Origin: Methylotuvimicrobium alcaliphilum 20Z
GTDB lineage: Bacteria > Pseudomonadota > Gammaproteobacteria > Methylococcales > Methylomonadaceae
Direction of reading: 5' to 3'
Assembly: GCF_000968535.2 (NCBI RefSeq)
Contig: NC_016112.1
Coordinates: 186,001 to 250,000 of the forward strand
Length of the DNA stretch: 64,000 nucleotides
The notes below the pieces were generated by a model. The model saw nothing but the letters and a program-made list of their open reading frames with translations. It was not told where the DNA came from and ran no database searches. The position numbers and the translations under genes were made by a program. Of this stretch, positions 1-64,000 are shown piece after piece; the first letter of the stretch is position 1, and the number at the start of each line of letters is the position of its first letter.

Positions 1-20
1 GCGAATGCCCGAATGGCCGC

Positions 21-395
21 TTAAGGCATTGTAAAGCCGAATTCGAAAATCAGCTTTACAGATGCATAAAGTACCAATGCGATAGCGGCAAGATAAACCA
101 GCAAGCGTATAGAATTATGCTTAAGATTGCCTAAAAGTGTTGGCGCTTTGCCTTCTTTTTTAAGTTGTTCGTATAATGCTCGTTGGGTCAGCGCCCGCTG
201 CTTTTGATATTGATGCAACAGGATTTGTGCTTGTTGGAGTTGAGTTTGATCATTAAGCCATAAAGCCGGCATCGAAATTCCCCAGTTACCTGCCGACGTT
301 TCATAAAAGTCGATCGAATGTTCGCTTAGAAGTTCGCGTACTTCCTCAGCCTCGTCTTCTGGTACCCCTCTGAGGGAAAATAGTAAATGCGGCAT
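21..395 (-). CDS. DUF6164-like small membrane protein
   Basis: The 124-residue product has a soluble N-terminal half (MPHLLFSLRGVPEDEAEEVR...) that looks like the small alpha/beta DUF2007/DUF6164 type of domain. A basic stretch follows, then one or two C-terminal hydrophobic segments (about residues 94-120, with LLVYLAAIALVLYASVKLIF). It is therefore probably an inner-membrane protein with its N-terminus in the cytoplasm. The function is unknown. It is the last gene before a repeat-rich region and reads out of the window's left edge. The family assignment comes from memory of the N-terminal pattern and is moderately sure. Confidence 0.7.
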   Translation of the reverse strand: MPHLLFSLRGVPEDEAEEVRELLSEHSIDFYETSAGNWGISMPALWLNDQTQLQQAQILLHQYQKQRALTQRALYEQLKKEGKAPTLLGNLKHNSIRLLVYLAAIALVLYASVKLIFEFGFTMP

Positions 396-685
396 AGTTT
401 ATGGAAAAAATAATAGATTTATTTCTATTGTATGCGAAAACTGTGCGCTCTTTCATTGCTATGATTCTAATCTTATATAATTCAATGATTTAGTTCATAG
501 GCAGTACATTTTATTAGGCTCTGCATACGGTAAAAAATGCAAGCTCCCATCAATACCGGAAACACTTAAAAATACAAAGTGATTTGTAGGCTACGCTGCG
601 TGTACCTGATGTCGGCGCAGAGTGCTTCTATACCCGTCGTAGATCAAAATTCGGCGCCTGGGTGTCCGCTAAAGGACGCCGTGAA

Positions 686-750
686 CCCAGCACCTAAATT
701 ATCCAAGATAGTTAACCATAGCCAATGGACTATGGAATTTAGGTGCTGGG
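686..750. mobile_element. 65-bp hairpin miniature element with TGAA target duplication
   Basis: Perfect 15-bp inverted repeats, CCCAGCACCTAAATT (686-700) and AATTTAGGTGCTGGG (736-750), bound a 35-bp centre. The element is flanked on both sides by TGAA (682-685 and 751-754). Removing it with one TGAA restores the R1 consensus GCCGTGAATACGTCC. It encodes nothing and needs a transposase in trans; none in this window has matching ends. Confidence 0.8.
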
Positions 751-808
751 TGAATACGTCCATGTAGATACTCTGTTTAAAATCAAGTTAAAAATAGGCA
801 TTTTTCTG

Positions 809-1843
809 CTATTCAGCGATTGACGGAATTGCATAAAAACGCGTGTTATCGAATGGTTTATCATGCTTGAGCATGCCGTGAATCGCATGTAACAATTTAC
901 GCATGACCGCACAACAGGCTTGCAACGGTAATTTACCCATATCCAGGAGATGTTGGTAATACGCCTTAATATGGCGATCATGCTGCACAGCGCTCCAGAC
1001 AGGCATATACAGGGCGGCGCGAATCTGGCTGTTACCGGCCTTGGATATACGCGTTTTTTTGTGGACACTCGTGCCGGAATCAAAAGCTCTTGGATCGAGC
1101 CCCGCAAACTTGACCCACTCACGGTGCGACATATCCGCAGGCAAAATCAGTAGTTCTCCCATGAGGGCAATCGCACTGGTATTGGCAATACCCTTAATGC
1201 TCGTGAACAAAACTAATGCTCGACTGAGTTCCGGATGTTTTTCGATCAATGCCAAGGCGCCAGCCGTTAACTGATCGATACGCTTATCTAATTGATCGAT
1301 GGCTGCTTGTGCATCTTTTAGCACGGCTTTGGGTGTTTCAACTGTTGCGCTTAAGGCATGCAATTGATTCTTTGCTGCTGTTTTTTGATCGGTTAGTGCA
1401 TTAATACGGCGTGAGAAACAACGTAAAGCGATCTTTTCATTCGAAGGACGGGACCAAGGCGCAAAATCCATCCGTTCGGCATACACCGCCAGAGTATTCG
1501 CGTCCACATCATCTGTTTTACTATTGTTCATCAACACTTTAGCAAAGTTATGAGAGACCTTGGGATTGATGACCATTACCTTGACGCCGGCATCATGGAG
1601 CGCAACGGCTAAATCGAAATGATAACTGCCGGTGGCTTCCATACACACGATAATGCCGGACAATTTGTTCAGTTTCTTGGCCATCCGGGCATGATCAGCT
1701 GGGGTATTGGAGAACTTCTGCGGATTGAAAGGTTTGCCATTTTTGCGCACCACCAAAACCAGTTCTTTAGATCCTACATCGACGCCAGCGAAGATACGGG
1801 TTTGTGTGTCAAGTGAAGCGCTGTTAATTTGTTGATCTGCCAT
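809..1843 (-). CDS. IS110-family transposase (DEDD recombinase)
   Basis: The 344-residue protein has the RuvC-like DEDD domain at its N-terminus (FAGVDVGSKELVLVV, with the first catalytic Asp). The C-terminal transposase_20 domain (AGLDPRAFDSGTSVHKKTRI followed by SKAGNSQIRAALY) carries the serine implicated in catalysis. Length and both domains are typical and the reading frame is intact, so it may be active. In this family the protein works with a bridge RNA encoded in the element's non-coding end; here the long non-coding end lies upstream (5') of the gene. Confidence 0.95.
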   Translation of the reverse strand: MADQQINSASLDTQTRIFAGVDVGSKELVLVVRKNGKPFNPQKFSNTPADHARMAKKLNKLSGIIVCMEATGSYHFDLAVALHDAGVKVMVINPKVSHNFAKVLMNNSKTDDVDANTLAVYAERMDFAPWSRPSNEKIALRCFSRRINALTDQKTAAKNQLHALSATVETPKAVLKDAQAAIDQLDKRIDQLTAGALALIEKHPELSRALVLFTSIKGIANTSAIALMGELLILPADMSHREWVKFAGLDPRAFDSGTSVHKKTRISKAGNSQIRAALYMPVWSAVQHDRHIKAYYQHLLDMGKLPLQACCAVMRKLLHAIHGMLKHDKPFDNTRFYAIPSIAE

Positions 1844-1884
1844 GTTTAATTGTTATTCTGTGATAAGGAAAGTAAACTAGTCAT

Positions 1885-2040
1885 TGGTTCCCGACCCTGC
1901 GTATGCACCTACCATCCTTGTGAATGCAGGCTCTAAGCCTCAGATACTCCGCGGTATAGGTGAATAGGGCGGGGGCCAATCTACATGACAGGCTCTGGTT
2001 TAATCCAGTCCTCAGGCTCAAGCGGCCTCCCAATGAACTC
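1885..2040 (-). ncRNA. Candidate IS110 bridge RNA in the transposase leader
   Basis: On the minus strand the leader can form two loops. In the first, GGGAGGCC pairs with GGCCCCC and a CUGG/CCAG hairpin caps it. Its 5' side contains GAGCCU (plus 2014-2019), identical to the left target half GAGC-CT. Its 3' side contains CAUGUAG (plus 1981-1987), complementary to the right half CTACATG. The second loop contains GAGUAUCU (plus 1942-1949), identical to the element end GAGTAT plus core CT, and CAUAC (plus 1901-1905), complementary to GTATG of the other end. The order target loop then donor loop is that described for IS621. The outer limits of the RNA are approximate. Confidence 0.65.
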
Positions 2041-2293
2041 GGTAAAGCTTAAAGTATTTCCTGGCTAAAATTCATTTAAATTAATCATACAAGGCTCTAT
2101 GCCAGCTCCAGCTGGCAAAGCCTTTATGAACGCCATGGATGGCGTGAATGTCGATTTTGCATTACGCCACGGATGGCGTGTATTAGGGCAATGCAGGAGC
2201 AATTGCCGAGGAGCGAAAATCGACCGGACACCCAGGCGCCTCCTCTGGCGCTGCCGAAATTTGAAGTGCGAAAGGTATATATCCGCAATACAA

Positions 2294-2372
2294 AGAGTGG
2301 CTTGCCTCGATCGACACATCCCATACCTTTTATTCTTGAACGTTTTTAATCAAAAGAGAGTAGGCCGGAAAT
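2294..2372 (+). repeat. R2-like repeat fragment
   Basis: CTCGATCGACACATCCCATACC and the following TTCTTGAACGTTTTTAATC resemble the sequence at 10176-10240 and the right half of R2 repeats. It lies directly beyond the R1 copy. No boundaries can be fixed. Confidence 0.4.
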
Positions 2373-2560
2373 GAAACACTCTGTTTCTAAAAATAGGTCA
2401 AATGACACAATAAAACAGTGTTATTTAACCTGTTTTTTTATGGCCCCTTTTATGATTGTTTTCTTTATTCTGTAAAATCATGTGGTTATAAGTTGGCATT
2501 TATTCTGCATATATTCATAGTACTGAGTTAATTGCCTAATTGTTTACAGAGGTGAAAAAA

Positions 2561-2791
2561 ATGAGTCAAGATTTAACGCGTGTGGAAACTGAAGTCAATG
2601 TTGATAACAATGGCGCTCTGTTAGTGGGGGCGGGTTTAGCTGTAGCATCCATGATTGTGTTGCCGGCTTTGGCAATGCGGTTAGGTTTGGGTGCAAGCTT
2701 AACCGGGGCATTAAGAATCGCGTTAATGAAAGCATCAAATCGTGCCGCGAGCGGCGCTTATCGATCATCGACAAAAGCGGCCGCTTCGTAA
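2561..2791 (+). CDS. Small Gly/Ala-rich single-pass membrane protein
   Basis: The product has 76 residues: a polar N-terminus (MSQDLTRVETEVNVDNNG), one long hydrophobic stretch with small residues (LLVGAGLAVASMIVLPALAM and onward), and a basic tail. ATG 2561 is chosen because GAGGTG lies 8 bases upstream; an in-frame TTG at 2540 has no such site. It is the first gene of a co-directional set leading to a Cu+ ATPase. I do not recognise a named family. Similar tiny hydrophobic proteins accompany P-type ATPases in other bacteria, so a helper role at the membrane is possible but unproven. Confidence 0.7.
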   Translation: MSQDLTRVETEVNVDNNGALLVGAGLAVASMIVLPALAMRLGLGASLTGALRIALMKASNRAASGAYRSSTKAAAS

Positions 2792-2793
2792 TT

Positions 2794-2876
2794 ATTCCCT
2801 TTGCTAGTCAAATTTCGGTGCCGGAGCGTTCTTTAACGGACACTCCGGCGCCGAATTTTGTTCTACGATGGGTATT
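2794..2876 (-). repeat. R1 repeat, internally deleted copy
   Basis: It begins 2 bp after the stop of the preceding gene with TATTCCCTTTGCTAGTCAAA and ends GCCGAATTTTGTTCTACGAT GGGTATT, the R1 ends in reverse orientation with most of the interior missing. The GTGCCGGAG and CTCCGGCGCC arms can fold, so it may serve as a transcript end for the small gene. Confidence 0.7.
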
Positions 2877-3028
2877 TTATGATTGGTTCTCAGCCCGTTC
2901 TATACTTTTCCTATCAAACAACTTTCTTTGTTAAATTAAATTGTCATTAATTCTCATGAGCTTGCTTTAGCTCTTAGAGTAGGCGCTTGTTGTGTAAAAT
3001 TTATTTTGCTAATATCCGCCGTTAGGAA

Positions 3029-3223
3029 ATGAAATCAAATCAAGAATTCAGAATGAACGATACCAAAAAAGCTTGTGATTTATGTGGTTTAACGGTGGAG
3101 ACGCCGGGGTTCAAGTTGAAAACCAAAGAAGGTGATAAAGATTTTTGTTGTGAAGGATGTAAAGGAATTTATCAGATGCTGCACGAGGATCAAATTCTAC
3201 CTGAATCCGAAAAATCCGAGTAA
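3029..3223 (+). CDS. Stand-alone ATPase-associated metal-binding domain protein
   Basis: This 64-residue protein has CDLCGLTVETPGF near the N-terminus and DFCCEGCKGIYQML further on. The CxxC plus CCxGC pattern belongs to the PF12156 metal-binding domain normally found at the N-terminus of CcoI/FixI-type heavy-metal ATPases. Here it is a separate gene, a few hundred bases upstream of a Cu+ ATPase. The start is uncertain: ATG 3029 has AGGA only 1 base away, and ATG 3053 has no clear ribosome site. It is likely a cytoplasmic metal donor or sensor for the ATPase (inference). Confidence 0.8.
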   Translation: MKSNQEFRMNDTKKACDLCGLTVETPGFKLKTKEGDKDFCCEGCKGIYQMLHEDQILPESEKSE

Positions 3224-3267
3224 GCCTAACTTCTATCATTAAATTGAATAATTAAGGAAAAGACTAT

Positions 3268-3558
3268 ATGAAACATGTGCACGGCAAAACCGCACAACAG
3301 GGGATGAATTCCATGTCTAAAGAAATTGTTAAAGGTTCGATGGCTTCTGCAACGGTTCAAGGCGGAAGCAAATTGCTCGGTAAAGCGGCCAAGCATCCGT
3401 TATTGGTTTTCGGCTTAGGTGTAGCCGCCGGTTACGTGATCTATAAATATCGTAAGGAAATTATTTCGGGAACCACGAAAGTGGTCGATGCCGGAAAAGA
3501 TTTTGTTTTGCAACAAAAAGAGAATTTAGAAGATATCGTTGCCGAAACAAAAGAATAA
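3268..3558 (+). CDS. YtxH-like small membrane protein of the metal cluster
   Basis: The product has 96 residues. A His-containing N-terminus (MKHVHGKTAQQGMNSM) is followed by one membrane segment (HPLLVFGLGVAAGYVIYKYR), then a charged amphipathic C-terminus (VVDAGKDFVLQQKENLEDIV), the YtxH-type layout. AAGGA lies at a normal distance from ATG 3268. It follows the metal-binding protein by 44 bp and precedes a terminator-like hairpin. The role is unknown; its position in the set points to membrane organisation around the transporter. Confidence 0.7.
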   Translation: MKHVHGKTAQQGMNSMSKEIVKGSMASATVQGGSKLLGKAAKHPLLVFGLGVAAGYVIYKYRKEIISGTTKVVDAGKDFVLQQKENLEDIVAETKE

Positions 3559-3742
3559 TAGCTTATAGGTCGAAGCTGAAGTCGATTCATCCTGGATAGA
3601 TGAATTATTGTTATACTTCGGTCATATTTTGTTATGGCATGATTATTTTATTCGACGCTGATAAGGATATAAGAGATAGTGACTGCACTAATCAATAAAA
3701 GGGTCGAATAGAAATCCGCGAATTTGTTTATGCGGAGTATTT

Positions 3743-3783
3743 AACGGGTGTTCTGTACTGATTTGTCGGAACGCCCGTTTTTG
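3743..3783 (+). terminator. Rho-independent terminator after the small-protein genes
   Basis: AACGGGTGTTC (3743-3753) pairs with GAACGCCCGTT (3769-3779) with one G-U pair, followed by TTTTTG. It separates the small proteins from the HMA2/ATPase genes, which therefore may have their own promoter or depend on read-through. Confidence 0.75.
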
Positions 3784-3808
3784 TTTCTACTAAGGCAATG
3801 TTTGAATT

Positions 3809-4417
3809 ATGGCTATCCAAAGAAGTTTTGTGTTGCGTTATCGGGAGAACGGACATGTCAGGTTTCAAATTCCCTCGGAAGCCTGCGATTCCGCTGCGGC
3901 TAAAGCGTTGACCGAAAAATTGCTTGAACTCGACGGAGTTTATCGGGTCGTGCTATATCGGCGACAACAAAAATTATCGATACGTTTTCAAGAAACGATT
4001 TGCGAGTTCGAATCGCTGGTCAAGCAGTTGTATCAAATCCTAGCCGAGATTAAGAAAACTGGGCTTTTTAATCCGAAGCCTATAGCCAAATCGAGGCTAT
4101 GGAAAGTACGAGCCATTAGTAATAAAGCTAAACCGGGTCCTCTCGATTGGTTTAAACGAAAATACACCGATGCCAAAGATACGGTACATGCCGCTAAAGT
4201 CGTCGGAAAAATCGGTTTAAAAAAACCCAAAGCTTTTTTAAACGATCCTGAAAAAGCCGTTATCGACTTTTTAAACGATATTTTAGTGCTGTTTCTGATC
4301 AAGTTGCATTGGCAGCACATTACCCAGCAATGGATCGTGAAGCCATTCAAATATCGTTATGAATGGATGGCGATCTTCTATATGTTTTATTTATTGATAC
4401 GGTCACGTAAAAAATAA
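3809..4417 (+). CDS. HMA2-domain protein of the copper cluster
   Basis: In this 202-residue protein, residues 1-75 form an HMA2-like fold (SFVLRYRENGHVRFQIPS with the arginine-rich strand, then VYRVVLYRRQQKLSIRF) that lacks the CxxC metal site. The middle is basic. A C-terminal hydrophobic stretch (YEWMAIFYMFYLLIRSRKK) probably anchors it. Its N-terminal pattern resembles the first 95 residues of the ATPase encoded 92 bp downstream, so the two may be related modules that interact. It is likely part of the same operon as the ATPase; its biochemical role is not established. Confidence 0.75.
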   Translation: MAIQRSFVLRYRENGHVRFQIPSEACDSAAAKALTEKLLELDGVYRVVLYRRQQKLSIRFQETICEFESLVKQLYQILAEIKKTGLFNPKPIAKSRLWKVRAISNKAKPGPLDWFKRKYTDAKDTVHAAKVVGKIGLKKPKAFLNDPEKAVIDFLNDILVLFLIKLHWQHITQQWIVKPFKYRYEWMAIFYMFYLLIRSRKK

Positions 4418-4509
4418 ATTCTTTATTTCTATGCCGCCTTGTGCGGCATAATTTTCAAATCGCAGTATTTGTTGTTATTCACTGGCCTGATATTACCGTC
4501 TAAATCGAT

Positions 4510-6960
4510 ATGGATTCCCAAAGCGTGACTTTTAAAAACTTTCGGCTTGTTCATCAATTATCCCGGCGCATTCGGATCGAATCTCCAATACTAAAAAAAG
4601 ACCAAGAACGGGGTTACATTTTTGAAATCCTACTAAAAAAGCGACCGGAAATTAAAGCGGTACGTTCAGTTTTCTCGCTAGGTTCGGTCGTGATCGAATT
4701 TGACCCGGCTAGCCTTCCGAAAAAGAATTTACTGATTTTGATCGATGCGGTGCTGAGCAACATTGCCCATAAACAAAGCATCGATCAACAAGCAAGAAAG
4801 AAAGACTTTGACGGTCCGCTGCAAGAAGTCGATCTTGCCGTCGAAGGCATGACGTGCGCGTCGTGCGCTTTGCTAATCGAAATGGTGCTGAAGCGCGATC
4901 CGGCGATCAAACATGCCAGCGTCAATTTCGGCACCGAAACTTTAACCGTCCATGGGCAGCTCGATAAGGACGAAGTCGGTGCAAGAGTGGCGTCGCTCGG
5001 TTACAAAACCTATGCGATGGATACCTTATCGCAACGCAAAATTCTGATTGAAAAAGAACAGCAACGTATCGTGGAGGCGCGTCGTCGTTTCGTCTGGTCG
5101 GGTATTTTGAGCCTGCCCGTCGTCGCAGTCGGCATGAGCATGCCGTCGTCGCGCTGGCTGCATTGGCTGCAATTCGGTTTGACGACGCCCGTCGTATTTT
5201 GGTCCGGCCGGCAGTTTTTCAGTAAGGCTTTTCGTTTGGCGAAACACCGAGCCGCCAACATGGATTCATTGATCGCGTTGGGCGTCGGTTCCGCATACGG
5301 TTATAGTTTGCCGGCATTATTTCGAAACAGAGGTCATATTTATTTCGAAGCGGCCGCCGCGATCATTACCTTTGTCTTGTTGGGGCGCTATCTCGAAGAA
5401 AATGCAAAGGGCAAGGCCGGAGAGGCGATCCGAAAACTAGTCGATTTGCAGCCACAAACCGCAACGTTGTTGCGCGATGGTGAAGAAATCACGATCGATG
5501 TCGACGATATCGCAATCGACGATATTTTGTTGGTGCGTCCGGGGGAAAAAATACCGACCGACGGCCAAGTGATTCATGGCGTTTCGACCGTCGACGAAGC
5601 GATGGTGACAGGGGAAAGTTTACCGGTCGTCAAGGAAGTCGGTCAAAAAGTGATAGGCGGCTGCGTCAACGGCAGCGGCGTATTGAAGATACGTGCGACT
5701 GCGGTCGGTATGGACACCGTGCTGGCCGGTATCGTACACATGGTCGATCAGGCTCAGGCCGCCAAATTGCCGATTCAGAAACAGGTCGATAAAATCTCGG
5801 CGGTGTTCGTGCCGTCGGTCATAGTTTTTTCAGGCTTGACGATGGGCGGCTGGTTGCTGGTTGGTGCGCCGTTCGCTCATGCATTCGGTAATGCGATTAC
5901 CGTGCTATTGATTGCTTGCCCTTGTGCATTAGGCTTGGCGACTCCGGCAGCAATCATGGTGGGCACAGGGCGTGCTGCGCGCGAAGGTGTTTATATCCGC
6001 AATGGCGAAAGTCTGGAACTGGCGGCCAAGCTCAATGCGATCGTGTTCGATAAGACAGGCACGATTACCGAAGGTAAACCGAAAGTCAGCGAGTGGCTCA
6101 ATATTTCCGGAGTAGACGATGAGGAAGTTCTGATATTGGCTGCGTCGGCAGAAAACAATTCGGAGCATTTTCTCGGTAAAGCGATTGTCGACTATGCCAA
6201 AGAACGTTCGATGGTCCTACAGGAATGCAGTCATTTCAAGAGCGAAACCGGACGAGGCATTCTAGCCGAAGTCGGGGGGCAAAATTTATTATTGGGCAAT
6301 AGAGGGTGGTTGATTGACCAAGGTGTTTCGATCGATGCCTTATCGAAAGCGGCCGGCGAATATGCCGGACAAGGTAAGACGCCCGTTTTTATGGCGATCA
6401 ACGGAAAGGCATCGGCGGTTTTCGGTATTGCCGATAAGCCTCGACCACAAGCGGCCAAAGCAATCGTGCGCTTGAATAAAATGGGCGTGCATACGCTGAT
6501 GGTGACCGGCGATACCGAAAAAACGGCTAACTATATAGCTGCAAAAGTCGGTATCGAAACGGTTGTCGCGAACGCCAAGCCCGAAGACAAGCTCGCGATT
6601 ATTCACGAATTCCAACAACAAGGTCGCCATGTCGGTATGATCGGCGACGGTATCAATGATGCGCCGGCACTGGCGGCGGCCGATGTCGGTTTTGCGATCG
6701 GCAGCGGCACCGATATCGCGATCGAGTCGGCCGATATGACGCTGGTCAGCGGCGATATTACCAAAGTGACCGATGCAATCGAGCTGAGCACCGATACGAT
6801 TCGCATTATCAAGGAAAATTTGTTTTGGGCGTTCGGTTATAACACGATCGCGATTCCGGTCGCGGCCTTGGGTAAGCTTAATCCGATGATCGCCTCGGCG
6901 GCGATGGCGCTGAGTTCGGTGTCCGTGATCGTCAATTCGTTGCGCTTGGGTAAAAAATAG
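4510..6960 (+). CDS. P1B-1 type Cu+-translocating P-type ATPase
   Basis: This 816-residue inner-membrane pump has, in order: an HMA2-like module without cysteines (1-95), an HMA domain with GMTCASC (about 115-180), and eight membrane helices. TM6 carries CPC(x)6P, TM7 N(x)6YN(x)4P ([14 protein letters not shown]) and TM8 M(x)2SS(x)5N ([11 protein letters not shown]). These three patterns match the known Cu+ (P1B-1) signature. The phosphorylation motif DKTGT and the hinge GDGINDAP are intact. Oddly, the SEHP motif of the nucleotide domain reads SEHF. ATG 4510 has no strong ribosome site nearby. The downstream TauE-like gene starts 8 bp after the stop. Export of Cu+ is the expected reaction, though delivery to periplasmic enzymes is also possible. 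Confidence 0.93.
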
Positions 6961-6968
6961 GATTTCAA

Positions 6969-7796
6969 ATGGATCATTCGACAATGGATCACGGCATGCA
7001 TCATATTGCTGCGGCCGGAGGTTTCGACTACAGCCTGGCGTTCATGGCCGGATTGTTGGGCAGCGGACATTGTTTGGGAATGTGCGGCGCATTGGTTTCC
7101 GGTTACTTCATGAAATCAGGACCGTCCAGAAGCTATCTCCCATATTTCGCCTATCAAATCGCGCGCATTTTCGTTTATACGATGGTCGGCTTTGCCGCCG
7201 CCTCGCTCGGCGTCGTGTTGGTTTCGAGCGGTCTGTTCGGCAAATTGCAAAGCTTGTTGCAAATGGTGATCGGCGCCGTGGTGATTATTTTGGCTTTGGG
7301 CATTCTCGGATGGATACCGTTTCAAGGCTCGATTCGATTGATTCCGATGAATGTGTTACGCAAGGGCTATGCATCTGCCAGCACCAAAGGTCCGGTCGTC
7401 GGCGCGCTGATTGCCGGGCTGTTGAACGGTTTGATGCCGTGCCCATTGACGTTTGCAATGGCCGTTAAGGCTACATCCGCGACAAGCATTGCCGAGGGCG
7501 GATTGTTGATGCTGACTTTCGGTGCCGGAACGCTACCGATGATGTTGTTCATCAGTGTCGCATTCGGTAAGATGAGTGCGCATTTCAGAGGCTTGATGTT
7601 GAAAACGGCGGCCTTGATCATGATCGTAATGGGTTCGAATACGATCTATATGGGGCTGTCGTTCTACGTCGAGGAACATCATCATCACCGCGATTTCTTG
7701 CATGATTTGAAAGATAGAATCGATGAATTGATTGTGTTTTTAACCGAATTCGTCGACTATCTCGGCACCATGGTTAATAATGTGCCGGGGACATAA
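6969..7796 (+). CDS. His-rich TauE/SafE (DsbD_2-like) membrane protein
   Basis: This 275-residue polytopic protein has the GSGHCLGMCGALVSGY motif in its first helix and NGLMPCPLTFAMAV about 130 residues later, the paired Cys motifs of the PF13386 family (sulfite exporter TauE/SafE or DsbD-like). The N-terminus (MDHSTMDHGMHH) and a loop (EEHHHHRD) are rich in Met and His, as in copper-handling proteins. It starts 8 bp after the Cu+ ATPase stop, so the two are surely co-transcribed. A role in copper or thiol handling for cuproenzyme maturation is inferred from this context. Confidence 0.85.
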   Translation: MDHSTMDHGMHHIAAAGGFDYSLAFMAGLLGSGHCLGMCGALVSGYFMKSGPSRSYLPYFAYQIARIFVYTMVGFAAASLGVVLVSSGLFGKLQSLLQMVIGAVVIILALGILGWIPFQGSIRLIPMNVLRKGYASASTKGPVVGALIAGLLNGLMPCPLTFAMAVKATSATSIAEGGLLMLTFGAGTLPMMLFISVAFGKMSAHFRGLMLKTAALIMIVMGSNTIYMGLSFYVEEHHHHRDFLHDLKDRIDELIVFLTEFVDYLGTMVNNVPGT

Positions 7797-7950
7797 GGCC
7801 GACTCGCATAAAAAATACCCCACGTATCGTTCTCTCAAGAGGGCCGGATGCCTTGTGGGAGTGATCCCCTGATCGCGATGTCGAAGCGGGGAGCGCCTGG
7901 TGACAATTAATTAATGGTATCGGGGCACATTGGCTAAGATGGCAAGATGC

Positions 7951-8109
7951 TATACCCATCGCAGATCAAAATTCGGCGCCAGGGTGTCCGTCAAAGGACG
8001 CCGTGAATACATCCCTGTAGGCTCTAGCCAGCTCCATGCTGGCAAAGCCTTTGCCGCACACCCTGGCGCCTCCTCAGGCACTGCCGAAATTTGAAGTGCG
8101 AAAGGTATA
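7951..8109 (+). repeat. R1 repeat, full copy
   Basis: This is a 159-bp copy from TATACCCATCGCAGATCAAA to GAAGTGCGAAAGGTATA. The interior contains ACGCCGTGAATAC, GGCTCTAGCCAGCTCCATG and CACCCTGGCGCCTCCTCAGG. The two ends are imperfect inverted repeats of about 27 bp. Upstream, 7856-7882 resembles the DNA flanking the group II intron near 61.05 kb. Downstream to 8348 I see no gene. Confidence 0.9.
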
Positions 8110-8348
8110 TCTACGGTTTATGTATAACGATGAGTGCTCCGGCGCGGAAGACAGTAGTGCGTATAAACGGAGAGTGCAATGCATACCTTGCCGGAAACAA
8201 TTTCTTGCGGATTATACCTAAATCGCCAAATATCACCTCGGACGATGGCTTGTTTCGAAATACGTCTTAACCGAGCCGCCTCTTAGAAGTAGCCTAAACC
8301 TCAGGCGCTTCGGCCCTGAACTTTCGGACACAATAAACCCGTTTGATA

Positions 8349-9185
8349 ATGATTCAAAGCGTCAGCCGAACATTAAACCGAATAACGAAAAGCCATCAGC
8401 CTCAGATAAAGCGGCTGAATTATTATTGGCGCTTGTTTGGTACCGGGTTCAGTTTTTTTACCTTCGGCGCCGGCGGATTCTTGTTATGGGTGTTGGTTTT
8501 TCCGGTGTTGTCGATCATTCCAGGAACCCACGAGAGTAAGATCCGCCGAGGTCAAAAAGTCGTTCACTACAGCTTTTCCCTATTCATTGGTCTCATGCAT
8601 CGAATCGGCGTGATGACCTACGAGATCGAAGGGCTGGAAAAACTTAATAGGCCCGGACAATTGATCGTCGCCAATCATCCGACATTGGTCGATATCGTCT
8701 TTCTGATCAGTCGAATCAGTCAGGCTAGCTGCATCGTCAAGGCCAGTCTGTGGCGCAACCCGTTCATGCGGGGGCCGATCCTCAATGCCGGCTATATCAG
8801 CAACGGCGACCCTGAAATCATGATAGACGAATGCGTGCAACGCCTGCAGTCGGGCGGCACGATGATCATCTTTCCGGAAGGCACCCGCTCGGTGCCCGGC
8901 AAACCTTACCGGTTTCAACGCGGCGCGGCCAGCATCGCAATACAAGCGCATGCGATCGTGACGCCGGTTACGATGTCCTGTTATCCCAGTACGCTGACCA
9001 AGGCCGAAAAATGGTATCAAATTCCCCACCGGCGCTTTCATCTTGCAATGCGCGTCGGCGAGGATATCCCGATGCAAGAGTTTACTTCGTTGCAGCCACG
9101 GTCGATTGCAGTGCGTCGCTTCAATAGTTATTTGCAGGAATACTTCACGCGTCAACGAGCGCTCTACGAGCAGCATGGAAAATGA
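8349..9185 (+). CDS. PlsC-like lysophospholipid acyltransferase
   Basis: The 278-residue protein has an N-terminal membrane helix (FSFFTFGAGGFLLWVLVFPV) followed by the acyltransferase domain. NHPTLVD is the catalytic H(x)4D block I and FPEGTRS the block III that binds the glycerol phosphate. It transfers an acyl chain to a lysophospholipid or related alcohol at the inner membrane; the exact acceptor cannot be read from the sequence. ATG 8349 is preferred over an in-frame TTG two codons earlier. mepA follows after a short gap in the same direction. Confidence 0.88.
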   Translation: MIQSVSRTLNRITKSHQPQIKRLNYYWRLFGTGFSFFTFGAGGFLLWVLVFPVLSIIPGTHESKIRRGQKVVHYSFSLFIGLMHRIGVMTYEIEGLEKLNRPGQLIVANHPTLVDIVFLISRISQASCIVKASLWRNPFMRGPILNAGYISNGDPEIMIDECVQRLQSGGTMIIFPEGTRSVPGKPYRFQRGAASIAIQAHAIVTPVTMSCYPSTLTKAEKWYQIPHRRFHLAMRVGEDIPMQEFTSLQPRSIAVRRFNSYLQEYFTRQRALYEQHGK

Positions 9186-9255
9186 TGGTTGATGTTGCAG
9201 GCATGAAATGATTCCTTTCGCAGTATTCGCCAGTCGCTCATCCAAATCGGTAACC

Positions 9256-10098
9256 ATGAAAAAGCTATTGATCATCATTTCATTATTGACAAGTGCGACA
9301 ATTGCCGCAGCCAATCCCGCCCTACAAAAATGGGCCAAGGTCAGCGAACCTGCGCCGGTCCGCGATATTGCGCAAAGCATTGGCGACTATACGGCCGGGT
9401 GTATTCGTGGGGCGATATCGTTGCCGTTCAGGGGGGAAGGGTATCAAGTGATGCGTTTGTCGCGCAAACGTTATTACGGCCATCCCGATTTGATTCAATT
9501 CATCGAAAACATGGGGAGCGAAGCGATGGCGCAAGGTTGGGGAACTCTATTGATAGGCGATTTGGGGCAGCCTCGCGGCGGCCCGACTTTGACTGGACAC
9601 CGTAGTCATCAAACCGGTCTCGATGTCGATATCTGGTATTTAATATCGCACAAGGCTACCTTGCGTTCATTGACGATGGAAGAGCGGGAAAAATGGAGCG
9701 CTCCGTCAGTGGTAAGGACTGCCATCGACCGCATCGATGATACTCAGTGGACGCAACGCCATGACCGTATACTCGAAACGGCGGCGCGCATGCCGGAAGT
9801 CGAACGGATTTTCGTCAATGCCGCGATCAAACGGCATCTGTGCGAAAATTCGGCAGAACGTGATTGGCTCGGAAAGATTCGCCCGTGGTGGGGGCATCAC
9901 GATCATTTCCATGTGCGCTTGAAATGCCCGGAAAGCAACCCCGATTGCCGAAGCCAAGAGCCAATATCTAAAGGCGACGGCTGCGATGCAACGCTCGACT
10001 GGTGGTTTACCGCCGAAGCGAAAACGCCCGCAGCACCGGCGGCTCCGGCCAAAGCGCCGGAGTTGCCCGCCTTATGCGAAGCTGTGTTGAATGATTGA
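9256..10098 (+). CDS. mepA: Penicillin-insensitive murein endopeptidase MepA
   Basis: The product has 280 residues with a signal peptide (MKKLLIIISLLTSATIAAAN) and is therefore periplasmic. The zinc ligands lie in GHRSHQTGLDVDIWY and the C-terminal GHHDHFHVRLKCP, both diagnostic of peptidase family M74. It cleaves D-Ala-meso-DAP cross-links in peptidoglycan. The start at ATG 9256 is chosen because the signal peptide begins there; an upstream in-frame start at 9208 would add 16 residues before it. The C-terminus has a Pro/Ala-rich tail (AAPAAPAKAPELPA) not needed for catalysis. Confidence 0.93.
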   Translation: MKKLLIIISLLTSATIAAANPALQKWAKVSEPAPVRDIAQSIGDYTAGCIRGAISLPFRGEGYQVMRLSRKRYYGHPDLIQFIENMGSEAMAQGWGTLLIGDLGQPRGGPTLTGHRSHQTGLDVDIWYLISHKATLRSLTMEEREKWSAPSVVRTAIDRIDDTQWTQRHDRILETAARMPEVERIFVNAAIKRHLCENSAERDWLGKIRPWWGHHDHFHVRLKCPESNPDCRSQEPISKGDGCDATLDWWFTAEAKTPAAPAAPAKAPELPALCEAVLND

Positions 10099-10148
10099 AA
10101 CCAATGAACGGTTACTCCCATTGTACTCAAAAAATAGCTAACTTTATG

Positions 10149-10202
10149 AAGGTATGGGGTGTGGTTCACGGCGGTCCTCGATAGACACATCCCATACCTT
10201 AT
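10149..10202. repeat. Short palindromic repeat related to R2
   Basis: AAGGTATGGG and CCCATACCTT bound a 54-bp palindrome-like segment whose right half (TTCACGGCGGTCCTCGATAG) matches the inner part of R2 repeats. It lies between mepA and tpm and could act as a transcript end. Confidence 0.6.
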
Positions 10203-10252
10203 ATTTCTTCGACGGTTTTTCGATCAAAAGGGAATAAATAGCGTGAGAAACT

Positions 10253-10909
10253 ATGCATCAAGAATTCTGGCTTGAACGCTGGCAACAAAATCAGATCGGT
10301 TTTCATAGTGAAAGCATCAATCCGCATTTAGAACAATATTGGCCGGCATTGCATATCGAAGCGGGAAGCCGGGTCTTCGTGCCGTTGTGCGGAAAGAGTA
10401 ACGATATACTATGGCTGCTCGCGCAAAACTATCGAGTCATCGGCGTCGAATTGAGTCCCTTGGCGGTCAACGCATTTTTCACCGAGAACAAAGTACCGGC
10501 AACCGCAGGGCGTAAAGACAAATTCGAAGTGTGGGAAAACGATGATCTGTGCATTTATTGCGGCGATTTTTTTCACCTGAGAGAGGAGGATTTAACAGGT
10601 GTTGATGCCGTTTATGATCGGGCCTCGCTCGTTGCGTTGCCGCCGGAGATGCGCGCGAATTATGCGGCGCATATGAAACGCTTGCTTAAAACCGGAACGA
10701 AAATATTATTAGTAGCATTCGATTATTCGCAGCAAGAAATGGACGGCCCGCCATTCAGCGTGCAATGCCAAGAAGTAGAAATGCTATATCGAGATTGGTG
10801 CCGAATCGATTTACTGCTCACCGAGGACATATTGTCTAAAGAACCTCGTTTTCGGGAAAGAGGCTTAAGTCGTTTACAAGAACAGGTTTATGTCTTGACG
10901 GTTTTATAA
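10253..10909 (+). CDS. tpm: Thiopurine S-methyltransferase
   Basis: The 218-residue cytoplasmic protein is the usual length for bacterial TPMT. The N-terminus FWLERWQQNQIGFH is the family hallmark. The SAM-binding part follows (VFVPLCGKSNDILWL, VIGVELSPLAVNAFF, AVYDRASLVALPPEMR). It methylates thio-, and in bacteria also selenium or tellurium, compounds. The gene is monocistronic; its last codons overlap by 6 bp the 3' end of the convergent broken beta-helix gene. Confidence 0.95.
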   Translation: MHQEFWLERWQQNQIGFHSESINPHLEQYWPALHIEAGSRVFVPLCGKSNDILWLLAQNYRVIGVELSPLAVNAFFTENKVPATAGRKDKFEVWENDDLCIYCGDFFHLREEDLTGVDAVYDRASLVALPPEMRANYAAHMKRLLKTGTKILLVAFDYSQQEMDGPPFSVQCQEVEMLYRDWCRIDLLLTEDILSKEPRFRERGLSRLQEQVYVLTVL

Positions 10910-12053
10910 TCCACCGTCAAATGCAAAAGCGCCGATATCGATCGGGTCTCGTTCCCGACGCGCTTCTCGGCTCAGCGGATGGCGATATTGAAATTCCGGA
11001 CGAAGCGAAACGCCGCTAGAACTCATGCCCGGAGCGGTGCCTCTTCCTATCGCGGGAGAGCCGGGCAAAAGGCGATAATTGAAAGCGTCACGATCGACAA
11101 AATCGCCACCCTCAGTCCTCAGGTTATGGCGTTGCCGCCCGGATCCTTGCAGCGGAATAACGTTACCGACCAGTAAATTATTGATCGATACCACTTCGGC
11201 GTTTCCGTGATTGTGAATGAACACGCCTCTGCTGCGATCGTTGACGAAAGTATTGTTCACCGCATAGAGGTTTTGATCCGGATTGCTCCGGTTATATTCG
11301 CCGGCATAGGCAATGGCCGTCCAATTATCAGAGCCGGGGCTTTGCCGCAGCACATTGCCGATAATGAAAGCATCGCCGCCGTTCGGTAGATCGATCAAAT
11401 AACTCGACGCGCCGTGCTCGTCGGTAATGCGGTTGTAAAGCAGATAATTTTCCTGCGCCCGCGATTTAACATTATGTCCGGTTTGGGCGTCGTGAACGTA
11501 ACAATTGCGCAGTGTAAAGCGGCGAATAGCGCCGATATAAATATTGTGTTCCAAGCTTGCCGTGCCGGTGGTAATCGACCGTATTGTCATTGAACTCGGA
11601 TCCTTCGATCAAGATATCGCTATGCGGATTCGAGCCGGTTAAAATCCCCATTTGATTATCATGAAAATGCGCATTGCGAACCGTCAAATGCGTGCCTTCA
11701 AAGCGTATGCCGGCTCCATTTAAACTTGCGACAGCCGCGCCGGAAAATTCGATATTCTCGACAACGACATTATTACCCTTGATGACCCAAATGGCTTTGC
11801 CTTCGGCGAATTTGCCAAAGGCCTGGAGATGAGCGCGTCCGCCGAAGCCACGTAATGTTAGCCGATGTTGCCGCCAAACTGCGACATCGCCCGAATAGTC
11901 GCCGGCATCAATGACCACCGTGTCTCCGCTCTTGGCGATTCTTGCCGCATCGCTGGGCCGTTTCAAGATTCGTTCGGGGCCGACCGACAACGTGGCGCTT
12001 AGGGCGGGGCAACTGAGCAGCAAGGACAAAATGGCCGGAATAGATAAATTCAT
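10904..12053 (-). pseudogene. Frameshifted secreted right-handed beta-helix protein
   Basis: The N-terminal part (12053 to about 11570) has a signal peptide (MNLSIPAILSLLLSCPALSA) and beta-helix rungs (VVIDAGDYSG, VVVENIEFSG, LTVRNAHFHDNQMGILTG). The C-terminal part (about 11580-10904) continues in another frame (HNIYIGAIRRFTLRNCYVHD, VVSINNLLVGN, and the C-terminal DIGAFAFDGG typical of PbH1-repeat proteins). One single-base shift near 11570 explains the break. Joined, it would be roughly 380 residues, resembling polysaccharide-binding or lyase-like beta-helix proteins. Its substrate is unknown. Confidence 0.8.
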
Positions 12054-12339
12054 GAAGCTTCCTGTTTGGTTATGGCTGCTCGGTATGCCTCGTGCTTAGG
12101 GAGTTGATTTTACATTTCTCGATTTTACCCAATCACTATAAGAGCTTATCTGTAAAGACAGAGGTATTTGTCATTATGAGGCAAAACAAACGAAATTTGT
12201 TATTCCATTATCATAAAATTTCCTATATTTCTTTGATATCGTTCACATAGGGGAACTAATCCGCGCCAAGTATCGTTTAGCATTAGGACTTTAACAATAT
12301 CAACAAAAAGCTTATTAAGCAGTCCAGGGCGACTAAATT
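12054..12339. other. Intergenic AT-rich region, no gene seen
   Basis: This region lies between the divergent beta-helix and aquaporin pseudogenes. It is AT-rich and could hold both promoters, but no clear -35/-10 pair or operator stands out. Confidence 0.5.
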
Positions 12340-13073
12340 ATGACACTATCAAAAAAATTAGGCGCCGAATTCATCGGTACATTTTGGCTGGTTCTCGGCG
12401 GTAGAGCATAGGTATCTACACAAGTACTTGCCGCTGCTTTTCCCGAAGTAGGCATCGGCCTTACCGGTGTTTCCTTTCCTTTGCTTTCGGTTTCACAATA
12501 TTGACCATGGCCTATGCCATCGGTCATATTTCAGGCTGTCACCTAAATCCCGCCGTTTCGATCGGCCTGTGGTCCGGCGGACGCTTCTCGGCCGGAGAAC
12601 TCGGGCCGTATATCGCCGCGCAAGTGTTAGGCGGAATTTTCGGGGTGGTCGTGCTCTATATTATCGCGACAGGTAAAGCGGGATTCGATGTAAGCGGTGG
12701 GTTCGCTTCGAACGGTTATGGGGAGCATTCGCCCGGCGGCTATAGTTTGGCGTCAGCATTGACTACCGAAATAGTCATGACTTTCATGTTTCTGATCATC
12801 ATTCTCGGCTAAACCGATAGACGGGCGCCGGCCGGCTTTGCTCTAATTGCAATTGGGTTGGGTCTCACGCTCATCCATCTAATCAGCATCCAGGTTACGA
12901 ATACCTCGGTCAACCCGACTCGCAGCCCAGCAGTCGCAATTTTTGTTGGCGATTGGGCGGTCGCGCAACTATGGTTGTTCTGGGTTGCGCCCATCATTGG
13001 CGCGGGCCTTGCCGGATTGGTCTACCGCTGGCTTGGTTGTGAAAAAACCGCCGAATCGGAAGATAATTCATGA
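12340..13073 (+). pseudogene. aqpZ: Broken aquaporin Z-like gene
   Basis: MTLSKKLGAEFIGTFWLVLGG starts the aquaporin fold, HLNPAVS is the first NPA box and SVNPTRS the altered second (normally NPARS). Three lesions break it: TAG at 12409-12411, a frameshift near 12470-12485 (after LTGVSF), and TAA at 12810-12812 where GATD is expected. The remaining sequence to 13073 ([19 protein letters not shown]) is the normal C-terminus. It would have been a water or small-solute channel in the inner membrane; it is certainly inactive as a single protein. Confidence 0.9.
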
Positions 13074-13242
13074 GTTGAGTTACTGTAAACAGTGGGCTAT
13101 CAATGAATAGTACCGAAAACTCCGGTCTTTCTTGCTAAAAACCTAGAATGCCAAGGACGGCAATATTTCTATTGAGAATTTAATGATAAATCAAGAGTTC
13201 ATAAAAAAGGAAAAAGGGGGTCGGTAAAGGGGGAGGGCAGAT

Positions 13243-13419
13243 CATAAGCGCTAACTTAGTGCCTATTCTATGGTGCGTTTATGGCTTTATTCGTCATATT
13301 GGTATGGGTTGTCGATATCCATGTTGCATGGATGCGGTGCTACGCATTGCCATCCTTGGCCCTGGATTCCGCCAATCCCTGGCGGAATGACGCATTCCTT
13401 CCTTAAGTTGGCGCTTATG
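13243..13419. mobile_element. 177-bp miniature derivative of the IS4-like element
   Basis: It starts CATAAGCGCTAACTTAG and ends CTTAAGTTGGCGCTTATG, the same ends as the IS4-like element at 23538-24969. Flanks are GAGGGCAGAT and GGGGGCAGAT, a 10-bp target duplication with one mismatch. It carries no gene; a GGATTCCGCCAATCCCTGG segment inside is shared with the copy at 56948-57123. The target is a T/A-tract region (CCTTTTTT repeats at 13440-13490). Confidence 0.85.
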
Positions 13420-13528
13420 GGGGGCAGATGAATCTAAAATTCAACCTGACCCCTTTTTTCGCGGACCCCTTTTTTCCTTTTTTGCTTTTTTGGGTTTTGC
13501 AAAGTTTGCTGGTTAGAAAATTTATGCC

Positions 13529-13743
13529 AGGACTAAACGTTTTGTGATACGGTTCGCTTAGAGCCTGATGTGATGGCGGTGTTTCAAAATGCGGAAGCGG
13601 TGAATGAAGCATTAGGTTATTCAATTGAAGTGGACAAGCGCACTAACAGTCTAACCCAGCGTTCCAGCGGAGAACGCCAATTTCCCGCAGCTGATATCGA
13701 TGCGACAGATAAACAACAACGATTTTTAGGGTTCAAGCAATGA
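13529..13743 (+). pseudogene. Antitoxin-like C-terminal fragment
   Basis: An open frame without a start reads VRLEPDVMAVFQNAEAVNEA, like the C-terminal part of CopG/BrnA-type antitoxins (EPDV..VF...E.VNEAL), then continues with unrelated sequence to TGA at 13741. It overlaps the first codon of the next gene. This is a remnant only and the family call is tentative. Confidence 0.35.
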
Positions 13744-14156
13744 ATAATCAGTTTTTTGGCGCGGCCTTGGTCGCGTTTTCGTTATCAGTGACTGCGTCTG
13801 ATGATCCAATCGATTGTGATCAGGCGATGACCACTATCGAAGTTAGTTATTGCGCGATGATCGATCTTGAACGTGCTGAAATCGAATTGGCTAAGTACCT
13901 AAACGCAAGCAACCAGCATTATGCCGATGACTTCGAACTCATTGATGCGATAGCTTCGTCTCAAGAGCAATGGAAAGCCTACCGGGAAGCGCACTGCAAC
14001 GCGGTTTTTACGAAATGGCGTGATGGCAGTATTCGGAGCAATATGGCGATTTTGTGTAAAGCCAGGCTTACGCAACAAAGAACCCACGAGCTATGGGAAA
14101 GCTTCTTAACCTACATTGATATTACGCCGCCTGTATTGCCGGAACCTCCAAAATGA
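13740..14156 (+). CDS. LprI-type (DUF1311) secreted protein
   Basis: The product has 138 residues with a short signal-like N-terminus (MNNQFFGAALVAFSLSVTAS) and the DUF1311 pattern: CDQAMTTIEVSYCA, then a helix with a WKAYREAHCNA-like motif and a final conserved Cys. Four spaced cysteines suggest two disulfides, fitting a periplasmic location. Members include LprI, a lysozyme inhibitor, but most have no known role. The gene stands alone beside an antitoxin fragment. Confidence 0.8.
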   Translation: MNNQFFGAALVAFSLSVTASDDPIDCDQAMTTIEVSYCAMIDLERAEIELAKYLNASNQHYADDFELIDAIASSQEQWKAYREAHCNAVFTKWRDGSIRSNMAILCKARLTQQRTHELWESFLTYIDITPPVLPEPPK

Positions 14157-14327
14157 CGAAACAACATTTATAATGCATGACGACGGCTCTGTTTCCTGCG
14201 AGCCTCTAGGCTTGAGTGGTTAAGGTTTAATGAATAACGCCGAATGCAGAACATACTTATCAAGAGCCCCTTTAACCGAATTGCGGCTTACTGCGTTGAC
14301 AGCTTCTATCTTCATTCGACAAGTCGG
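14157..14327. other. Intergenic, no gene seen
   Basis: This lies between two convergent genes. No strong terminator or repeat is visible. Confidence 0.4.
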
Positions 14328-14510
14328 TTAACCCCCTTTCGGTCCCGCAAACCACCAAAGTATCAGACCGACAACGGGCAGCAGTAAAATCAAAATCACC
14401 CATAAAACTTGCGATCCAGTTGAAGCACCACTTTTTACAATGCTAATTATGGCCCAGATGTTCAGTACAAGCACAATAAGACCCAGAAAACCGCCTACTT
14501 CAATATCCAT
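14328..14510 (-). CDS. PLDc_N-type two-helix membrane protein
   Basis: The product has 60 residues: MDIEVGGFLGLIVLVLNIWA, a short loop with KSG, then VLWVILILLLPVVGLILWW and a GPKGG tail. This is the phospholipase D nuclease N-terminal domain (PF13396) found alone in many small proteins. ATG 14510 is preached by AGGGA 5 bases upstream; an in-frame start 57 bases earlier lacks one. The function is unknown; it is probably an inner-membrane protein. Confidence 0.75.
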   Translation of the reverse strand: MDIEVGGFLGLIVLVLNIWAIISIVKSGASTGSQVLWVILILLLPVVGLILWWFAGPKGG

Positions 14511-14829
14511 AAGTCCCCTAACAGGTTTGTGTTTAATGAATAAACTATTTTGCCTCATCAGCTTCAAACTCTACGCTTAAAAAATGGATGAGTTCTGTAC
14601 GGTAACGTACATTGCTCAGTTTGCATCAAATTGGATCATGGAAATGTCGGTCACACACGAGATCGGGGTCAGGCCTTACCCCGGTTTTCAGGATGAGTGA
14701 AGCTCTAGCTTCGCTGTACAAGCAAAAAGAAGCTAATGTTCCTTCGCTTGTAGCGGTTACAGCTAAGTCAAGTTTAATCAGTCGGGCAGGCAGGTCTCGG
14801 GAAGCCAGCGCTTGGGAAGGAGCGAAAAG
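14511..14829. other. Intergenic, no supported gene
   Basis: About 320 bp. An open frame at 14612-14857 on the plus strand has no ribosome site and no recognisable product. The segment around 14675-14745 (GGAAGCTCTAGCTTCGCTG-like text) echoes the palindromic interior of R3 repeats. Confidence 0.4.
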
Positions 14830-15150
14830 TTATTTGCCACGAAATCCTTGTTCGTAATCGAGATCACCCGCCTGTCTGACGAAGGTGTATTTTGCCGGCT
14901 TAACGATTAAGAACTTCGCCATTTTCGAAAATGCATCATGCGGTTTCGGTATTGTGGCAATGGCCGTAAAAGGACTGGTCGCTATAAAAGATACGGTTCC
15001 CGCGATTAAGCCGACAAAGCCGATTGGGCGCAACAAGATAACGTCGAGCAAAACATCATGACCGTCGGGTTCGTCGATACGCTTTTGTGCGAAGCTCGGT
15101 GACGCCAAAGACAACATCATAATGATGGTTAATGTTTTAAATGTTCTCAT
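14830..15150 (-). CDS. Hypothetical exported protein
   Basis: The product has 106 residues with a signal peptide (MRTFKTLTIIMMLSLASPSFA) followed by a hydrophobic centre (VLLDVILLRPIGFVGLIAGT, then SFIATSPFTAIATIP) and a short tail ending YEQGFRGK. Small proteins with this R-P-x-G-(F/L)-x-x-T-x-x-G pattern are common in gammaproteobacteria, often near lipoprotein genes, but I know no function. It is probably envelope-located. Confidence 0.65.
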   Translation of the reverse strand: MRTFKTLTIIMMLSLASPSFAQKRIDEPDGHDVLLDVILLRPIGFVGLIAGTVSFIATSPFTAIATIPKPHDAFSKMAKFLIVKPAKYTFVRQAGDLDYEQGFRGK

Positions 15151-15241
15151 AAAGCAGTCTTTTCCTTGAGCCTATTGATTTTAAAGATAATCTCGGATTA
15201 TAGACTATAGACTCGGGTATTTACAGGGACGGCTTAGTCAG

Positions 15242-15432
15242 CAGCAATTCCCAATTTGGAAGCCAACAAGGGTGTGGAGTGTGCTTGGCGTGGTGTCGGC
15301 AGCAGGGCAGATTTTTGCTCCATGCAAAATCTGCATTCACGCCTTTCATGGCGATCAGATTGTCGCCAATCCCCTATGGGTTCACGGCGTTCCTCGACAG
15401 GCATACTTCACACCCTACATACGCAGCAATTC
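15242..15432 (+). repeat. R2 repeat
   Basis: It starts CAGCAATTCCCAATTTGG and contains GGCAGATTTTTGCTCCATGC, GTTCACGGCGTTCCTCGACA and CACACCCTACA. The left end is intact. The right end lacks the full inverted CCAAATTGGGAATTGCTG seen in the copy at 45500-45714. Confidence 0.75.
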
Positions 15433-15610
15433 TCATTTTAAAACTGTACCCGGAACCAGGAATTGTGCCGTTGAGTCCTTTAAGCATAAACCGCTTCAAA
15501 TGATCCCAGTCGCCGAAAGGAAAATAATGCATTAGAGCGCGAAGATCTTCAAAAAAGTCCGGTGGCGCGAGGGCAGAAAGCCGTGCACGGTCTGGTAATT
15601 GATATCCTAC
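15433..15610. other. Intergenic between R2 and R5 repeats
   Basis: No gene or structured element is recognised in this 178-bp stretch. Confidence 0.4.
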
Positions 15611-15779
15611 AACCTAGAAAAAGCATTTCACCATAAAGATCATGAAGAATAAAAAGTTAATCCATTGGCTTTTTTACCTATGTAAATCATTATTTCTCCC
15701 CTAAAAGGATATTCAAAATTTTAGGACAAGCCTTTGAAAAACTTCATGCGCTTCATGGTTAAACTGCCGAATTTAGGTT
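15611..15779. repeat. R5 repeat
   Basis: It starts AACCTAGAAAAAGCATTTCA and ends CTGCCGAATTTAGGTT, with CATAAAGATCATGAAGAA near the left end and CTTCATGCGCTTCATGGTT near the right one. The same layout occurs at 49326-49580. It reaches the 3' end of the broken glycosyltransferase gene. Confidence 0.7.
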
Positions 15780-18309
15780 ACAACAACTCCTTATCTTGCG
15801 GACCCTCGATGGCTTGTGTTTCCAATCCGGGATAATAATTGGGCGCGATACTGAATAACAAGGTCAGAAGTGTCGCTATATAGGGTACCGTTTGCACCGA
15901 GAGTACGGCAACCCAGAGGCGGCCGCTCAAATTATCGAAGTGATCGATTGATGACATCGAATAAATCGCCAAACCGAGTAAGGTCAGCAGAGCTCTTGCC
16001 AGATCGTCGCGAGGCCCGCGATGAAAGGGCCTTGCTTTTCGAGTTTCGGCGTACGCATGAACGGTTTGCCGGAGGTAAACAAGCCCTGAAGCGTGCCTTT
16101 AGCGACGGTATGCGTCAGGGATAAGCCGGACAGCGCGGCTCCGAGCGATTGCAGAGTCGAACAGTTAACGCGGGCCTTGTATAACCATAGCGTACGGAAA
16201 ATTTTGAAGCAGAACAAACCGATGGTCGGCAGCAACAAGGCGTTGACCGGTAATTCGCTGCGTAGCGGATCGGCGACCAGCAATGTCGTCATGATTAAGC
16301 TGGCAACCGTCAAAAGTAACGCCAACGCATCAGAAAACCAAGGCAGCCAACCGGCGATGAAATAATAGCGTTGCGCGGTGGTCAGTGTGGATTGTTTGCC
16401 GGGCAAAAATTGTCGCCAATGATGTTTGATGATTTGCATCACTCCGTACACCCAGCGGAATCGCTGTGTCATGTAACCCGAAAACGTATCCGGCATGAGC
16501 CCCTGTCCGAACGAGTCCTTGCAATAGACCGAATCGTACCCGGCTTCGTAAAGGCGTAAGCCTAATTCGCTGTCCTCGCAAATACACCACTCTCCCCAAC
16601 GGCCCACTTCGAGCAACGCAGATTTGCGAATCATTGTCATGGTGCCGTGCTGTATGATTGCGTTGTATTCGTTGCGTTGTACCATGCCGATATTGAAAAA
16701 TCCGGCATATTATTCCCAGTAACACATCGACTTGAATGTGCTGAGACCTCGATCGCGATAATCTTGGGGTGACTGGACGAAACCGACTTTTTCGTCCTCG
16801 AAATAAGGCACCATCGATTTCAGCCAATCGGGCGAGATGATGTAATCGCTATCGATCACGGCGATAATCTCGGCATCGGAGGCGGTTTGTTCCAGTCCGA
16901 AGTTGATCGCGCCTGCCTTGAAGCCGGGCCAGTTTTCTAGATGGAAAAATTTGAATACGCCGCCAAGCCGTTCGCAATCTTTTTGTACCGGCTCCCAAAC
17001 GGCCGGGTCTTTGGTATTGTTGTCGAGTACCAACACCTCAAGATTCGGATAAGCGACACGCGCCAATGCCTCGAGCGTTTCGCGTACCATTTCCGGCGGT
17101 TCGTTGTGAATCGGCAGATGTACCGACACTTTGGGAAATGTGAAGTCGGCCGGTGGTTGTAGCGGTTTAAACGTGCGCTTGCCTTTACGGTGCCACAGGA
17201 CTTCGGCGATTTCCATGCTTTCGGTCAACAGAATAACGACAGCCATTGCCTGCATTAGCAACAGCAGTGTCCAGAATACCAATGAGACCCCGGTTTGGTA
17301 TTGCTGGGCCGCTACTGCCGCGGACCATAGAATGACCGAGGCGGCCAGATTTGCGACGATGCCGAAGAAAATCTTGCCGGGCAATTTCAATCTTCGGTGC
17401 CGACTGAATAGAAACAAAGCCATCAAAAAGATGCTTAAAACAGCGGCGCCGGTCGCCCAGGCTTGCCAATCCGGCATCGGCGTGACATCGCCTTTCATCG
17501 GAAATTTTAATTCTCGATCGGCGTTGAATATTCCCCAATAGGCCCCGGCCGAGCCTTCTAGTTCCACTTTCCAGGGTTGGTCGAAGGCTTCAATGACGTA
17601 GTAGGTGATTTTTTGCTCGGTCGCGCGGTTGAGAAATTGTCTTAGGAATTGGGCTTGATTCGCCAGCGATGCGGTGGCGTTTTTAAAAGGTTGTCCGTCG
17701 GAAGGCCAGCCGACTTCGGTTATGATAATGGGTTTATTCGGAAATGCTTCGCGCATCGCATTGAAGCGATAGAACACGTAATTGACAGCCGCATCGATCG
17801 ACAAGCCTTCCCAGTACGGCAATATATGCAGAGCGATGAAATCGACTTCTTCGGCCAGTTCGGGATGCGCCAACCACATGTCCCACGTTTCCGATGTGCT
17901 GACCGGGCGCCAAGTACGTGTTTTCACTTCGCGTATATAGTCAATCAATTGATCGGGTATGATGTCTTTACGCAACAACACCTCATTACCGACCAATAAG
18001 CGTACGATCGTCGGCGAATTTTGGTTGCTGAGCTCGATCAAGCTTTCAATTTCGCGCCGGTTTTTGTCGAGATCGGCGTCGATCCATGCGCCCATCGTTA
18101 CGTTCAGGTCGTATTTTTCCGCCAGTTCGGGAACGAATTCCAACCCTTCCAGAGCGCTTATAGGTTCTTACCGCATGAACTTTGCCGGCAAGCAGCTTTA
18201 GGTCGTCCTCGATTTGATCTTGAGTGGATAATTCAGATAGTTCCAGATGCTTAAATTGACCCAAACCAATAAAGGTAAAATCAATAAAGTGAGGATTTTA
18301 GTTTTCATT
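15778..18309 (-). pseudogene. Decayed GH17-GT2 beta-glucan synthase-like gene
   Basis: The order of parts is: membrane start (MKTKILTLLILPLLVWVNLS), a GH17-like domain (AGKVHAVRTY, LNVTMGAWID, LLVGNEVLLR, IIITEVGWPSDGQPF), membrane helices, then a GT2 domain with DNNTKDP, VIDSDY, SPQDYRD and QRFRW (the Q-x-x-RW motif), and C-terminal helices. Breaks: a deletion with frame change near 18210-18260, a shift near 18160, a TAA at 16710-16712 where YWEEY is expected, and a shift near 15985. Intact relatives make beta-glucans in the envelope. With at least four lesions this copy is dead. Confidence 0.9.
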
Positions 18310-18417
18310 CAGTGATAAGCTCCGGGACAAGCAAGAATTGGAAAGTATTGGATAGATACATCGGAATAAAAAAGGGCCCGGTCAAAGACGACCAAACTAG
18401 CCTGTCGAAAGACTGAT

Positions 18418-19806
18418 CTAGTCCGTTATTATTTTCCCCGATTTTTGGCTTTTATGTTTAAAAAATTCTTGGCGCTTTTTTCTTACCGTATAAGGGATAT
18501 TCTTCTCCTCCCAGTGTGCTAGATCTACTTGAAATGCTTTATTTAATGCCTGGTCAATCACCGCTTCTTTTCGACTGCCACATAAAGCAGGAATCAATAG
18601 CACGGAGCGATTCATGTCGGCTTGCGGACTGCGTTCAAGCATGTATTTATAATTTCCAAACAGCGTTTCAATAATATCGCTACTGCTTAACAACGGCAGT
18701 TCGGTCAGCTCTGCTTGAATCTGCACATGCTTTTTTAACCAAGCTTGTAGGTGTGTTTTGACTTTAGAATTTCGCGGCAATGTTTTTGATAATTGGTAAC
18801 ATTGTTGGTAGGTGACTTTGTTAAGCCCTTTGTTTTTAATGATTTCCATCACCTCTGAGACTATTTTAGTCGTCAACGCGAAGCGCTCAATAAAGGGTTT
18901 CATCCGTAAAAAGCCCGGAAACACCGTCCGTAATTTAGCTAACACGCTGCCTTTCTTCGCGCCGCCTTTAACGGCAAAGACATCCAGCATTTTAGCCCCC
19001 CATTCACCGAGTTTACTGATGCTTTGAAAACGCCCTTTAGTCCGTAATTTAGGGGGTGTCAAACAGGCAAATTCTGTCTGTCTCAGGCATTTCGCACCTT
19101 GACCCAGTGCCGCAGTAAAGGCTTTATAATCCGCTGTTTTTTCAAATTGACTTTTCAGCGCGCTGGCCATGCAGTGACCGATGTCATCAATGACGGGCAC
19201 CGGTTTTTCTTGTTTGGCCGACCACTGTCGCACACCTTTTGCTAGCGTGTAGTCGCAGTCTTTAACAATCGCTTGAGGTACGCCGGCGATAGCAAAAATG
19301 TCCTCTAAGTCCTGGCAAACCGTCTGATGATTAACCGTTTCACGCACCTTAAGACCGATACATTCACAATCTTGCAATTGAATGGCGCTGCCGCGTTGGC
19401 ATAGAGACTGTGTTTTTACGCGGAGCACGACCAGTGCTTTTTTAGTCCCTATATCAATGGAGTAATCAATAATCGCAATCCAAGGCTCGCACGTTGGGCA
19501 CACTTGGCGCAGTAACCCTAAACCAACGCGCAAACTCCAGTTAATCACCGAAGTAAAATGTGGCGTCCACGGTAATTCAAGCGATGTTTGTGAATGAAAT
19601 AATTCAAGAATGCGCGGAACGCTACGAAAAGAAACCACCGCATCAAGCACGATAAGCACGCATAAAAGTCGCGTTTGCTGAGCTTGTGTTATGTCAATAA
19701 CCGTTGAAGTATTCGCGGGTACAACAGCAATATCCTGGGTTGCTAGGGTTGACTGATGCTCGAAGGTAATGTTTTTTTTGCTTCGACAAGCTGTTCTAAC
19801 TGGCAA
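18418..19806 (-). CDS. Transposase downstream frame (DDE catalytic part)
   Basis: This long frame has no convincing start of its own and is probably made by -1 frameshift from the upstream frame; the overlap is 64 bp. Likely acidic catalytic residues are IIDYSIDIGTKKALV, IVKDCDYTLAKGV and SSDIIETLFGNYKYMLER. A CxxC-like patch (VCPTCEPW) occurs near residue 105. I do not recognise the IS family, though similar transposases are common in methanotroph genomes. The frame is otherwise intact, so the element may be functional. Confidence 0.75.
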   Translation of the reverse strand: MPVRTACRSKKNITFEHQSTLATQDIAVVPANTSTVIDITQAQQTRLLCVLIVLDAVVSFRSVPRILELFHSQTSLELPWTPHFTSVINWSLRVGLGLLRQVCPTCEPWIAIIDYSIDIGTKKALVVLRVKTQSLCQRGSAIQLQDCECIGLKVRETVNHQTVCQDLEDIFAIAGVPQAIVKDCDYTLAKGVRQWSAKQEKPVPVIDDIGHCMASALKSQFEKTADYKAFTAALGQGAKCLRQTEFACLTPPKLRTKGRFQSISKLGEWGAKMLDVFAVKGGAKKGSVLAKLRTVFPGFLRMKPFIERFALTTKIVSEVMEIIKNKGLNKVTYQQCYQLSKTLPRNSKVKTHLQAWLKKHVQIQAELTELPLLSSSDIIETLFGNYKYMLERSPQADMNRSVLLIPALCGSRKEAVIDQALNKAFQVDLAHWEEKNIPYTVRKKRQEFFKHKSQKSGKIITD

Positions 19807-19943
19807 TTATTCCGTTTCAGTTCCGCTATTTTTTTCAAATGACGTTTTTGTGTTTTTCTAAGCTCACGAAGCTCAGCTGCGCGCTCAGTCGCTTTGTTTT
19901 TCCATTCATCGCGGCTGTTTAGTAGTTTTGACATTTGAAGCAT
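19743..19943 (-). CDS. Transposase upstream frame (coiled coil)
   Basis: The product has 66 residues, very rich in Lys, Arg and Glu (DEWKNKATERAAELRELRKT, KKIAELKRNNCQLEQLVEAK), a coiled coil. It ends shortly after the A8 run (19772-19779). At that run a -1 slip (A AAA AAA type) would join it to the larger frame, giving one transposase of about 520 residues. This resembles the orfA/orfB design of IS1- and IS3-like elements. Alone it may act as a regulator or DNA-binding part. Confidence 0.7.
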   Translation of the reverse strand: MLQMSKLLNSRDEWKNKATERAAELRELRKTQKRHLKKIAELKRNNCQLEQLVEAKKTLPSSISQP

Positions 19944-20237
19944 AGTATTTGGGGGATGGGTTAAAATAAGACCTATTTATACCGCATACAGCGATAATTT
20001 TAAATCCACAAGCTGAGGAAATAAAATCACTGTAAAGTGAACAATTATAAGCCATTCAGGTGTGCTTCTTTTAGCTAAGTCATTGATTAGTCGCTTTATG
20101 AGCAAAATAAAAGCGGCTTAAGCTGTCGTTTTGGTCAAACGATTGCGTCCAGAATGATTTTAAGTTATTGAATATTAATAAGGTATGTGATTTGATGCAT
20201 GCGTTTCGACAGCCTACGACCAAACCCTTTTTTTAAT

Positions 20238-20286
20238 TGGAGCCAATGGCGGGATTCGAACCCGCGACCTACTGATTACGAATCAG
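20238..20286 (-). repeat. attL: 49-bp copy of the tRNA-Thr 3' end
   Basis: From TGGAGCCAATGGCGGGATTC to GATTACGAATCAG it is identical to 25627-25675, covering the T-arm, acceptor 3' side, CCA and the 3' half of the anticodon arm. Downstream sequence diverges at once (CCCAATAAGG against TTGCTCTACC). Confidence 0.9.
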
Positions 20287-20458
20287 CCCAATAAGGTTTT
20301 AATTAGCGTTTTAAAATCCGGTACTTGCAGATATAAGCCTTAAAAATAAATAACTTGCGTCATTTCTTTGGTTTGCGCTAATATTCGTTGATATTCCATA
20401 AATCGCGTTTTCAGGTTGACCCGGGGTTTTTGGCCAAACAGTAATCAGGCGTTCCAAC

Positions 20459-21672
20459 ATGGAAAAGAGATTTAAATTTACGCAGCAGCGCATCGAAAAA
20501 TTACCGGTACCGGATAAAGGCCGTTTTGAATATTATGACACCGAAATTTCGAAACTGATATGCCGCGTATCGAGTACAGGAAATAAGTCTTTTGCCGTTT
20601 TGAAGAAAACCGACGAAGGCACGACTAAGCGCGTTACTTTGGGCAGGTTTCCTTCCATGCCGGTTGCACTGGCGAAGGAATTGGCACAATCGGCTTTAAC
20701 CGAAATAGCCAAGGGGGTTAATCCGACAGAAGAAAAACGAAAGCGTCGTTACCGGGCTATATCACTTGAGGGCTTACTTAACCAATATCTAGCCGATAAA
20801 AAAACTTACGTCCGAAAACAGTTATCGATTACCGCGAGAAGATCAGAACCGGCTTTAGTGACTGGCTCAAGATGCCGGTCAATAAAATCACTCGCGACAT
20901 GGTAAAAGCGCGCCGAAATGCGTTAGAGCATGGCGTAGATAACAAAATGCGTGTGTTGCGCCTGCTTATGAAATACGCACACAAAACACTGAAAGCAATC
21001 GATGATAACCCGGTTGACGTATTGACCGACGGCAAGTTATGGCAAAAGCCAAAACGCAAAACGCGCACGATACCAAGCGACAAATTGAAGTCTTGGTACG
21101 ATGCCGTACTGGGACTCGAACACGAAAAAGCCAAGGTTTATTTGCTGCTTTTGCTGCACACAGGGTTAAGGGATAAAGACGTTCGCTCACTCGAATGGCG
21201 GGACGTGGATTTTAAGAACGATTGCTTCCTCGTTCGCGACACTAAAAACCATACCGACTTCACCGCCTTCATTGCGCCGCAGATCAAACCGTACTTACGA
21301 GGTTTGCAGGCGTCTACCGGCCGTAATCGTTTCGTATTCCCCGGCGACGACCGCGAAGGCATGATGAACCAGCCGCGTAAGCAGATCAAAAAGGTAATCG
21401 ATCAATCCGGCGTCGAGTTCTCACCGCATGACCTGAAACGAACCTTTCTAACGATTGGCGAAGCGGCCATGATTCCATTCAGCCTACTCAAAGCGCTGGC
21501 GAACCACAAAACTGACAACGACGTGACCGGCGGTTATATCCACACCGAAGCCAAGACCCGCAAAGAGGCCACCTTTAAAATTGCCGACTACATTCACGAG
21601 ATCGTGACACCGGCAGACCACAACATCGTTTCACTACGAGGTGCAAAAAATGACAACGTTAAATCTAAATGA
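20459..21672 (+). pseudogene. Tyrosine recombinase integrase, frameshifted at an A4 run
   Basis: The first frame (20459 to about 20818) gives the N-terminal arm (FKFTQQRIEKLPVPDKGRFE, LGRFPSMPVALAKELA). The second (to 21672) gives VIDYREKIRTGFSDWLKMPV, then the catalytic domain with LHTGLRDKDVRSLEW (Arg), PHDLKRTF (HxxR), LANHKTDND (His) and GGYIH (Tyr). All catalytic residues are present. The break is at CGAAAACAG (A-run 20815-20818), where a missing A or a -1 slip would restore R-K-T-V-I-D-Y. The whole would be about 404 residues, normal for a P4-type integrase. It is either a pseudogene or uses slippage. It lies next to attL. Confidence 0.85.
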
Positions 21673-21877
21673 CGAGCTAATTAATGCCGTGAGGGTTATA
21701 GCCGACCGGCAGCACACCACACCCGAAAAGCTCATTCATGAGGCCCTACAAGGACTCATTGAAGACTATCACGACATACAGTCCGCTGAAGCTGCATTGA
21801 AGCGAATCGAAAGCGGAGAAGATCGCACTTACACACTGGATGAGGCTAGGGCGTATCTCAATGAATTGGACAGTTGA
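21650..21877 (+). CDS. RHH-type antitoxin
   Basis: The product has 75 residues. The N-terminus MTTLNLNDELINAVRVIADR is the strand-helix of ribbon-helix-helix proteins and the acidic C-terminus (SGEDRTYTLDEARAYLNELD) is the part that wraps a ParE/RelE toxin. GAGGTG lies 6 bases before ATG 21650. It overlaps the integrase end by 23 bp and the toxin start by 17 bp. It should neutralise the next gene's product and repress the pair's promoter. Confidence 0.85.
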   Translation: MTTLNLNDELINAVRVIADRQHTTPEKLIHEALQGLIEDYHDIQSAEAALKRIESGEDRTYTLDEARAYLNELDS

Positions 21878-22127
21878 ATTATCCAAACCGGCGCTTAAGC
21901 AGCTTGGCAAGATCAACAAGACCGAGCGTGAATCTATTTGGCGGTTTATCAAGGAAACCTTGCCGAATCAACATAACCCACGGCAAACCGGACGCGCCCT
22001 GCAAGGCAGTTTAAAGGGATTGTGGCGTTACCGTGTCGGCAATTATCGATTGGTTTGTCAGATCAAAGACAACGAGGTCTTGATTCTGGTTTTGGAAATA
22101 GGACACCGCAAAAACATCTATCAATAA
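21861..22127 (+). CDS. RelE/ParE-family toxin
   Basis: The product has 88 residues: MNWTVELSKPALKQLGKINK at the start, LQGSLKGLWRYRVGNYRLVC in the centre and VLEIGHRKNIYQ at the end. The G-L-W-R-Y-R-V-G-x-Y-R-L pattern and terminal H-R-x-x-x-Y are typical of RelE-type mRNA interferases. It is translated from within the antitoxin gene, so the two are coupled. Such pairs stabilise mobile islands. Confidence 0.88.
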   Translation: MNWTVELSKPALKQLGKINKTERESIWRFIKETLPNQHNPRQTGRALQGSLKGLWRYRVGNYRLVCQIKDNEVLILVLEIGHRKNIYQ

Positions 22128-22227
22128 CCCAGTTTGCCAAGCCTAGGTCCGTACACCCGAAAGCCGGATTCGTCACCCGGTTAGGCTTGGCTCCCTTCTG
22201 ACGGCACACTTTGACGAGGTGCAAACA

Positions 22228-23061
22228 ATGGGCATTCCACCCATAGCGGCAGCGATTCTAAGCGATTCAAGCCGCTGGCTAATCCGCGATAGAGCAATTG
22301 TTTATCGCTTAAACAGTCCGAAATACAATAAAGACGCTTTATGTTTGGCGTTGTCAAAAGTAGATCAGGCGATTGCTAAAAACACCCTAGCGCCTTGCGA
22401 GCGGCAATGGGGGTTATTGCTTGATTACTTGGTGTTTTCGGTTGCAACATACCATGAAGCAAAAAAAGGCTCAGAAGATACCCCACCCACCAAAAGAAGG
22501 AGCGACTATCAGACCTTGACCAATCAAATGCGCGACGTTGCAGAGATGGCGGGTAAGCTAGCCGAGAAGATTAAATCTATTGGTGAATTGGCCGAACAAT
22601 TCGACCCCGCCGATATTGCCGATATCGATGTTCCAGTAAACCCGCTGCAATGGCTAAACGATACCGTTTATCTTAAAACGGTCGATTCAGAAGCCCGTGA
22701 GAGGTATAAGGGGTGGATACAAGCCGATGTTGAACGATTGGCTTATTTAGGTTGTAAATACGTGCCGACGATCAGCGACATGCTAACAGAGCTATCTAAT
22801 CGGTATCAGCACTCTTGGGAAGCGTCCCAAAGCAGCAATACCCCGATCAAATCCCCCAAAAGCCGTTACAACGATTTCCTTTCCCATTTCTTTTCAGAGC
22901 TTCACCGCGAAGCGAAACGAAATCAATTACCCGAACAATTGCTATTGAACGGCAAAGGGTTAAGTCTCCCGGAATGGGCCGATATCTTAGGGTGTGCGCT
23001 GGATGAGCAGGATTTTAAAGATCAAAATCTCAAGGATTTTATGCGCCGAAAATCGCAATAG
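22228..23061 (+). CDS. Hypothetical island protein
   Basis: This 277-residue protein has a DEAD-end recognition for me: no family I can name. It is soluble, helical and charged, with a central predicted coiled coil (MRDVAEMAGKLAEKIKSIGE) and a Lys-rich C-terminus. GAGGTG precedes ATG 22228 by 5-6 bases, the same signal used by the antitoxin, which supports this start. Its position between toxin and replication-like gene suggests a role in island maintenance or packaging, but nothing in the sequence proves it. Confidence 0.7.
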   Translation: MGIPPIAAAILSDSSRWLIRDRAIVYRLNSPKYNKDALCLALSKVDQAIAKNTLAPCERQWGLLLDYLVFSVATYHEAKKGSEDTPPTKRRSDYQTLTNQMRDVAEMAGKLAEKIKSIGELAEQFDPADIADIDVPVNPLQWLNDTVYLKTVDSEARERYKGWIQADVERLAYLGCKYVPTISDMLTELSNRYQHSWEASQSSNTPIKSPKSRYNDFLSHFFSELHREAKRNQLPEQLLLNGKGLSLPEWADILGCALDEQDFKDQNLKDFMRRKSQ

Positions 23062-23537
23062 TGGAAATTGCCCTTCATTTTTCTTTTAACTTTCCACTGA
23101 ATTGTGAAACCGTTTTCTTCAAAATCTGCCCATCATCAATAAATACAGGGTTATAGAGATGGGCGCACACACAATTCAAAACATTTCTTTGCTGGACGAT
23201 GTCCTTATAGACACAGAAACGACATCAAAATTAATCGGAATTCCCGCATCCACAGAAAAGTGATAAACGAACTTGAGGCGTTAGAGTTTTTCAAAAGAAT
23301 TTCGGAGTTAGGGAAGCGAAATCGATATGTTTTGAACCTGGAAAAGCTACAAGAGTTATCCACAACACAGGGCATTATTTCACCCCTGGCCGAAAACAAG
23401 ACCCCTGTCATTGAAGGTCAAACCCCTGTCATTGAGGGTCAAAACCCCTGTCATGAGGACACCCAAACAGAAAAACAAAAAGAACAAAAACGCGCACGCG
23501 CGAGAAAACACCCCGTCACAAGCTCAGGGGTGAACCC

Positions 23538-24969
23538 CATAAGCGCCAACTTAAGACGCAAGGCATTGATTCACAGTTGAAAAATCAAGATGTGGCCACA
23601 ACATAGAGTATTTTTACCGACGAAAGTGAAAATCCCTATGAAGCAGCCACAGCTAACAGATACCCTTTTTGATGACTTTTTGCAAGAGCTTCCAGCAGAT
23701 TTCCAGGAGCAGGCCTATGAATTACAGGCGTTTGCACGGGCACGGAAAATCCGATCACCGTTGCAATTATTACAGTTAGTCCTGTTGTATTGCGGACTGG
23801 ACTTGTCGTTGCGCAGCTGTGCCGGCGAAGTTGCCAAGCTTCAAGGCTATTTGAGCGACACGGCGGTGACCAAGCGACTGGCGGCCTGCGTGGCGTGGAT
23901 CAAGTCGTTACTGAAGCGTGTGTTCGGATTGGATAAACAGATTAACAATGGCTCCTTGAATTTCATTGTGATTGACGGTTCGACCGTGCAAGAACCCGGC
24001 GCGAAAGAAACAACGTATCGCTTGCATGTGGCGATCGACTTGATGAGCTTGACACTTCGCGAGGTCAACGTCACGACCGATAAAGTCGGCGAGAGCTTGG
24101 ATCACTATCAGTTGACTGCAGGTGATGTCGCGTTGCTTGATCGAGGCTACAACCAACCGAAGTCTTTAGTCCCGGTCATTGATCGCGGCGGCCACGTCGT
24201 GCTGCGCTACAATCCACACAGCATGACCCTTTACGAACGGTGCAACGAACCGAAAGGTGTTAAAATCGATTGGGAACAGCGCATACGCGATTTGAATGGT
24301 CAGCCGGGTGCGATACCCGTTTATCTGTGCCATCAAGACAAACGTATTGAAGGCGTGGTGCATGCGATGCCGTTACCGCCGGAACAGGCGGCGCAAGCAC
24401 GCCGCAAAGCGAAACAACGCGCGCGTGATAAAGGTCGCACGGCGAGCCAAAAGACCTTGATGCTGAGCGGCTGGGTGTTGATTTTTACTTCGCTCCCCGA
24501 AGCGCTGCTCGACACGAAATCAATCGCTGAGCTCTACCGGGTTCGCTGGCAAGTGGAGCTGGTCATAAAGCGGCTAAAGAGCTTGCTTGATATCGACCGG
24601 CTACGCGCCCGAAAAGACAGCAAGCTGGCGGATTTATATTTGCATGGCAAGTTACTGTTTGCTGCAGTGACTCAAAAAATAGCGCAGCGCCGATTCGGCC
24701 GGGCGGCCACCACAATGGACGGTGATCGTTCGATTACCCATTGGCGTTTATGGCGCACGATCGCCAATGAGATCAAGGCAGGACTTACGGCTTGTTTTCC
24801 AATAAATAAGCGATTTATCGATGACTGCACAAAAAGCCTCTATGAGCGTCCGCGCAAGAGAAAGCTTCAGGGTTTGCCGGGGCGTGTTTTGGAGCTCATT
24901 ATTGAAGGTCGGGGAGGTGGCGTTAGTCTTACTTAATCAAATACTTAGATTCTTAAGTTGGCGCTTATG
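23538..24969 (+). mobile_element. IS4-family insertion sequence with 11-bp target duplication
   Basis: Ends are CATAAGCGCCAACTTAAG (23538) and CTTAAGTTGGCGCTTATG (to 24969), 18-bp perfect inverted repeats. GGGGTGAACCC flanks both sides (23527-23537 and 24970-24980). The element is 1432 bp with one transposase gene. Two miniature derivatives lie at 13243-13419 and 56948-57123. Confidence 0.92.
23638..24936 (+). CDS. IS4-family DDE transposase
   Basis: Counted from ATG 23638 (MKQPQLTDTLFDDFLQELP) the protein has 432 residues. The catalytic acids are in FIVIDGSTVQEPGAK, VALLDRGYNQPK and YRVRWQVELVIKRLK. The last fits Y-(2)-R-(3)-E-(6)-K, the signature of the IS4 family. The gene is intact and fills the element between its inverted ends. 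Upstream in-frame starts exist (for example 23590), but the family's proteins normally begin near the chosen methionine. Confidence 0.92.
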   Translation: MKQPQLTDTLFDDFLQELPADFQEQAYELQAFARARKIRSPLQLLQLVLLYCGLDLSLRSCAGEVAKLQGYLSDTAVTKRLAACVAWIKSLLKRVFGLDKQINNGSLNFIVIDGSTVQEPGAKETTYRLHVAIDLMSLTLREVNVTTDKVGESLDHYQLTAGDVALLDRGYNQPKSLVPVIDRGGHVVLRYNPHSMTLYERCNEPKGVKIDWEQRIRDLNGQPGAIPVYLCHQDKRIEGVVHAMPLPPEQAAQARRKAKQRARDKGRTASQKTLMLSGWVLIFTSLPEALLDTKSIAELYRVRWQVELVIKRLKSLLDIDRLRARKDSKLADLYLHGKLLFAAVTQKIAQRRFGRAATTMDGDRSITHWRLWRTIANEIKAGLTACFPINKRFIDDCTKSLYERPRKRKLQGLPGRVLELIIEGRGGGVSLT

Positions 24970-25100
24970 GGGGTGAACCCTGGACAGTGGAACGACAACG
25001 CAAGCTTTCGGCCGTACACACCGGCAGCAATGCCCAAAGCCGAACGCAAAACCGTTACCGGAGAATTGCGGTCGATCAAGTCAATTTTGGGGGCAAGACC

Positions 25101-25421
25101 ATGATTGCTAAAACCATCGGCATTGCAGGAAAACAACCGAAGCTTTCACCTGAGCAATACCAAGACTTCGCCAGTCGATTGAAAAAGGCGGCTGAAGCAT
25201 TGGACCCGACCGAACGAGAATCGATCATGAGAACGGCGTTATTGTGCGACTTGATCGCATTGGTTGTTCGACTGAACCCAAAGCATAAGCCACCACTGTT
25301 CGAATTACTGAAAAACGGCAAGGTAATAGCCTATTGCAATGTTTCGGCGCTGAGCGGCGATGATTTGGGCGTATTCATGGAAGCGGGGTATTCGTTCCGG
25401 TCCGGCAAGCTGGAAATCTGA
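25101..25421 (+). CDS. Small hypothetical island protein
   Basis: The product has 106 residues (MIAKTIGIAGKQPKLSPEQY at the start, ALSGDDLGVFMEAGYSFRSG near the end). It is soluble and mostly helical. ATG 25101 overlaps the stop of the interrupted upstream gene (ATGA), so the two were translationally coupled before the IS entered. I do not recognise the family. It is the last gene of the island. Confidence 0.65.
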   Translation: MIAKTIGIAGKQPKLSPEQYQDFASRLKKAAEALDPTERESIMRTALLCDLIALVVRLNPKHKPPLFELLKNGKVIAYCNVSALSGDDLGVFMEAGYSFRSGKLEI

Positions 25422-25438
25422 ACGATACGGATGTTGGC

Positions 25439-25462
25439 AAATACGTCACGCGTGACGTATTT
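25439..25462. promoter_or_regulatory. Perfect 24-bp palindrome
   Basis: AAATACGTCACG is followed directly by CGTGACGTATTT with no spacer. It lies 17 bp after the last island gene and 29 bp before its terminator. Its length and symmetry fit a dimeric protein's operator, or a nick/origin site; it is not a terminator because it has no loop or T-run. Confidence 0.5.
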
Positions 25463-25490
25463 GATAAAAACGGATGCAGCAATCGAATCA

Positions 25491-25519
25491 AGGCCGGGCA
25501 TTGCCCCGGCTTTTTTTTG
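25491..25519 (+). terminator. Rho-independent terminator of the island genes
   Basis: AGGCCGGGC and GCCCCGGCTTTTTTTT form a GC-rich hairpin with a run of eight T. It ends plus-strand transcription before attR. Confidence 0.85.
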
Positions 25520-25583
25520 CGTTCGCTAGTATTTAATAACTTTCTGTAAACACCGTTTCGAGGTTGACCCGTAAATTACAGGC

Positions 25584-25619
25584 AATAAAAAAGGGCTTAG
25601 ATTTTAGTCTAAGCCCTTG
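25584..25619 (-). terminator. Terminator of tRNA-Thr supplied by the island
   Basis: On the minus strand AAGGGCTTAGACT and AATCTAAGCCCTT pair and are followed by TTTTTATT. It lies 8 bp beyond the tRNA 3' end and replaces the original terminator displaced to 18.4/20.2 kb. Confidence 0.8.
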
Positions 25620-25626
25620 ATTTATC

Positions 25627-25702
<76 letters not shown>

Positions 25703-26001
25703 AATTCTGCGGCGGATTTTAATCAATTTCATGATCTTCTGACAAGGAACTGAATTTATTTAAAAAATATTCGAATAGATCGACTAAGCATTTGCTTGGA
25801 ATGCAAACAGATCTTTGAAACTAACGGATAAAAATTTCGGCGTTGTCGCAGTCATCGAATGCAGTTAAGACCTCATCGAGAACCAATTGTTCAGATTTGA
25901 AATGCTGACTTCTATCTGATCGAAAAGACGTTTAATAACGGCCTCGACAGACATACTTCGCACCTAGGCTGTCGAAATTAACCGATTTTCAGGTCAGAAA
26001 A
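25703..26001. other. Intergenic, one stray IS end
   Basis: No gene is seen. TAGGCTGTCGAAA at about 25973-25985 equals the right end of the IS at 18398-20216, suggesting a past insertion or deletion here. The ISL3 element's own left end is missing, which fits a deletion. Confidence 0.45.
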
Positions 26002-26862
26002 AATGACATATACCGAGGTGCGTATCGCGCACCTTTCCACTGTGCCGAATCGACGAGATAAAAAAGGGGTGTCGCCAATGCGGTCGAACGATCGACAAAT
26101 TTCACGGTTACGGCAAAGTCATTACGTTACGGCATTTGCCCATCTTTGATCGTCCGGTTTGGATTCGCATCAGACCGAAGCGTTTTCAATGCTCCTACTG
26201 TGACAAAGGGCCGACCACGTCCCAGCGCTGCGAGTGGTATGAGCCCCATACTAAGGCCTATGAAAATTGGATTCCACGCGAGTTGGTTAATAGCACGCTC
26301 AGTGACGTCAGCCTGAAACAGAACCTGAGTGTCGAGTGTATTGAGGGCATCCTGGATCGTCATATTCGTCGGCAAGTGGACTGGTCAGCGGTACCCCGCT
26401 TGGAATTGCTCGGCATTGACGAAATCGCCTTGAAGAAAGGGCATAAGGATTTTATCGTCATCGTGTCGGGACTGACGGCGCAGCGTGAGAAATATATCTT
26501 AGCAGTGTTACCGGATCGCAAAAAAGAGACGGTCAAGACCTTTTTAAAGACGCTGCCGCCTTGTCAATGCCAAAGCATTCGCCAAGTCTGCATCGACATG
26601 AACGAAGGCTATGGCAATGCGGTTCTAGAAACCCTGCCCAAGGCTCAGGTCGTGGTCGATCGCTTCCATGTTGCCAAACATTATCGTGACTGCGCCGATA
26701 AAGCGCGCAAAACCGAAATGAAGCGTCTGAAAAAGACACTGCCGGAGTGTTAATGGTCAATTAAACTGAGCCAGAAATGGCCAACAATTTTGAGCCACTT
26801 TTTCAGACTTTATTTATACCAATAAATCTGACAGAGTCCCTGAATTTTTTCCAGGGAGCGTC

Positions 26863-28437
26863 ATGAAGGAGTGGATTGTGATCCATCAGATTAAAGCGTT
26901 ATACAACGATGGCAACGGCTTATCCGAGCGTCAGATTGCCAGTCAATTGGGTATTTCCCGTAACACCGTGAGCAAATACCTGAAGCTGTCGGCTGCGGAC
27001 ATTAGTGCCCTGCAGGAAGAGATATCCCGTGGTAAGAAGCTGGACGATTACCGCGACTACATTATTCAGTTGCTGCAAACCTATCCGGGCTTGTCAGCGG
27101 TCAAAGTGCTGCGCAAACTGAAGGCCAAAGTGGACGATTTGGCCGTTTCCGACCGTTCGGTACGGCGTTATATACAGGCTCTCAAGCAAGAGATTAGCTT
27201 TAAGCAGGCGCGTTATTATGAGCCGGTATTGGACATGGTGCCGGGCGAACAATGCCAGGTCGATGGCGGCGAACTCCGCGATGTGATGATTGGCGGCGTG
27301 GCGACGACGGTATATTTCATGGTGTTTGTGCTATCGTATTCGCGTCTGATGCATGTTTCGATCTGTGCCAAGCCGATTGATACCGAGATGCTGATTCGCC
27401 AGCACGATGCGGCATTTCGCTATTTCGGCGGCATGCCGCAAGAGTGCGTGTACGATCAGACCAAGCTGGTGGTCATTAGCGAAGTGTTTCGCGAGTTGCG
27501 CTTGAACCAGCGCTTCCATCAGTACGCCACGGCAGCGGGCTTCACGATTCGGGCTTGTGAAGGTTATGATCCGGAAAGCAAAGGCAAGGTCGAGGCCGGG
27601 GTCAAATACGTCAAACAAAATGCCTTGTATGGCGAGACTTTTACCGACTGGGATGCTTTGAAGGCCCATATGACCGACTGGCTCGACGGGATAGCCAATC
27701 AACGGCGACACGGCACCACCGGCCAACAACCGGCGATACATTACGCGGCCAACGAGCAAGGCCATATGCGGGCTTACCTGACGCCGTCTTGTGTTGACGC
27801 TACCGCCAGCCAGGCCCGCATCACCCGCAAGGCGGATAAAACCGGCTTGATCGCCTGGCAATCCAATAAATACTCGGTACCGATGGCGTATCAATGCGCC
27901 CGTGTCGCCGTGCATGAAGCTAACGGCGTCATCCAGATCAGCGATCTCAGTACTCACAAAGTGATCGCCGAACATGCTGTGTGTCTGGAAAAGGGGCAAA
28001 TTATCAAGAACCGGCATCATTACCGAGATATGTCGCTACGCATCGAAACGCTTGAAAAGGACTTGCATGAACTGCTGCCGTCTCCGGCGGTCGTGACTCA
28101 GCTATGTGCCTTGTTGAAAGCCAGCTCGCCGAAAATCTACAAAGACCAGCTGGCCGGTGCCAAGCAGGTGCTGACCGAGCAGATCAAACAGCAGGGTGCG
28201 ATTCCCGAAGCGGTGCTGACGCGACTGATCGACACGCCTCGGTTAACGGCCAGCGGCCTGAAAGAACGACTGGAGGCCTGGCGGCAGTCTGTGGGACGCT
28301 CGGACGACAGCGATGCCCTATCGATGCCGCCATCAGAGCAGGCCACTGCCGCCATCAAGCAAGAATGTCCGCTGGCCCGTTATCGTGCCCTGAATGGCCA
28401 CTCGGCTGGCCAAGGAGAGAGCCATGCCATCCATTGA
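26863..28437 (+). CDS. istA: IS21-family transposase IstA
   Basis: This 524-residue protein has an N-terminal helix-turn-helix (LSERQIASQLGISRNTVSKY) and a DDE integrase core. The first Asp is near GEQCQVDGGELRDV, the second near MPQECVYDQTKL, and the Glu near GYDPESKGKVEAGVKYVK. A C-terminal beta-barrel-like part follows (NKYSVPMAYQCARVAVHEAN). It is full length and intact. ATG 26863 follows AGGGAGCG. It catalyses strand transfer together with the IstB ATPase, whose gene overlaps its 3' end. Confidence 0.93.
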   Translation: MKEWIVIHQIKALYNDGNGLSERQIASQLGISRNTVSKYLKLSAADISALQEEISRGKKLDDYRDYIIQLLQTYPGLSAVKVLRKLKAKVDDLAVSDRSVRRYIQALKQEISFKQARYYEPVLDMVPGEQCQVDGGELRDVMIGGVATTVYFMVFVLSYSRLMHVSICAKPIDTEMLIRQHDAAFRYFGGMPQECVYDQTKLVVISEVFRELRLNQRFHQYATAAGFTIRACEGYDPESKGKVEAGVKYVKQNALYGETFTDWDALKAHMTDWLDGIANQRRHGTTGQQPAIHYAANEQGHMRAYLTPSCVDATASQARITRKADKTGLIAWQSNKYSVPMAYQCARVAVHEANGVIQISDLSTHKVIAEHAVCLEKGQIIKNRHHYRDMSLRIETLEKDLHELLPSPAVVTQLCALLKASSPKIYKDQLAGAKQVLTEQIKQQGAIPEAVLTRLIDTPRLTASGLKERLEAWRQSVGRSDDSDALSMPPSEQATAAIKQECPLARYRALNGHSAGQGESHAIH

Positions 28438-29170
28438 TCAGATTGCCAGGCAATACCGCAGCTTGTGCCTGACGGCCATTGCCGAGCACTTGCCGACCTT
28501 GCTTGGCCAAGCCGAGACCCATGAAAGTTCCTACCTGCAGTTTGCCGAAAGCTTGGTTGAACATGAACAGCGCCAGCGCAACGCCAAGCGCATCGAGCAA
28601 AACCGCAAACGCGCTGGCTTTCCTTTGCTCAAAAGCCTGGAAGAGTTCGATTATCGCTTTCAGACCACCATCAGTAAACGGGAAGTCAACAGTCTGCTCG
28701 ACTTCGGCTTTATCGACAATCGGGACAATGTGGTCTTCATCGGACCGCCCGGGGTCGGCAAGACCCACCTGGCCATCGGCATCGGCCTGAAAGCCATTGA
28801 TGCCGGTTATAAGGTCAGCTTCAACACCGCACTAGGCTTGATGGAGGTATTGGAACTGGCCGAACTCAAAGGCGAGTTGAAAAAGAAAATCAACCAACTG
28901 CTCAAATTCGATGTGCTGATCATCGACGAACTAGGATACCTGCCGATGAACAAACAAGGCATGCACAACCTGTTTCAGCTCATCAATGCGCTGTACGAAT
29001 ACCGCTCGGTGATCCTGACCACCAACAAGGAATTCACCAACTGGGGCGAGTTTTTTATCGATGACAACGTCGCCGTACCCATCGTCGACCGCATCATCCA
29101 TCATTCACACATTTTTATGCTGGGAGGGGAAAGTTATCGACTCAAATCAAAGCTAAATCAAGCATCGTAA
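28424..29170 (+). CDS. istB: IS21-family helper ATPase IstB
   Basis: The 248-residue AAA+ protein has Walker A GPPGVGKTHLA, Walker B VLIIDELGYLP and sensor motif ILTTNKEF. It remodels the target complex for IstA. ATG 28424 has AAGGAGAG 4-10 bases upstream and overlaps the istA end by 14 bp, so translation is coupled. The gene is intact. Confidence 0.93.
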   Translation: MPSIDQIARQYRSLCLTAIAEHLPTLLGQAETHESSYLQFAESLVEHEQRQRNAKRIEQNRKRAGFPLLKSLEEFDYRFQTTISKREVNSLLDFGFIDNRDNVVFIGPPGVGKTHLAIGIGLKAIDAGYKVSFNTALGLMEVLELAELKGELKKKINQLLKFDVLIIDELGYLPMNKQGMHNLFQLINALYEYRSVILTTNKEFTNWGEFFIDDNVAVPIVDRIIHHSHIFMLGGESYRLKSKLNQAS

Positions 29171-29728
29171 CCCTGGAAAAGTGGCTCAATTTAAATGGCC
29201 AAAACTGGCTCAATTCTGTTGGCCATTGACACGGAGTCAGATTATGCGCAATTGAAAGGGGTGATGTGGGCTTTCCGAAAACCTTGGGCAGCACTAACAG
29301 AAGAACAACAAGTCATGTTACTGCGGCTGTTTCAGCATGCACCGATCTTGAAAGACGTGTATGTGCAACGGGAAGTGCTGACGGTATTTTTGAGCGGCGG
29401 CAGAGTAAAACGCAGGCCGAACAAGCTTTAACGCAATGGCTGGGGCGAATCAAAGCATTAGGCTTAGACTGTTTTGCGCCTTTTATCACCACGTTGGATA
29501 ACTGGCGAGATAAGATCACAAACTATTTTATTGGACGCGAAACCAGCGGCTTTATCGAAGGACTGAACAATAAAATCAAAGTGATCAAGCGCCGCTGCTA
29601 TGGCATTTATAACCTGGGTCGATTATTCCAGCATATTTGGCTAGATGTCCAGGGACGCCAAATCTTGTTTGCGAAACACTAGATATTGGGTGCCACCACG
29701 GGAAATCCGGAAGAGCCAAAAATATTTC

Positions 29729-29761
29729 AAAAAAGGCAAAAAAGGCAAAAAAGGCAAAAAA
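29729..29761. repeat. AAAAAAGGC tandem repeat
   Basis: Just under four units of the 9-mer AAAAAAGGC follow the ISL3 right end. The next stretch, AATTCAACCTGACCACTTTT, resembles 13440-13465, so both may belong to one poorly defined repeat. Confidence 0.6.
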
Positions 29762-29813
29762 TGGGTCAGCTTAAGTTATTAATTCAACCTGACCACTTTT
29801 TTCGGAAAGACAC

Positions 29814-30122
29814 TCAGTTAAGCCGATTTGCGAGTCGGGTTAACAGATCCATTCTTTCATGCAAGACCGCGATAATCCGGGGCGGTTTGCTTTCCGGATG
29901 AACATAAAAAATATAGTGATGCTCACAGCGGCTTACCTGAATTTGTGGAAAGCGCTCTGAGAGGGGGCGGGAATGGACGGCTCTTTCAGCGATTGCGCAG
30001 AATTTCTTTTGCAACGCGTTCTTATAGCAAAGGGCTTGCTTTTCGCCATGCCGCTCTAAGGTATAACGGATAATGTCGCGGATATCGGATTCCGCCTGTA
30101 ATGTAAGCTCGTAAATCGGCAT
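29814..30122 (-). CDS. ParE-family toxin
   Basis: The product has 102 residues: MPIYELTLQAESDIRDIIRY at the N-terminus, HHYIFYVHPESKPPRIIAVL and a final ERMDLLTRLANRLN. This is the ParE/RelE fold with the conserved terminal H-x-R-M-D-x-x-x-R-L motif of ParE gyrase inhibitors. It starts 4 bp after the antitoxin stop, so the two form one operon. It would poison the cell if the antitoxin were lost. Confidence 0.9.
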   Translation of the reverse strand: MPIYELTLQAESDIRDIIRYTLERHGEKQALCYKNALQKKFCAIAERAVHSRPLSERFPQIQVSRCEHHYIFYVHPESKPPRIIAVLHERMDLLTRLANRLN

Positions 30123-30126
30123 TCCT

Positions 30127-30366
30127 TTACCGTGCTTCCTGCAAAACTTCTTCGTAAATTTGATCTATCGATTTATTCGAGAATACCCCATTTTCTGCTT
30201 CCGCGAGACGAGGTAGCAAGAACGCCTCTAGTTGACGCAGCGCTTCGTTATCTTCAGCCGGCAATACCCGTTCCAAGACATAATCCTTGATGCTCTGGCC
30301 ATGCAAGGCGGCGACGGCTTTTAACCGTTGATGTTGTTCGGGGGTGACTTCAATGGACAAACGCAT
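30127..30366 (-). CDS. ParD-like antitoxin
   Basis: The product has 79 residues. MRLSIEVTPEQHQRLKAVAA is a ribbon-helix-helix start and the C-terminus (GVFSNKSIDQIYEEVLQEAR) is the toxin-wrapping part. GGAGG stands 8 bases before ATG 30366, which is preferred to a TTG five codons upstream. It should bind ParE and autoregulate. The AT-rich gap to the resolvase gene (30382-30502) probably holds its promoter. Confidence 0.85.
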   Translation of the reverse strand: MRLSIEVTPEQHQRLKAVAALHGQSIKDYVLERVLPAEDNEALRQLEAFLLPRLAEAENGVFSNKSIDQIYEEVLQEAR

Positions 30367-30502
30367 GACCGTATCCTCCAAGTAATGATTTTCAAACTCA
30401 TCCTAGCACCAAAAACAACATGAGTACAAATGTACATTTGTTGTTTTTATTCATCTCTCAAAAACGGTCATTTTTTAGGTGCACAGGAAAGTACCATTAT
30501 AT

Positions 30503-30949
30503 TCAGCCCTTCTTATTATCCGCTAAAATCCGGTAAACACTGGCCTCACCGATGTTAAGCTGCTGGGCAATCTGCGTTTTTGTTACGCCATTGGCGACGC
30601 CTTCCCGCTGACTCTCCAACATTATTTCCCGCTCGAATTGAGCGACACCGCCCAAGACGGTGAGCATTAGCTTGCCGGTGGGCGTTTTCTTATCCATGCC
30701 CAGGTTAAGAATGCGCAGGCCGGCCTGCTTTTTTTCCAGCGCCTGAATAATGGCCATGAGACCCGCAACCGATCGGGCTAAACGGTCCAACTTTGTCACG
30801 AACAAGGCCGCTTCTAACTGAGCCCGGACGGAAACCGAGGAAGCCTGTTCCCGGAAGATTTTTTTGCACTGAGCCGCTTCGAGTTCTCGAAGTTGCGCTT
30901 CAAGCCCGGCAATTTGTTCAGTCGTCGTTCTGGCGTAACCGATAATCAT
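30503..30949 (-). CDS. Degenerate serine resolvase lacking the catalytic serine
   Basis: The product has 148 residues, short for the family (about 180-200). It has the resolvase core (VTKLDRLARSVAGLMAIIQ, TPTGKLMLTVLGGVAQFERE) and a C-terminal helix-turn-helix (TKTQIAQQLNIGEASVYRIL). The N-terminus reads MIIGYARTTTEQ, whereas active members have YARVST with the nucleophilic Ser; codons here give Thr. Segments are also missing before FVTKLDR and before the helix-turn-helix. It can probably still bind DNA but not cut. The frame itself is open. Confidence 0.8.
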   Translation of the reverse strand: MIIGYARTTTEQIAGLEAQLRELEAAQCKKIFREQASSVSVRAQLEAALFVTKLDRLARSVAGLMAIIQALEKKQAGLRILNLGMDKKTPTGKLMLTVLGGVAQFEREIMLESQREGVANGVTKTQIAQQLNIGEASVYRILADNKKG

Positions 30950-31024
30950 GTTTCTCTCAATAGAATTTCCAATGCTGTGATAGGGTGTCTTTCATAATGC
31001 AAATTAAGGTCTATTGATAGGGTT

Positions 31025-33976
31025 TTAAGCGGGGGTTCCGACCCTTTTTTCCTCAGAAGCGAGTAGTTTCGCGTCCTTCAGATCGATAAATTGCTCGGTA
31101 TGATTACAGGAAAATTCAGAGTTCTTGCGGAAATGCGAGCAGCCCCAGAACTGCCCGTAAGGGCCTTTTCTCAAGCTGAGTTTGCCGCCGCACTCAGGAC
31201 AAACCGGTTCGACATGATCGCAGCGCCGGTTTTCGCAGATCCGAAACCGGCCTTCTTGGCGTAAACCGCCGCCGCATTCGGGGCAGGCCGGTTCGGTATG
31301 CGTGCATAGCGGATATTGGTTGCATCCGAAAAAGCTGCCATGCCGGCTATCTTTCGGCACTAGGTAACCGGTTTCGCATTCGCGGCAGGAAATATCGGCC
31401 ACTTTCTCCTGAAAACCCTCGCCGGTAAATTCGTCAATGCGAATTTCATAGCGTTGATCAACCAGTTCGCGGATAAAATCGGAAGCCTTGTCGGCATCTC
31501 CGATCAGGTAAACATGATGCCGAGCGCGGGTCATCGCGACATAAAACAAACGTCTTTCCTCCGCATGGTCGAATGCTTCGGCTTTCGGTAGTAATAGCTC
31601 CACTAACGGATGGGTCTTTTTTTCCGACGGAAAACCGTTTTTGCCTTTTTCCAGCCCTAGCACGATCACATAATCGGCTTCCTTGCCTTTCGAGGCATGG
31701 ACCGTCATGAATTGAATGGCAAGTTTGGGATACTGCCGTTTTAAGCTCGACAAATCCGGTTTTCTAAAATTGAACCGGGCCAAGATCAATACACTAGCCT
31801 GAACGGCGGTCTTGGCATTAATTGCCGATAATGCCGCATTCAGGCCGACCGGATCGAGCCGAGTCCGGATGAGCGAGACGGCTGCTTGTGCGATGACGGT
31901 ATGGCTTTCGATTCGTTTGGCGATTTGCGTTGGGTTTTGCATGACAAACCGGGACGCTACCGCACCGATTTGGTTATTGAAACGAAAGGTTTGATTCAGA
32001 ATGCTCAAGGCCGTATCGCCGAAATGTTCCTCGAATTCCTGGGTGATCGTGACATCGCTGCCGGTAAAACGGTAAATCGATTGCCAGTCGTCGCCGACGC
32101 AAAACAGGCTGTGGTTCGGGTTATGAGTTAGCAAAGCCTTGATCAGTCGGGCGCGGCTGGCCGATATGTCTTGAAATTCATCGACCAGAATATGCGTGTA
32201 CGGCGACCGGAAGCGTCCGGCTTCGACATAGTCGATCGCTCGCCCGATCATGTCTTCGAAATCAATCGTATCGGTGTCGAGCAAACACTGTTGATAGGCT
32301 TCGTAAATGGGCTCAAACAAAAAAGCCGCCGCGTGCATGCGTTCATGATCTTCATGTTGCTGAGTCAGCGCGACCAGGCTTTTGATATTCAAATAGGCGG
32401 CTTTAAACAGTGCCAGCATCTGAGCCAGCAATTGACCCAGTTGCGAAATATGGCCGAATTGACGCAATTGCTGAAGTAATTCATTGTTGGGTAGCGGATC
32501 GAAAACCACACCGGCTTGTTTCAGTTGCAGTTCCAGCGATTGCGTCAAAACGCCTTGTTGCTTCTGATAACTGTAGGTTTCGATCAGGGTGGTCCGATGT
32601 TTTCGATGCAAGGCCCGTTTCCACGCCATTGCCTCCAAATAGCTTTGCCGGTCGATAAACGGCGGCGTTTGCTGATGTTCGTCGACGGCGAAATGTTCGA
32701 TATAAATACCGTAATCGGGCAAGTAAAAATCGGGCTGATAAACGCGATAATCCGGTCCCGAGGTGTTGATCTGATAATTAGCCTCATAGCGGTAGGCGAT
32801 ACGCTGCCGATAAAGAAAGTTGGCGATTTCGCATTCTTCGTAGCTTTTGACCAATTCGCCCTGCAGCGTGCGGATGTCGTTTTCGAGAATATAACGGTTA
32901 TATTCGCCGAGACTTTTGAATTTGAAGGCGCTTCGATAGGGATGGCTGAAGTGCAAGAAATAAGTTACCAGTCGAGACTTGTATTGATCGTCTTGCAGCA
33001 ACCTTTGGATTTGTTCGTCGACAAACCGGGTGCGAAGATGCTCGTCCTCGGCCATTTTGTCGATGGTCGGCGCAACGCCTTCAACCTGGGCGATGATATG
33101 TTTGCCCAGGCTGTGAAAGGTTTTTACGGTCAGCGTATCGATGCGAAGTTTTGCTTGTATTCGCTGTTCCATTTCCTCGGCTGCTTTGCGGGCGAATGCC
33201 AACATCAGGATTTGTTCCGGCCTTGCTAGTCTTGCGTTGATTAAATATCCGGCACGGCCGATCATCGTACTGGTTTTACCGGTACCGGCACCGGCCAATA
33301 CTAGATTGTGCTGTTCGTCGATCACGCAGGCGCGGCGCTGATGGGTCGTTAACGGATTGCTCTCCACGTCGTCGAAAAAGGATTTAAATGCCTCGATTTG
33401 ACGTTCGATATAAGTTTCATTCAAGCGCTCGACCGCGTCGTATCCGTGGTTTAACAAAGGGCGGATGAATTGCAGGGCATGTGCCGTATCGGCCGGTAAA
33501 AAGCGTTGTATATTTTTGCGCTGAATGCCTTTGACCAAGTCTCGATGCGTCTTCAGCCATTGCCGTACGGCAATTCGGCAGATATAGCGATCTCCGGAAA
33601 ACCATGGGCGCGCCTGTTGATAAGCGCTTTCTATTTCCGGAACCAGGCGTTGATAAAAATCGTGGAGATATTGGCGGTTGGCTTGCTGCAAGTCGGTTTG
33701 CAAGCGTTTCGATCGTTTTTTAGCGATGCCGCCCATGCGCACGGTCTCGCTGTACTCCAGATGAAATGCCAGTACATCCCAGAAGTAGCCCGGCTCCAAG
33801 ACGATGCCGCTGCCGATCGCCAGATGAGCAATTCGGAGCTGTATTTCGCCTTTATGCAAGATTATGCCGTCTTCGGCTAAAGACAACTGGTCATGATTGG
33901 CATGCGAGGCGAATAATGCGGCCAAGCGGCTGATTCGGTAGAGGAATGATGTTTTCAACGAAGTATTCAAGGACAA
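31025..33976 (-). CDS. UvrD/HelD-type superfamily 1 helicase with zinc fingers
   Basis: This 983-residue protein has about 200 residues of N-terminal unique domain. The helicase motifs follow: Q-motif NPLTTHQRRACV, Walker A AGAGTGKTS, motif II LVDEFQD, III GDDWQSIYRF, IV NQTFRFN, V TVHASKGKEADYV and VI YVAMTRARH. The C-terminal 130 residues hold three CxxC zinc fingers of the topoisomerase I type (CRECETGYL, CPECGGGL, CPECGGKL with GCSHF). It is expected to unwind DNA 3' to 5' in repair, like helicase IV. The zinc-finger fusion is seen in some relatives. It stands alone in the minus orientation. Confidence 0.92.
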   Translation of the reverse strand: MSLNTSLKTSFLYRISRLAALFASHANHDQLSLAEDGIILHKGEIQLRIAHLAIGSGIVLEPGYFWDVLAFHLEYSETVRMGGIAKKRSKRLQTDLQQANRQYLHDFYQRLVPEIESAYQQARPWFSGDRYICRIAVRQWLKTHRDLVKGIQRKNIQRFLPADTAHALQFIRPLLNHGYDAVERLNETYIERQIEAFKSFFDDVESNPLTTHQRRACVIDEQHNLVLAGAGTGKTSTMIGRAGYLINARLARPEQILMLAFARKAAEEMEQRIQAKLRIDTLTVKTFHSLGKHIIAQVEGVAPTIDKMAEDEHLRTRFVDEQIQRLLQDDQYKSRLVTYFLHFSHPYRSAFKFKSLGEYNRYILENDIRTLQGELVKSYEECEIANFLYRQRIAYRYEANYQINTSGPDYRVYQPDFYLPDYGIYIEHFAVDEHQQTPPFIDRQSYLEAMAWKRALHRKHRTTLIETYSYQKQQGVLTQSLELQLKQAGVVFDPLPNNELLQQLRQFGHISQLGQLLAQMLALFKAAYLNIKSLVALTQQHEDHERMHAAAFLFEPIYEAYQQCLLDTDTIDFEDMIGRAIDYVEAGRFRSPYTHILVDEFQDISASRARLIKALLTHNPNHSLFCVGDDWQSIYRFTGSDVTITQEFEEHFGDTALSILNQTFRFNNQIGAVASRFVMQNPTQIAKRIESHTVIAQAAVSLIRTRLDPVGLNAALSAINAKTAVQASVLILARFNFRKPDLSSLKRQYPKLAIQFMTVHASKGKEADYVIVLGLEKGKNGFPSEKKTHPLVELLLPKAEAFDHAEERRLFYVAMTRARHHVYLIGDADKASDFIRELVDQRYEIRIDEFTGEGFQEKVADISCRECETGYLVPKDSRHGSFFGCNQYPLCTHTEPACPECGGGLRQEGRFRICENRRCDHVEPVCPECGGKLSLRKGPYGQFWGCSHFRKNSEFSCNHTEQFIDLKDAKLLASEEKRVGTPA

Positions 33977-34000
33977 TCCTTTGCCTGTGCCTTCGTGCTC

Positions 34001-34243
34001 TTATGCGACGATATGCAAGGCAATATAAGGCACGAGATTAAACAGAATGATGCCGATTTTGTAAAGCGCCATGCCTGCGTAATGTATGGCGTCGAATTGT
34101 TCGACCGGCAAGCGAAACCAGTGCCCGTGTAATCGATACATCCAATCGTGAGCGGAGATAAAGAGCAGTCCCCACAAAAGCAGCACGCTGAAGTTGATTA
34201 TGGAGCACCATAAAAGGACGTCACGTATTAGTTCAATGTTCAT
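34001..34243 (-). CDS. DUF6868 small membrane protein
   Basis: The product has 80 residues with two hydrophobic helices (VLLWCSIINFSVLLLWGLLF and a C-terminal IGIILFNLVPYIAL) around a polar centre with HGHWFRLPVEQFDAIHYAGM. This length and the F-R-L-P-x-E-x-F-D pattern match DUF6868. ATG 34243 begins the conserved part; an upstream in-frame start would add a poorly conserved stretch. The function is unknown; it is probably an inner-membrane protein. Confidence 0.8.
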   Translation of the reverse strand: MNIELIRDVLLWCSIINFSVLLLWGLLFISAHDWMYRLHGHWFRLPVEQFDAIHYAGMALYKIGIILFNLVPYIALHIVA

Positions 34244-34278
34244 GAGCGGGTCTCTTGTGATGGTTAAGGGGAAAATAA

Positions 34279-34416
34279 TATACCTATCGTAGATCAAAAT
34301 TCGGCACCGGGGTGCCCGTCAAAGGGCGCCGTGAATACGTCCATGCTGGCAAAGCCTTTGAAGAGCACCCCGGCGCCTCCTAGGGTACTGCCGAAATTTG
34401 AAGTGCGAAAGGTATA
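34279..34416 (+). repeat. R1 repeat, shortened copy
   Basis: It starts TATACCTATCGTAGATCAAA and ends GAAGTGCGAAAGGTATA. About 20 bp of the usual interior are missing after TACGTCCATG. Confidence 0.9.
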
Positions 34417-34457
34417 ACTAATTAAATATTTTCGTGATTTTCGTGGACAAAATGCTT

Positions 34458-34822
34458 CCTGATTAGCAAGTTTCTTCAGCTAAAGCCCAAAGATCAGCAT
34501 ATCCCCTAGCAGGACGGGGTTTGCAAGCCATGCGCGTCAAGCTAAAAACGGCCAACCCACATCACGCTATTTCCCAAGCTCCAGCTTGGGAAAGACACCC
34601 CGGAAGCTCCAGCTTCCTGAGACCGACACAACCTCCGCACATTCTGAATCAAACCCGACTCGCTCGCTCGTTCAATCTTTCTTGATTTTCGGGAAGCTAG
34701 AGCTTCCTGAACAGGTTACCCAAGCTGGAGCTTGGGTAACAGCATATTTTAGTTTTTGCGACTACGACTGGTCCTTGCTCGGATACTTGGCCTCGGCAAG
34801 CTGAAGCATCTTGCTAATCAGG
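34458..34822. repeat. R3 repeat with 8-bp target duplication
   Basis: Ends are CCTGATTAGCAAGTTTCTTC and GCATCTTGCTAATCAGG. AAATGCTT occurs on both flanks (34450-34457 and 34823-34830). The interior has palindromic blocks such as CCAAGCTCCAGCTTGG and GAAGCTAGAGCTTC. No gene is present. Confidence 0.85.
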
Positions 34823-34881
34823 AAATGCTTTGTCTAGGATAATCGATGAAAGCATGAAGATGCCCGAATCTTGAGATGATT

Positions 34882-35394
34882 TTAGAGCTCCATAACTAGC
34901 ATCGGTATGCCGTAACTGGCAATAAAGTAGGCAATCGCTGAAATAACGCTTGGCGTTGCCGTGTACAAAAAGACTTGACGGAAAATATAACTGATAACTG
35001 CAATATACCAAATGACTAAAAACACGCTGATCCCGATTGATATTTCTTCTTGATATTCAACATGCCTCATTACCATAACAACATCCAGCACTTCAGCGGC
35101 AATCGCCAGGGTGATGATAAAGTTTTCGCAGACAAAAATGGCAGTGAAGACTTGTTTAAAAAATTGCCATTTCTTCATCGTCAGCAAAAAAACAGTGATA
35201 AATGAGAAAGCCATTATGGTCCTCATCAATACTTCCAATGTACCGCTGACCGGATCGGAAATAAGCCCCTCGACGATCATGCCCGAAACAAGATAGAACG
35301 CCAAGTTCTTCATTACGAATGATGGTCCGGGGATTAAATTTATAGGGTTTTGTCGGAACAAACAAAGCGAAAGATAGTTGAGTAATAAGTTCAT
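34882..35394 (-). CDS. Unknown four-helix membrane protein
   Basis: The product has 170 residues with about four hydrophobic helices: LMRTIMAFSFITVFLLTMKK, FVCENFIITLAIAAEVLDVV, IGISVFLVIWYIAVISYIF and AIAYFIASYGIPMLVMEL. The first 40 residues (LCLFRQNPINLIPGPSFVMK) are typical of small Yip1-like or DUF-type proteins. I do not recognise a named family. It lies alone between repeats. Confidence 0.6.
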   Translation of the reverse strand: MNLLLNYLSLCLFRQNPINLIPGPSFVMKNLAFYLVSGMIVEGLISDPVSGTLEVLMRTIMAFSFITVFLLTMKKWQFFKQVFTAIFVCENFIITLAIAAEVLDVVMVMRHVEYQEEISIGISVFLVIWYIAVISYIFRQVFLYTATPSVISAIAYFIASYGIPMLVMEL

Positions 35395-35909
35395 CGAGGG
35401 TTTATTAAGGTTAAAAAATAGGGCAGGCCAGCTAAAAATAACCGATTTTTTTTATTTTTGACGTTTTGCTTTTTGTAAGTATTCAGATCCTCCCTGCTGT
35501 TTCCGAAATTACGGAGACTGTGAGAATATTCAATATTGCGAAATAACCATGAAGAACATGAATTCATAGTCATATGAATAATTAGATTGTTGATTTTATC
35601 GTCTTTTTCTTCATTGTTTTCATGTTCTTCATGGTGAATAAATTGTTTTATGATGTATTCGCCGATAATTTTCACAGTCTCTACGGTTTGGGAACCTCTT
35701 TATGTAAGCTCTTGCTTACCGAGCGAAAAAAAAGGTATTTTCCCACGGATTACAGTAAATAAATATGGGTTATGCTTAGCGCGTAAATATTCAGCCCCCT
35801 TTTTTCAAAGGGGGCAAAGTTCCATCTTGTTTTAGATGCAAGGCGTGTGAACAATTTGTTTCAGAAAACCGAAAATGTGGCCGCGCGAAGGATATGGATA
35901 AGATATAAG
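35395..35909. other. Intergenic with a CATGAAG-rich inverted element
   Basis: The element at 35511-35686 has outer ends GGAGACTGTGAGAATATT and AATTTTCACAGTCTC and inner ends ACCATGAAGAACATGA (35546) and TCATGTTCTTCATGGT (to 35635). The CATGAAG motif recalls R5. Open frames crossing it have no ribosome site and look spurious. The rest (35690-35909) shows nothing clear. Confidence 0.55.
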
Positions 35910-36099
35910 CCTAAAAAAGCAGATGAGTACCTCAAGCTACCGTTCGCCCTGAGCCCTTCGGTGCGCTCAGGGGAGCCCAGTCGAAGGGTGTGAGGGGTAA
36001 TTTGGGCTTCACCAAGCCGGTGAAAGTGTTGTAGACCCTTCATGCTTCGACTTGGCTCAGCACGAACGGTCTACAACACATGCCAACTGCTCTTTTTGG
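35910..36099. repeat. R4 repeat
   Basis: It starts CCTAAAAAAGCAGATGAG and ends CAACTGCTCTTTTTGG. The interior has CTACCGTTCGCCCTGAGCCC, TTCACCAAGCCGGTGAAAGT and CTCAGCACGAACGGTC. The second copy is at 47580-47895. Confidence 0.75.
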
Positions 36100-36140
36100 A
36101 ATGAGCGACAAATGGTTTATTTTAACGATGCGACTTGATT

Positions 36141-36962
36141 ATGGTCATTAAACGAATGCTTTCGATACTGTTGCCTTATTTGTTGTTTCTTCTGGCTTTA
36201 TTTATATGGCAACGAAACCTGATTTATTTTCCCGTAAAGCAGACATTAGTGAGGCAACAAGAGTTGGTTGAACGGCTAAATCTGGAACTTTGGCCGGCAA
36301 AGGAAAACTATCTTGGCTTGATGTCTAAATCGACCAAGAGAGGCGATAAAGGTACGGTTATCGTTTTTCATGGTAATGCGGGAAGCGCGATCAATCGGGT
36401 TTATTACTTCAATGCATTGGAAAGGCTGGGATACCGGGTTATTGTTGCGGAATATCCGGGTTACGGCGCAAGATCGGGATCGCCATCGGAATCGGGATTG
36501 ATCAGCGACGGTATTGCCATCGCAACACAAGCGAGGGACGATTTCGGCGAGCCCATTTTTCTTTGGGGCGAGTCGCTGGGTAGCGGTGTGGTCGGGGGAA
36601 TCGTGCATTCCGGAAAAGTCCCGATTAAAGGCATTGTAATGATGACGCCGTTCGATAGCATGGCTAATGTTGCGCAACACCATTACTGGTTGTTTTTGGC
36701 CAAATGGCTGATTCGCGACCGGTTCGATAATCTCAAATACCTGAACGGCTACAGCGGCAATACTGCCATGGTGACTGCCGAAGAAGATCAAACCATTCCG
36801 AATCGCTATAGCCTAAATTTATATGAATCGCTTCAATGTCATAAACGGCTGTGGTCTTTTAAAAATGCCGATCACAACAGTTTGCCGCTGGCTCCGGAAT
36901 TACCGTGGTGGCAGGAAGTGATGCACTTTATCGATGAAACTGAGCCAGTTATTGGCGAATAA
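36141..36962 (+). CDS. Membrane-anchored alpha/beta hydrolase
   Basis: The product has 273 residues with an N-terminal anchor (MLSILLPYLLFLLALFIW). The oxyanion region is VIVFHGNAGSA, the nucleophile elbow GESLGSG (Ser), the acid likely in TAEEDQTIP and the His in NADHNSLP. The closest pattern is the BEM46/ABHD13-like serine hydrolases. Substrate unknown. ATG 36141 is preferred to an in-frame TTG two codons earlier. It is transcribed towards the convergent protease-like gene, whose 3' end is only 3 bp away. Confidence 0.88.
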   Translation: MVIKRMLSILLPYLLFLLALFIWQRNLIYFPVKQTLVRQQELVERLNLELWPAKENYLGLMSKSTKRGDKGTVIVFHGNAGSAINRVYYFNALERLGYRVIVAEYPGYGARSGSPSESGLISDGIAIATQARDDFGEPIFLWGESLGSGVVGGIVHSGKVPIKGIVMMTPFDSMANVAQHHYWLFLAKWLIRDRFDNLKYLNGYSGNTAMVTAEEDQTIPNRYSLNLYESLQCHKRLWSFKNADHNSLPLAPELPWWQEVMHFIDETEPVIGE

Positions 36963-36964
36963 AA

Positions 36965-37681
36965 TTAATAAGGTTTTAAAATAATTTGATTGCTCGCATC
37001 ATCGAACGTCATTTGGAAACGTCCTAAAAAGCTCATACCCAGCAAGCCGCTCGATTGTAATTTATCGTCCGCAATGAAACTCACATCCACGTTATCGGCT
37101 TGAGCTTTGCCGATAACGACCGATTTAAGCTTGCCTTGCATAATTTCGACTCTGCCGTTCGCGGTTTCGCTGAATCCAGGTTGTAAATTTCTGTCGGTAA
37201 AACCCAATGCGGATTGAAGCGAGGCGGGTAACACCAGAGTGGTCGCGCCGGTATCGATCAGCATATTGGCTTTCAGTTTGATGCCGTAAGGCCCCGATAA
37301 TTCGGCTTGGACCAAATGATGCGAACCGCTGCGGGTGGTTTTGATGGCATAACTGGCGTCGGTCTTAGGCTTTTCAACAACTGCAGGAGGCGGCGTGTTG
37401 TCATAGCGCTTGATGCTGGTGATGATGATTTTTTCGATATTTCCTTCCTTGTTGGATAATTGAACAAAGTTATAATCGCTTAGCAATCGTTTTAATTGTT
37501 GATCCGGTGTGCCGCTAAGACGAAGGGGAGGGCCGTCTTGGACTAAGTGTAAATTCTTTATTGTTATGCTCTGCGCATGAATGATTTGTTCGAGTTGAGT
37601 TTTAAGGCTATCGGCTTGTGCGATGCCGAGCGTTAACATCAACGCTAACAGGGTGGCAATGATCGAGTTTTTTCCGGACAT
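36965..37681 (-). CDS. Secreted retropepsin-like aspartic protease
   Basis: The product has 238 residues with a signal peptide (SIIATLLALMLTLGIAQA) and is therefore periplasmic. The C-terminal half is a clan AA protease domain with the catalytic LIDTGATTLVLP triad and the later GLLGMSFLGRFQMTFD. The N-terminal half has no domain I recognise. As in retropepsins, it would act as a dimer. Its substrate is unknown. Confidence 0.88.
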   Translation of the reverse strand: MSGKNSIIATLLALMLTLGIAQADSLKTQLEQIIHAQSITIKNLHLVQDGPPLRLSGTPDQQLKRLLSDYNFVQLSNKEGNIEKIIITSIKRYDNTPPPAVVEKPKTDASYAIKTTRSGSHHLVQAELSGPYGIKLKANMLIDTGATTLVLPASLQSALGFTDRNLQPGFSETANGRVEIMQGKLKSVVIGKAQADNVDVSFIADDKLQSSGLLGMSFLGRFQMTFDDASNQIILKPY

Positions 37682-37898
37682 AGCGTGCCGCCAGTAAGGT
37701 GCTAAAAAAATTTGAGCCTAAAATCCGCGTCCGGGTTTCACAAATAACCAATTTTAATAAGACAAGTGTTGACAGGCGCGGCAAAACAACGTTGGATTGT
37801 AAGGGTTCGTCTCAAAAAAATCATTAAGTCGCTTTTTATGCCCTATCAAAAAGCGTCGATGTCATAATCCATTAATAACTAAAACAAGGCAAACATCG
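37682..37898. other. Intergenic region upstream of hppA
   Basis: This holds the promoter region shared by divergent genes. A TTGACA occurs at about 37768 but no matching -10 box at 16-18 bp is convincing. Confidence 0.35.
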
Positions 37899-40067
37899 AT
37901 GAATACAGGACAGTTGATTACATATTTCACCCCGGTTTTCGGGTTATTAGCGCTATTTTTTATCATTAAACGTTCGGCATGGGTTAACAAGCAGGATGCC
38001 GGGAATGAACGGATGACGCGGATCGCAGGCTTCATCGAAGATGGCGCCATGGCCTTTCTCAAGGCGGAATACCGGGTTTTATCTATTTTTGTCGTTCTAG
38101 TCGCTATTTTGTTGGGTTGGATGGGCTCTTTGTCTGACGATTCATCTTGGATGATTGCATTATCATTCATATTAGGCGCGTTTTGTTCCGGATTTGCCGG
38201 TTTTTTAGGCATGCGTATTGCCACTAAGGCCAATGTCAGAACGACGCAAGCGGCCAGAACGAATATCGGTAGCGCACTGCGGGTGGCCTTTGCCGGCGGT
38301 TCGGTGATGGGCATGTGCGTGGTCGGCCTCGGCGTGTTGGGACTCAGTTTGCTGCTAATCGTGTTTTCTTCGATGGGATGGGAAATTGGCCGCATCGTCA
38401 CGGTGATTACCGGCTTTTCGTTCGGCGCGTCTTCGATTGCTTTGTTTGCCAGGGTCGGCGGCGGCATATACACCAAAGCGGCCGATGTCGGCGCCGACTT
38501 GGTCGGAAAGGTAGAAGCCGGTATTCCCGAGGACCATCCGCTGAATCCGGCGACGATCGCCGATAATGTCGGCGATAATGTCGGCGATGTTGCCGGAATG
38601 GGTGCCGACCTTTTCGAATCCTATGTCGGCTCCATTATCGGCACTATGGTGCTGGGCGCGGTATTGATCGGGACAGTCGGATTTGAAGCAGACAACGAAT
38701 TCGGCGGATTGAATGCCGTGTTGTTGCCTTTGGTGCTAGCCGCTGTAGGTATCGTGACATCGATTATCGGTACATGGTTCGTGCGTATCAAAGAGGGCGG
38801 AAATCCGCAAAAAGCTTTGAATCGCGGCGAACTGGTGTCGGCATTATTCATGCTTTTAGCAACTTATGGGATCACTCAATGGATGTTGCCGGAATCCTGG
38901 CTAACCGGCTCGGGTGTTTACACGTCAATGGGCGTGTTCATCGCTATTATTATTGGTTTGGCATCAGGGCTGGCAATAGGCGCGATTACCGAATTTTATA
39001 CCGGAACCGGAACCCGCCCGGTAAGAGGCATCGTCGAGCAATCGCTGACCGGGTCCGCGACCAATATTATTGCCGGGGTCGGAGTAGGCATGCAGTCGAC
39101 CGCAGTACCGATTATTATTATTGCCGCCGCCATTATCGGAGCTTATGAATTCGCCGGTTTATACGGCATTGCCATAGCGGCGGTGGGGATGTTGTCCAAT
39201 ACCGGCATTCAATTGGCTGTCGATGCTTATGGGCCCATCTCCGATAATGCCGGAGGCATCGCCGAAATGGCGGCCTTACCGAAAGACGTGAGAGAGCGGA
39301 CCGATAAGCTTGATGCAGTCGGCAATACGACCGCGGCAATCGGTAAGGGATTTGCGATCGGTTCGGCCGCATTGACCGCGCTGGCATTGTTTGCCGCTTT
39401 CATGACCACCGCCAACATTTCCAGTATCGATATTTCTAAGCCCTATGTCATGGGCGGTTTATTTTTGGGCGGCATGTTGCCGTTTCTATTTTCATCATTA
39501 GCGATGGCGGCTGTCGGAAGAGCGGCGATGGATATGATTCAAGAAGTGAGACGACAGTTTGCCTCTATCCCCGAGTTGAAAGCGGCGCTCGAAGTCATGC
39601 GTCGCAACGAAGGGAAGGAATTGGATCAATGGAGCGAGGCCGACCAGCTGGTTTTCAATAATGCGGACGGCAAAGCGGAATACAGTCAATGCGTCGCGAT
39701 TTCAACACGAGCCTCGCTTCGGGAAATGGTGTTTCCCGGATTACTGGCCGTCGTTTCGCCGGTTGTCGTGGGATTCGGCGGCGGCGCTGAAATGTTGGGC
39801 GGCTTACTAGCCGGGGTTACGGTAAGCGGGGTGTTAATGGCGATTTTTCAATCCAATGCCGGCGGCGCTTGGGACAATGCCAAGAAAATGATCGAAGCTG
39901 GTGTGGAAATTCAAGGACGCACCTATCGTAAAGGCTCGGAGCCCCATAAAGCGGCGGTAGTCGGCGACACGGTCGGCGATCCGTTCAAAGATACTTCGGG
40001 GCCTTCGCTGAATATTCTGTTGAAATTGATGTCCGTGGTGGCATTGGTAATTGCGCCGATGTTGTGA
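37899..40067 (+). CDS. hppA: Membrane-bound ion-pumping pyrophosphatase
   Basis: This 722-residue polytopic protein hydrolyses pyrophosphate and pumps ions out of the cytoplasm. The substrate site is intact: [40 protein letters not shown] and the C-terminal [20 protein letters not shown]. The K+-determining position reads [10 protein letters not shown]; Ala (not Lys) there marks the K+-dependent subfamily, which includes both H+ and Na+ pumps. Which ion is moved here cannot be read safely. Methanotrophs often have it. It lies alone; a soluble pyrophosphatase gene is at 59.9 kb. Confidence 0.96.
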
Positions 40068-40105
40068 TGGGCCTAAGACGATTTCAAGCAAAAAATATTC
40101 CGTTC

Positions 40106-40267
40106 TATACCCATCGCACTTCAAATTTCGGCATTGACACATGGAGGCGCCGGGGTGTTCGGCGAAGGCTTTGACAGCAGGGATGCTGTCACAGAGCCTA
40201 CATGGACGTATTCACGGCGTCCTTTGACGGACACCCCAGCGCCGAAATTTGACCAGCAAAGGGTATA
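40106..40267 (-). repeat. R1 repeat, reverse orientation
   Basis: It starts TATACCCATCGCACTTCAAA and ends TTTGACCAGCAAAGGGTATA. It contains CACAGAGCCTACATGGACG, a full match to the IS110 insertion target, so this copy is an unused site. Confidence 0.9.
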
Positions 40268-40337
40268 AGTGTCTTGTTGATGCCGTAAAAGACCGTTCAG
40301 CCTACAACAGATCTTAGGCGAACGCGGTCTATTACCA

Positions 40338-40425
40338 CAGCAATTCCCAGTTTGAGCAGTTTCGCCGATTTTAGGGTGTGGGGTATGCCTGTCGAGGAAC
40401 GCCGTAAACCCATCCATGGCAATTA
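40338..40425 (-). repeat. R2 repeat fragment
   Basis: CAGCAATTCCCAGTTTGAGC and GGGTGTGGGGTATGCCTGTC GAGGAACGCC are one end of an R2 copy in reverse orientation; the other end is missing. Confidence 0.7.
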
Positions 40426-40427
40426 GT

Positions 40428-40495
40428 CGCCGCCGTCAAGCCTACAAGGACGTATTCACGGCGTCCTGTCAAGCGAGTTACCGAACCCTCAACAA
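40428..40495 (-). repeat. R6 repeat fragment
   Basis: The reverse complement (TCGGTAACTCGCTTGACAGG, then ACGCCGTGAATACGTCC) matches the R6 copy at 48161-48313. Confidence 0.55.
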
Positions 40496-40538
40496 CGCTC
40501 ATAGTTCCTGGACATTATTTATCACGAAATCCTTAGAG

Positions 40539-40751
40539 TTAGACTTCTAATTTCAGAACGGCCTGCTTGACCGGCTCGGCTAGGCCGTTTCCGTCTTTTC
40601 GGCAATAATCGATGATTTCGCGGCGCATCCGGGGTTCCCAGGCGCGTAGTAGATGATTTTTGATGCTCTCGACGGCGGCCTCCTTATCAGGGTCCGCATT
40701 GAAGAATTCGCCGATTGCATTGGCCATTTTGATGAGTTTTTCTATCTGCAT
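40539..40751 (-). CDS. fdsD: Formate dehydrogenase delta subunit
   Basis: The product has 70 residues (MQIEKLIKMANAIGEFFNAD, then IKNHLLRAWEPRMRREIIDY). The H-x-x-x-x-W-x-P-R-M-R motif is the signature of FdsD, a small subunit needed for assembly of the NAD-dependent Mo/W formate dehydrogenase. ATG 40751 starts the conserved part. It is separated from fdhD by two repeats (40936-41094 and 41251-41479), which is unusual for this normally tight operon. Confidence 0.88.
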   Translation of the reverse strand: MQIEKLIKMANAIGEFFNADPDKEAAVESIKNHLLRAWEPRMRREIIDYCRKDGNGLAEPVKQAVLKLEV

Positions 40752-40891
40752 GATTGTCTGCCTCTGTACGCGACAAAATTTTCTTAAAGGATATGATTCA
40801 TAGGATTTATCGGCTACCCGTTTCAACCATGGTGGAGTAAAAAAGCTTTAGCTTTTTTAGGCAAAAGCTGAAGCTTTTGCACTCCTTTCCT

Positions 40892-40909
40892 CACTGCCAT
40901 TAAGTTAAG
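40892..40909. repeat. Solo end of the CACTGCCATTAAG element
   Basis: CACTGCCATTAAGTTAAG equals the right end of the miniature element at 60761-60901. Only one end is present, next to an R1 copy. Confidence 0.55.
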
Positions 40910-40935
40910 CCGGCATGGATTGCCGACATCCAGAC

Positions 40936-41094
40936 TATACCTTTCGCACTTCAAATTTCGGCAGTGCCTGAGGAGGCGCCGGGGTGCTCGGCAAAGGCTT
41001 TGCCAGCATGGAGCTGGCATAGAGCCTACAGGGACGTATTCACGGCGTCCTTTGACTGGCACCCCGGTGCCGAATTTTGATCTACGATGGGTAT
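40936..41094 (-). repeat. R1 repeat, reverse orientation, between fdhD and fdsD
   Basis: It starts TATACCTTTCGCACTTCAAA and ends GATCTACGATGGGTAT. The IS110 target here is CATAGAGCCTACAGGGACG with one mismatch. It splits the fds operon. Confidence 0.9.
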
Positions 41095-41250
41095 GGATGT
41101 ATTCAATACTTGCCATCCGTGGCCTGGATTCATGCCGGGCGCCCTGCCCGGCACCCTAACGGGTCAATGCAAATCTGCTCCCGGCAGATTTGTCCGCCGA
41201 TCCTTGGCGGAATGACGCGGGTTTTCGTTATCTTAATGGTCATGATTCCT

Positions 41251-41479
41251 CCTGATTAGCAAGTTTCTTCAGCTAAAGCCCAAAAACCAGCATATCCCTA
41301 GCAGGACGGGGTTTGCAACCCCGTTCTAAACGTTTTGACTTTGGCCGAAGTCAGCCGAAATGTTTAGGGCAAACCGAAACGTTGGGGACGGGTTAAATAA
41401 CCCGTCCCGCAGAAGTGGCTACGACTGGCCACTGCTCGGACAGTTGGCTTCAGCAAGCTGAAGCATCTTGCTAATCAGG
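41251..41479. repeat. R3 repeat between fdhD and fdsD
   Basis: It starts CCTGATTAGCAAGTTTCTTC and ends ATCTTGCTAATCAGG. TGATTCCT flanks both sides (41243-41250 and 41480-41487), a perfect 8-bp duplication. The interior (GACGGGGTTTGCAACCCCGT) is palindromic. Confidence 0.85.
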
Positions 41480-41530
41480 TGATTCCTTGCCTACGTTCGA
41501 TTTTTTCGTGAAACCATTGCAAGGTTAATT

Positions 41531-42388
41531 TCAAACCAAATCGGCTTCTCGGTGGATCAGCCGATGCGAATGACTGTAAACGACATGCCGGTCTTCTCGG
41601 GCGAAGCCGACCAGCGTCAGGCCGGTCTCCTCGGCCAACCGTATCGCAAGTCCGGTCGGCGCGGAAATCGCGGCCAACAAGCCAATGCCGGCGACGGCGG
41701 TTTTTTGGACCATTTCGTAACTGGCCCGGCTCGTGACGATCACAAAACCGTCGGCCGGATTTCGTCCTGTCCTCAATAATGCCCCGACCAGCTTATCCAA
41801 GGCATTGTGGCGCCCGACATCCTCGCGTATGGTTTGAATGCCCCGGCTAGGCAAGACCCATGCGGCCGCATGCACGGCGCCGGTCAATCGGTTGAGTTGC
41901 TGATGCTGCGTCAACTCGTCCAATGCCGATAACAATTCGGCAGACGTTACCGAAGCACCGCCCGATACCGGCGCGGGATGACGAACGGCTTGTTGCAAGG
42001 TGCTAGCCCCGCACAAGCCGCAACCGGTCCGCCCGGTCAAATTGCGGCCTTTATCGGCCATACCTTGCCTGCGCTGTTCGGGGATTTTAAGACGTACTTC
42101 GATGCCGTCCTTGCGGTTGTAAACCCGCGTGCTCAGAATCTCGGCCGGATGACGGACAATATCTTCGGTGATGCTGAAGCCGAGCGCGAACTCTTCCAAA
42201 TTAGTCGGCGTCGCCAGCATCACGACATGCGGCACGCCGTTATAGACCAGCGACACCGGCACTTCCTCGGCGATGTAATCCTGTTGCACGCTATGCCGTC
42301 CGCCCTGCCAGCGCTCTACCGGGCATTGCCGATAACTCGGCCAGCCCAGTTCCCACGCAGATGATTCGGGCGCCGCAAGATCAAGCAT
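41531..42388 (-). CDS. fdhD: Formate dehydrogenase sulfurtransferase FdhD
   Basis: The product has 285 residues. FdhD moves sulfur from a cysteine desulfurase to the molybdenum cofactor of formate dehydrogenase. The Cys pair is in LTGRTGCGLCGAST (about residue 120). The C-terminal half has the typical TSRASYEMVQKTAVAGIGLL and AISAPTGLAIRLA. It overlaps the fdsA 3' end by 8 bp, so the two are translationally coupled. The gene is intact although its client subunit here is truncated; a second formate dehydrogenase elsewhere could use it. Confidence 0.95.
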   Translation of the reverse strand: MLDLAAPESSAWELGWPSYRQCPVERWQGGRHSVQQDYIAEEVPVSLVYNGVPHVVMLATPTNLEEFALGFSITEDIVRHPAEILSTRVYNRKDGIEVRLKIPEQRRQGMADKGRNLTGRTGCGLCGASTLQQAVRHPAPVSGGASVTSAELLSALDELTQHQQLNRLTGAVHAAAWVLPSRGIQTIREDVGRHNALDKLVGALLRTGRNPADGFVIVTSRASYEMVQKTAVAGIGLLAAISAPTGLAIRLAEETGLTLVGFAREDRHVVYSHSHRLIHREADLV

Positions 42389-44102
42389 AATGCGTGCCTT
42401 GCTCCAACAATTCCAATTGCTGCTTCGAAAAGTCGCTGTACTGTTTTTGCCATTCGGAAGGCTGCGTGACTTTCGATACTTGCACCGCGGTGACTTTGTA
42501 TTCCGGACAATTGGTCGCCCAGTCGGAATTGTCGGTCGTGATTACGTTCGCGCCCGATTCCGGGAAATGAAAAGTCGTATAGACGACGCCCGGCTGTACG
42601 CGTTCGCTGATCAATGCGCGTAATACCGTTTCTCCGGAACGGCTCTTGATGCCCACCCAATCGCCGTCGATGATGCCGCGATCCTCCGCATCGTGCGGAT
42701 GAATTTCCAGCCTGTCCTCGGCATGCCACGCGACATTTTCGGTTCGGCGTGTTTGCGCGCCGACATTGTATTGAGACAGGATGCGGCCGGTCGTCAAAAT
42801 CAGCGGGAACATCCGCGTCGTGCGTTCTTCGGTCGCGACATATTCGGTCAGCATGAACAGACCTTTGCCGTTCGGGCGCATGAACTCATGGGCATGCATC
42901 GTAGGAGTACCCGCAGGATTTTCTTCGTTGCACGGCCATTGGATGCTGCCGAGGCGATCGATTTTTTCGTAGCTGACGCCGGCGAATGTCGGCGTCAGCC
43001 TAGCGATCTCGTCCATGATTTGGGACGGATGGCTGTAATTCATCGGATAGCCCATCGCATTCACGAGCAACTGCGTGACCTGCCAGTCTTCGTAACCGGC
43101 CAATGGCTTCATGACCTTGCGCACCGGCGAGATACGTCGTTCGGCGTTCGTGAACGTGCCGTTTTTCTCGAGGAACGACGACCCGGGCAGGAAAACATGC
43201 GCGAACTTGGCCGTTTCGTTCAGGAATAGATCCTGTACGATCACGCATTCCATCGATCTCAAAGCATGATGGACGTGTTGGATGTCGGGGTCCGATTGCG
43301 CAATATCCTCGCCTTCGACGTAGAGCCCCATGAAAGTGCCGTCGGATGCGGCATCGAACATGTTCGGAATGCGCAGGCCAGGCTCGGATTCGAGAATCAC
43401 GTTCCAATCTTTTTCGAACAGCTGGCGCGTCTCGGCATCGGAGACATGGCGGTAGCCCGGGAATTCGTGTGGGAACGAGCCCATGTCGCACGAACCTTGC
43501 ACGTTGTTCTGTCCGCGCAACGGATTGACGCCGACGCCTTCACGTCCGAGGTTGCCGGTCGCCATCGCTAGGTTGGCGATGCCGATGACGGTCGTCGAGC
43601 CTTGACTGTGCTCGGTCACGCCCAAGCCGTAATAGATTGCGCCATTGCCGCCGGTCGCGTAAAGGCGCGCCGCAGCGCGAATATCGGCGGCCGGCACGCC
43701 GGTGATCCCTTCGGTCTGCTCGGGGGCATGACGCGGATCGGCGATGAAGGTTTTCCATTTTGCGAACGCGGCGGTGTCGCAGCGCTCTTGAATAAAGGCT
43801 TCATCGAGCAGATTTTCGGTCACGATGACATGGCCGAGCGCGTTGATCAACGCGACGTTCGTTCCCGGACGCAGCTTCAGATGGTAATCGGCTTTGACAT
43901 GCGGCGAGTTTCTGACCAGATCGATCTCGCGTGGGTCGACGACGATCAGTTTCGCGCCTTGGCGCAGCCGTTTTTTCATCAACGAACCGAACACCGGATG
44001 GCCGTCGGTCGGATTCGCGCCGATGACCATGATCACGTCGGCCTGACGATCTCGAACGGCAAGGCCGATGTCGGCATCGCAGTCGAGTCGGTCGCCCGGC
44101 AA
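42381..44102 (-). pseudogene. fdsA: 5'-truncated formate dehydrogenase alpha subunit
   Basis: The open frame encodes 573 residues. From about residue 24 (ADVIMVIGANPTDGHPVFGS) it matches the C-terminal two thirds of FdsA: the molybdopterin-binding parts (IVVDPREIDLVRNSP, YYGLGVTEHSQGSTTVIGI, GVNPLRGQNNVQGSCDMG) and the final dinucleotide-binding domain (ILTTGRILSQYNVGAQTRR). A complete FdsA is about 950 residues. The missing part holds all iron-sulfur domains and, by comparison with known FdsA, the metal-binding Cys. Codons before ADVIM read as the antisense of a different gene. The protein cannot be active. Confidence 0.88.
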
Positions 44103-44291
44103 CTACGCCTCGATTTCATTCCGCTGACGAAAGAACGATTCGATCTGGTGATGCGCCGCTTCGACTATTTCGAGCCGCCGATCCAGAATCTACTGGAACT
44201 GACCCGCACGCCCGCGTTCATCGAAAAAGCCGAAGAACTGGGCGGTTACGATTTGTCCGGTGCCGGGCGGGTGGTATTGAATCTCAGGTAA
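44050..44291 (+). pseudogene. C-terminal fragment of a PBP-domain regulator
   Basis: From about 44050 the plus strand reads SNGKADVGIAVESVARQLRL, LDFIPLTKERFDLVMRR and LTRTPAFIEKAEELGGYDLS. This is the end of the PBP_like (PF12727) domain that follows a ModE-like helix-turn-helix in regulators next to molybdoenzyme operons. The N-terminal part is absent. The fragment abuts the broken 5' end of fdsA head to head, as left by a deletion between divergent genes. Confidence 0.75.
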
Positions 44292-44410
44292 ATCCTTACG
44301 TCCGAGGTTATGCCGACACTACTCCATCTGCCACAGCCACCCCGTAACAAAGCGATTGTGTTCACTCTTTGCGTGGCTACACTCTAGTTTTTTTGCCGAG
44401 CGGGTCGACC

Positions 44411-44749
44411 ATGTACGCAACCAATGTCAGGAATTTAAAACGCAATCCTTCGGAGGCCCTTAGACATGCCGAAAAAGAACCGGTATTGATCTTAAAAGGC
44501 AATCAACCGAATGCCCTGCTGTTAAATTTAAAAAGCTCACTAGGGGAGTTGAATGATCAACTCAAGCCCGCTTTGGCAGCCAGTTTATTTAAAGACTGAG
44601 TGTTGTCATTGGGAGCAGTCGCGCAAATCAGCGGTTTGAGCCTATCCGAATTTATCGACCATTTGACCCAGTTGGATATCGATGTTGTCGTAGCCGACAA
44701 GCAAACCGCCAAGGAACTGGAAACATTGAATTCATGGCTATCGTCATAG
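44411..44749 (+). pseudogene. UPF0175 antitoxin with an internal TGA
   Basis: The first part is MYATNVRNLKRNPSEALRHA to ALAASLFKD, then TGA (44597-44599), then in the same frame VLSLGAVAQISGLSLSEFID to the stop at 44747-44749. Without the TGA it would be a 112-residue UPF0175 antitoxin: a Phd-like N-part and a helix-turn-helix C-part. GGA (Gly) is expected at that codon, so a single G to T change explains it. A GTG right after the TGA could restart translation of the C-part. Confidence 0.75.
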
Positions 44750-45210
44750 CCGATGCCGGATCGCTCATAGCGCTGGCTAAAATAAATCAACTTCAATTGT
44801 TGCCCGCACTTTTTGGCAAGGTAGTGATAACTCAAGCCGTTGCCGATGAATGTTTACGGGGGCAATCCGCCGATATCCTCTTGATCGAACAGGCTTTGAC
44901 TTCGGAGTGGTTGCAATGTGTGGACAATCCGGACTTTAAACACCCTTTATCGAGAAGTTTGGGATTGGGCGAGCAATCCAGCATTAAGTATGCCTTGCAA
45001 ACAAACGGTAACGCCTTGTTGATCTTGGATGATCCATTGGCGCGAAAACAAGCTTTGCGCAAGCAATTACTGGTAGTCGGTACGGCAGCAGTATTGTTTG
45101 CCGCTCAACGAAAAACCTTGATTCCCGATGCCGAGGCTTTAATCGCCGAACTCAGACAGATGGGGTATCGAATTTCAGATGCTGTGATTGCCCAATTGAA
45201 GAAGGGTTGA
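44734..45210 (+). CDS. PIN-like toxin (DUF3368)
   Basis: The product has 158 residues. The PIN fold starts MAIVIADAGSLIALAKINQL (acidic D), with further acids in VADECLRG, LGLGEQSSIKYAL and LLILDDPLARKQAL. Such proteins are expected to be Mg-dependent ribonucleases. ATG 44734 overlaps the antitoxin's end, as usual for UPF0175-DUF3368 pairs. The gene is intact while its antitoxin carries a stop codon. Confidence 0.85.
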   Translation: MAIVIADAGSLIALAKINQLQLLPALFGKVVITQAVADECLRGQSADILLIEQALTSEWLQCVDNPDFKHPLSRSLGLGEQSSIKYALQTNGNALLILDDPLARKQALRKQLLVVGTAAVLFAAQRKTLIPDAEALIAELRQMGYRISDAVIAQLKKG

Positions 45211-45499
45211 GCTGCCAGGTCCAGCAACTAGAAAATCGATCTCGCCGGTATCTTGCCGGGTTGCGTCGACGCTAAGCCGACTTATTCCGCTTTGCAAGAC
45301 CCCCGCTTCATCAATTCGGCAATTAGTCCACGAAACACATGAAAGGCATAATCTGCAAAAACTACGATATGACTGCTTCTGATGGAAGTTTTTAGGACGC
45401 CATTTGTTATTTCGAAAGTGCACGATTTTAAGCGGTCGCGGTTGCTCGATTGACAAGTGTCTGCGGCGGGTTCTTTCCGGTGATGGCCGGGGGTGGTAT
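45211..45499. other. Intergenic, no gene seen
   Basis: About 290 bp between the toxin and an R2 repeat. No supported frame or structured RNA is seen. Confidence 0.4.
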
Positions 45500-45714
45500 C
45501 AGCAATTCCCAATTTGGGGATCAAAAAGGTTTTGGGGTGTGCTTGGCGAGGATGTCGGTAGCAGGGCAGATTTTTGCTGCATGCAAAATCTGCATTCACG
45601 CCATCCTTGGCGTTCGAGCTGTCGCCAAGCCCCCATGGATGGGTTTACGGCGTTCCTCGACAGGCATACCCCATACCCTAAGATCGTCGAAAATGCTCAA
45701 ACTGGGAATTGCTG
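45500..45714 (+). repeat. R2 repeat, full copy
   Basis: It starts CAGCAATTCCCAATTTGG and ends CTCAAACTGGGAATTGCTG, inverted ends of about 17 bp. The interior has GGCAGATTTTTGCTGCATGC, CCATCCTTGGCG and GTTCCTCGACAGGCATACC. It is the best-preserved R2 copy in the window. Confidence 0.8.
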
Positions 45715-45728
45715 GGGGTATGAGATTT

Positions 45729-45957
45729 CCTGATTAGCAAGATGCTTCAGCTTGCTGAAGCCAATTGTCCGAGCAGTGGCCAGTCGCAGCCACTTCTGCG
45801 GGACGGGTTATTTAACCCGTCCCCAACGTTTCGGTTTGCCCTAAACATTTCGGCTAACTTCGGCCAAAGTTAAAACGTTTAGGACGGGGTTGCAAACCCC
45901 GTCCTGCTAGGGTTATGCTGGTTTTTGGGCTTTAGCTGAAGAAACTTGCTAATCAGG
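45729..45957. repeat. R3 repeat next to the saccharopine dehydrogenase-like gene
   Basis: Ends are CCTGATTAGCAAGATGCTTC and GAAACTTGCTAATCAGG, reversed relative to the others. TGAGATTT flanks both sides (45721-45728 and 45958-45965); the right copy touches the stop codon of the neighbouring gene. Confidence 0.88.
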
Positions 45958-45964
45958 TGAGATT

Positions 45965-47326
45965 TTAGGTTTCGGAGGCATCGCGCACGCTTTCGAACAA
46001 ATCGATATCCCAAGCAACCAAATCGCGGCGAATCGCATCGGCTCGCGGTCGCGGCAGTATGCGCGCGAGATCCTCTCCGGTTATCACGCCGGATAGTGTC
46101 TGCGCTGACTTTGTGCGGAGATAATCCAAGGCATGCCAAGCCAGAATCGCAGCACTAGCCGCGGTTGGATAGGCGATGTAGGTCGCGCCGGCATAGGGCG
46201 AGTTCAATAATTCCGGGTAGCGTAAATAGCTCAGACCAACCGTTTCGATGGCGGTTTGACGTTCGTTACGCACCGTTTCGGATACGCGAATTTCAGCCGC
46301 CGCAGCAAAATGCGCTCGCCGAATCGTACCGTTGCGCAAATATTCCTCGATACGCCGAGGCTTGTTCATGCCCGGCAGAATTGCGCGGACCATCGCCTCG
46401 ATCGTCATTTCCGGTCGGTCCGGCAGACTGCGTTTCGACAATAGATTGAGTTGAAACAGCGCTTTGACCAACTCAACTTCCGAGCCGCCAGTGTAGACGC
46501 CGATCGATTCGATCTCGGGGAACGAACGGTGCAGGGACAACAACTCTTCCTGATATAGCGGATACTGCCGGCTCGGACTGGCTTCGTGAGGAAAATGATA
46601 TTCGCGCGCCTCGCTGAACGGATCGAGCACCAACATGCGGCCGTCACGTAAGATTCGCGGGTGTTGCGCCAACTCTTCCAGAGCCACGACCGGCGACCAG
46701 GAAAAGACGATCGAATCCGAATCGATATCTTCGAGCAAATAAAGATCGATACTCTCCACTTCGAGATCTTTCCGGTCGGTCGCCAACAGGTCGTGCATCC
46801 GGCGGCCGATGAGAAAATTGGTGACGCCCGGCGACACGCCCATGTTGATCAGCGCGGCGATTCCGCGCTCGCGAAGTGCCGTATCGTAAGCATATTGCGC
46901 GAAAGTCAGCGTGCGCTCGGTTTTCGCGCCATAAATATCCGAAGCCAGATCCACGGTGTGTGCGCCGATTCGAAGCGCGAGTTCAAGCATGGCCCCGTTG
47001 AACTCCGGCAGCGCCGCGTTTACCAACAATGTGGCGCCGGTCAGTTCTTGCTCGTGTGCAGGCTCCAACGCGAAGACCGAGCTGAAATCCGAAAGTTTGA
47101 TGAAATCGATATATTCAAACAATTGCTCGGCATGAAACAGCGCATCCCGGGCCTCATCCGGATTGCGAACATAAACGACAAAACGGATGGCTACGCCGTC
47201 CCGCTCGGCCAATTCCGAAAAACAAATCAGCATTGCCGAACCCACTGCACCGAGTCCGAAGAACACAATTTTAATCGGTATCATAGTATTCTCGTCCGTT
47301 ATCACGAGCGGGTGATTGATTTCCAT
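45965..47326 (-). CDS. Saccharopine dehydrogenase-like NAD(P)-binding protein
   Basis: The product has 453 residues. The N-terminal Rossmann fold has IVFFGLGAVGSAMLICFSEL; later ATLLVNAALPEFNGAMLELA and INMGVSPGVTNFLIGRR match the saccharopine dehydrogenase/carboxynorspermidine synthase superfamily. The C-terminal part is the substrate domain (VGLSYLRYPELLNSPYAGAT). The true substrate is unknown. Start 47326 has AGGA 9 bases upstream; a second Met 14 codons later directly precedes the Rossmann fold. It is monocistronic. Confidence 0.85.
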   Translation of the reverse strand: MEINHPLVITDENTMIPIKIVFFGLGAVGSAMLICFSELAERDGVAIRFVVYVRNPDEARDALFHAEQLFEYIDFIKLSDFSSVFALEPAHEQELTGATLLVNAALPEFNGAMLELALRIGAHTVDLASDIYGAKTERTLTFAQYAYDTALRERGIAALINMGVSPGVTNFLIGRRMHDLLATDRKDLEVESIDLYLLEDIDSDSIVFSWSPVVALEELAQHPRILRDGRMLVLDPFSEAREYHFPHEASPSRQYPLYQEELLSLHRSFPEIESIGVYTGGSEVELVKALFQLNLLSKRSLPDRPEMTIEAMVRAILPGMNKPRRIEEYLRNGTIRRAHFAAAAEIRVSETVRNERQTAIETVGLSYLRYPELLNSPYAGATYIAYPTAASAAILAWHALDYLRTKSAQTLSGVITGEDLARILPRPRADAIRRDLVAWDIDLFESVRDASET

Positions 47327-47579
47327 GTTTGAAATCCTGTCGACTAGGCGATTTTGGAGAGCTGAAAGTACTGAAAGCGCAGGCGCTTGTCAAATACGAG
47401 TGAGGACTTCACGAATTTAATTCAAACGGTGCGCCTTATATGTCAGGGCAGGAAACTAACACGTAGAAGGAGGTAGCGTGTAGGCTGCGCATCGCGCACC
47501 CTACGGCGCTCATGATATCCTGGAAACTGTTGATAATCATAGGTTATAAAGCGCCAGGTATTCTCTCAAAATCCATAAA
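47327..47579. other. Intergenic, no gene seen
   Basis: Contains the promoter region of the saccharopine dehydrogenase-like gene. AAGGAGGTAGCGTGTAGGCT at about 47467 looks like a ribosome site but no frame follows. Confidence 0.4.
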
Positions 47580-47895
47580 CCTAAAAAGAGCAGTTGAGAG
47601 CCTCAAACTACCGTTCGCCCTTCGACAGGGCTCTCCTGAGCGCAGCCGAAGGGCTCAGGATGAACGGTAGTTTGAGGCTTCACCAAGCCGGTGAAAGTGT
47701 TGTAAATCCTTCATGTATTGACTCGGCTTTCAAGAAAAATCTTTTTTATATTTAAAATCAATAACTTGACAATATGCAAAAATACAAAAAAATACGTAAA
47801 ACAGCGACTGTTTTATAGTAACGCCATGCGACCGAAGGGTGCTTACTTTGCTCAGCACGAACGGCCTACAACACATGTCAACTGCTCTTTTTAGG
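47580..47895. repeat. R4 repeat with an internal insertion
   Basis: It starts CCTAAAAAGAGCAGTTGA and ends CAACTGCTCTTTTTAGG. Compared with the copy at 35910-36099, a block of about 110 bp (roughly 47727-47840, AT-rich) has been added in the middle. GACAGGGCTCTCCTGAGCGC and CGAAGGGCTCAGGATGAACG form a palindrome. Confidence 0.75.
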
Positions 47896-48160
47896 ATAAA
47901 ACAGTCATTGGTAAATGTTCGGACATCGTTGGCAAAAAACGGTAATTCAGGCGTAATTGTTGGCTATGTGAATGTGCCTTGTGTTCTATTGTCTTTCTCG
48001 TTGATTGACTTTTTGAGACACAGGTTGGAATACATGCAGGCTTGTTGTAGGATTCCATCCATAACTCAAATGCCTCGGGCTTTTTCAATCGCATTGCGGC
48101 TACGACTAATAGAAAGTAAGGAATATGCACAAAATAACTGCTACAAGTAGTAGGCTTTGC
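47896..48160. other. Intergenic, no supported gene
   Basis: Open frames run through this stretch but none has a ribosome site or a recognisable product. Confidence 0.4.
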
Positions 48161-48313
48161 GGCGATTCGGTGACTCGCTTGACAGGACGCCGTGAATACT
48201 TCCATGTAGGCTTGACGGCGGAATCTGATTGCCATGGATGGCATGAATGCAGATTTTGCAGGAGCAAAAATCTGCCCTGCCGCCGACACCTGTCAATCGA
48301 GCCACCGAGCCCC
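48161..48313 (+). repeat. R6 repeat
   Basis: It starts GGCGATTCGGTGACTCGC and ends CGAGCCACCGAGCCCC, imperfect inverted ends. The interior has TTGACAGGACGCCGTGAATA and GCAGATTTTGCAGGAGCAAA, modules shared with R1 and R2. Confidence 0.6.
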
Positions 48314-48421
48314 CTCCCAGAAGTTGTCGAAGTTATTTCATGCTCGTTCCTAAACGGAAAAATTTTCATTTTATCGTTAGTGAGTCCTCATTCATTGGTA
48401 AGCTTTCTCTCTAGCACTATT

Positions 48422-49273
48422 ATGCAAACTGACAATCGTCCAAAATCCAGAAAAACACTACTCATCGGCTTGATCGCTACGTTAGCGGGGATTGGCTTAG
48501 CCGTCTATTTTTCGATGGATCGGGAAGCTGTCGGCCCGGAACAAGAAACCGCAACCGAAACGATTCGCCGTTTTTCGAAGCCGGATGCTTACGCTGCATT
48601 GCAAGAATTATACGGTAGCGAATTCTCCGGCGAATCGATTAAAACCGAATCTGGGGAATTAGCCGGTTTTTGGTTCGAGCAAGGTTTTTCGATCGGCGAT
48701 CGCGATTATTATGTGATATTCGGTAAGGCTCAGAAAATCGACCCGGAAACGGGAGCTCCGTTGGATAGTCATGTGCAGGGCGTTAAGGTCGGTGCGGCGA
48801 CTTACCGGTTGGATTCGGACGGCTGGCGCGCAATCGGCATGCAAACCGGAATCGGCGAAATCGGTTCCTGGGGCGAAGCGCCCGATATTAAGCAGGCGGA
48901 AATTTTGACTTTATCGTCCAAGCGGATCGCGTTCATGCTCGACTTCGGCTACGGCATGGGCGGTTATTTCGATGACGGCAAAGTGCTGTTCGGTTTCGAC
49001 GGCGCGACTTGGGCCGATTTGGGTTTTGTGCAGACCGGCGGCAATAATGCGGGGGGCTGCGATGATGAGCCGCTGCCTTCCGGGATTACGATTCCTTGTT
49101 GGTCTTATACCGGCACAATTTCGGTATTAAGCGATATTCATCACGGCTATCCGGATTTATTGGTCGCGCGAACCGGCACCCAAAGCGGGGATGAGCAGCA
49201 CCCGATTAACTCGGCAGAAAACGCCGTGTATCGTTTCGACGGCGATAAGTATGCGGATACGGGCAGTGACTGA
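48422..49273 (+). CDS. Hypothetical membrane-anchored protein
   Basis: The product has 283 residues: a basic start (MQTDNRPKSRKTL), one anchor helix (LLIGLIATLAGIGLAVYFSM), and a periplasmic domain with several beta-strand repeats (DRDYYVIFGKAQKIDPETG, SSKRIAFMLDFGYGMGGYFD, GYPDLLVARTGTQSGDEQHP). Two Cys (AGGCDDEP, IPCWSY) may form a disulfide. The pattern resembles FG-GAP/VCBS-like domains but I cannot name the family. ATG 48422 is chosen since the hydrophobic anchor follows it; a longer frame would run through an R6 repeat. Confidence 0.65.
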   Translation: MQTDNRPKSRKTLLIGLIATLAGIGLAVYFSMDREAVGPEQETATETIRRFSKPDAYAALQELYGSEFSGESIKTESGELAGFWFEQGFSIGDRDYYVIFGKAQKIDPETGAPLDSHVQGVKVGAATYRLDSDGWRAIGMQTGIGEIGSWGEAPDIKQAEILTLSSKRIAFMLDFGYGMGGYFDDGKVLFGFDGATWADLGFVQTGGNNAGGCDDEPLPSGITIPCWSYTGTISVLSDIHHGYPDLLVARTGTQSGDEQHPINSAENAVYRFDGDKYADTGSD

Positions 49274-49325
49274 TCCGAGATTGGCCGGGCAATTTTCATA
49301 AACACGCATTATTTCGTATGCGTTT

Positions 49326-49580
49326 AACCTAGAAAAAGCATTCCTCCATGAAGATCATGAAGAAGAATAAGAAGTTAATTCAATAACTTGCCCTTCCTTA
49401 ACAAATGAAGCACCACCCATGACCTGAAGACCGAAAAATGTTAAAGCTGGGCTTGTCATTTGTTTTTGTACAACTTTCGCTCACCCGAAAGATTAGTTGG
49501 AATGCTGGGATGTTTAGGTAATTTCTTGAAATACTTTACTAACTTCATGTGCTTCATGATTGAACTGCCGAATTTGGGTT
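49326..49580. repeat. R5 repeat
   Basis: It starts AACCTAGAAAAAGCATTCC and ends CTGCCGAATTTGGGTT, with CCATGAAGATCATGAAGAAG and CTTCATGTGCTTCATG near the ends. It lies at the 3' side of the TolC-like gene. Confidence 0.7.
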
Positions 49581-49590
49581 TCAAGCTCCG

Positions 49591-51366
49591 TCATTTCGAA
49601 ATCAATCCCGCCAGATCGACTTTGCTGTAACCGAGAAGGGTGCCGGTTGCATAGGCCAGGTCGATCAACCCGACTTGATAATCAGCAATAGCCCTGACTT
49701 CCTTCATTTGTGCATCGCCGAGTTTGGTGAGCATTTCCAATACTTCGGTCATCGTCCGCAAGCCTTCTTCAAATTGCTTGAGTTCCGCGTCGTAGTTGGC
49801 TCCAACCAGTACGACGTTTTGCCGGGCTGCGATGATGCGCTGCCAATTCTGCGAAACGGTGTCCAGGGCATCATATATTTCTCGGCGCACGGTTAGTTCT
49901 TTTAAATCGCGCGTCGTCAAGCGTTGCAATCTTTGCTGCACGGCGCGCGACAGGCGCGATTTGCGCAGTTCGTTGGTCAACGGAATTTCCAGTCTCAAAC
50001 CGACCGACCAGTCGTCGTAGCGTCCGGTAAATGTATCGCCGTAGGCCCCCCCGAAATCGTTGGTGTCGCGGCCTTGCGTTCCGTAGCTGTAGTCCAACAT
50101 GAACATCGGCAAGGTTTGATTTTCCAAATAGTCGATCTTGGTCGCGTCGGCAGCGAGTTTTAATTCCAATTCCAACAGTTCCAAGCGGCCGTCTAATGCT
50201 TTTCGGGCCAGCGCTTCGCGGTCGAAATCGAAACTGACCAGCATCGGCGAGGTTTCGGGAATCATAATCGTGGATGTATCGATGCCGTAACGCTTGTCGT
50301 TGAGAAACTGCAATAATTGGCGTTGGCTAAGTTTGAGGCGGGTATTCGCGACGATCAAAGACTCCATGCGTTCGGCCACGCCGATTTCGGCTCGGTTGAT
50401 TTCGATCGCGGCGGTCAAGCCTTCTTCGACGCGGCGTTTGACCATCGTTAGATTTTGCTGTGCGATTTCGTATTGTTGACGGCGGATGTCCAATTCCCCC
50501 CAGGCGGCATAAAGCGCCCAATAGGCCTTGTCGACTGTGGCCAATACGCGGATCGATTGCAGTCGAGTTTTGAGGTCGACGATTTGTTGTTCGTAGCGTG
50601 CGATCCGAATGCCGGCGACATTGGTCGATATACCGGCATCGCGCAATAACGGTTGGCTCATCGAGAAACGCAGCGCGCTTCGGTATTGGTCGGAGGCCAC
50701 GAAGCGGCTTTTGCTTTTGTTTTCGAGCGGGGTACTGAGTATCACTGTTCCGCCGGTTCGTAGCGGAATCATGATGCCGGCCTCGACATCCCATTGTTCG
50801 GCGCTTTGCGGCATGTAGCCTAGTTTGGCGATTTCGTCATTCAACGGCGAGTTTTTGTCGACAGCCTTGAAGTTTACGACATCGCCGTCGAGAAAAGGCG
50901 TGTCTTTATTCGAATACTTGGCGCGCGCGAAAATCAGATCGTCAAACCGGGCCTCTTCTTCGCTGACGACCGTGGCGGCGATGCTCGGGTCGATCAGCGC
51001 GATTTTTAAGTCGAGATTGTTGGTCAACGCCATTGCGCGCGCATCGGCGATCGTCAGTGCATGGCTTTCTTCCACGGCTTCGGTTGTGCCTTTTTCTTCG
51101 AGCACAATGGGAGGTGCTGTCAAATCCAGCTTTTTCGGATCGGCTCTGAATTCGGCAATCGCGGAGTCGAGTGTCTTCGGCTCGGCTCTCGACAGATCCG
51201 GCAGGGCAAGGTCTTCGTCACGTTGCATACGCTCTTCGACTTTTTGCACCAGCTCGGGCTTCGGCCCGGTATCGAAATAGAAAGAACAACCCGACAATAA
51301 AGCGAATGCACCGGAAACCGTCAAATTCCGGTGAAGGCGTGCAATCGGGAAATGAGTTTTCAACAT
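49591..51366 (-). CDS. TolC-family outer-membrane efflux protein
   Basis: This 591-residue lipoprotein has a lipobox-like LLSGCSF at residue 25. Two repeats of long coiled-coil helices with the typical E-x-x-x-A-x-x-N-P motif region (ADARAMALTNNLDLKIAL, DKAYWALYAAWGELDIRRQQ, LRLEIPLTNELRKSRLSRAV) make the trimeric outer-membrane channel. It is the third gene of an operon in which the ABC transporter comes first, then the HlyD adaptor (26 bp upstream of it), then this gene. The three form a complete tripartite export system. Confidence 0.88.
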   Translation of the reverse strand: MLKTHFPIARLHRNLTVSGAFALLSGCSFYFDTGPKPELVQKVEERMQRDEDLALPDLSRAEPKTLDSAIAEFRADPKKLDLTAPPIVLEEKGTTEAVEESHALTIADARAMALTNNLDLKIALIDPSIAATVVSEEEARFDDLIFARAKYSNKDTPFLDGDVVNFKAVDKNSPLNDEIAKLGYMPQSAEQWDVEAGIMIPLRTGGTVILSTPLENKSKSRFVASDQYRSALRFSMSQPLLRDAGISTNVAGIRIARYEQQIVDLKTRLQSIRVLATVDKAYWALYAAWGELDIRRQQYEIAQQNLTMVKRRVEEGLTAAIEINRAEIGVAERMESLIVANTRLKLSQRQLLQFLNDKRYGIDTSTIMIPETSPMLVSFDFDREALARKALDGRLELLELELKLAADATKIDYLENQTLPMFMLDYSYGTQGRDTNDFGGAYGDTFTGRYDDWSVGLRLEIPLTNELRKSRLSRAVQQRLQRLTTRDLKELTVRREIYDALDTVSQNWQRIIAARQNVVLVGANYDAELKQFEEGLRTMTEVLEMLTKLGDAQMKEVRAIADYQVGLIDLAYATGTLLGYSKVDLAGLISK

Positions 51367-51392
51367 AAATCGTCTATTCTCGTTAAAACGCG

Positions 51393-52724
51393 CTATTTAT
51401 CGGATTTTCTGTGTGTTTGAATACGGTCCAGATCGCGATATGGATGCTCCGGCGTCAACATCGGCGGGAAGCCGTTCAACTGCCGCCATATTTCGAAGCC
51501 GATACTGACTTGTTCCAGCAGAATCCAAGCCTTGACAGCGCCGCCTTGGCGTAAAAAGCGCTCGGAAGGCCACAAATGATCGCTTTCGTCGGGTACGATC
51601 ATTACGCGAAATTTACCTTGGCCATTGTCGCTCGCATCGACGAAGGCGACGGTGCCGCCGAACGTACCGACCGCGACTTCAGGCCAACCGACGAATTGAA
51701 TCGCGGGCCATCCTTCGAACATCAATCGAGCATGATGCCCAGGTAAAATTAATGGCGCATCGTTGCCGGATACCCAAACTTCGACCGCGCGAGCATCGAT
51801 ATCCGGTATCAGAATCAACAGCGGATCGCCTTGCTTAACCATTTGACCTTGCGGGTTTAACAACAAGCGCAATACGGTGCCGCTCCGTGGAGCGGTAATG
51901 CTTTGCGATTGTTGTCGGGCAATACTGACTTCATTACTGACGAGGCTATTGCGGATATCCTCGATCTCGCCGAGAATTTTGTTCTTTGAGGCGGTCGTCG
52001 AATCGATTCTAGCTTGCGCATCGGCACGAATTTGATTGATATCGGCCTCTGCGGCATTTTGTTCGGCCTTTGCCGATTGCAGCGCGGCTTTCGCACTGTT
52101 TAGCGAGCGAATTCCGACGATTGCATCGCGTTCGGCGACTTCGAAATCGCGCCTTGACACCAGTCCGTCACCTAGGAGGCGCGAAAATCTATTTTGCTGT
52201 AAAAGCGCGGTATCGTAAGATGCCTGAGCCGAAACCAACGCTTCGGAAGCCGCTGCCACTTTTTGCTGCGCCATGTTCAGTTTATACTGCGCGGCGGCGA
52301 CTCTCATGTCGCGCACGGTCAGCAAGCTGTCGATTTGGATTTCGTAAGAGTCGAGCTCTCGTTGCTTGGCGTCCAGTTTGGCGATATTGGCTTCCTGTTG
52401 ACGTTTCAAGCGTTCCGGCAATAACGGGTCGATATCGACGACTTCAACTAATAAATCGCCTTCTTTCACCTTCGCGCCTTCCTTGGCATGCCATTGCAAG
52501 ATTCGACCGGAAACCGGCGAATCGACGGTTTGTTGTCGCTCAAGGGGTGCAAAGGCCGAGACATATCCAGTACCGTTGACGTTTTGCTGCCAGGGCAAAA
52601 ACAGTGCGAATATCGGTATCAGAATGAACAACCAGGCGAATATCGTCACGATCTGTCCCACAAAACGAGGGGTCTGTGAGGCACTCAATACCGATAATAA
52701 TGGATGATGATCTTGTGTCTGCAT
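51393..52724 (-). CDS. HlyD-family periplasmic adaptor
   Basis: The product has 443 residues: an N-terminal membrane helix (FAWLFILIPIFALFLPW), a biotinyl-lipoyl half (SGRILQWHAKEGAKVKEGDL), a long coiled coil (LDAKQRELDSYEIQIDSLLT to ARIDSTTASKNKILGEIED), the second lipoyl half (ITAPRSGTVLRLLLNPQGQM) and a C-terminal beta-barrel. It bridges the inner-membrane ABC protein and the TolC-like channel. It begins 13 bp after the ABC gene. Confidence 0.9.
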   Translation of the reverse strand: MQTQDHHPLLSVLSASQTPRFVGQIVTIFAWLFILIPIFALFLPWQQNVNGTGYVSAFAPLERQQTVDSPVSGRILQWHAKEGAKVKEGDLLVEVVDIDPLLPERLKRQQEANIAKLDAKQRELDSYEIQIDSLLTVRDMRVAAAQYKLNMAQQKVAAASEALVSAQASYDTALLQQNRFSRLLGDGLVSRRDFEVAERDAIVGIRSLNSAKAALQSAKAEQNAAEADINQIRADAQARIDSTTASKNKILGEIEDIRNSLVSNEVSIARQQSQSITAPRSGTVLRLLLNPQGQMVKQGDPLLILIPDIDARAVEVWVSGNDAPLILPGHHARLMFEGWPAIQFVGWPEVAVGTFGGTVAFVDASDNGQGKFRVMIVPDESDHLWPSERFLRQGGAVKAWILLEQVSIGFEIWRQLNGFPPMLTPEHPYRDLDRIQTHRKSDK

Positions 52725-52737
52725 AAGGCCAATGAAT

Positions 52738-54807
52738 CTATAAATCGATGGTTCGTTGACAAATTTGTGCGATCGTTTTCGACCCGGTCAGCACCAACAA
52801 GGTCCATGGCGCATCGTCCGCGAATAATACATCGCGGGCCGGGCTGTCGGCGAAATGTTTCCAGTCGTCAAGCAGTTCATCGAGAATCAATACGCGTGGG
52901 TTCCCAATGATTGCGCGGGCGAGTAACAATTTTCGGGTTTGGCTGGAGGATAACGGAGAACCGGCCGAATTAAGTACGGTATAAAGACCTTCCGGTAATT
53001 GTTTTTGCTCGGGAAAGATGCCTAAACGATTCACTACATCCCTAACTTGATGCACACTGATGTCGGGTCGTCCCAGTCGGACATTTTCGATGATCGTATC
53101 CTCAATGATTTCAGTGCGCCCGGCCACCGCGACCGATTGCCGGAGACTTTCCAAGCGAATTTCGCGCATATCGATGTGATTGATTTCGACATGGCCGTGA
53201 CTAGGTAAGCGCAGTCCGGTCAACAATTCGGCGAGCGATGATTTGCCCGTTCCTGGGCCTCCGAATAGCGCAACCTTTTCGCCGGGCATGATTTCGAAGG
53301 TCATATTTTTAAACGCTGTATAGCGATTATGATAGGTCAACGTCAAATCATAAACGCCGACATGCGCCGGTTCCGACAGTTTTAACACGTCTCCGGTTTC
53401 TCGTTCGACCGTCAGGTCGAGTAAATGTCCCAGTTTGTCGACCCCCGCCATTAAATCGTAATAACTTTCCAATTTCTTTTTTAATTGGGCAAACGAAGCC
53501 AGTACGCCGGAAACGATCAGCTCGGCCGCGACCAACTGCCCGAGACTAAGCTGTCCTTCCATGACTAATATCCCTCCAACGGCCAATAATGTCGTACTGG
53601 CCACGGCATATAAGGCGTAAAGACTGTATTGTTGGTTCAATAGAATGCGGTAATGGCGTTTACGGGTATTTAAGTATTCATAAGCCAGTTCATCGGTGCG
53701 CTCTCGCGCCAGTTCCGGGCCGCCTGAAAACTTAAAAGTTTGGCCGTTGCGCGCCAAAGTTTCCAGCCAGGCGACCACTGCGTATTTGGCATAGGATTCA
53801 TCTATCGAGGTTTCAACGCCTTTGCGGCCCTGTACAAAAATGACGAATGCAATCCATAAGACAACAATCAAACCGAACAGTAACAACAACGGATGATAGG
53901 CGGCCAATACCAGTAAGCCGATCACGCCCTGCATAGCGATGGCAAAGCCGTCCAGCAACAAAAAGGCGCCGGCTTTTTGTACCGTGAGGATATCGAAAAA
54001 ACGGTTAACCAATTCCTGACCGTTTTTATCGTCGTATTTCGACCATTCGACATTCGGTAGCCGATTGCCGAGATCGGCTGCCATGCGGACAAAGACGCGG
54101 CGCTGAATCAATTCGACCAAGTAAGACTGGATTATCGAAATTGCGCCGTAAAACACCAAAAAGATGAACAATAGCGTCGATAATACCGTCAACGGCTGCA
54201 TCATTCCGCCCAAGGCCACAGTGTTGACGAGCGACTGAACCGCGGCGGGTGTTGCAAGGCTCAACAATCCGGATGCGATGGCCAGCACAATGACATGCCA
54301 CAGGTCTTTTTTCTCGACTTTAATCATTTCAAACAGCCGTTGCAGGGGCGGCATATGCTCATGGTCGTGCTCATGATGGGACGAAGCATCCATCGGTGCT
54401 TTTAACTCGACTAAATACCATTCGAGTAACCGGTCGCAGGGACAGTTGAGCAATTCCATGAGTTCATTGAGTTTGAAAACATGCGCCGTGACTAGGTGAC
54501 CATCGATCAATGTGCCTTTGATCCGGCCTCGGCTAAAGCCCGACAATACCAACCAGCGTCCGTCATCAAGGGGTTTGAGTAGCTGCGTTAAATGCCCGGA
54601 GGCGATCGCGGCTTGATCGATCGTCAGCATCAGCTCATGGCTGATCAATCCAAGCTTGTTGGCTGTTAAATGAAAGTTATCCGAAACGGCGCTGGACGGA
54701 ACTTCATGTTGATGCAGGCCTTTATCATGTGCCGAACTGCCCATTTCCGACAGCAGGTAATCAAACAATGTCCTGAGTACGGTTTGACTGAATGCTTTTT
54801 GCGTCAT
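52738..54807 (-). CDS. ABC exporter (permease-ATPase) of a type I-like system, divergent ATPase
   Basis: This 689-residue fusion has an N-terminal domain of about 140 residues with a His-rich linker (HHEHDHEHM), six membrane helices, then the ATPase. Walker A is GGPGTGKSS and Walker B VLILDEL. The signature is LSSSQ instead of LSGGQ, and the switch histidine after Walker B is replaced (LLVLTGSKT), so ATP hydrolysis may be weak or rely on unusual residues. No peptidase C39 domain is obvious. It is the first gene of the ABC-HlyD-TolC operon. The exported substrate is unknown and no candidate gene with RTX repeats lies in the window. Confidence 0.88.
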   Translation of the reverse strand: MTQKAFSQTVLRTLFDYLLSEMGSSAHDKGLHQHEVPSSAVSDNFHLTANKLGLISHELMLTIDQAAIASGHLTQLLKPLDDGRWLVLSGFSRGRIKGTLIDGHLVTAHVFKLNELMELLNCPCDRLLEWYLVELKAPMDASSHHEHDHEHMPPLQRLFEMIKVEKKDLWHVIVLAIASGLLSLATPAAVQSLVNTVALGGMMQPLTVLSTLLFIFLVFYGAISIIQSYLVELIQRRVFVRMAADLGNRLPNVEWSKYDDKNGQELVNRFFDILTVQKAGAFLLLDGFAIAMQGVIGLLVLAAYHPLLLLFGLIVVLWIAFVIFVQGRKGVETSIDESYAKYAVVAWLETLARNGQTFKFSGGPELARERTDELAYEYLNTRKRHYRILLNQQYSLYALYAVASTTLLAVGGILVMEGQLSLGQLVAAELIVSGVLASFAQLKKKLESYYDLMAGVDKLGHLLDLTVERETGDVLKLSEPAHVGVYDLTLTYHNRYTAFKNMTFEIMPGEKVALFGGPGTGKSSLAELLTGLRLPSHGHVEINHIDMREIRLESLRQSVAVAGRTEIIEDTIIENVRLGRPDISVHQVRDVVNRLGIFPEQKQLPEGLYTVLNSAGSPLSSSQTRKLLLARAIIGNPRVLILDELLDDWKHFADSPARDVLFADDAPWTLLVLTGSKTIAQICQRTIDL

Positions 54808-54993
54808 TACGAAGAGAGTTGAATAAGTAAGCTGAAAATGGAAAGTGTAACGCTAAAACTTCAATAGCTTATTAAAATCTGCTTACAAAATTCTTACTTG
54901 ATTGATTCGGTTAAGATTCGGGTATGAATTGCATGCACCATTTTAAAGACTCCGGCTGGTCCCCTTATTAAAGTGAAGCCGAATTTTTACAAG

Positions 54994-55076
54994 TATACCT
55001 TTCGCACTTTGAATTTCGGCATTGCTTAAAGAGGGACCGAACACCCCGGTGACGAATTTTGGTCTACGAAGTATAT
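54994..55076 (-). repeat. R1 repeat, internally deleted
   Basis: It starts TATACCTTTCGCACTTTGAA and ends GAATTTTGGTCTACGAAGTA TA. About half of the element is missing. It lies in the promoter region between the ABC operon and the GspE-like gene. Confidence 0.8.
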
Positions 55077-55136
55077 GGACCCGTCTCTAAAATTTTAGCT
55101 AAGCTGTACGAGTATGTTGTTAAATAAATAAGGCTT

Positions 55137-56921
55137 ATGCGGGTAGAATTCAATACTGACGACAAAAAACTGGATATCGGCCGGGTTATCGATTGGCTCG
55201 ATCGGGACGGTATGCTGTCGGCCAAGGACCTCGAAAAATGCCGGCAATACGCTAATGCCTCGGTCAATAAGCACAAACACCCGCTAAAAATACTGACCGA
55301 ATGCGAAATCGGCGACAAGACCCGGCTCGGCAAATTGTTGACACAGGAAGAACTAACGCAATGGCTTGCCGACAAATTAGGGATGACTTATTACTATTTC
55401 GATCCCTTGCGAATCGACGTGCCGAGCGTCACTGCTATCTTTAGTAAGGCCTACGCCACTCATTACAACATACTGCCGATCAAAGTCGCTGATGACGAAG
55501 TCTTGATTGCAACGGCTGAACCCGATATCGGTTCTTGGCAAATCGATCTTGCCAAGATGCATAGCGGCAATATTAGCTTGGTATTCGCTAATCCCGATGA
55601 AATCAAGCGTTATACCGAAGAATTTTATAATTTCTCGCGCTCGCTCAAAGGCGCCGGGGTCCAAACCAATAGCGATGGCCGTGCCGGAGGCCAAAATTTC
55701 GAGCAATTAGTCGAGCTAAGCAAGCAATCCGATTTCGATGTCAATAATCAGCATATCGTCAATTTGGTCAATTGGCTGTTCCAATACGCCTTCGACCAAC
55801 GCGCCAGCGATATCCACATCGAACCGCGCCGCCTCCAAGGCAACGTCCGCTTTCGCATCGACGGCATTTTGCACCATGTTTATCAGTTGCCGATGCCGAT
55901 TATGAATGCGGTTTTGAGTCGACTCAAGATTTTGGGGCGAATGAATATAGCCGAAAAGCGACTGCCTCAAGACGGTAGAGTCAAAACTCAAAATGTCAAC
56001 GGTAAGGAAATTGAACTCAGATTATCGACAATGCCGACTGCGTTCGGCGAAAAGCTGGTGATGCGTATTTTCGATCCCGAAGTCTTGTTGCGCGACTACC
56101 GGCAACTGGGTTTCAACAAGCAGGAGTTGGCGATATGGAACCGGATGACCTCGCAAACCCACGGCATCATTTTGGTCACAGGGCCGACCGGTTCCGGAAA
56201 AACGACCACTTTGTATTCAACCCTAAAGCGGCTTGCGACACCTGAAATCAATTTATGCACAGTCGAAGACCCGATCGAGCAAATCGAGCCGTTATTCAAT
56301 CAGATGCAAGTTCAACACAATATCGGACTCGATTTTGCGAGCGGCATACGCACGTTGATGCGACAAGATCCCGATATCATCATGGTCGGCGAGATTCGCG
56401 ATCTGGAAACCGCCGAAATGGCCGTGCAGGCCGCATTAACCGGGCATTTGGTCATTTCGACGCTGCACACGAACAATGCGCCGGCTGCGGTCATTCGTTT
56501 GCTCAACTTAGGTGTGCCGAGCTATCTGATACAACAGACGGTATTGGGTATCATGGCGCAGCGATTGATTCGAGTGTTATGTCGGCATTGCAAAGCGGTC
56601 GCGCCGGTCGATAGTCGGCAATGGCAAAACTTGGTCTCACCGTTTAAGGTCGCACCCCCTAAGCAAATCTATCAGGCCGTCGGTTGTAAGGAATGCCACA
56701 ACACCGGCTATGCCGGGCGCATCGGAATTTATGAGATTTTCGAAAACAGTCTCGGTATCCAGCCGCTCATTACCGAAGGCTGCGATTTAACCGCATTGCA
56801 ACATCAAGCGATTAAGGAAGGCATGAAGCCGCTTCGGCTTAGCGGTGCGGAAAAAGTCGCGTCGGGCCTGACGACAATAGAGGAAGTGCTGCGTGTGGCG
56901 CCGGAGAGAATCGACTATTAA
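55137..56921 (+). CDS. GspE/PilB-family secretion or pilus ATPase
   Basis: The product has 594 residues. The N-terminal domain resembles the GspE/MshE type (LAKMHSGNISLVFANPDEI). The core has VTGPTGSGKTTTLYSTL (Walker A), DPIEQIEPLFNQMQV, the Asp box MRQDPDIIMVGEIRDLETAE (Walker B) and STLHTN (His box). The C-terminal zinc site is CRHCKAV and CKECHNTG. It powers assembly of a type II secretion pseudopilus or type IV pilus. It stands alone without other T2SS genes near, so its partners are elsewhere. Confidence 0.92.
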   Translation: MRVEFNTDDKKLDIGRVIDWLDRDGMLSAKDLEKCRQYANASVNKHKHPLKILTECEIGDKTRLGKLLTQEELTQWLADKLGMTYYYFDPLRIDVPSVTAIFSKAYATHYNILPIKVADDEVLIATAEPDIGSWQIDLAKMHSGNISLVFANPDEIKRYTEEFYNFSRSLKGAGVQTNSDGRAGGQNFEQLVELSKQSDFDVNNQHIVNLVNWLFQYAFDQRASDIHIEPRRLQGNVRFRIDGILHHVYQLPMPIMNAVLSRLKILGRMNIAEKRLPQDGRVKTQNVNGKEIELRLSTMPTAFGEKLVMRIFDPEVLLRDYRQLGFNKQELAIWNRMTSQTHGIILVTGPTGSGKTTTLYSTLKRLATPEINLCTVEDPIEQIEPLFNQMQVQHNIGLDFASGIRTLMRQDPDIIMVGEIRDLETAEMAVQAALTGHLVISTLHTNNAPAAVIRLLNLGVPSYLIQQTVLGIMAQRLIRVLCRHCKAVAPVDSRQWQNLVSPFKVAPPKQIYQAVGCKECHNTGYAGRIGIYEIFENSLGIQPLITEGCDLTALQHQAIKEGMKPLRLSGAEKVASGLTTIEEVLRVAPERIDY

Positions 56922-56947
56922 ACTCAGGTCGAAGGCGGTTGCATAGT

Positions 56948-57123
56948 CATTGAGCCCCAAATTAGTGCCTATTCTATGGTGCGTTTATGGCTTTATTCGT
57001 CATATCGGTATAGGTTGTCGATATCCATGTTGCATGAATGTGGTGCTGCGCATTGCCATCCGTGGCTCTGGATTCCGCCAATCCCTGGCGGAATGACGAG
57101 CCCCTTTTAAGTTGGCGCTTATG
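56948..57123. mobile_element. 176-bp miniature derivative of the IS4-like element
   Basis: It starts CATTGAGCCCCAAATTAG (degenerate left end) and ends TTTTAAGTTGGCGCTTATG. GGTTGCATAGT flanks both sides (56937-56947 and 57124-57134), a perfect 11-bp duplication, the same length as the IS4-like element. The interior is nearly identical to 13243-13419. Its right duplication overlaps the start of the adjacent R1 copy. Confidence 0.88.
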
Positions 57124-57130
57124 GGTTGCA

Positions 57131-57289
57131 TAGTACCCGTAGATCAAAATTCGGCACCGGGTTGTCCGCCAAAGGACGCCGTGAATACGTCCATGTAGGC
57201 GCTACGCCAGCATTCATGCTGGCATAGCCTTTGCCGATCACCCCAATGCCTCCTTAGACACTGCCGAAATTTGAAGTGTGAAAGGTATA
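57131..57289 (+). repeat. R1 repeat, full copy
   Basis: It starts TAGTACCCGTAGATCAAA and ends GAAGTGTGAAAGGTATA. The IS110 target is changed to CATGTAGGCGCTACGCC here. Confidence 0.85.
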
Positions 57290-57461
57290 AAACTCATATT
57301 GAAAAACGATTAGGAAAAGCGTTTTTTCCTCGTTTTAGTCGTTCTAAGCAAATTTCAAAGTCATCAAAATGTAACCTTGCTTATTTAGGATTAAAAAGGT
57401 CTGGCATCGACTCATTAACCTTATGCGAACTTCCTTTCAACCCGCCAGGCTAGGAGAAAAA

Positions 57462-59153
57462 GTGAAAAATACTATCCTTGCAAGCAGTGTCTTCGGATTG
57501 TGTCTTGTCCTCAATGGTCAGGCTGAAGCCGGTAAACCGTTTAAACTTGAGTTAAGCCCTCTCGGCACTTATGCGACGGGAACTTTCGACAAGTCCTCTG
57601 CTGAGATCGTCGCACACGATCCGGAATCGCAACGCCTGTTTGTCGTCAATGCCGAAAGCGGTCAGATCGATGTATTAGATATTAAAGATCCGTCTAAACC
57701 GACCTTACTATTCAATATCGATTTATCCGGTTACGGCGCGGTAGTAAATAGTGTTGCCGTTCATAAAGGTTTGGTTGCAGCAGCCGTTGAAGCGGCAGTC
57801 AAGACCGATCCGGGCAAGGCCGTTTTCCTCGATATCGAGGGTAATGTTTTGGCTAGCGTGCAAATCGGCGCGTTGCCTGATGCTATAACCTTTACTCCGG
57901 ACGGCAAACGTGTATTGGTCGCCAACGAAGGCGAACCGAACGACGATTATACAATCGATCCGGAAGGTTCGGTCAGCATCATCGATTTACCCAAGCAAAT
58001 CGCTAAATTGACGCAAAGCCATGTTCGTACGGCGGGCTTCGAAAGTTTTAAAGAGAGCGATCTCGATGCCTCCGTTCGAATTTTCGGACCTGATGTCAAT
58101 CCTGGCGACGGCAAACGTGTCGCAAGAAACATGGAGCCCGAATGGATAACCGTTTCCAAAGATTCGAAAACCGCATGGGTGTCGTTACAAGAAAACAACG
58201 CGATCGGGACGCTAGACATCAAAGCCGGCAAGTTCACTGCAGTCAATGGCTTGGGATTCAAAGATCACATGCTGCCCGGTAACGAGCTCGACGTCAGCGA
58301 TCGGGATAACAAGATCAATATCACTAATTGGCCTATCTGGGGCATCTACATGCCGGACACAATCGCCAATTACGAATACCGGGGAAAATCGTTCATCGTA
58401 ACGGCCAACGAAGGGGATGCGCGTGAATGGTTGGGCAATCCGGGTTATGTCGAAGCCTCCCGGTTTCGCACTCTGTCGGGTAACATTCCCGTGTGTGAAG
58501 ATTCTCAGCGTTTTCTGGATTTTTACGCCAACAACGAAATGGGCATTACCAATTTGTCGCAATTACGGGATAATGCCAACCTCGGCCGGCTGACCGTGAC
58601 GACTGCAAACGGTTTACGTGCGGATGGTTCGTGTTACGAAGATATCTATGCCTTCGGTGCCCGCTCGTTTTCGATTTATGCCGCCGACAGTATGAAGCAA
58701 GTCTACGACAGTGGTTCGGATTTCGAACGCATCACCGCCAAAGCTTACCCTGAAAATTTCAATTCGAATCATCGCGAAAACAGTTTCGAGACACGGAGTG
58801 ACGACAAAGGGCCTGAACCTGAAGGCGTCGTAGTCGCTAAATTGTGGGGCAGCACTTACGCCTTTATCGGTTTGGAGCGTATTGGCGGCGTAATGGTTTA
58901 CGATATCAGCAATCCTTATCGCCCGACATTCGTGCAATACATCAATAACCGCGATTTTGGATTCGAACCAGGAATACCTGAAGCCGGCGATCTGGGGGCG
59001 GAAGGCTTAATCGTAATCGAAGCTTCGAAAAGTCCGATTCCGGGCGTACCATTACTGGTCGTTGCAAACGAAGTCAGCGGGACGACGACGGTTTTCCGCA
59101 TCGATCGGGAGCGTTTGGTCGGTTCGAAGGCAATCAAAGGATTCCGTAAATAA
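57462..59153 (+). CDS. Secreted choice-of-anchor-I-type beta-propeller-like protein
   Basis: The product has 563 residues. GTG 57462 is chosen because AGGAG stands 6 bases before it and it begins a signal peptide (KNTILASSVFGLCLVLNGQA). The body has WD-like strands (AEIVAHDPESQRLFVVNAES, LPDAITFTPDGKRVLVANEG, TVSKDSKTAWVSLQENNAIG), the choice-of-anchor I family (TIGR03519-like) often linked to alkaline phosphatase-like esterases. The C-terminus has GGVMVYDISNPYRPTFVQYI. The substrate is unknown. The gene is followed by a strong hairpin. Confidence 0.85.
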   Translation: MKNTILASSVFGLCLVLNGQAEAGKPFKLELSPLGTYATGTFDKSSAEIVAHDPESQRLFVVNAESGQIDVLDIKDPSKPTLLFNIDLSGYGAVVNSVAVHKGLVAAAVEAAVKTDPGKAVFLDIEGNVLASVQIGALPDAITFTPDGKRVLVANEGEPNDDYTIDPEGSVSIIDLPKQIAKLTQSHVRTAGFESFKESDLDASVRIFGPDVNPGDGKRVARNMEPEWITVSKDSKTAWVSLQENNAIGTLDIKAGKFTAVNGLGFKDHMLPGNELDVSDRDNKINITNWPIWGIYMPDTIANYEYRGKSFIVTANEGDAREWLGNPGYVEASRFRTLSGNIPVCEDSQRFLDFYANNEMGITNLSQLRDNANLGRLTVTTANGLRADGSCYEDIYAFGARSFSIYAADSMKQVYDSGSDFERITAKAYPENFNSNHRENSFETRSDDKGPEPEGVVVAKLWGSTYAFIGLERIGGVMVYDISNPYRPTFVQYINNRDFGFEPGIPEAGDLGAEGLIVIEASKSPIPGVPLLVVANEVSGTTTVFRIDRERLVGSKAIKGFRK

Positions 59154-59217
59154 TTTAATCGCCTTCTGTTTTAACACGTTGCAAAAATAACTAAACGATT
59201 CGTTATACTGTAAATCC

Positions 59218-59252
59218 AAGCTGCCTCTTTTTTTTACGGCAAAGAGGCAGCT
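59218..59252. terminator. Hairpin terminator after the secreted protein gene
   Basis: AAGCTGCCTCTTT and AAAGAGGCAGCTT form a 13-bp perfect stem. It contains its T-run inside the loop, so on the plus strand only the hairpin is strong. Confidence 0.65.
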
Positions 59253-59513
59253 TGTCTATTTGGGCCGAGGCGATTAACCTACATAGAATTTCGACCACGG
59301 AATACACGGAAATATTCGATCATAGTCTTCGTTCTTCAAATTTCGGTTTTGATTCCCCTCATCCAACGCAGAGTCTAATTATCATTATGTTAACGAAAAC
59401 ACGTCATTGCGCAATGGATGACAGGCTTTTGAGTTACATGAAAGCCTCAAGTCAGCATTACATATTTGGGTGATGGTCTCTTAATGACAATAACTTAGAG
59501 CGTTGTAATCATT
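59253..59513. other. Intergenic, no gene seen
   Basis: No supported frame or structured element is seen before the R1 copy. Confidence 0.4.
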
Positions 59514-59673
59514 TATACTCATCGTAGATCAAAATTCGGCACCGAGGTGTCCGTCAAAAGACGCCGTGAATAAATCCCCGTAGGCTCTATGCCAGCTCCA
59601 TGCTGGCAAAGCCTTTGCCGCACACCCCGGTGCCTCCTCAGGCACTGCCGAAATTTGAAGTGAGAAAGGTATA
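59514..59673 (+). repeat. R1 repeat, full copy
   Basis: 160 bp from TATACTCATCGTAGATCAAA to GAAGTGAGAAAGGTATA. It has GGCTCTATGCCAGCTCCATG. The IS110 target is CCCGTAGGCTCTATG with two changes. Confidence 0.9.
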
Positions 59674-59896
59674 AGAAGTTATTTTGCGCTCTTTCTTTAG
59701 TGAATTTCGTGTGTTCCGTGGTCAAAATGTTTTTTATAGTGTTATAGAAACAAACCGTTTAAGAAAATTTATAAACAATTCCTCGACGTACTCGACAAGT
59801 TCTATTAGATTGATACATTAATAGAAATGGAGCACACAAGCCCTCCCGCAGCGCAGCCTTTTCGTTTTTAATTTTAACTTCAGAACATATTTGTAA

Positions 59897-60514
59897 ATGA
59901 ATACCAAACATAGAGCACACCCCTGGCACGGCATACACCCGGGCGACGAAGCACCGAATATCGTTACCGCCTTTATCGAAATCGTCCCTTCGGACACAGT
60001 CAAGTACGAGATCGATAAAGTGAGCGGATTCCTTAAAATCGATAGGCCGCAAAAATTTTCTAATATGATTCCGACGCTTTACGGATTCATACCACAAACC
60101 TTTTGTGCGGAACAAGTAGCCGAATTTGCCGAACAGAAATCGGGTAGAGAGGTAATCGGAGGTGATGGCGACCCACTGGATATTTGTGTGTTGAGTGAGC
60201 GCAACGTATCGCATGGCGACATTCTTTTACAAGCGATACCCATCGGAGGATTTCGTATGTTAGACGGCGGAGAAGCTGACGATAAAATTATTGCCGTCAT
60301 GAAAGGAGACACGTTTTACCGGCAGTGGAATGACGTGTCGGATTGTCCGGTATCCTATATTGATCGCTTGAAGCATTATTTTCTGACCTATAAACATCTC
60401 CCTGACGAAGCCAGTATTTGCGAAATCACACAAGTCTACGGTCGAGAGGAAGCTCACGAAGTAATCAGAAGATCATTAGCGGATTATCAAAGCCATTTCG
60501 GTTGCGATTCATAA
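59897..60514 (+). CDS. ppa: Family I inorganic pyrophosphatase
   Basis: The product has 205 residues. The active-site block GGDGDPLDICVLS (D-x-D-P-x-D) and MIPTLYGFIPQTFC are typical of soluble family I pyrophosphatases, and the Lys/Arg and Tyr residues expected around them are present. It hydrolyses pyrophosphate to pull biosynthetic reactions. The cell thus has a soluble and a membrane enzyme (hppA at 37.9 kb), a usual pairing in methanotrophs. It stands alone; the 5' 220 bp contain no repeat. Confidence 0.94.
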   Translation: MNTKHRAHPWHGIHPGDEAPNIVTAFIEIVPSDTVKYEIDKVSGFLKIDRPQKFSNMIPTLYGFIPQTFCAEQVAEFAEQKSGREVIGGDGDPLDICVLSERNVSHGDILLQAIPIGGFRMLDGGEADDKIIAVMKGDTFYRQWNDVSDCPVSYIDRLKHYFLTYKHLPDEASICEITQVYGREEAHEVIRRSLADYQSHFGCDS

Positions 60515-60760
60515 ATTTTCCTGATTAGCAAGTTTCTTCAGCTAAAGCCCAAAGATCAGCATATCCCTAGCAGGACGGGGTTCGTAAGCCAGCGAGTCGA
60601 GCGAAAAACGGCCAACCCACATCACGCTCTTTCCCAAGCTCCAGCTTGGGAAAGACACTCCGGAAGCTCTAGCTTCCTGAGACCGGCGCAACATTCGCTT
60701 ATTCATAATCAGCCCCGATTCGCTCGTTCAATCGTCCTTGATTGTCGGGAAGTTATAGCT

Positions 60761-60901
60761 CACTGTCATTAAGTTAAGGGAAACCCGTCATTCCGCCATG
60801 GATTGGCGGAATCCAGTGCCATGGATGGCAGGCTTTTGAGGCACATTCGAGCCTGAATGCCAACATTACTTATTCTGTGACGGCTTAACTTAATGGCAGT
60901 G
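60761..60901. mobile_element. 141-bp miniature element with CACTGYCATTAAG ends
   Basis: Ends are CACTGTCATTAAGTTAAG and CTTAACTTAATGGCAGTG, 18-bp inverted repeats with one difference. It interrupts the R3 palindrome GAAGCTAGAGCTTC; flanks GAAGTTATAGCT and GAAACTAGAGCT suggest an imperfect duplication. No gene is present. Confidence 0.75.
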
Positions 60902-60943
60902 GAAACTAGAGCTTCCTGAACAGGTTACACCCAAGCTGGAGCT

Positions 60944-61991
60944 CTCATCGTTATACATAAGTCAAAAATTACCCTTTTGCAACCTTAACCAATGAGACCT
61001 CGATACCATTTATTGTTACTTAACACTTTCGATTTCGAGATCGCGATCTGGGGATCGCTCCCAGTGCGCCCAGGAGGGCACAAAATCAGCAGGGTGTAAG
61101 TCCCTGTCGGCGTAAGCCATAACGTCGTAGCTGAAAGTAACTGCGTCACCGCGAGGTGGGGTGGAGAGCAACTGGAGGCAAAAGAGCAGTCCGCAGTAAA
61201 GCGAATCCGATTCGGCGGGGTAAGGCGGCGAGTCCCCTGGGAGTCGACGAAGCCTGAAAACCATCATTTACGTTGTTGTGGCAGATAAAACGATAAATGG
61301 GCCTACCTTGTGGTTGGGAGTGGAATGTTCAGAAGGTATTGTGAAGAAACTGGGGAGACCTGTTACGGAGGTGACCGTGGCAGGAGTCAGAACCCTTATA
61401 TTACCGTAAGTCGAGGAAGCTCAAGGCAAGGCGAGGACAGTGTGGCACCGCTGGGAAACCAGGCGGAAACAGAGAAAACAAACACGAGCCTAAACCGAGA
61501 GGGGAAAAGATGGTAAAAGCCGGCTAGCAAAACCGGCCATAGGAAAGAAGGGTAGGAAGGTGGAAACGAGGTAGCGTTCGGTGTCACGGCCATTAAGCCA
61601 ACCTCAGGTAAAAGGCTTAAAGAGGCTCAGCCGTTGAAGGGAGCCGAAGGTAACGAATCAAACCGAGTTTGCGGGCTGACGTGGTAACGCGGAGTAATGG
61701 GGTTCACCAATTAATAACACCATTGCTCACCAGCTTGTCCCGATGAGGAAACCACCGACTGGAGAGCCGTGTGCGGGAGAACCGCATGCACGGTTCGGAG
61801 GGAGGGGAGAGAAATCTTCCCTACCCCTATCAGAGCGTCCGCCGCTCTCTGTGGGAGCGACGCCTTCGTCGCGACTATCGAAGCCAGTAACGCTCAAACA
61901 CCAATAGCCTTTTCGGACAACACAACAAGTTAGCGCTCGGTCGCTACTTTTTGCACAATTAGATATATTTATACTTATGTATAAAGACGAG
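60944..61991. mobile_element. 1.05-kb non-coding element carrying a group II intron
   Basis: Ends are CTCATCGTTATACATAAGT and its inverted ACTTATGTATAAAGACGAG with 17 of 19 matching. AGCTGGAGCT flanks both sides (60934-60943 and 61992-62001), a 10-bp duplication of the R3 host. Without the intron the element would be about 280 bp. It has no transposase gene. Confidence 0.8.
61064..61830 (+). ncRNA. ORF-less group II intron RNA
   Basis: The 767-nt sequence begins GTGCGCCCAG, the canonical group II 5' end, and ends CTACCCCTAT. Domain V is at 61763-61796 (GAGCCGTGTGCGGGAG with its CACGGTTC partner and AACCGCATG loop side). Domain VI follows (GGGAGGGGAGAGAAATCTTC CCTACCCC). The short domain IV has no reverse transcriptase frame, so splicing and movement would need a maturase in trans. 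Confidence 0.88.
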
Positions 61992-62222
61992 AGCTGGAGC
62001 TTGGGTAACAGCATAATGAAGTTTTTGCGACTACGACCGGCCCCTGCGCGGACACTTGGCTTCCGCAAGCGGAAGCATCTTGTTAATCAGGTAAGTTTTT
62101 GCTACCTAATTTGGGCATCGGGTGCCCCGTTCGTTATTAGCGACTGGTAGAACTTTTGATGAATCCGCTTGAATTGGCCAAGGCTCCAATGGTTTCTTAC
62201 ATCGAACCGAGTATCTAAATTA

Positions 62223-62353
62223 TGGCAAAGCGGGAGATTGAGCGTTTGAATCGGGACGGCCCCATTTCTGATTATCCGTTGAGAAGTACAGTCATCAGCA
62301 ACTATGAACGCATCGAGCTCAACGCAGAGCTTTTGGTTTCGGACGATGCTTAA
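62223..62353 (+). CDS. Doubtful 43-residue frame
   Basis: MAKREIERLNRDGPISDYPL to LLVSDDA, 43 residues. It has no clear ribosome site, but its composition (charged, no low complexity) is not repeat-like; it may be a remnant of a larger gene. The region 62092-62438 otherwise holds nothing recognisable. Confidence 0.25.
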
Positions 62354-62438
62354 TTTACGATTGTTAGAATGACGTTAGTAATGCCATTACACCCAGGACG
62401 ACGGGCTTTATGCATTCATCTTTCTCGTCCTGCATTTT

Positions 62439-63107
62439 TTACGAGCTTTTGTAACGGTATTTCTTGACGATCACCGGAAACAGCGAAATCGCGGCCACTA
62501 CAGTCAATGACAGGATGATGTCGAATCGGAATATTTCCTGTAGTGAAGTAATCTGTTCGAGCTTGTCGCCGCCGTTCGCATAAATGAACGAAGCCGGCGT
62601 AATGCCGGCTAGCGTGCTCGTCGCATATTTCCTGAAGGAAATTCGGGACAGGCCGGCCAAAATATTGATCAGAAAATAGGGTACGACCATAACTAACCGC
62701 AACGACAAGAAATAATAAAATCCGTTTGTCTCAATTTCACTCTCAATCGTTTGCAATTTATCGTAATAACGTTTTTCAAATAGATCCTTGAATGTGTAAC
62801 GGCTGATTCCGAAGCCGACCAGGCAGGCCAAAAGGGTTGCTCCGATGTTGTAAAACGCCCCCCAATAGAATCCGAAAAAGAAGCCGCCCAACACTTTCAG
62901 CGGGGCGGCCAGCGGAATCGGCGAGTTGATGAAAAGCGTGCAGGCGACAAAAAACAACAGCACCGACAAACCATAATGGTCTTCGATGAAAACGCGCAGG
63001 TAGGCTTCATTGGTCTTGATATTGTCGAGCGTCAGGATACCGGCCATGTAAAAAGACATCAGGATGATCAGGCATATAATGGCCAACCATAACTTAACGT
63101 TTTTCAT
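62439..63107 (-). CDS. TVP38/TMEM64 (DedA-like) membrane protein
   Basis: The product has 222 residues with about six hydrophobic segments. The VTT-domain core is visible: LLFFVACTLFINSPIPLAAP, KVLGGFFFGFYWGAFYNIGA, then LRLVMVVPYFLINILAGLSR. Members may scramble or transport lipids. It follows pssA by 9 bp in the same direction, so the pair is one operon with a lipid theme. Confidence 0.9.
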   Translation of the reverse strand: MKNVKLWLAIICLIILMSFYMAGILTLDNIKTNEAYLRVFIEDHYGLSVLLFFVACTLFINSPIPLAAPLKVLGGFFFGFYWGAFYNIGATLLACLVGFGISRYTFKDLFEKRYYDKLQTIESEIETNGFYYFLSLRLVMVVPYFLINILAGLSRISFRKYATSTLAGITPASFIYANGGDKLEQITSLQEIFRFDIILSLTVVAAISLFPVIVKKYRYKSS

Positions 63108-63116
63108 AGGCGAGCC

Positions 63117-63629
63117 TCAAAAGATTCGCGATATTTTTAGTGTCGAAACCATCAGCAAGCCTTGTATGACAATAATGAACGGCCATATATTCAGGCTTGC
63201 CGGAAAATTGTTGTAGATCAAAAAAAGAACCGGAAACAGTACGCCATTGACCGTAATCGGTACGCCTTCGAAACCTTGCGCTTCCGAAATATTGTATCGG
63301 GCCAGTCTGAACATGCCGCAGGTGATGAAAAATAACAACAAAACCGATACCCAGGGTGCCGGCGTTTGCAAGGCGTAAAAGAGAAACATCGGCGCGACGC
63401 CGAACGATATTAAATCGGACATTGAATCGATTTGTTTACCGAACGAATTCTTCTGATGCATCAAGCCGGCAACTTTGCCGTCCAAGATGTCGAAAATCAC
63501 CGCGATGAATAACAAAGTCGCACCGAGCACTAAATTTCCTTCGATCGACATGATGATCGAAAGAATGCCGCAGGACAGATTCGCTACCGTGAAAATGTCC
63601 GCTAGTTTCAGATATTTGATTAGATACAT
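63117..63629 (-). CDS. pssA: CDP-diacylglycerol-serine O-phosphatidyltransferase
   Basis: The 170-residue inner-membrane enzyme makes phosphatidylserine from CDP-diacylglycerol and serine. The CDP-alcohol phosphatidyltransferase motif is DGKVAG(x)7FGKQIDSMSD, with Gly where many have Arg after Ala. About six helices follow (LLLFFITCGMFRLARYNISE, GVLFPVLFLIYNNF). ATG 63629 starts the conserved part (MYLIKYLKLADIFTVANLSC); upstream in-frame codons give an unconserved stretch. It is the first gene of an operon with the TVP38-like gene. Confidence 0.88.
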   Translation of the reverse strand: MYLIKYLKLADIFTVANLSCGILSIIMSIEGNLVLGATLLFIAVIFDILDGKVAGLMHQKNSFGKQIDSMSDLISFGVAPMFLFYALQTPAPWVSVLLLFFITCGMFRLARYNISEAQGFEGVPITVNGVLFPVLFLIYNNFPASLNIWPFIIVIQGLLMVSTLKISRIF

Positions 63630-63828
63630 GACCGCCCCGCTGAAATTAACCCCGATACGCGATCGTAAAAAGATATTGTGACAGGATGATGAAGCGATAA
63701 CCATTTAGTCATCGCCGGCCGATCCCAGTTAAATCGAGAACAGTCATCGATTTGTCATATTATCGAGCCAATATAAGATTTCGGAATCGCAACACCGATA
63801 CGAATTTTCCAACTTTAAAATTTGTGCT

Positions 63829-64000
63829 ATGACCAACAATAATCTCGAGCATCATCTAAATTCCCGTCCGCTGGACACAATATTCAAAGAACATCTCGAT
63901 AATTCCCTCGACTGTGCACAGGCATTGGGCCTGCTGTTTTCGAATTTGGACGAACGCGGTCTCCACATCGCTCAAGCAAAGATTCTGGAGGAAAAGGGAG
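63829..64000 (+). CDS. Start of an unidentified gene, cut by the window edge
   Basis: 57 residues are visible (MTNNNLEHHLNSRPLDTIFK, then CAQALGLLFSNLDERGLHIA and QAKILEEKG). They are helical and could be the start of a PhoU/DUF47-like protein, but that is a guess. It is divergent from pssA. Confidence 0.6.
   Translation, partial: MTNNNLEHHLNSRPLDTIFKEHLDNSLDCAQALGLLFSNLDERGLHIAQAKILEEKG

What the first reader, a model, noticed from the sequence alone, without database searches (positions are those of the whole stretch)
768..2093. IS110 leader encodes a bridge RNA whose guides match its own target and its own ends
Seen: the insertion lies in an R1 repeat with CT as the core (minus strand GGCATAGAGC-CT-ACATGGAC). 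The leader of the transposase has GAGCCU in the same sense as the left target half and, after a CUGG/CCAG hairpin, CAUGUAG antisense to the right half. Further on it has GAGUAUCU, equal to the left donor end with core, and CAUAC, antisense to the right donor end. Known: IS621-type bridge RNAs have a target loop then a donor loop, each with one sense and one antisense guide, and use a CT core. Four independent short matches in the right order and polarity are unlikely by chance. This is a candidate natural, repeat-directed bridge recombinase.
Basis: partly seen in the sequence, partly recalled or inferred. Interest (0 to 1): 0.88.

Follow-up and report, generated by a model that had tools for sequence, protein, structure and literature searches.

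The report
Guide-RNA jumping gene targeting genomic repeats
A mobile element in a methane-eating bacterium carries its own guide RNA that sends it into one short repeat present almost 200 times in the genome, and several dead copies are broken at the very sequences that encode the guide, which may mean that the element sometimes mistakes its own guide gene for its target.

Summary
Window 766-2093 (minus) is an IS110-group insertion sequence with an IS621-type bridge RNA in its leader. The transposase has the catalytic residues of IS621; the leader has a conserved two-loop RNA. Its left target guide tracks the target among relatives: 5.10 of 6 positions, 3.46 when shuffled, 0 of 5000 shuffles as good; the donor loop stays nearly fixed. 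One guide was misplaced: the right donor guide is AUUCACAAG (1917-1925). The target is a REP-like repeat whose 13-base core occurs 192 times. IS621 also targets REPs, so this is a new member of a known kind.

Not found in print by my searches: dead left-end copies. In the genus 6 of 11 break exactly at an internal CT joined to the right target half, mostly where the DNA encodes, or resembles, a left guide. IS621 has such a scar at its own target guide. Against: a second batch gave 0 of 11 exact joins, and short shared sequences could explain five of the six. Whether the recombinase makes these scars is open, about even.

The parts
766..2093 (-). IS110-group element, 1328 nt with the CT core at both ends
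   Evidence: ends defined by 13 complete copies in the genus
809..1843 (-). transposase/recombinase, 344 aa; D22, E69, D111, D114 and S256 align with IS621 D11, E60, D102, D105, S241
   Evidence: Pfam DEDD_Tnp_IS110 and Transposase_20; phmmer to ISCro4 9t56 E 2.7e-43 and IS621 8wt6 E 3.9e-40; positions; IS621 numbering, matched to the printed alignment by my own count
1880..2050 (-). bridge RNA two-loop region (approximate limits)
   Evidence: 32-leader alignment and consensus structure
2014..2021 (-). left target guide UUGAGCCU (core CT at 2014-2015)
   Evidence: register by alignment; tracks the left target in relatives
1981..1987 (-). right target guide CAUGUAG, antisense to CTACATG
   Evidence: tracking shown only for the two positions after CTAC (20 of 5000 shuffles)
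1942..1949 (-). left donor guide GAGUAUCU, same sense as the left donor GAGTATCT
   Evidence: GAGUAUC in 32 of 32 aligned leaders; position
1917..1925 (-). right donor guide AUUCACAAG; AU..ACAAG pairs 7/7 with CTTGTAT
   Evidence: position; IS621 register
766..767 (-). right core CT, followed by the right target half ACATGGAC
2092..2093 (-). left core CT, preceded by the left target half GGCATAGAGC
1990..1991 (-). CT of the structural GAGCCT next to the target-loop hairpin; break site of dead copies L185 and L186
1792..1793 (-). CT of CCGTATCT inside the transposase gene; break site of dead copy L180

Best explanation
The element is an IS110-group (IS621-type) insertion sequence. Its leader makes a bridge RNA. 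The first loop pairs with the two halves of a REP-like repeat, the second with the element's own joined ends, and the DEDD/serine recombinase exchanges strands at the shared CT. Shown: recombinase family and catalytic residues, conserved two-loop RNA, left-guide-to-target tracking, nearly fixed donor loop, repeat target. Inferred: that the RNA is made and binds the protein, that the circle junction (TTGATT, 17 bp, TATGAT) is its promoter, and that it works as IS621 does. Second, weaker layer (about 0.5, not covered by the confidence below): integrated copies are sometimes cut wrongly by the same machinery. DNA encoding the left guides copies the left half-sites, so it can recombine at CT with the right-end junction, delete the element's body and leave a dead left end.
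For: Recombinase. Copies and ends. Guide-target tracking: first set 52 copies, 17 distinct guides, 5.28 of 6 against 3.18 shuffled; second set 34 copies that I picked, 4.94 against 3.89; 0 of 5000 shuffles as good in each. Structure: 31 predicted pairs, 9 with changes on both sides; target-loop outer stem a standard pair in all 224 cells, with G-C/A-U and C-G/U-A exchanges, and a bulged A in all 32 (IS621 also has a flipped-out A in its target loop). Repeat target. Dead copies: 6 of 11 exact CT joins in the genus, 0.16 expected; mean likeness of the 6 distinct break CTs to left target, left target guide or left donor is above that of random CTs (p 1.6e-4 over all 58 internal CTs, 0.011 over the 19 in the first 330 nt); apart from contig edges one right-end-only remnant in the genus, not CT-phased. 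E. coli IS621: a scar runs to its left target guide and joins ACGG, at a site that reads GACCT-ACGG without the element in another strain. Published off-targets of IS621: 87.2% have the CT core and 47.9% closely resemble target or donor (PMC11208160, passages).
Against: The single sequence does not fold better than its shuffles (z -0.30) and no Rfam family matches. One of the six non-core left-guide positions matches the repeat in none of the 13 complete copies, and the right target guide tracks only at the two positions after CTAC. For the dead copies: a second batch of 11 interior junctions gave no exact join. The guide-like sites are also the ones that share bases with other sequences: L183 and L180 share 8 and 6 bases with the right end, L187 and L185/L186 share 9 and 7 bases with the left half of an empty repeat, so of the six exact joins only L167 has nothing but CT in common. 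No expression or activity data were available.
Confidence: 0.92

Rival explanations
1. The dead left-end copies are ordinary deletions between short direct repeats (replication slippage), unrelated to the recombinase.
For: L183 and L180 join at GAGTATCT (8) and GTATCT (6), also present at the right end. Remnants outside the genus mostly lack exact joins.
Against: L185, L186, L187 and L167 share only CT with the right end, yet join exactly to the right target half. The loss is one-sided: left ends remain, while the one right-end-only remnant away from contig edges in the genus is not CT-phased.
Confidence: 0.25
2. Scars at target-like sites arise by homologous recombination with an allele or another copy of the repeat that is empty, with one crossover in the short identity between guide DNA (or GAGCCT) and the left target.
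For: L187 shares 9 bases and L185/L186 share 7 with the left half of a repeat. L187's guide reads CTCAAGCCT, which is also the left half of some repeats (L189), so a crossover anywhere in it would look the same. In E. coli the same site without the element is seen in other strains.
Against: The shared stretches are very short for homologous recombination. The seawater-strain scar keeps the IS621 linker G, so a crossover there must lie within TATCCGACCT. It does not explain L183, L180 or L167, nor L266 outside the genus.
Confidence: 0.2
3. Target choice is set by the protein or by the REP fold, and the guide matches are coincidence.
For: 49 of 52 distinct right flanks of relatives outside the genus begin CTAC, the reversed GTAG of REPs, so part of the specificity is invariant.
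Against: Five of the six non-core left-guide positions match their own target more often than shuffled pairs, and the total is beyond all 5000 shuffles in both sets. A guide variant within the genus (CTCAAGCC) sits at TCAAGCCT in L167 and L184, though in L187 at ATAGAGCCT.
Confidence: 0.03

Closest known systems
IS621 (E. coli, IS110 group)
   Same: DEDD and serine residues; long 5' and short 3' non-coding ends; two-loop leader RNA; CT core; left donor guide ending AGUAUC and right donor guide of the AU(nn)nCAAG form; GUAG in the right target guide followed by AU; REP target
   Different: only moderately similar protein (phmmer E 3.9e-40); own repeat and guide UUGAGCCU; right target guide matches 7 bases (CTACATG) where IS621 uses four
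ISCro4 (IS110 group, PDB 9t56)
   Same: closest solved recombinase by sequence
   Different: its RNA and target were not examined here
ISPa11, ISPpu9, ISPpu10, ISRm19 (IS110-family members at REPs, PMC1525189, passages)
   Same: IS110 family, inserted in REPs
   Different: described before bridge RNAs were known; not compared by sequence here
IS1111-group elements and their seekRNAs (PMC11187229, passages)
   Same: RNA with matches to both target strands
   Different: long non-coding region downstream and subterminal inverted repeats; this element has the long region upstream

Membership tests
IS110 group, IS621 type | DEDD RuvC-like domain and Tnp domain with catalytic serine | tested here: met
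IS110 group, IS621 type | long non-coding left end upstream of the gene, short right end | tested here: met
   248 nt before the start codon, 41 nt after the stop, cores not counted (coordinates)
IS110 group, IS621 type | leader RNA with target loop then donor loop, conserved structure | tested here: met
   a single-sequence fold alone is not convincing
IS110 group, IS621 type | target guides track the target sites | tested here: met
   left guide strong, right guide weak
IS110 group, IS621 type | donor guides pair with the element's own ends, with the CT core included | tested here: met
   GAGUAUCU and AU..ACAAG by sequence
IS110 group, IS621 type | promoter rebuilt at the circle junction | tested here: inconclusive
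   TTGATT, 17 bp, TATGAT across the two ends by reading; not assayed, no promoter scan was run
IS110 group, IS621 type | RNA bound by the recombinase and needed for recombination | not testable with these tools
   needs a bench assay
REP (GTAG palindrome) | GTAG next to a palindrome, many copies, RAYT-type transposase in the genome | tested here: inconclusive
   by eye most of the 30 copies read (of 192) have a short palindrome followed by GAGCCTAC; five Y1_Tnp hits in the genome, not linked to this repeat

The most novel reading that the evidence does not exclude
Bridge-RNA elements injure themselves: because the left guides are sense copies of the left half-sites, guide DNA inside an integrated copy is recognised as target or donor and recombined at CT with the right-end junction, deleting the body and leaving dead left ends. 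This would be genomic evidence that the guided complex acts on integrated copies, and it would occur in IS621 itself.
Probability: 0.48. Interest if true: 0.75.

Novelty: new member of a known kind. Interest (0 to 1): 0.5.

Why it matters
It adds a natural bridge-RNA element with about 190 exact target cores in its host, a 7-base right target match and a family of natural guide variants. If the dead-copy scars are made by the recombinase, they bear on a question PMC11208158 states as open (passage): whether excision is carried out by the recombinase-RNA complex. They would also point to a design hazard for bridge-recombinase tools: guide-encoding DNA is itself a half-site.

Tried and rejected
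Rfam search of 500-2500 found nothing. The single-sequence fold was not better than shuffles. Tandem and echo sequences right of many relatives were suspected as a recombinase product. In G188 the 4 distinct occupied sites all have a CT at that distance and 5 of 16 empty sites do (my reading); left unexplained. A first look at the E. coli scar suggested a crossover upstream of the guide; the seawater-strain scar removed that reading. L264/L265 looked like gene-less leaders but are complete copies.

Rows dropped: 31 of 100 loci (29 without guide anchor, 2 without left end; some of the 100 are the same place fetched twice), and 69 rows reduced to 52 distinct sites. The second set was 34 leaders that I picked, not every leader held. 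In one search, 36 of 38 leaders were located, and 32 of those 36 entered the alignment (L263, L252, L238, L206 left out as broken or altered). Left out of the census: remnants at contig edges, with a nested element (L267, L330), duplicate loci (L177=L189, L334=L335), and loci without a readable left end (L207, L217=L253=L340, L220, L345). The census is by my own reading of the printed junctions. The cut-off of four matching bases behind '4 of 6 sites among 5 of 58' was chosen after seeing the scores; the score means do not need it.

No print of self-targeting or guide-site scars for IS110 elements turned up in nine searches of the held open-access library (listings only, plus an outline of one paper and passages of the five papers cited). 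Most subscription papers and bioRxiv preprints are not held there.

Full report
Observation. On the minus strand of window 766-2093 lies a 1328-nt element with CT at both ends. Left flank GGCATAGAGC-CT, left end TGTATGATTAA, right end AACAGAGTAT-CT, right flank ACATGGAC.

Gene. The 344-aa ORF matches Pfam DEDD_Tnp_IS110 and Transposase_20. Against solved structures the two hits at E <= 0.001 are ISCro4 (2.7e-43) and IS621 (3.9e-40); D22, E69, D111, D114 and S256 align with the catalytic residues that PMC11208158 names (the register to the chain numbering is my own count).

Copies. This genome has four complete copies; of six genomes searched in the genus four have complete copies, 13 in all. 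Two of these genomes are M. buryatense 5G and Methylomicrobium sp. wino1 by identical coordinates; the window's own species I recall as probably M. alcaliphilum, from no call. 13 of 13 sit at GAGC-CT / CT-ACATGG, in at least two kinds of repeat that share this core. The exact 13-mer occurs 192 times, control 0. Thirty were read: by eye most have a short palindrome before GAGCCTAC; CTAC reversed is GTAG, as at the start of many REPs listed in PMC2817692 (passages). Five Y1-transposase hits exist in the genome.

Relatives. The transposase was found at E <= 1e-60 in 38 of 301 genomes of the order, own genome included. Conserved ends (CT-TGTAT and GAGTAT-CT) let targets be read. Of 100 loci, 69 gave guide and left target, 52 distinct. 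Left target guide against left target: 5.28 of 6 non-core positions (3.18 shuffled; 17 distinct guides); in 34 further leaders 4.94 (3.89); all together 5.10 (3.46); 0 of 5000 shuffles as good each time. The right target guide tracks at the two positions after CTAC (20 of 5000), not further. The donor-loop segments barely vary.

RNA. In 32 leaders the RNAalifold consensus has 31 pairs, 9 with changes on both sides; its own pairing of the first stem differs from the one I then read. That stem, the outer stem of the target loop, read with motif anchors that favour it, is a standard pair in all 224 cells, with a G-C/A-U and a C-G/U-A exchange and a bulged A in all 32. The inner hairpin also shows compensatory changes (UGG/CCA, GGG/CCC, UGA/UCA). 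Against this, the single sequence folds no better than shuffles and Rfam has no match.

Correction of one guide. In IS621 the right donor guide is nine bases of which two flip out. Here that position reads AUUCACAAG, window 1917-1925; without the flipped pair it is AUACAAG, the exact antisense of CTTGTAT. The base after it, G, could pair with the C before the core, which is almost invariant among targets (0.99), as the handshake pairing of IS621 would want (inference). The two ends joined would read TTGATT, 17 bp, TATGAT, a promoter-like pair (by reading), as PMC11208158 describes for IS621 (passage).

Dead left ends. Searching the leader alone in the genus gave left ends without a gene. Of 11 distinct ones with an inner junction away from contig edges, six end exactly at an internal CT joined to the right target half: L187 at the left target guide, L185 and L186 at the second GAGCCT, L183 at the left donor guide, L180 at GTATCT inside the gene, L167 at GGACT. 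L184 (CACTT|ACATGG) could be a seventh with one substitution. L181, L172, L189 (=L177) and L190 do not join to the target. No two of them share flanks in hits over 330 bases, except L177 and L189. The six distinct break CTs (L184's included) resemble left target, left target guide or left donor more than random CTs do: p 1.6e-4 over all 58 internal CTs, 0.011 over the 19 in the first 330 nt. With a cut-off of four bases, chosen afterwards, 4 of the 6 are among 5 of 58 (p 1.7e-4; 0.017 within 330 nt). A right-end query gave complete copies, contig-edge pieces, the more distant relative in G005 and one right-end-only remnant, not CT-phased.

Outside the genus. In a first batch 2 of 10 interior junctions were exact (L266: AAGCCT|ACG; L262: at the target guide, CCCT|ATT), eight were not. 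In a second batch 0 of 11 were exact. Two of these (L326, L334) end one and two bases before the end of the core of the left target guide, and L336 is at the same place but too diverged to place exactly; 0.24 would be expected (p 0.0015 if all three count; about 0.02 for two, worked by hand). L329 ends in GGACT but joins CCCG. So the guide may be a break hot spot, but precise CT joins are shown mainly in the genus.

IS621 itself. Some part of the IS621 left end matches in 2224 of 5426 E. coli genomes, at least 80% of it in 1661. In the two records that I read (L289, L323), next to znuB, a left end stops at the CT of its own left target guide (GCCGTATCCGACCT in L323) and goes on with ACGGTTCGC; L322 and L325 have GCCTTATCCGACCT-ACGGTTCGC there without it. 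685 of 5426 genomes hold at least 80% of the junction query; I take them as one inherited event, not checked one by one. One 33-nt right-end-only piece was also seen (L324).

Mechanism. By PMC11208158 (passage) excision would recombine the left-target/right-donor with the left-donor/right-target junction. The left guides are written in the same sense as the left half-sites, so their DNA mimics left half-sites in direct orientation; the right guides are antisense and do not. Recombination of such an internal half-site with the right-end junction deletes everything between and keeps the left end, which fits the one-sidedness seen. But the guide-like sites also carry the homology that rivals need: 8 and 6 bases with the right end (L183, L180), 9 and 7 bases with an empty repeat (L187; L185 and L186); of the six only L167 shares nothing but CT. 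One mechanism explains all six, two separate ones explain five. I put recombinase-made scars at about even.

Known or new. The element is a new member of the IS621-type IS110 group; REP targeting and guide-target covariation are published (PMC11208160, PMC1525189; passages read). No report of guide-site scars turned up in the searches listed in Tried and rejected.

Noticed in passing
L125 (G208:C31) and L048 (G211:C92): Left ends in tandem, phased on CT: five copies of TGTATGATTAAAACT(ACT) in L125 and two of TGTATATTAAAGACCT in L048.
   Followed up: partly
right flanks of relatives outside the genus: A second CT starting 6-8 bases after the core in 26 of 52 distinct flanks (4 to 12 in six later windows of equal size), CTAC there in 7, and exact tandem 7-8-mers in L036, L038, L069, L119. 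Unexplained.
   Followed up: partly
window 685-751 and other copies of the repeat: A palindromic insert CCCAGCACCTAAAT..ATTTAGGTGCTGGGTTCAC sits inside the target repeat right of the IS target, in 11 of 30 copies read.
   Followed up: no
own genome: The target repeat seems oriented by chromosome region: of the first 100 places listed (of 192), those from 1.46 to 2.94 Mb are all forward, while 41 of 66 before 1.46 Mb are reverse (my count).
   Followed up: no
L004 (G000:C2:1438144): One complete copy has a changed right target guide (CAUGGAG instead of CAUGUAG) at an unchanged target.
   Followed up: no
L172 (G001:C1:357526): A left-end remnant runs near the second GAGCC motif into a GTAGGATGGG-type REP-like sequence.
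   Followed up: no
window 1990-1995: A structural GAGCCU, present as GAGC in all 32 aligned leaders, happens to equal the left target of this element and so adds a second target-like site.
   Followed up: yes
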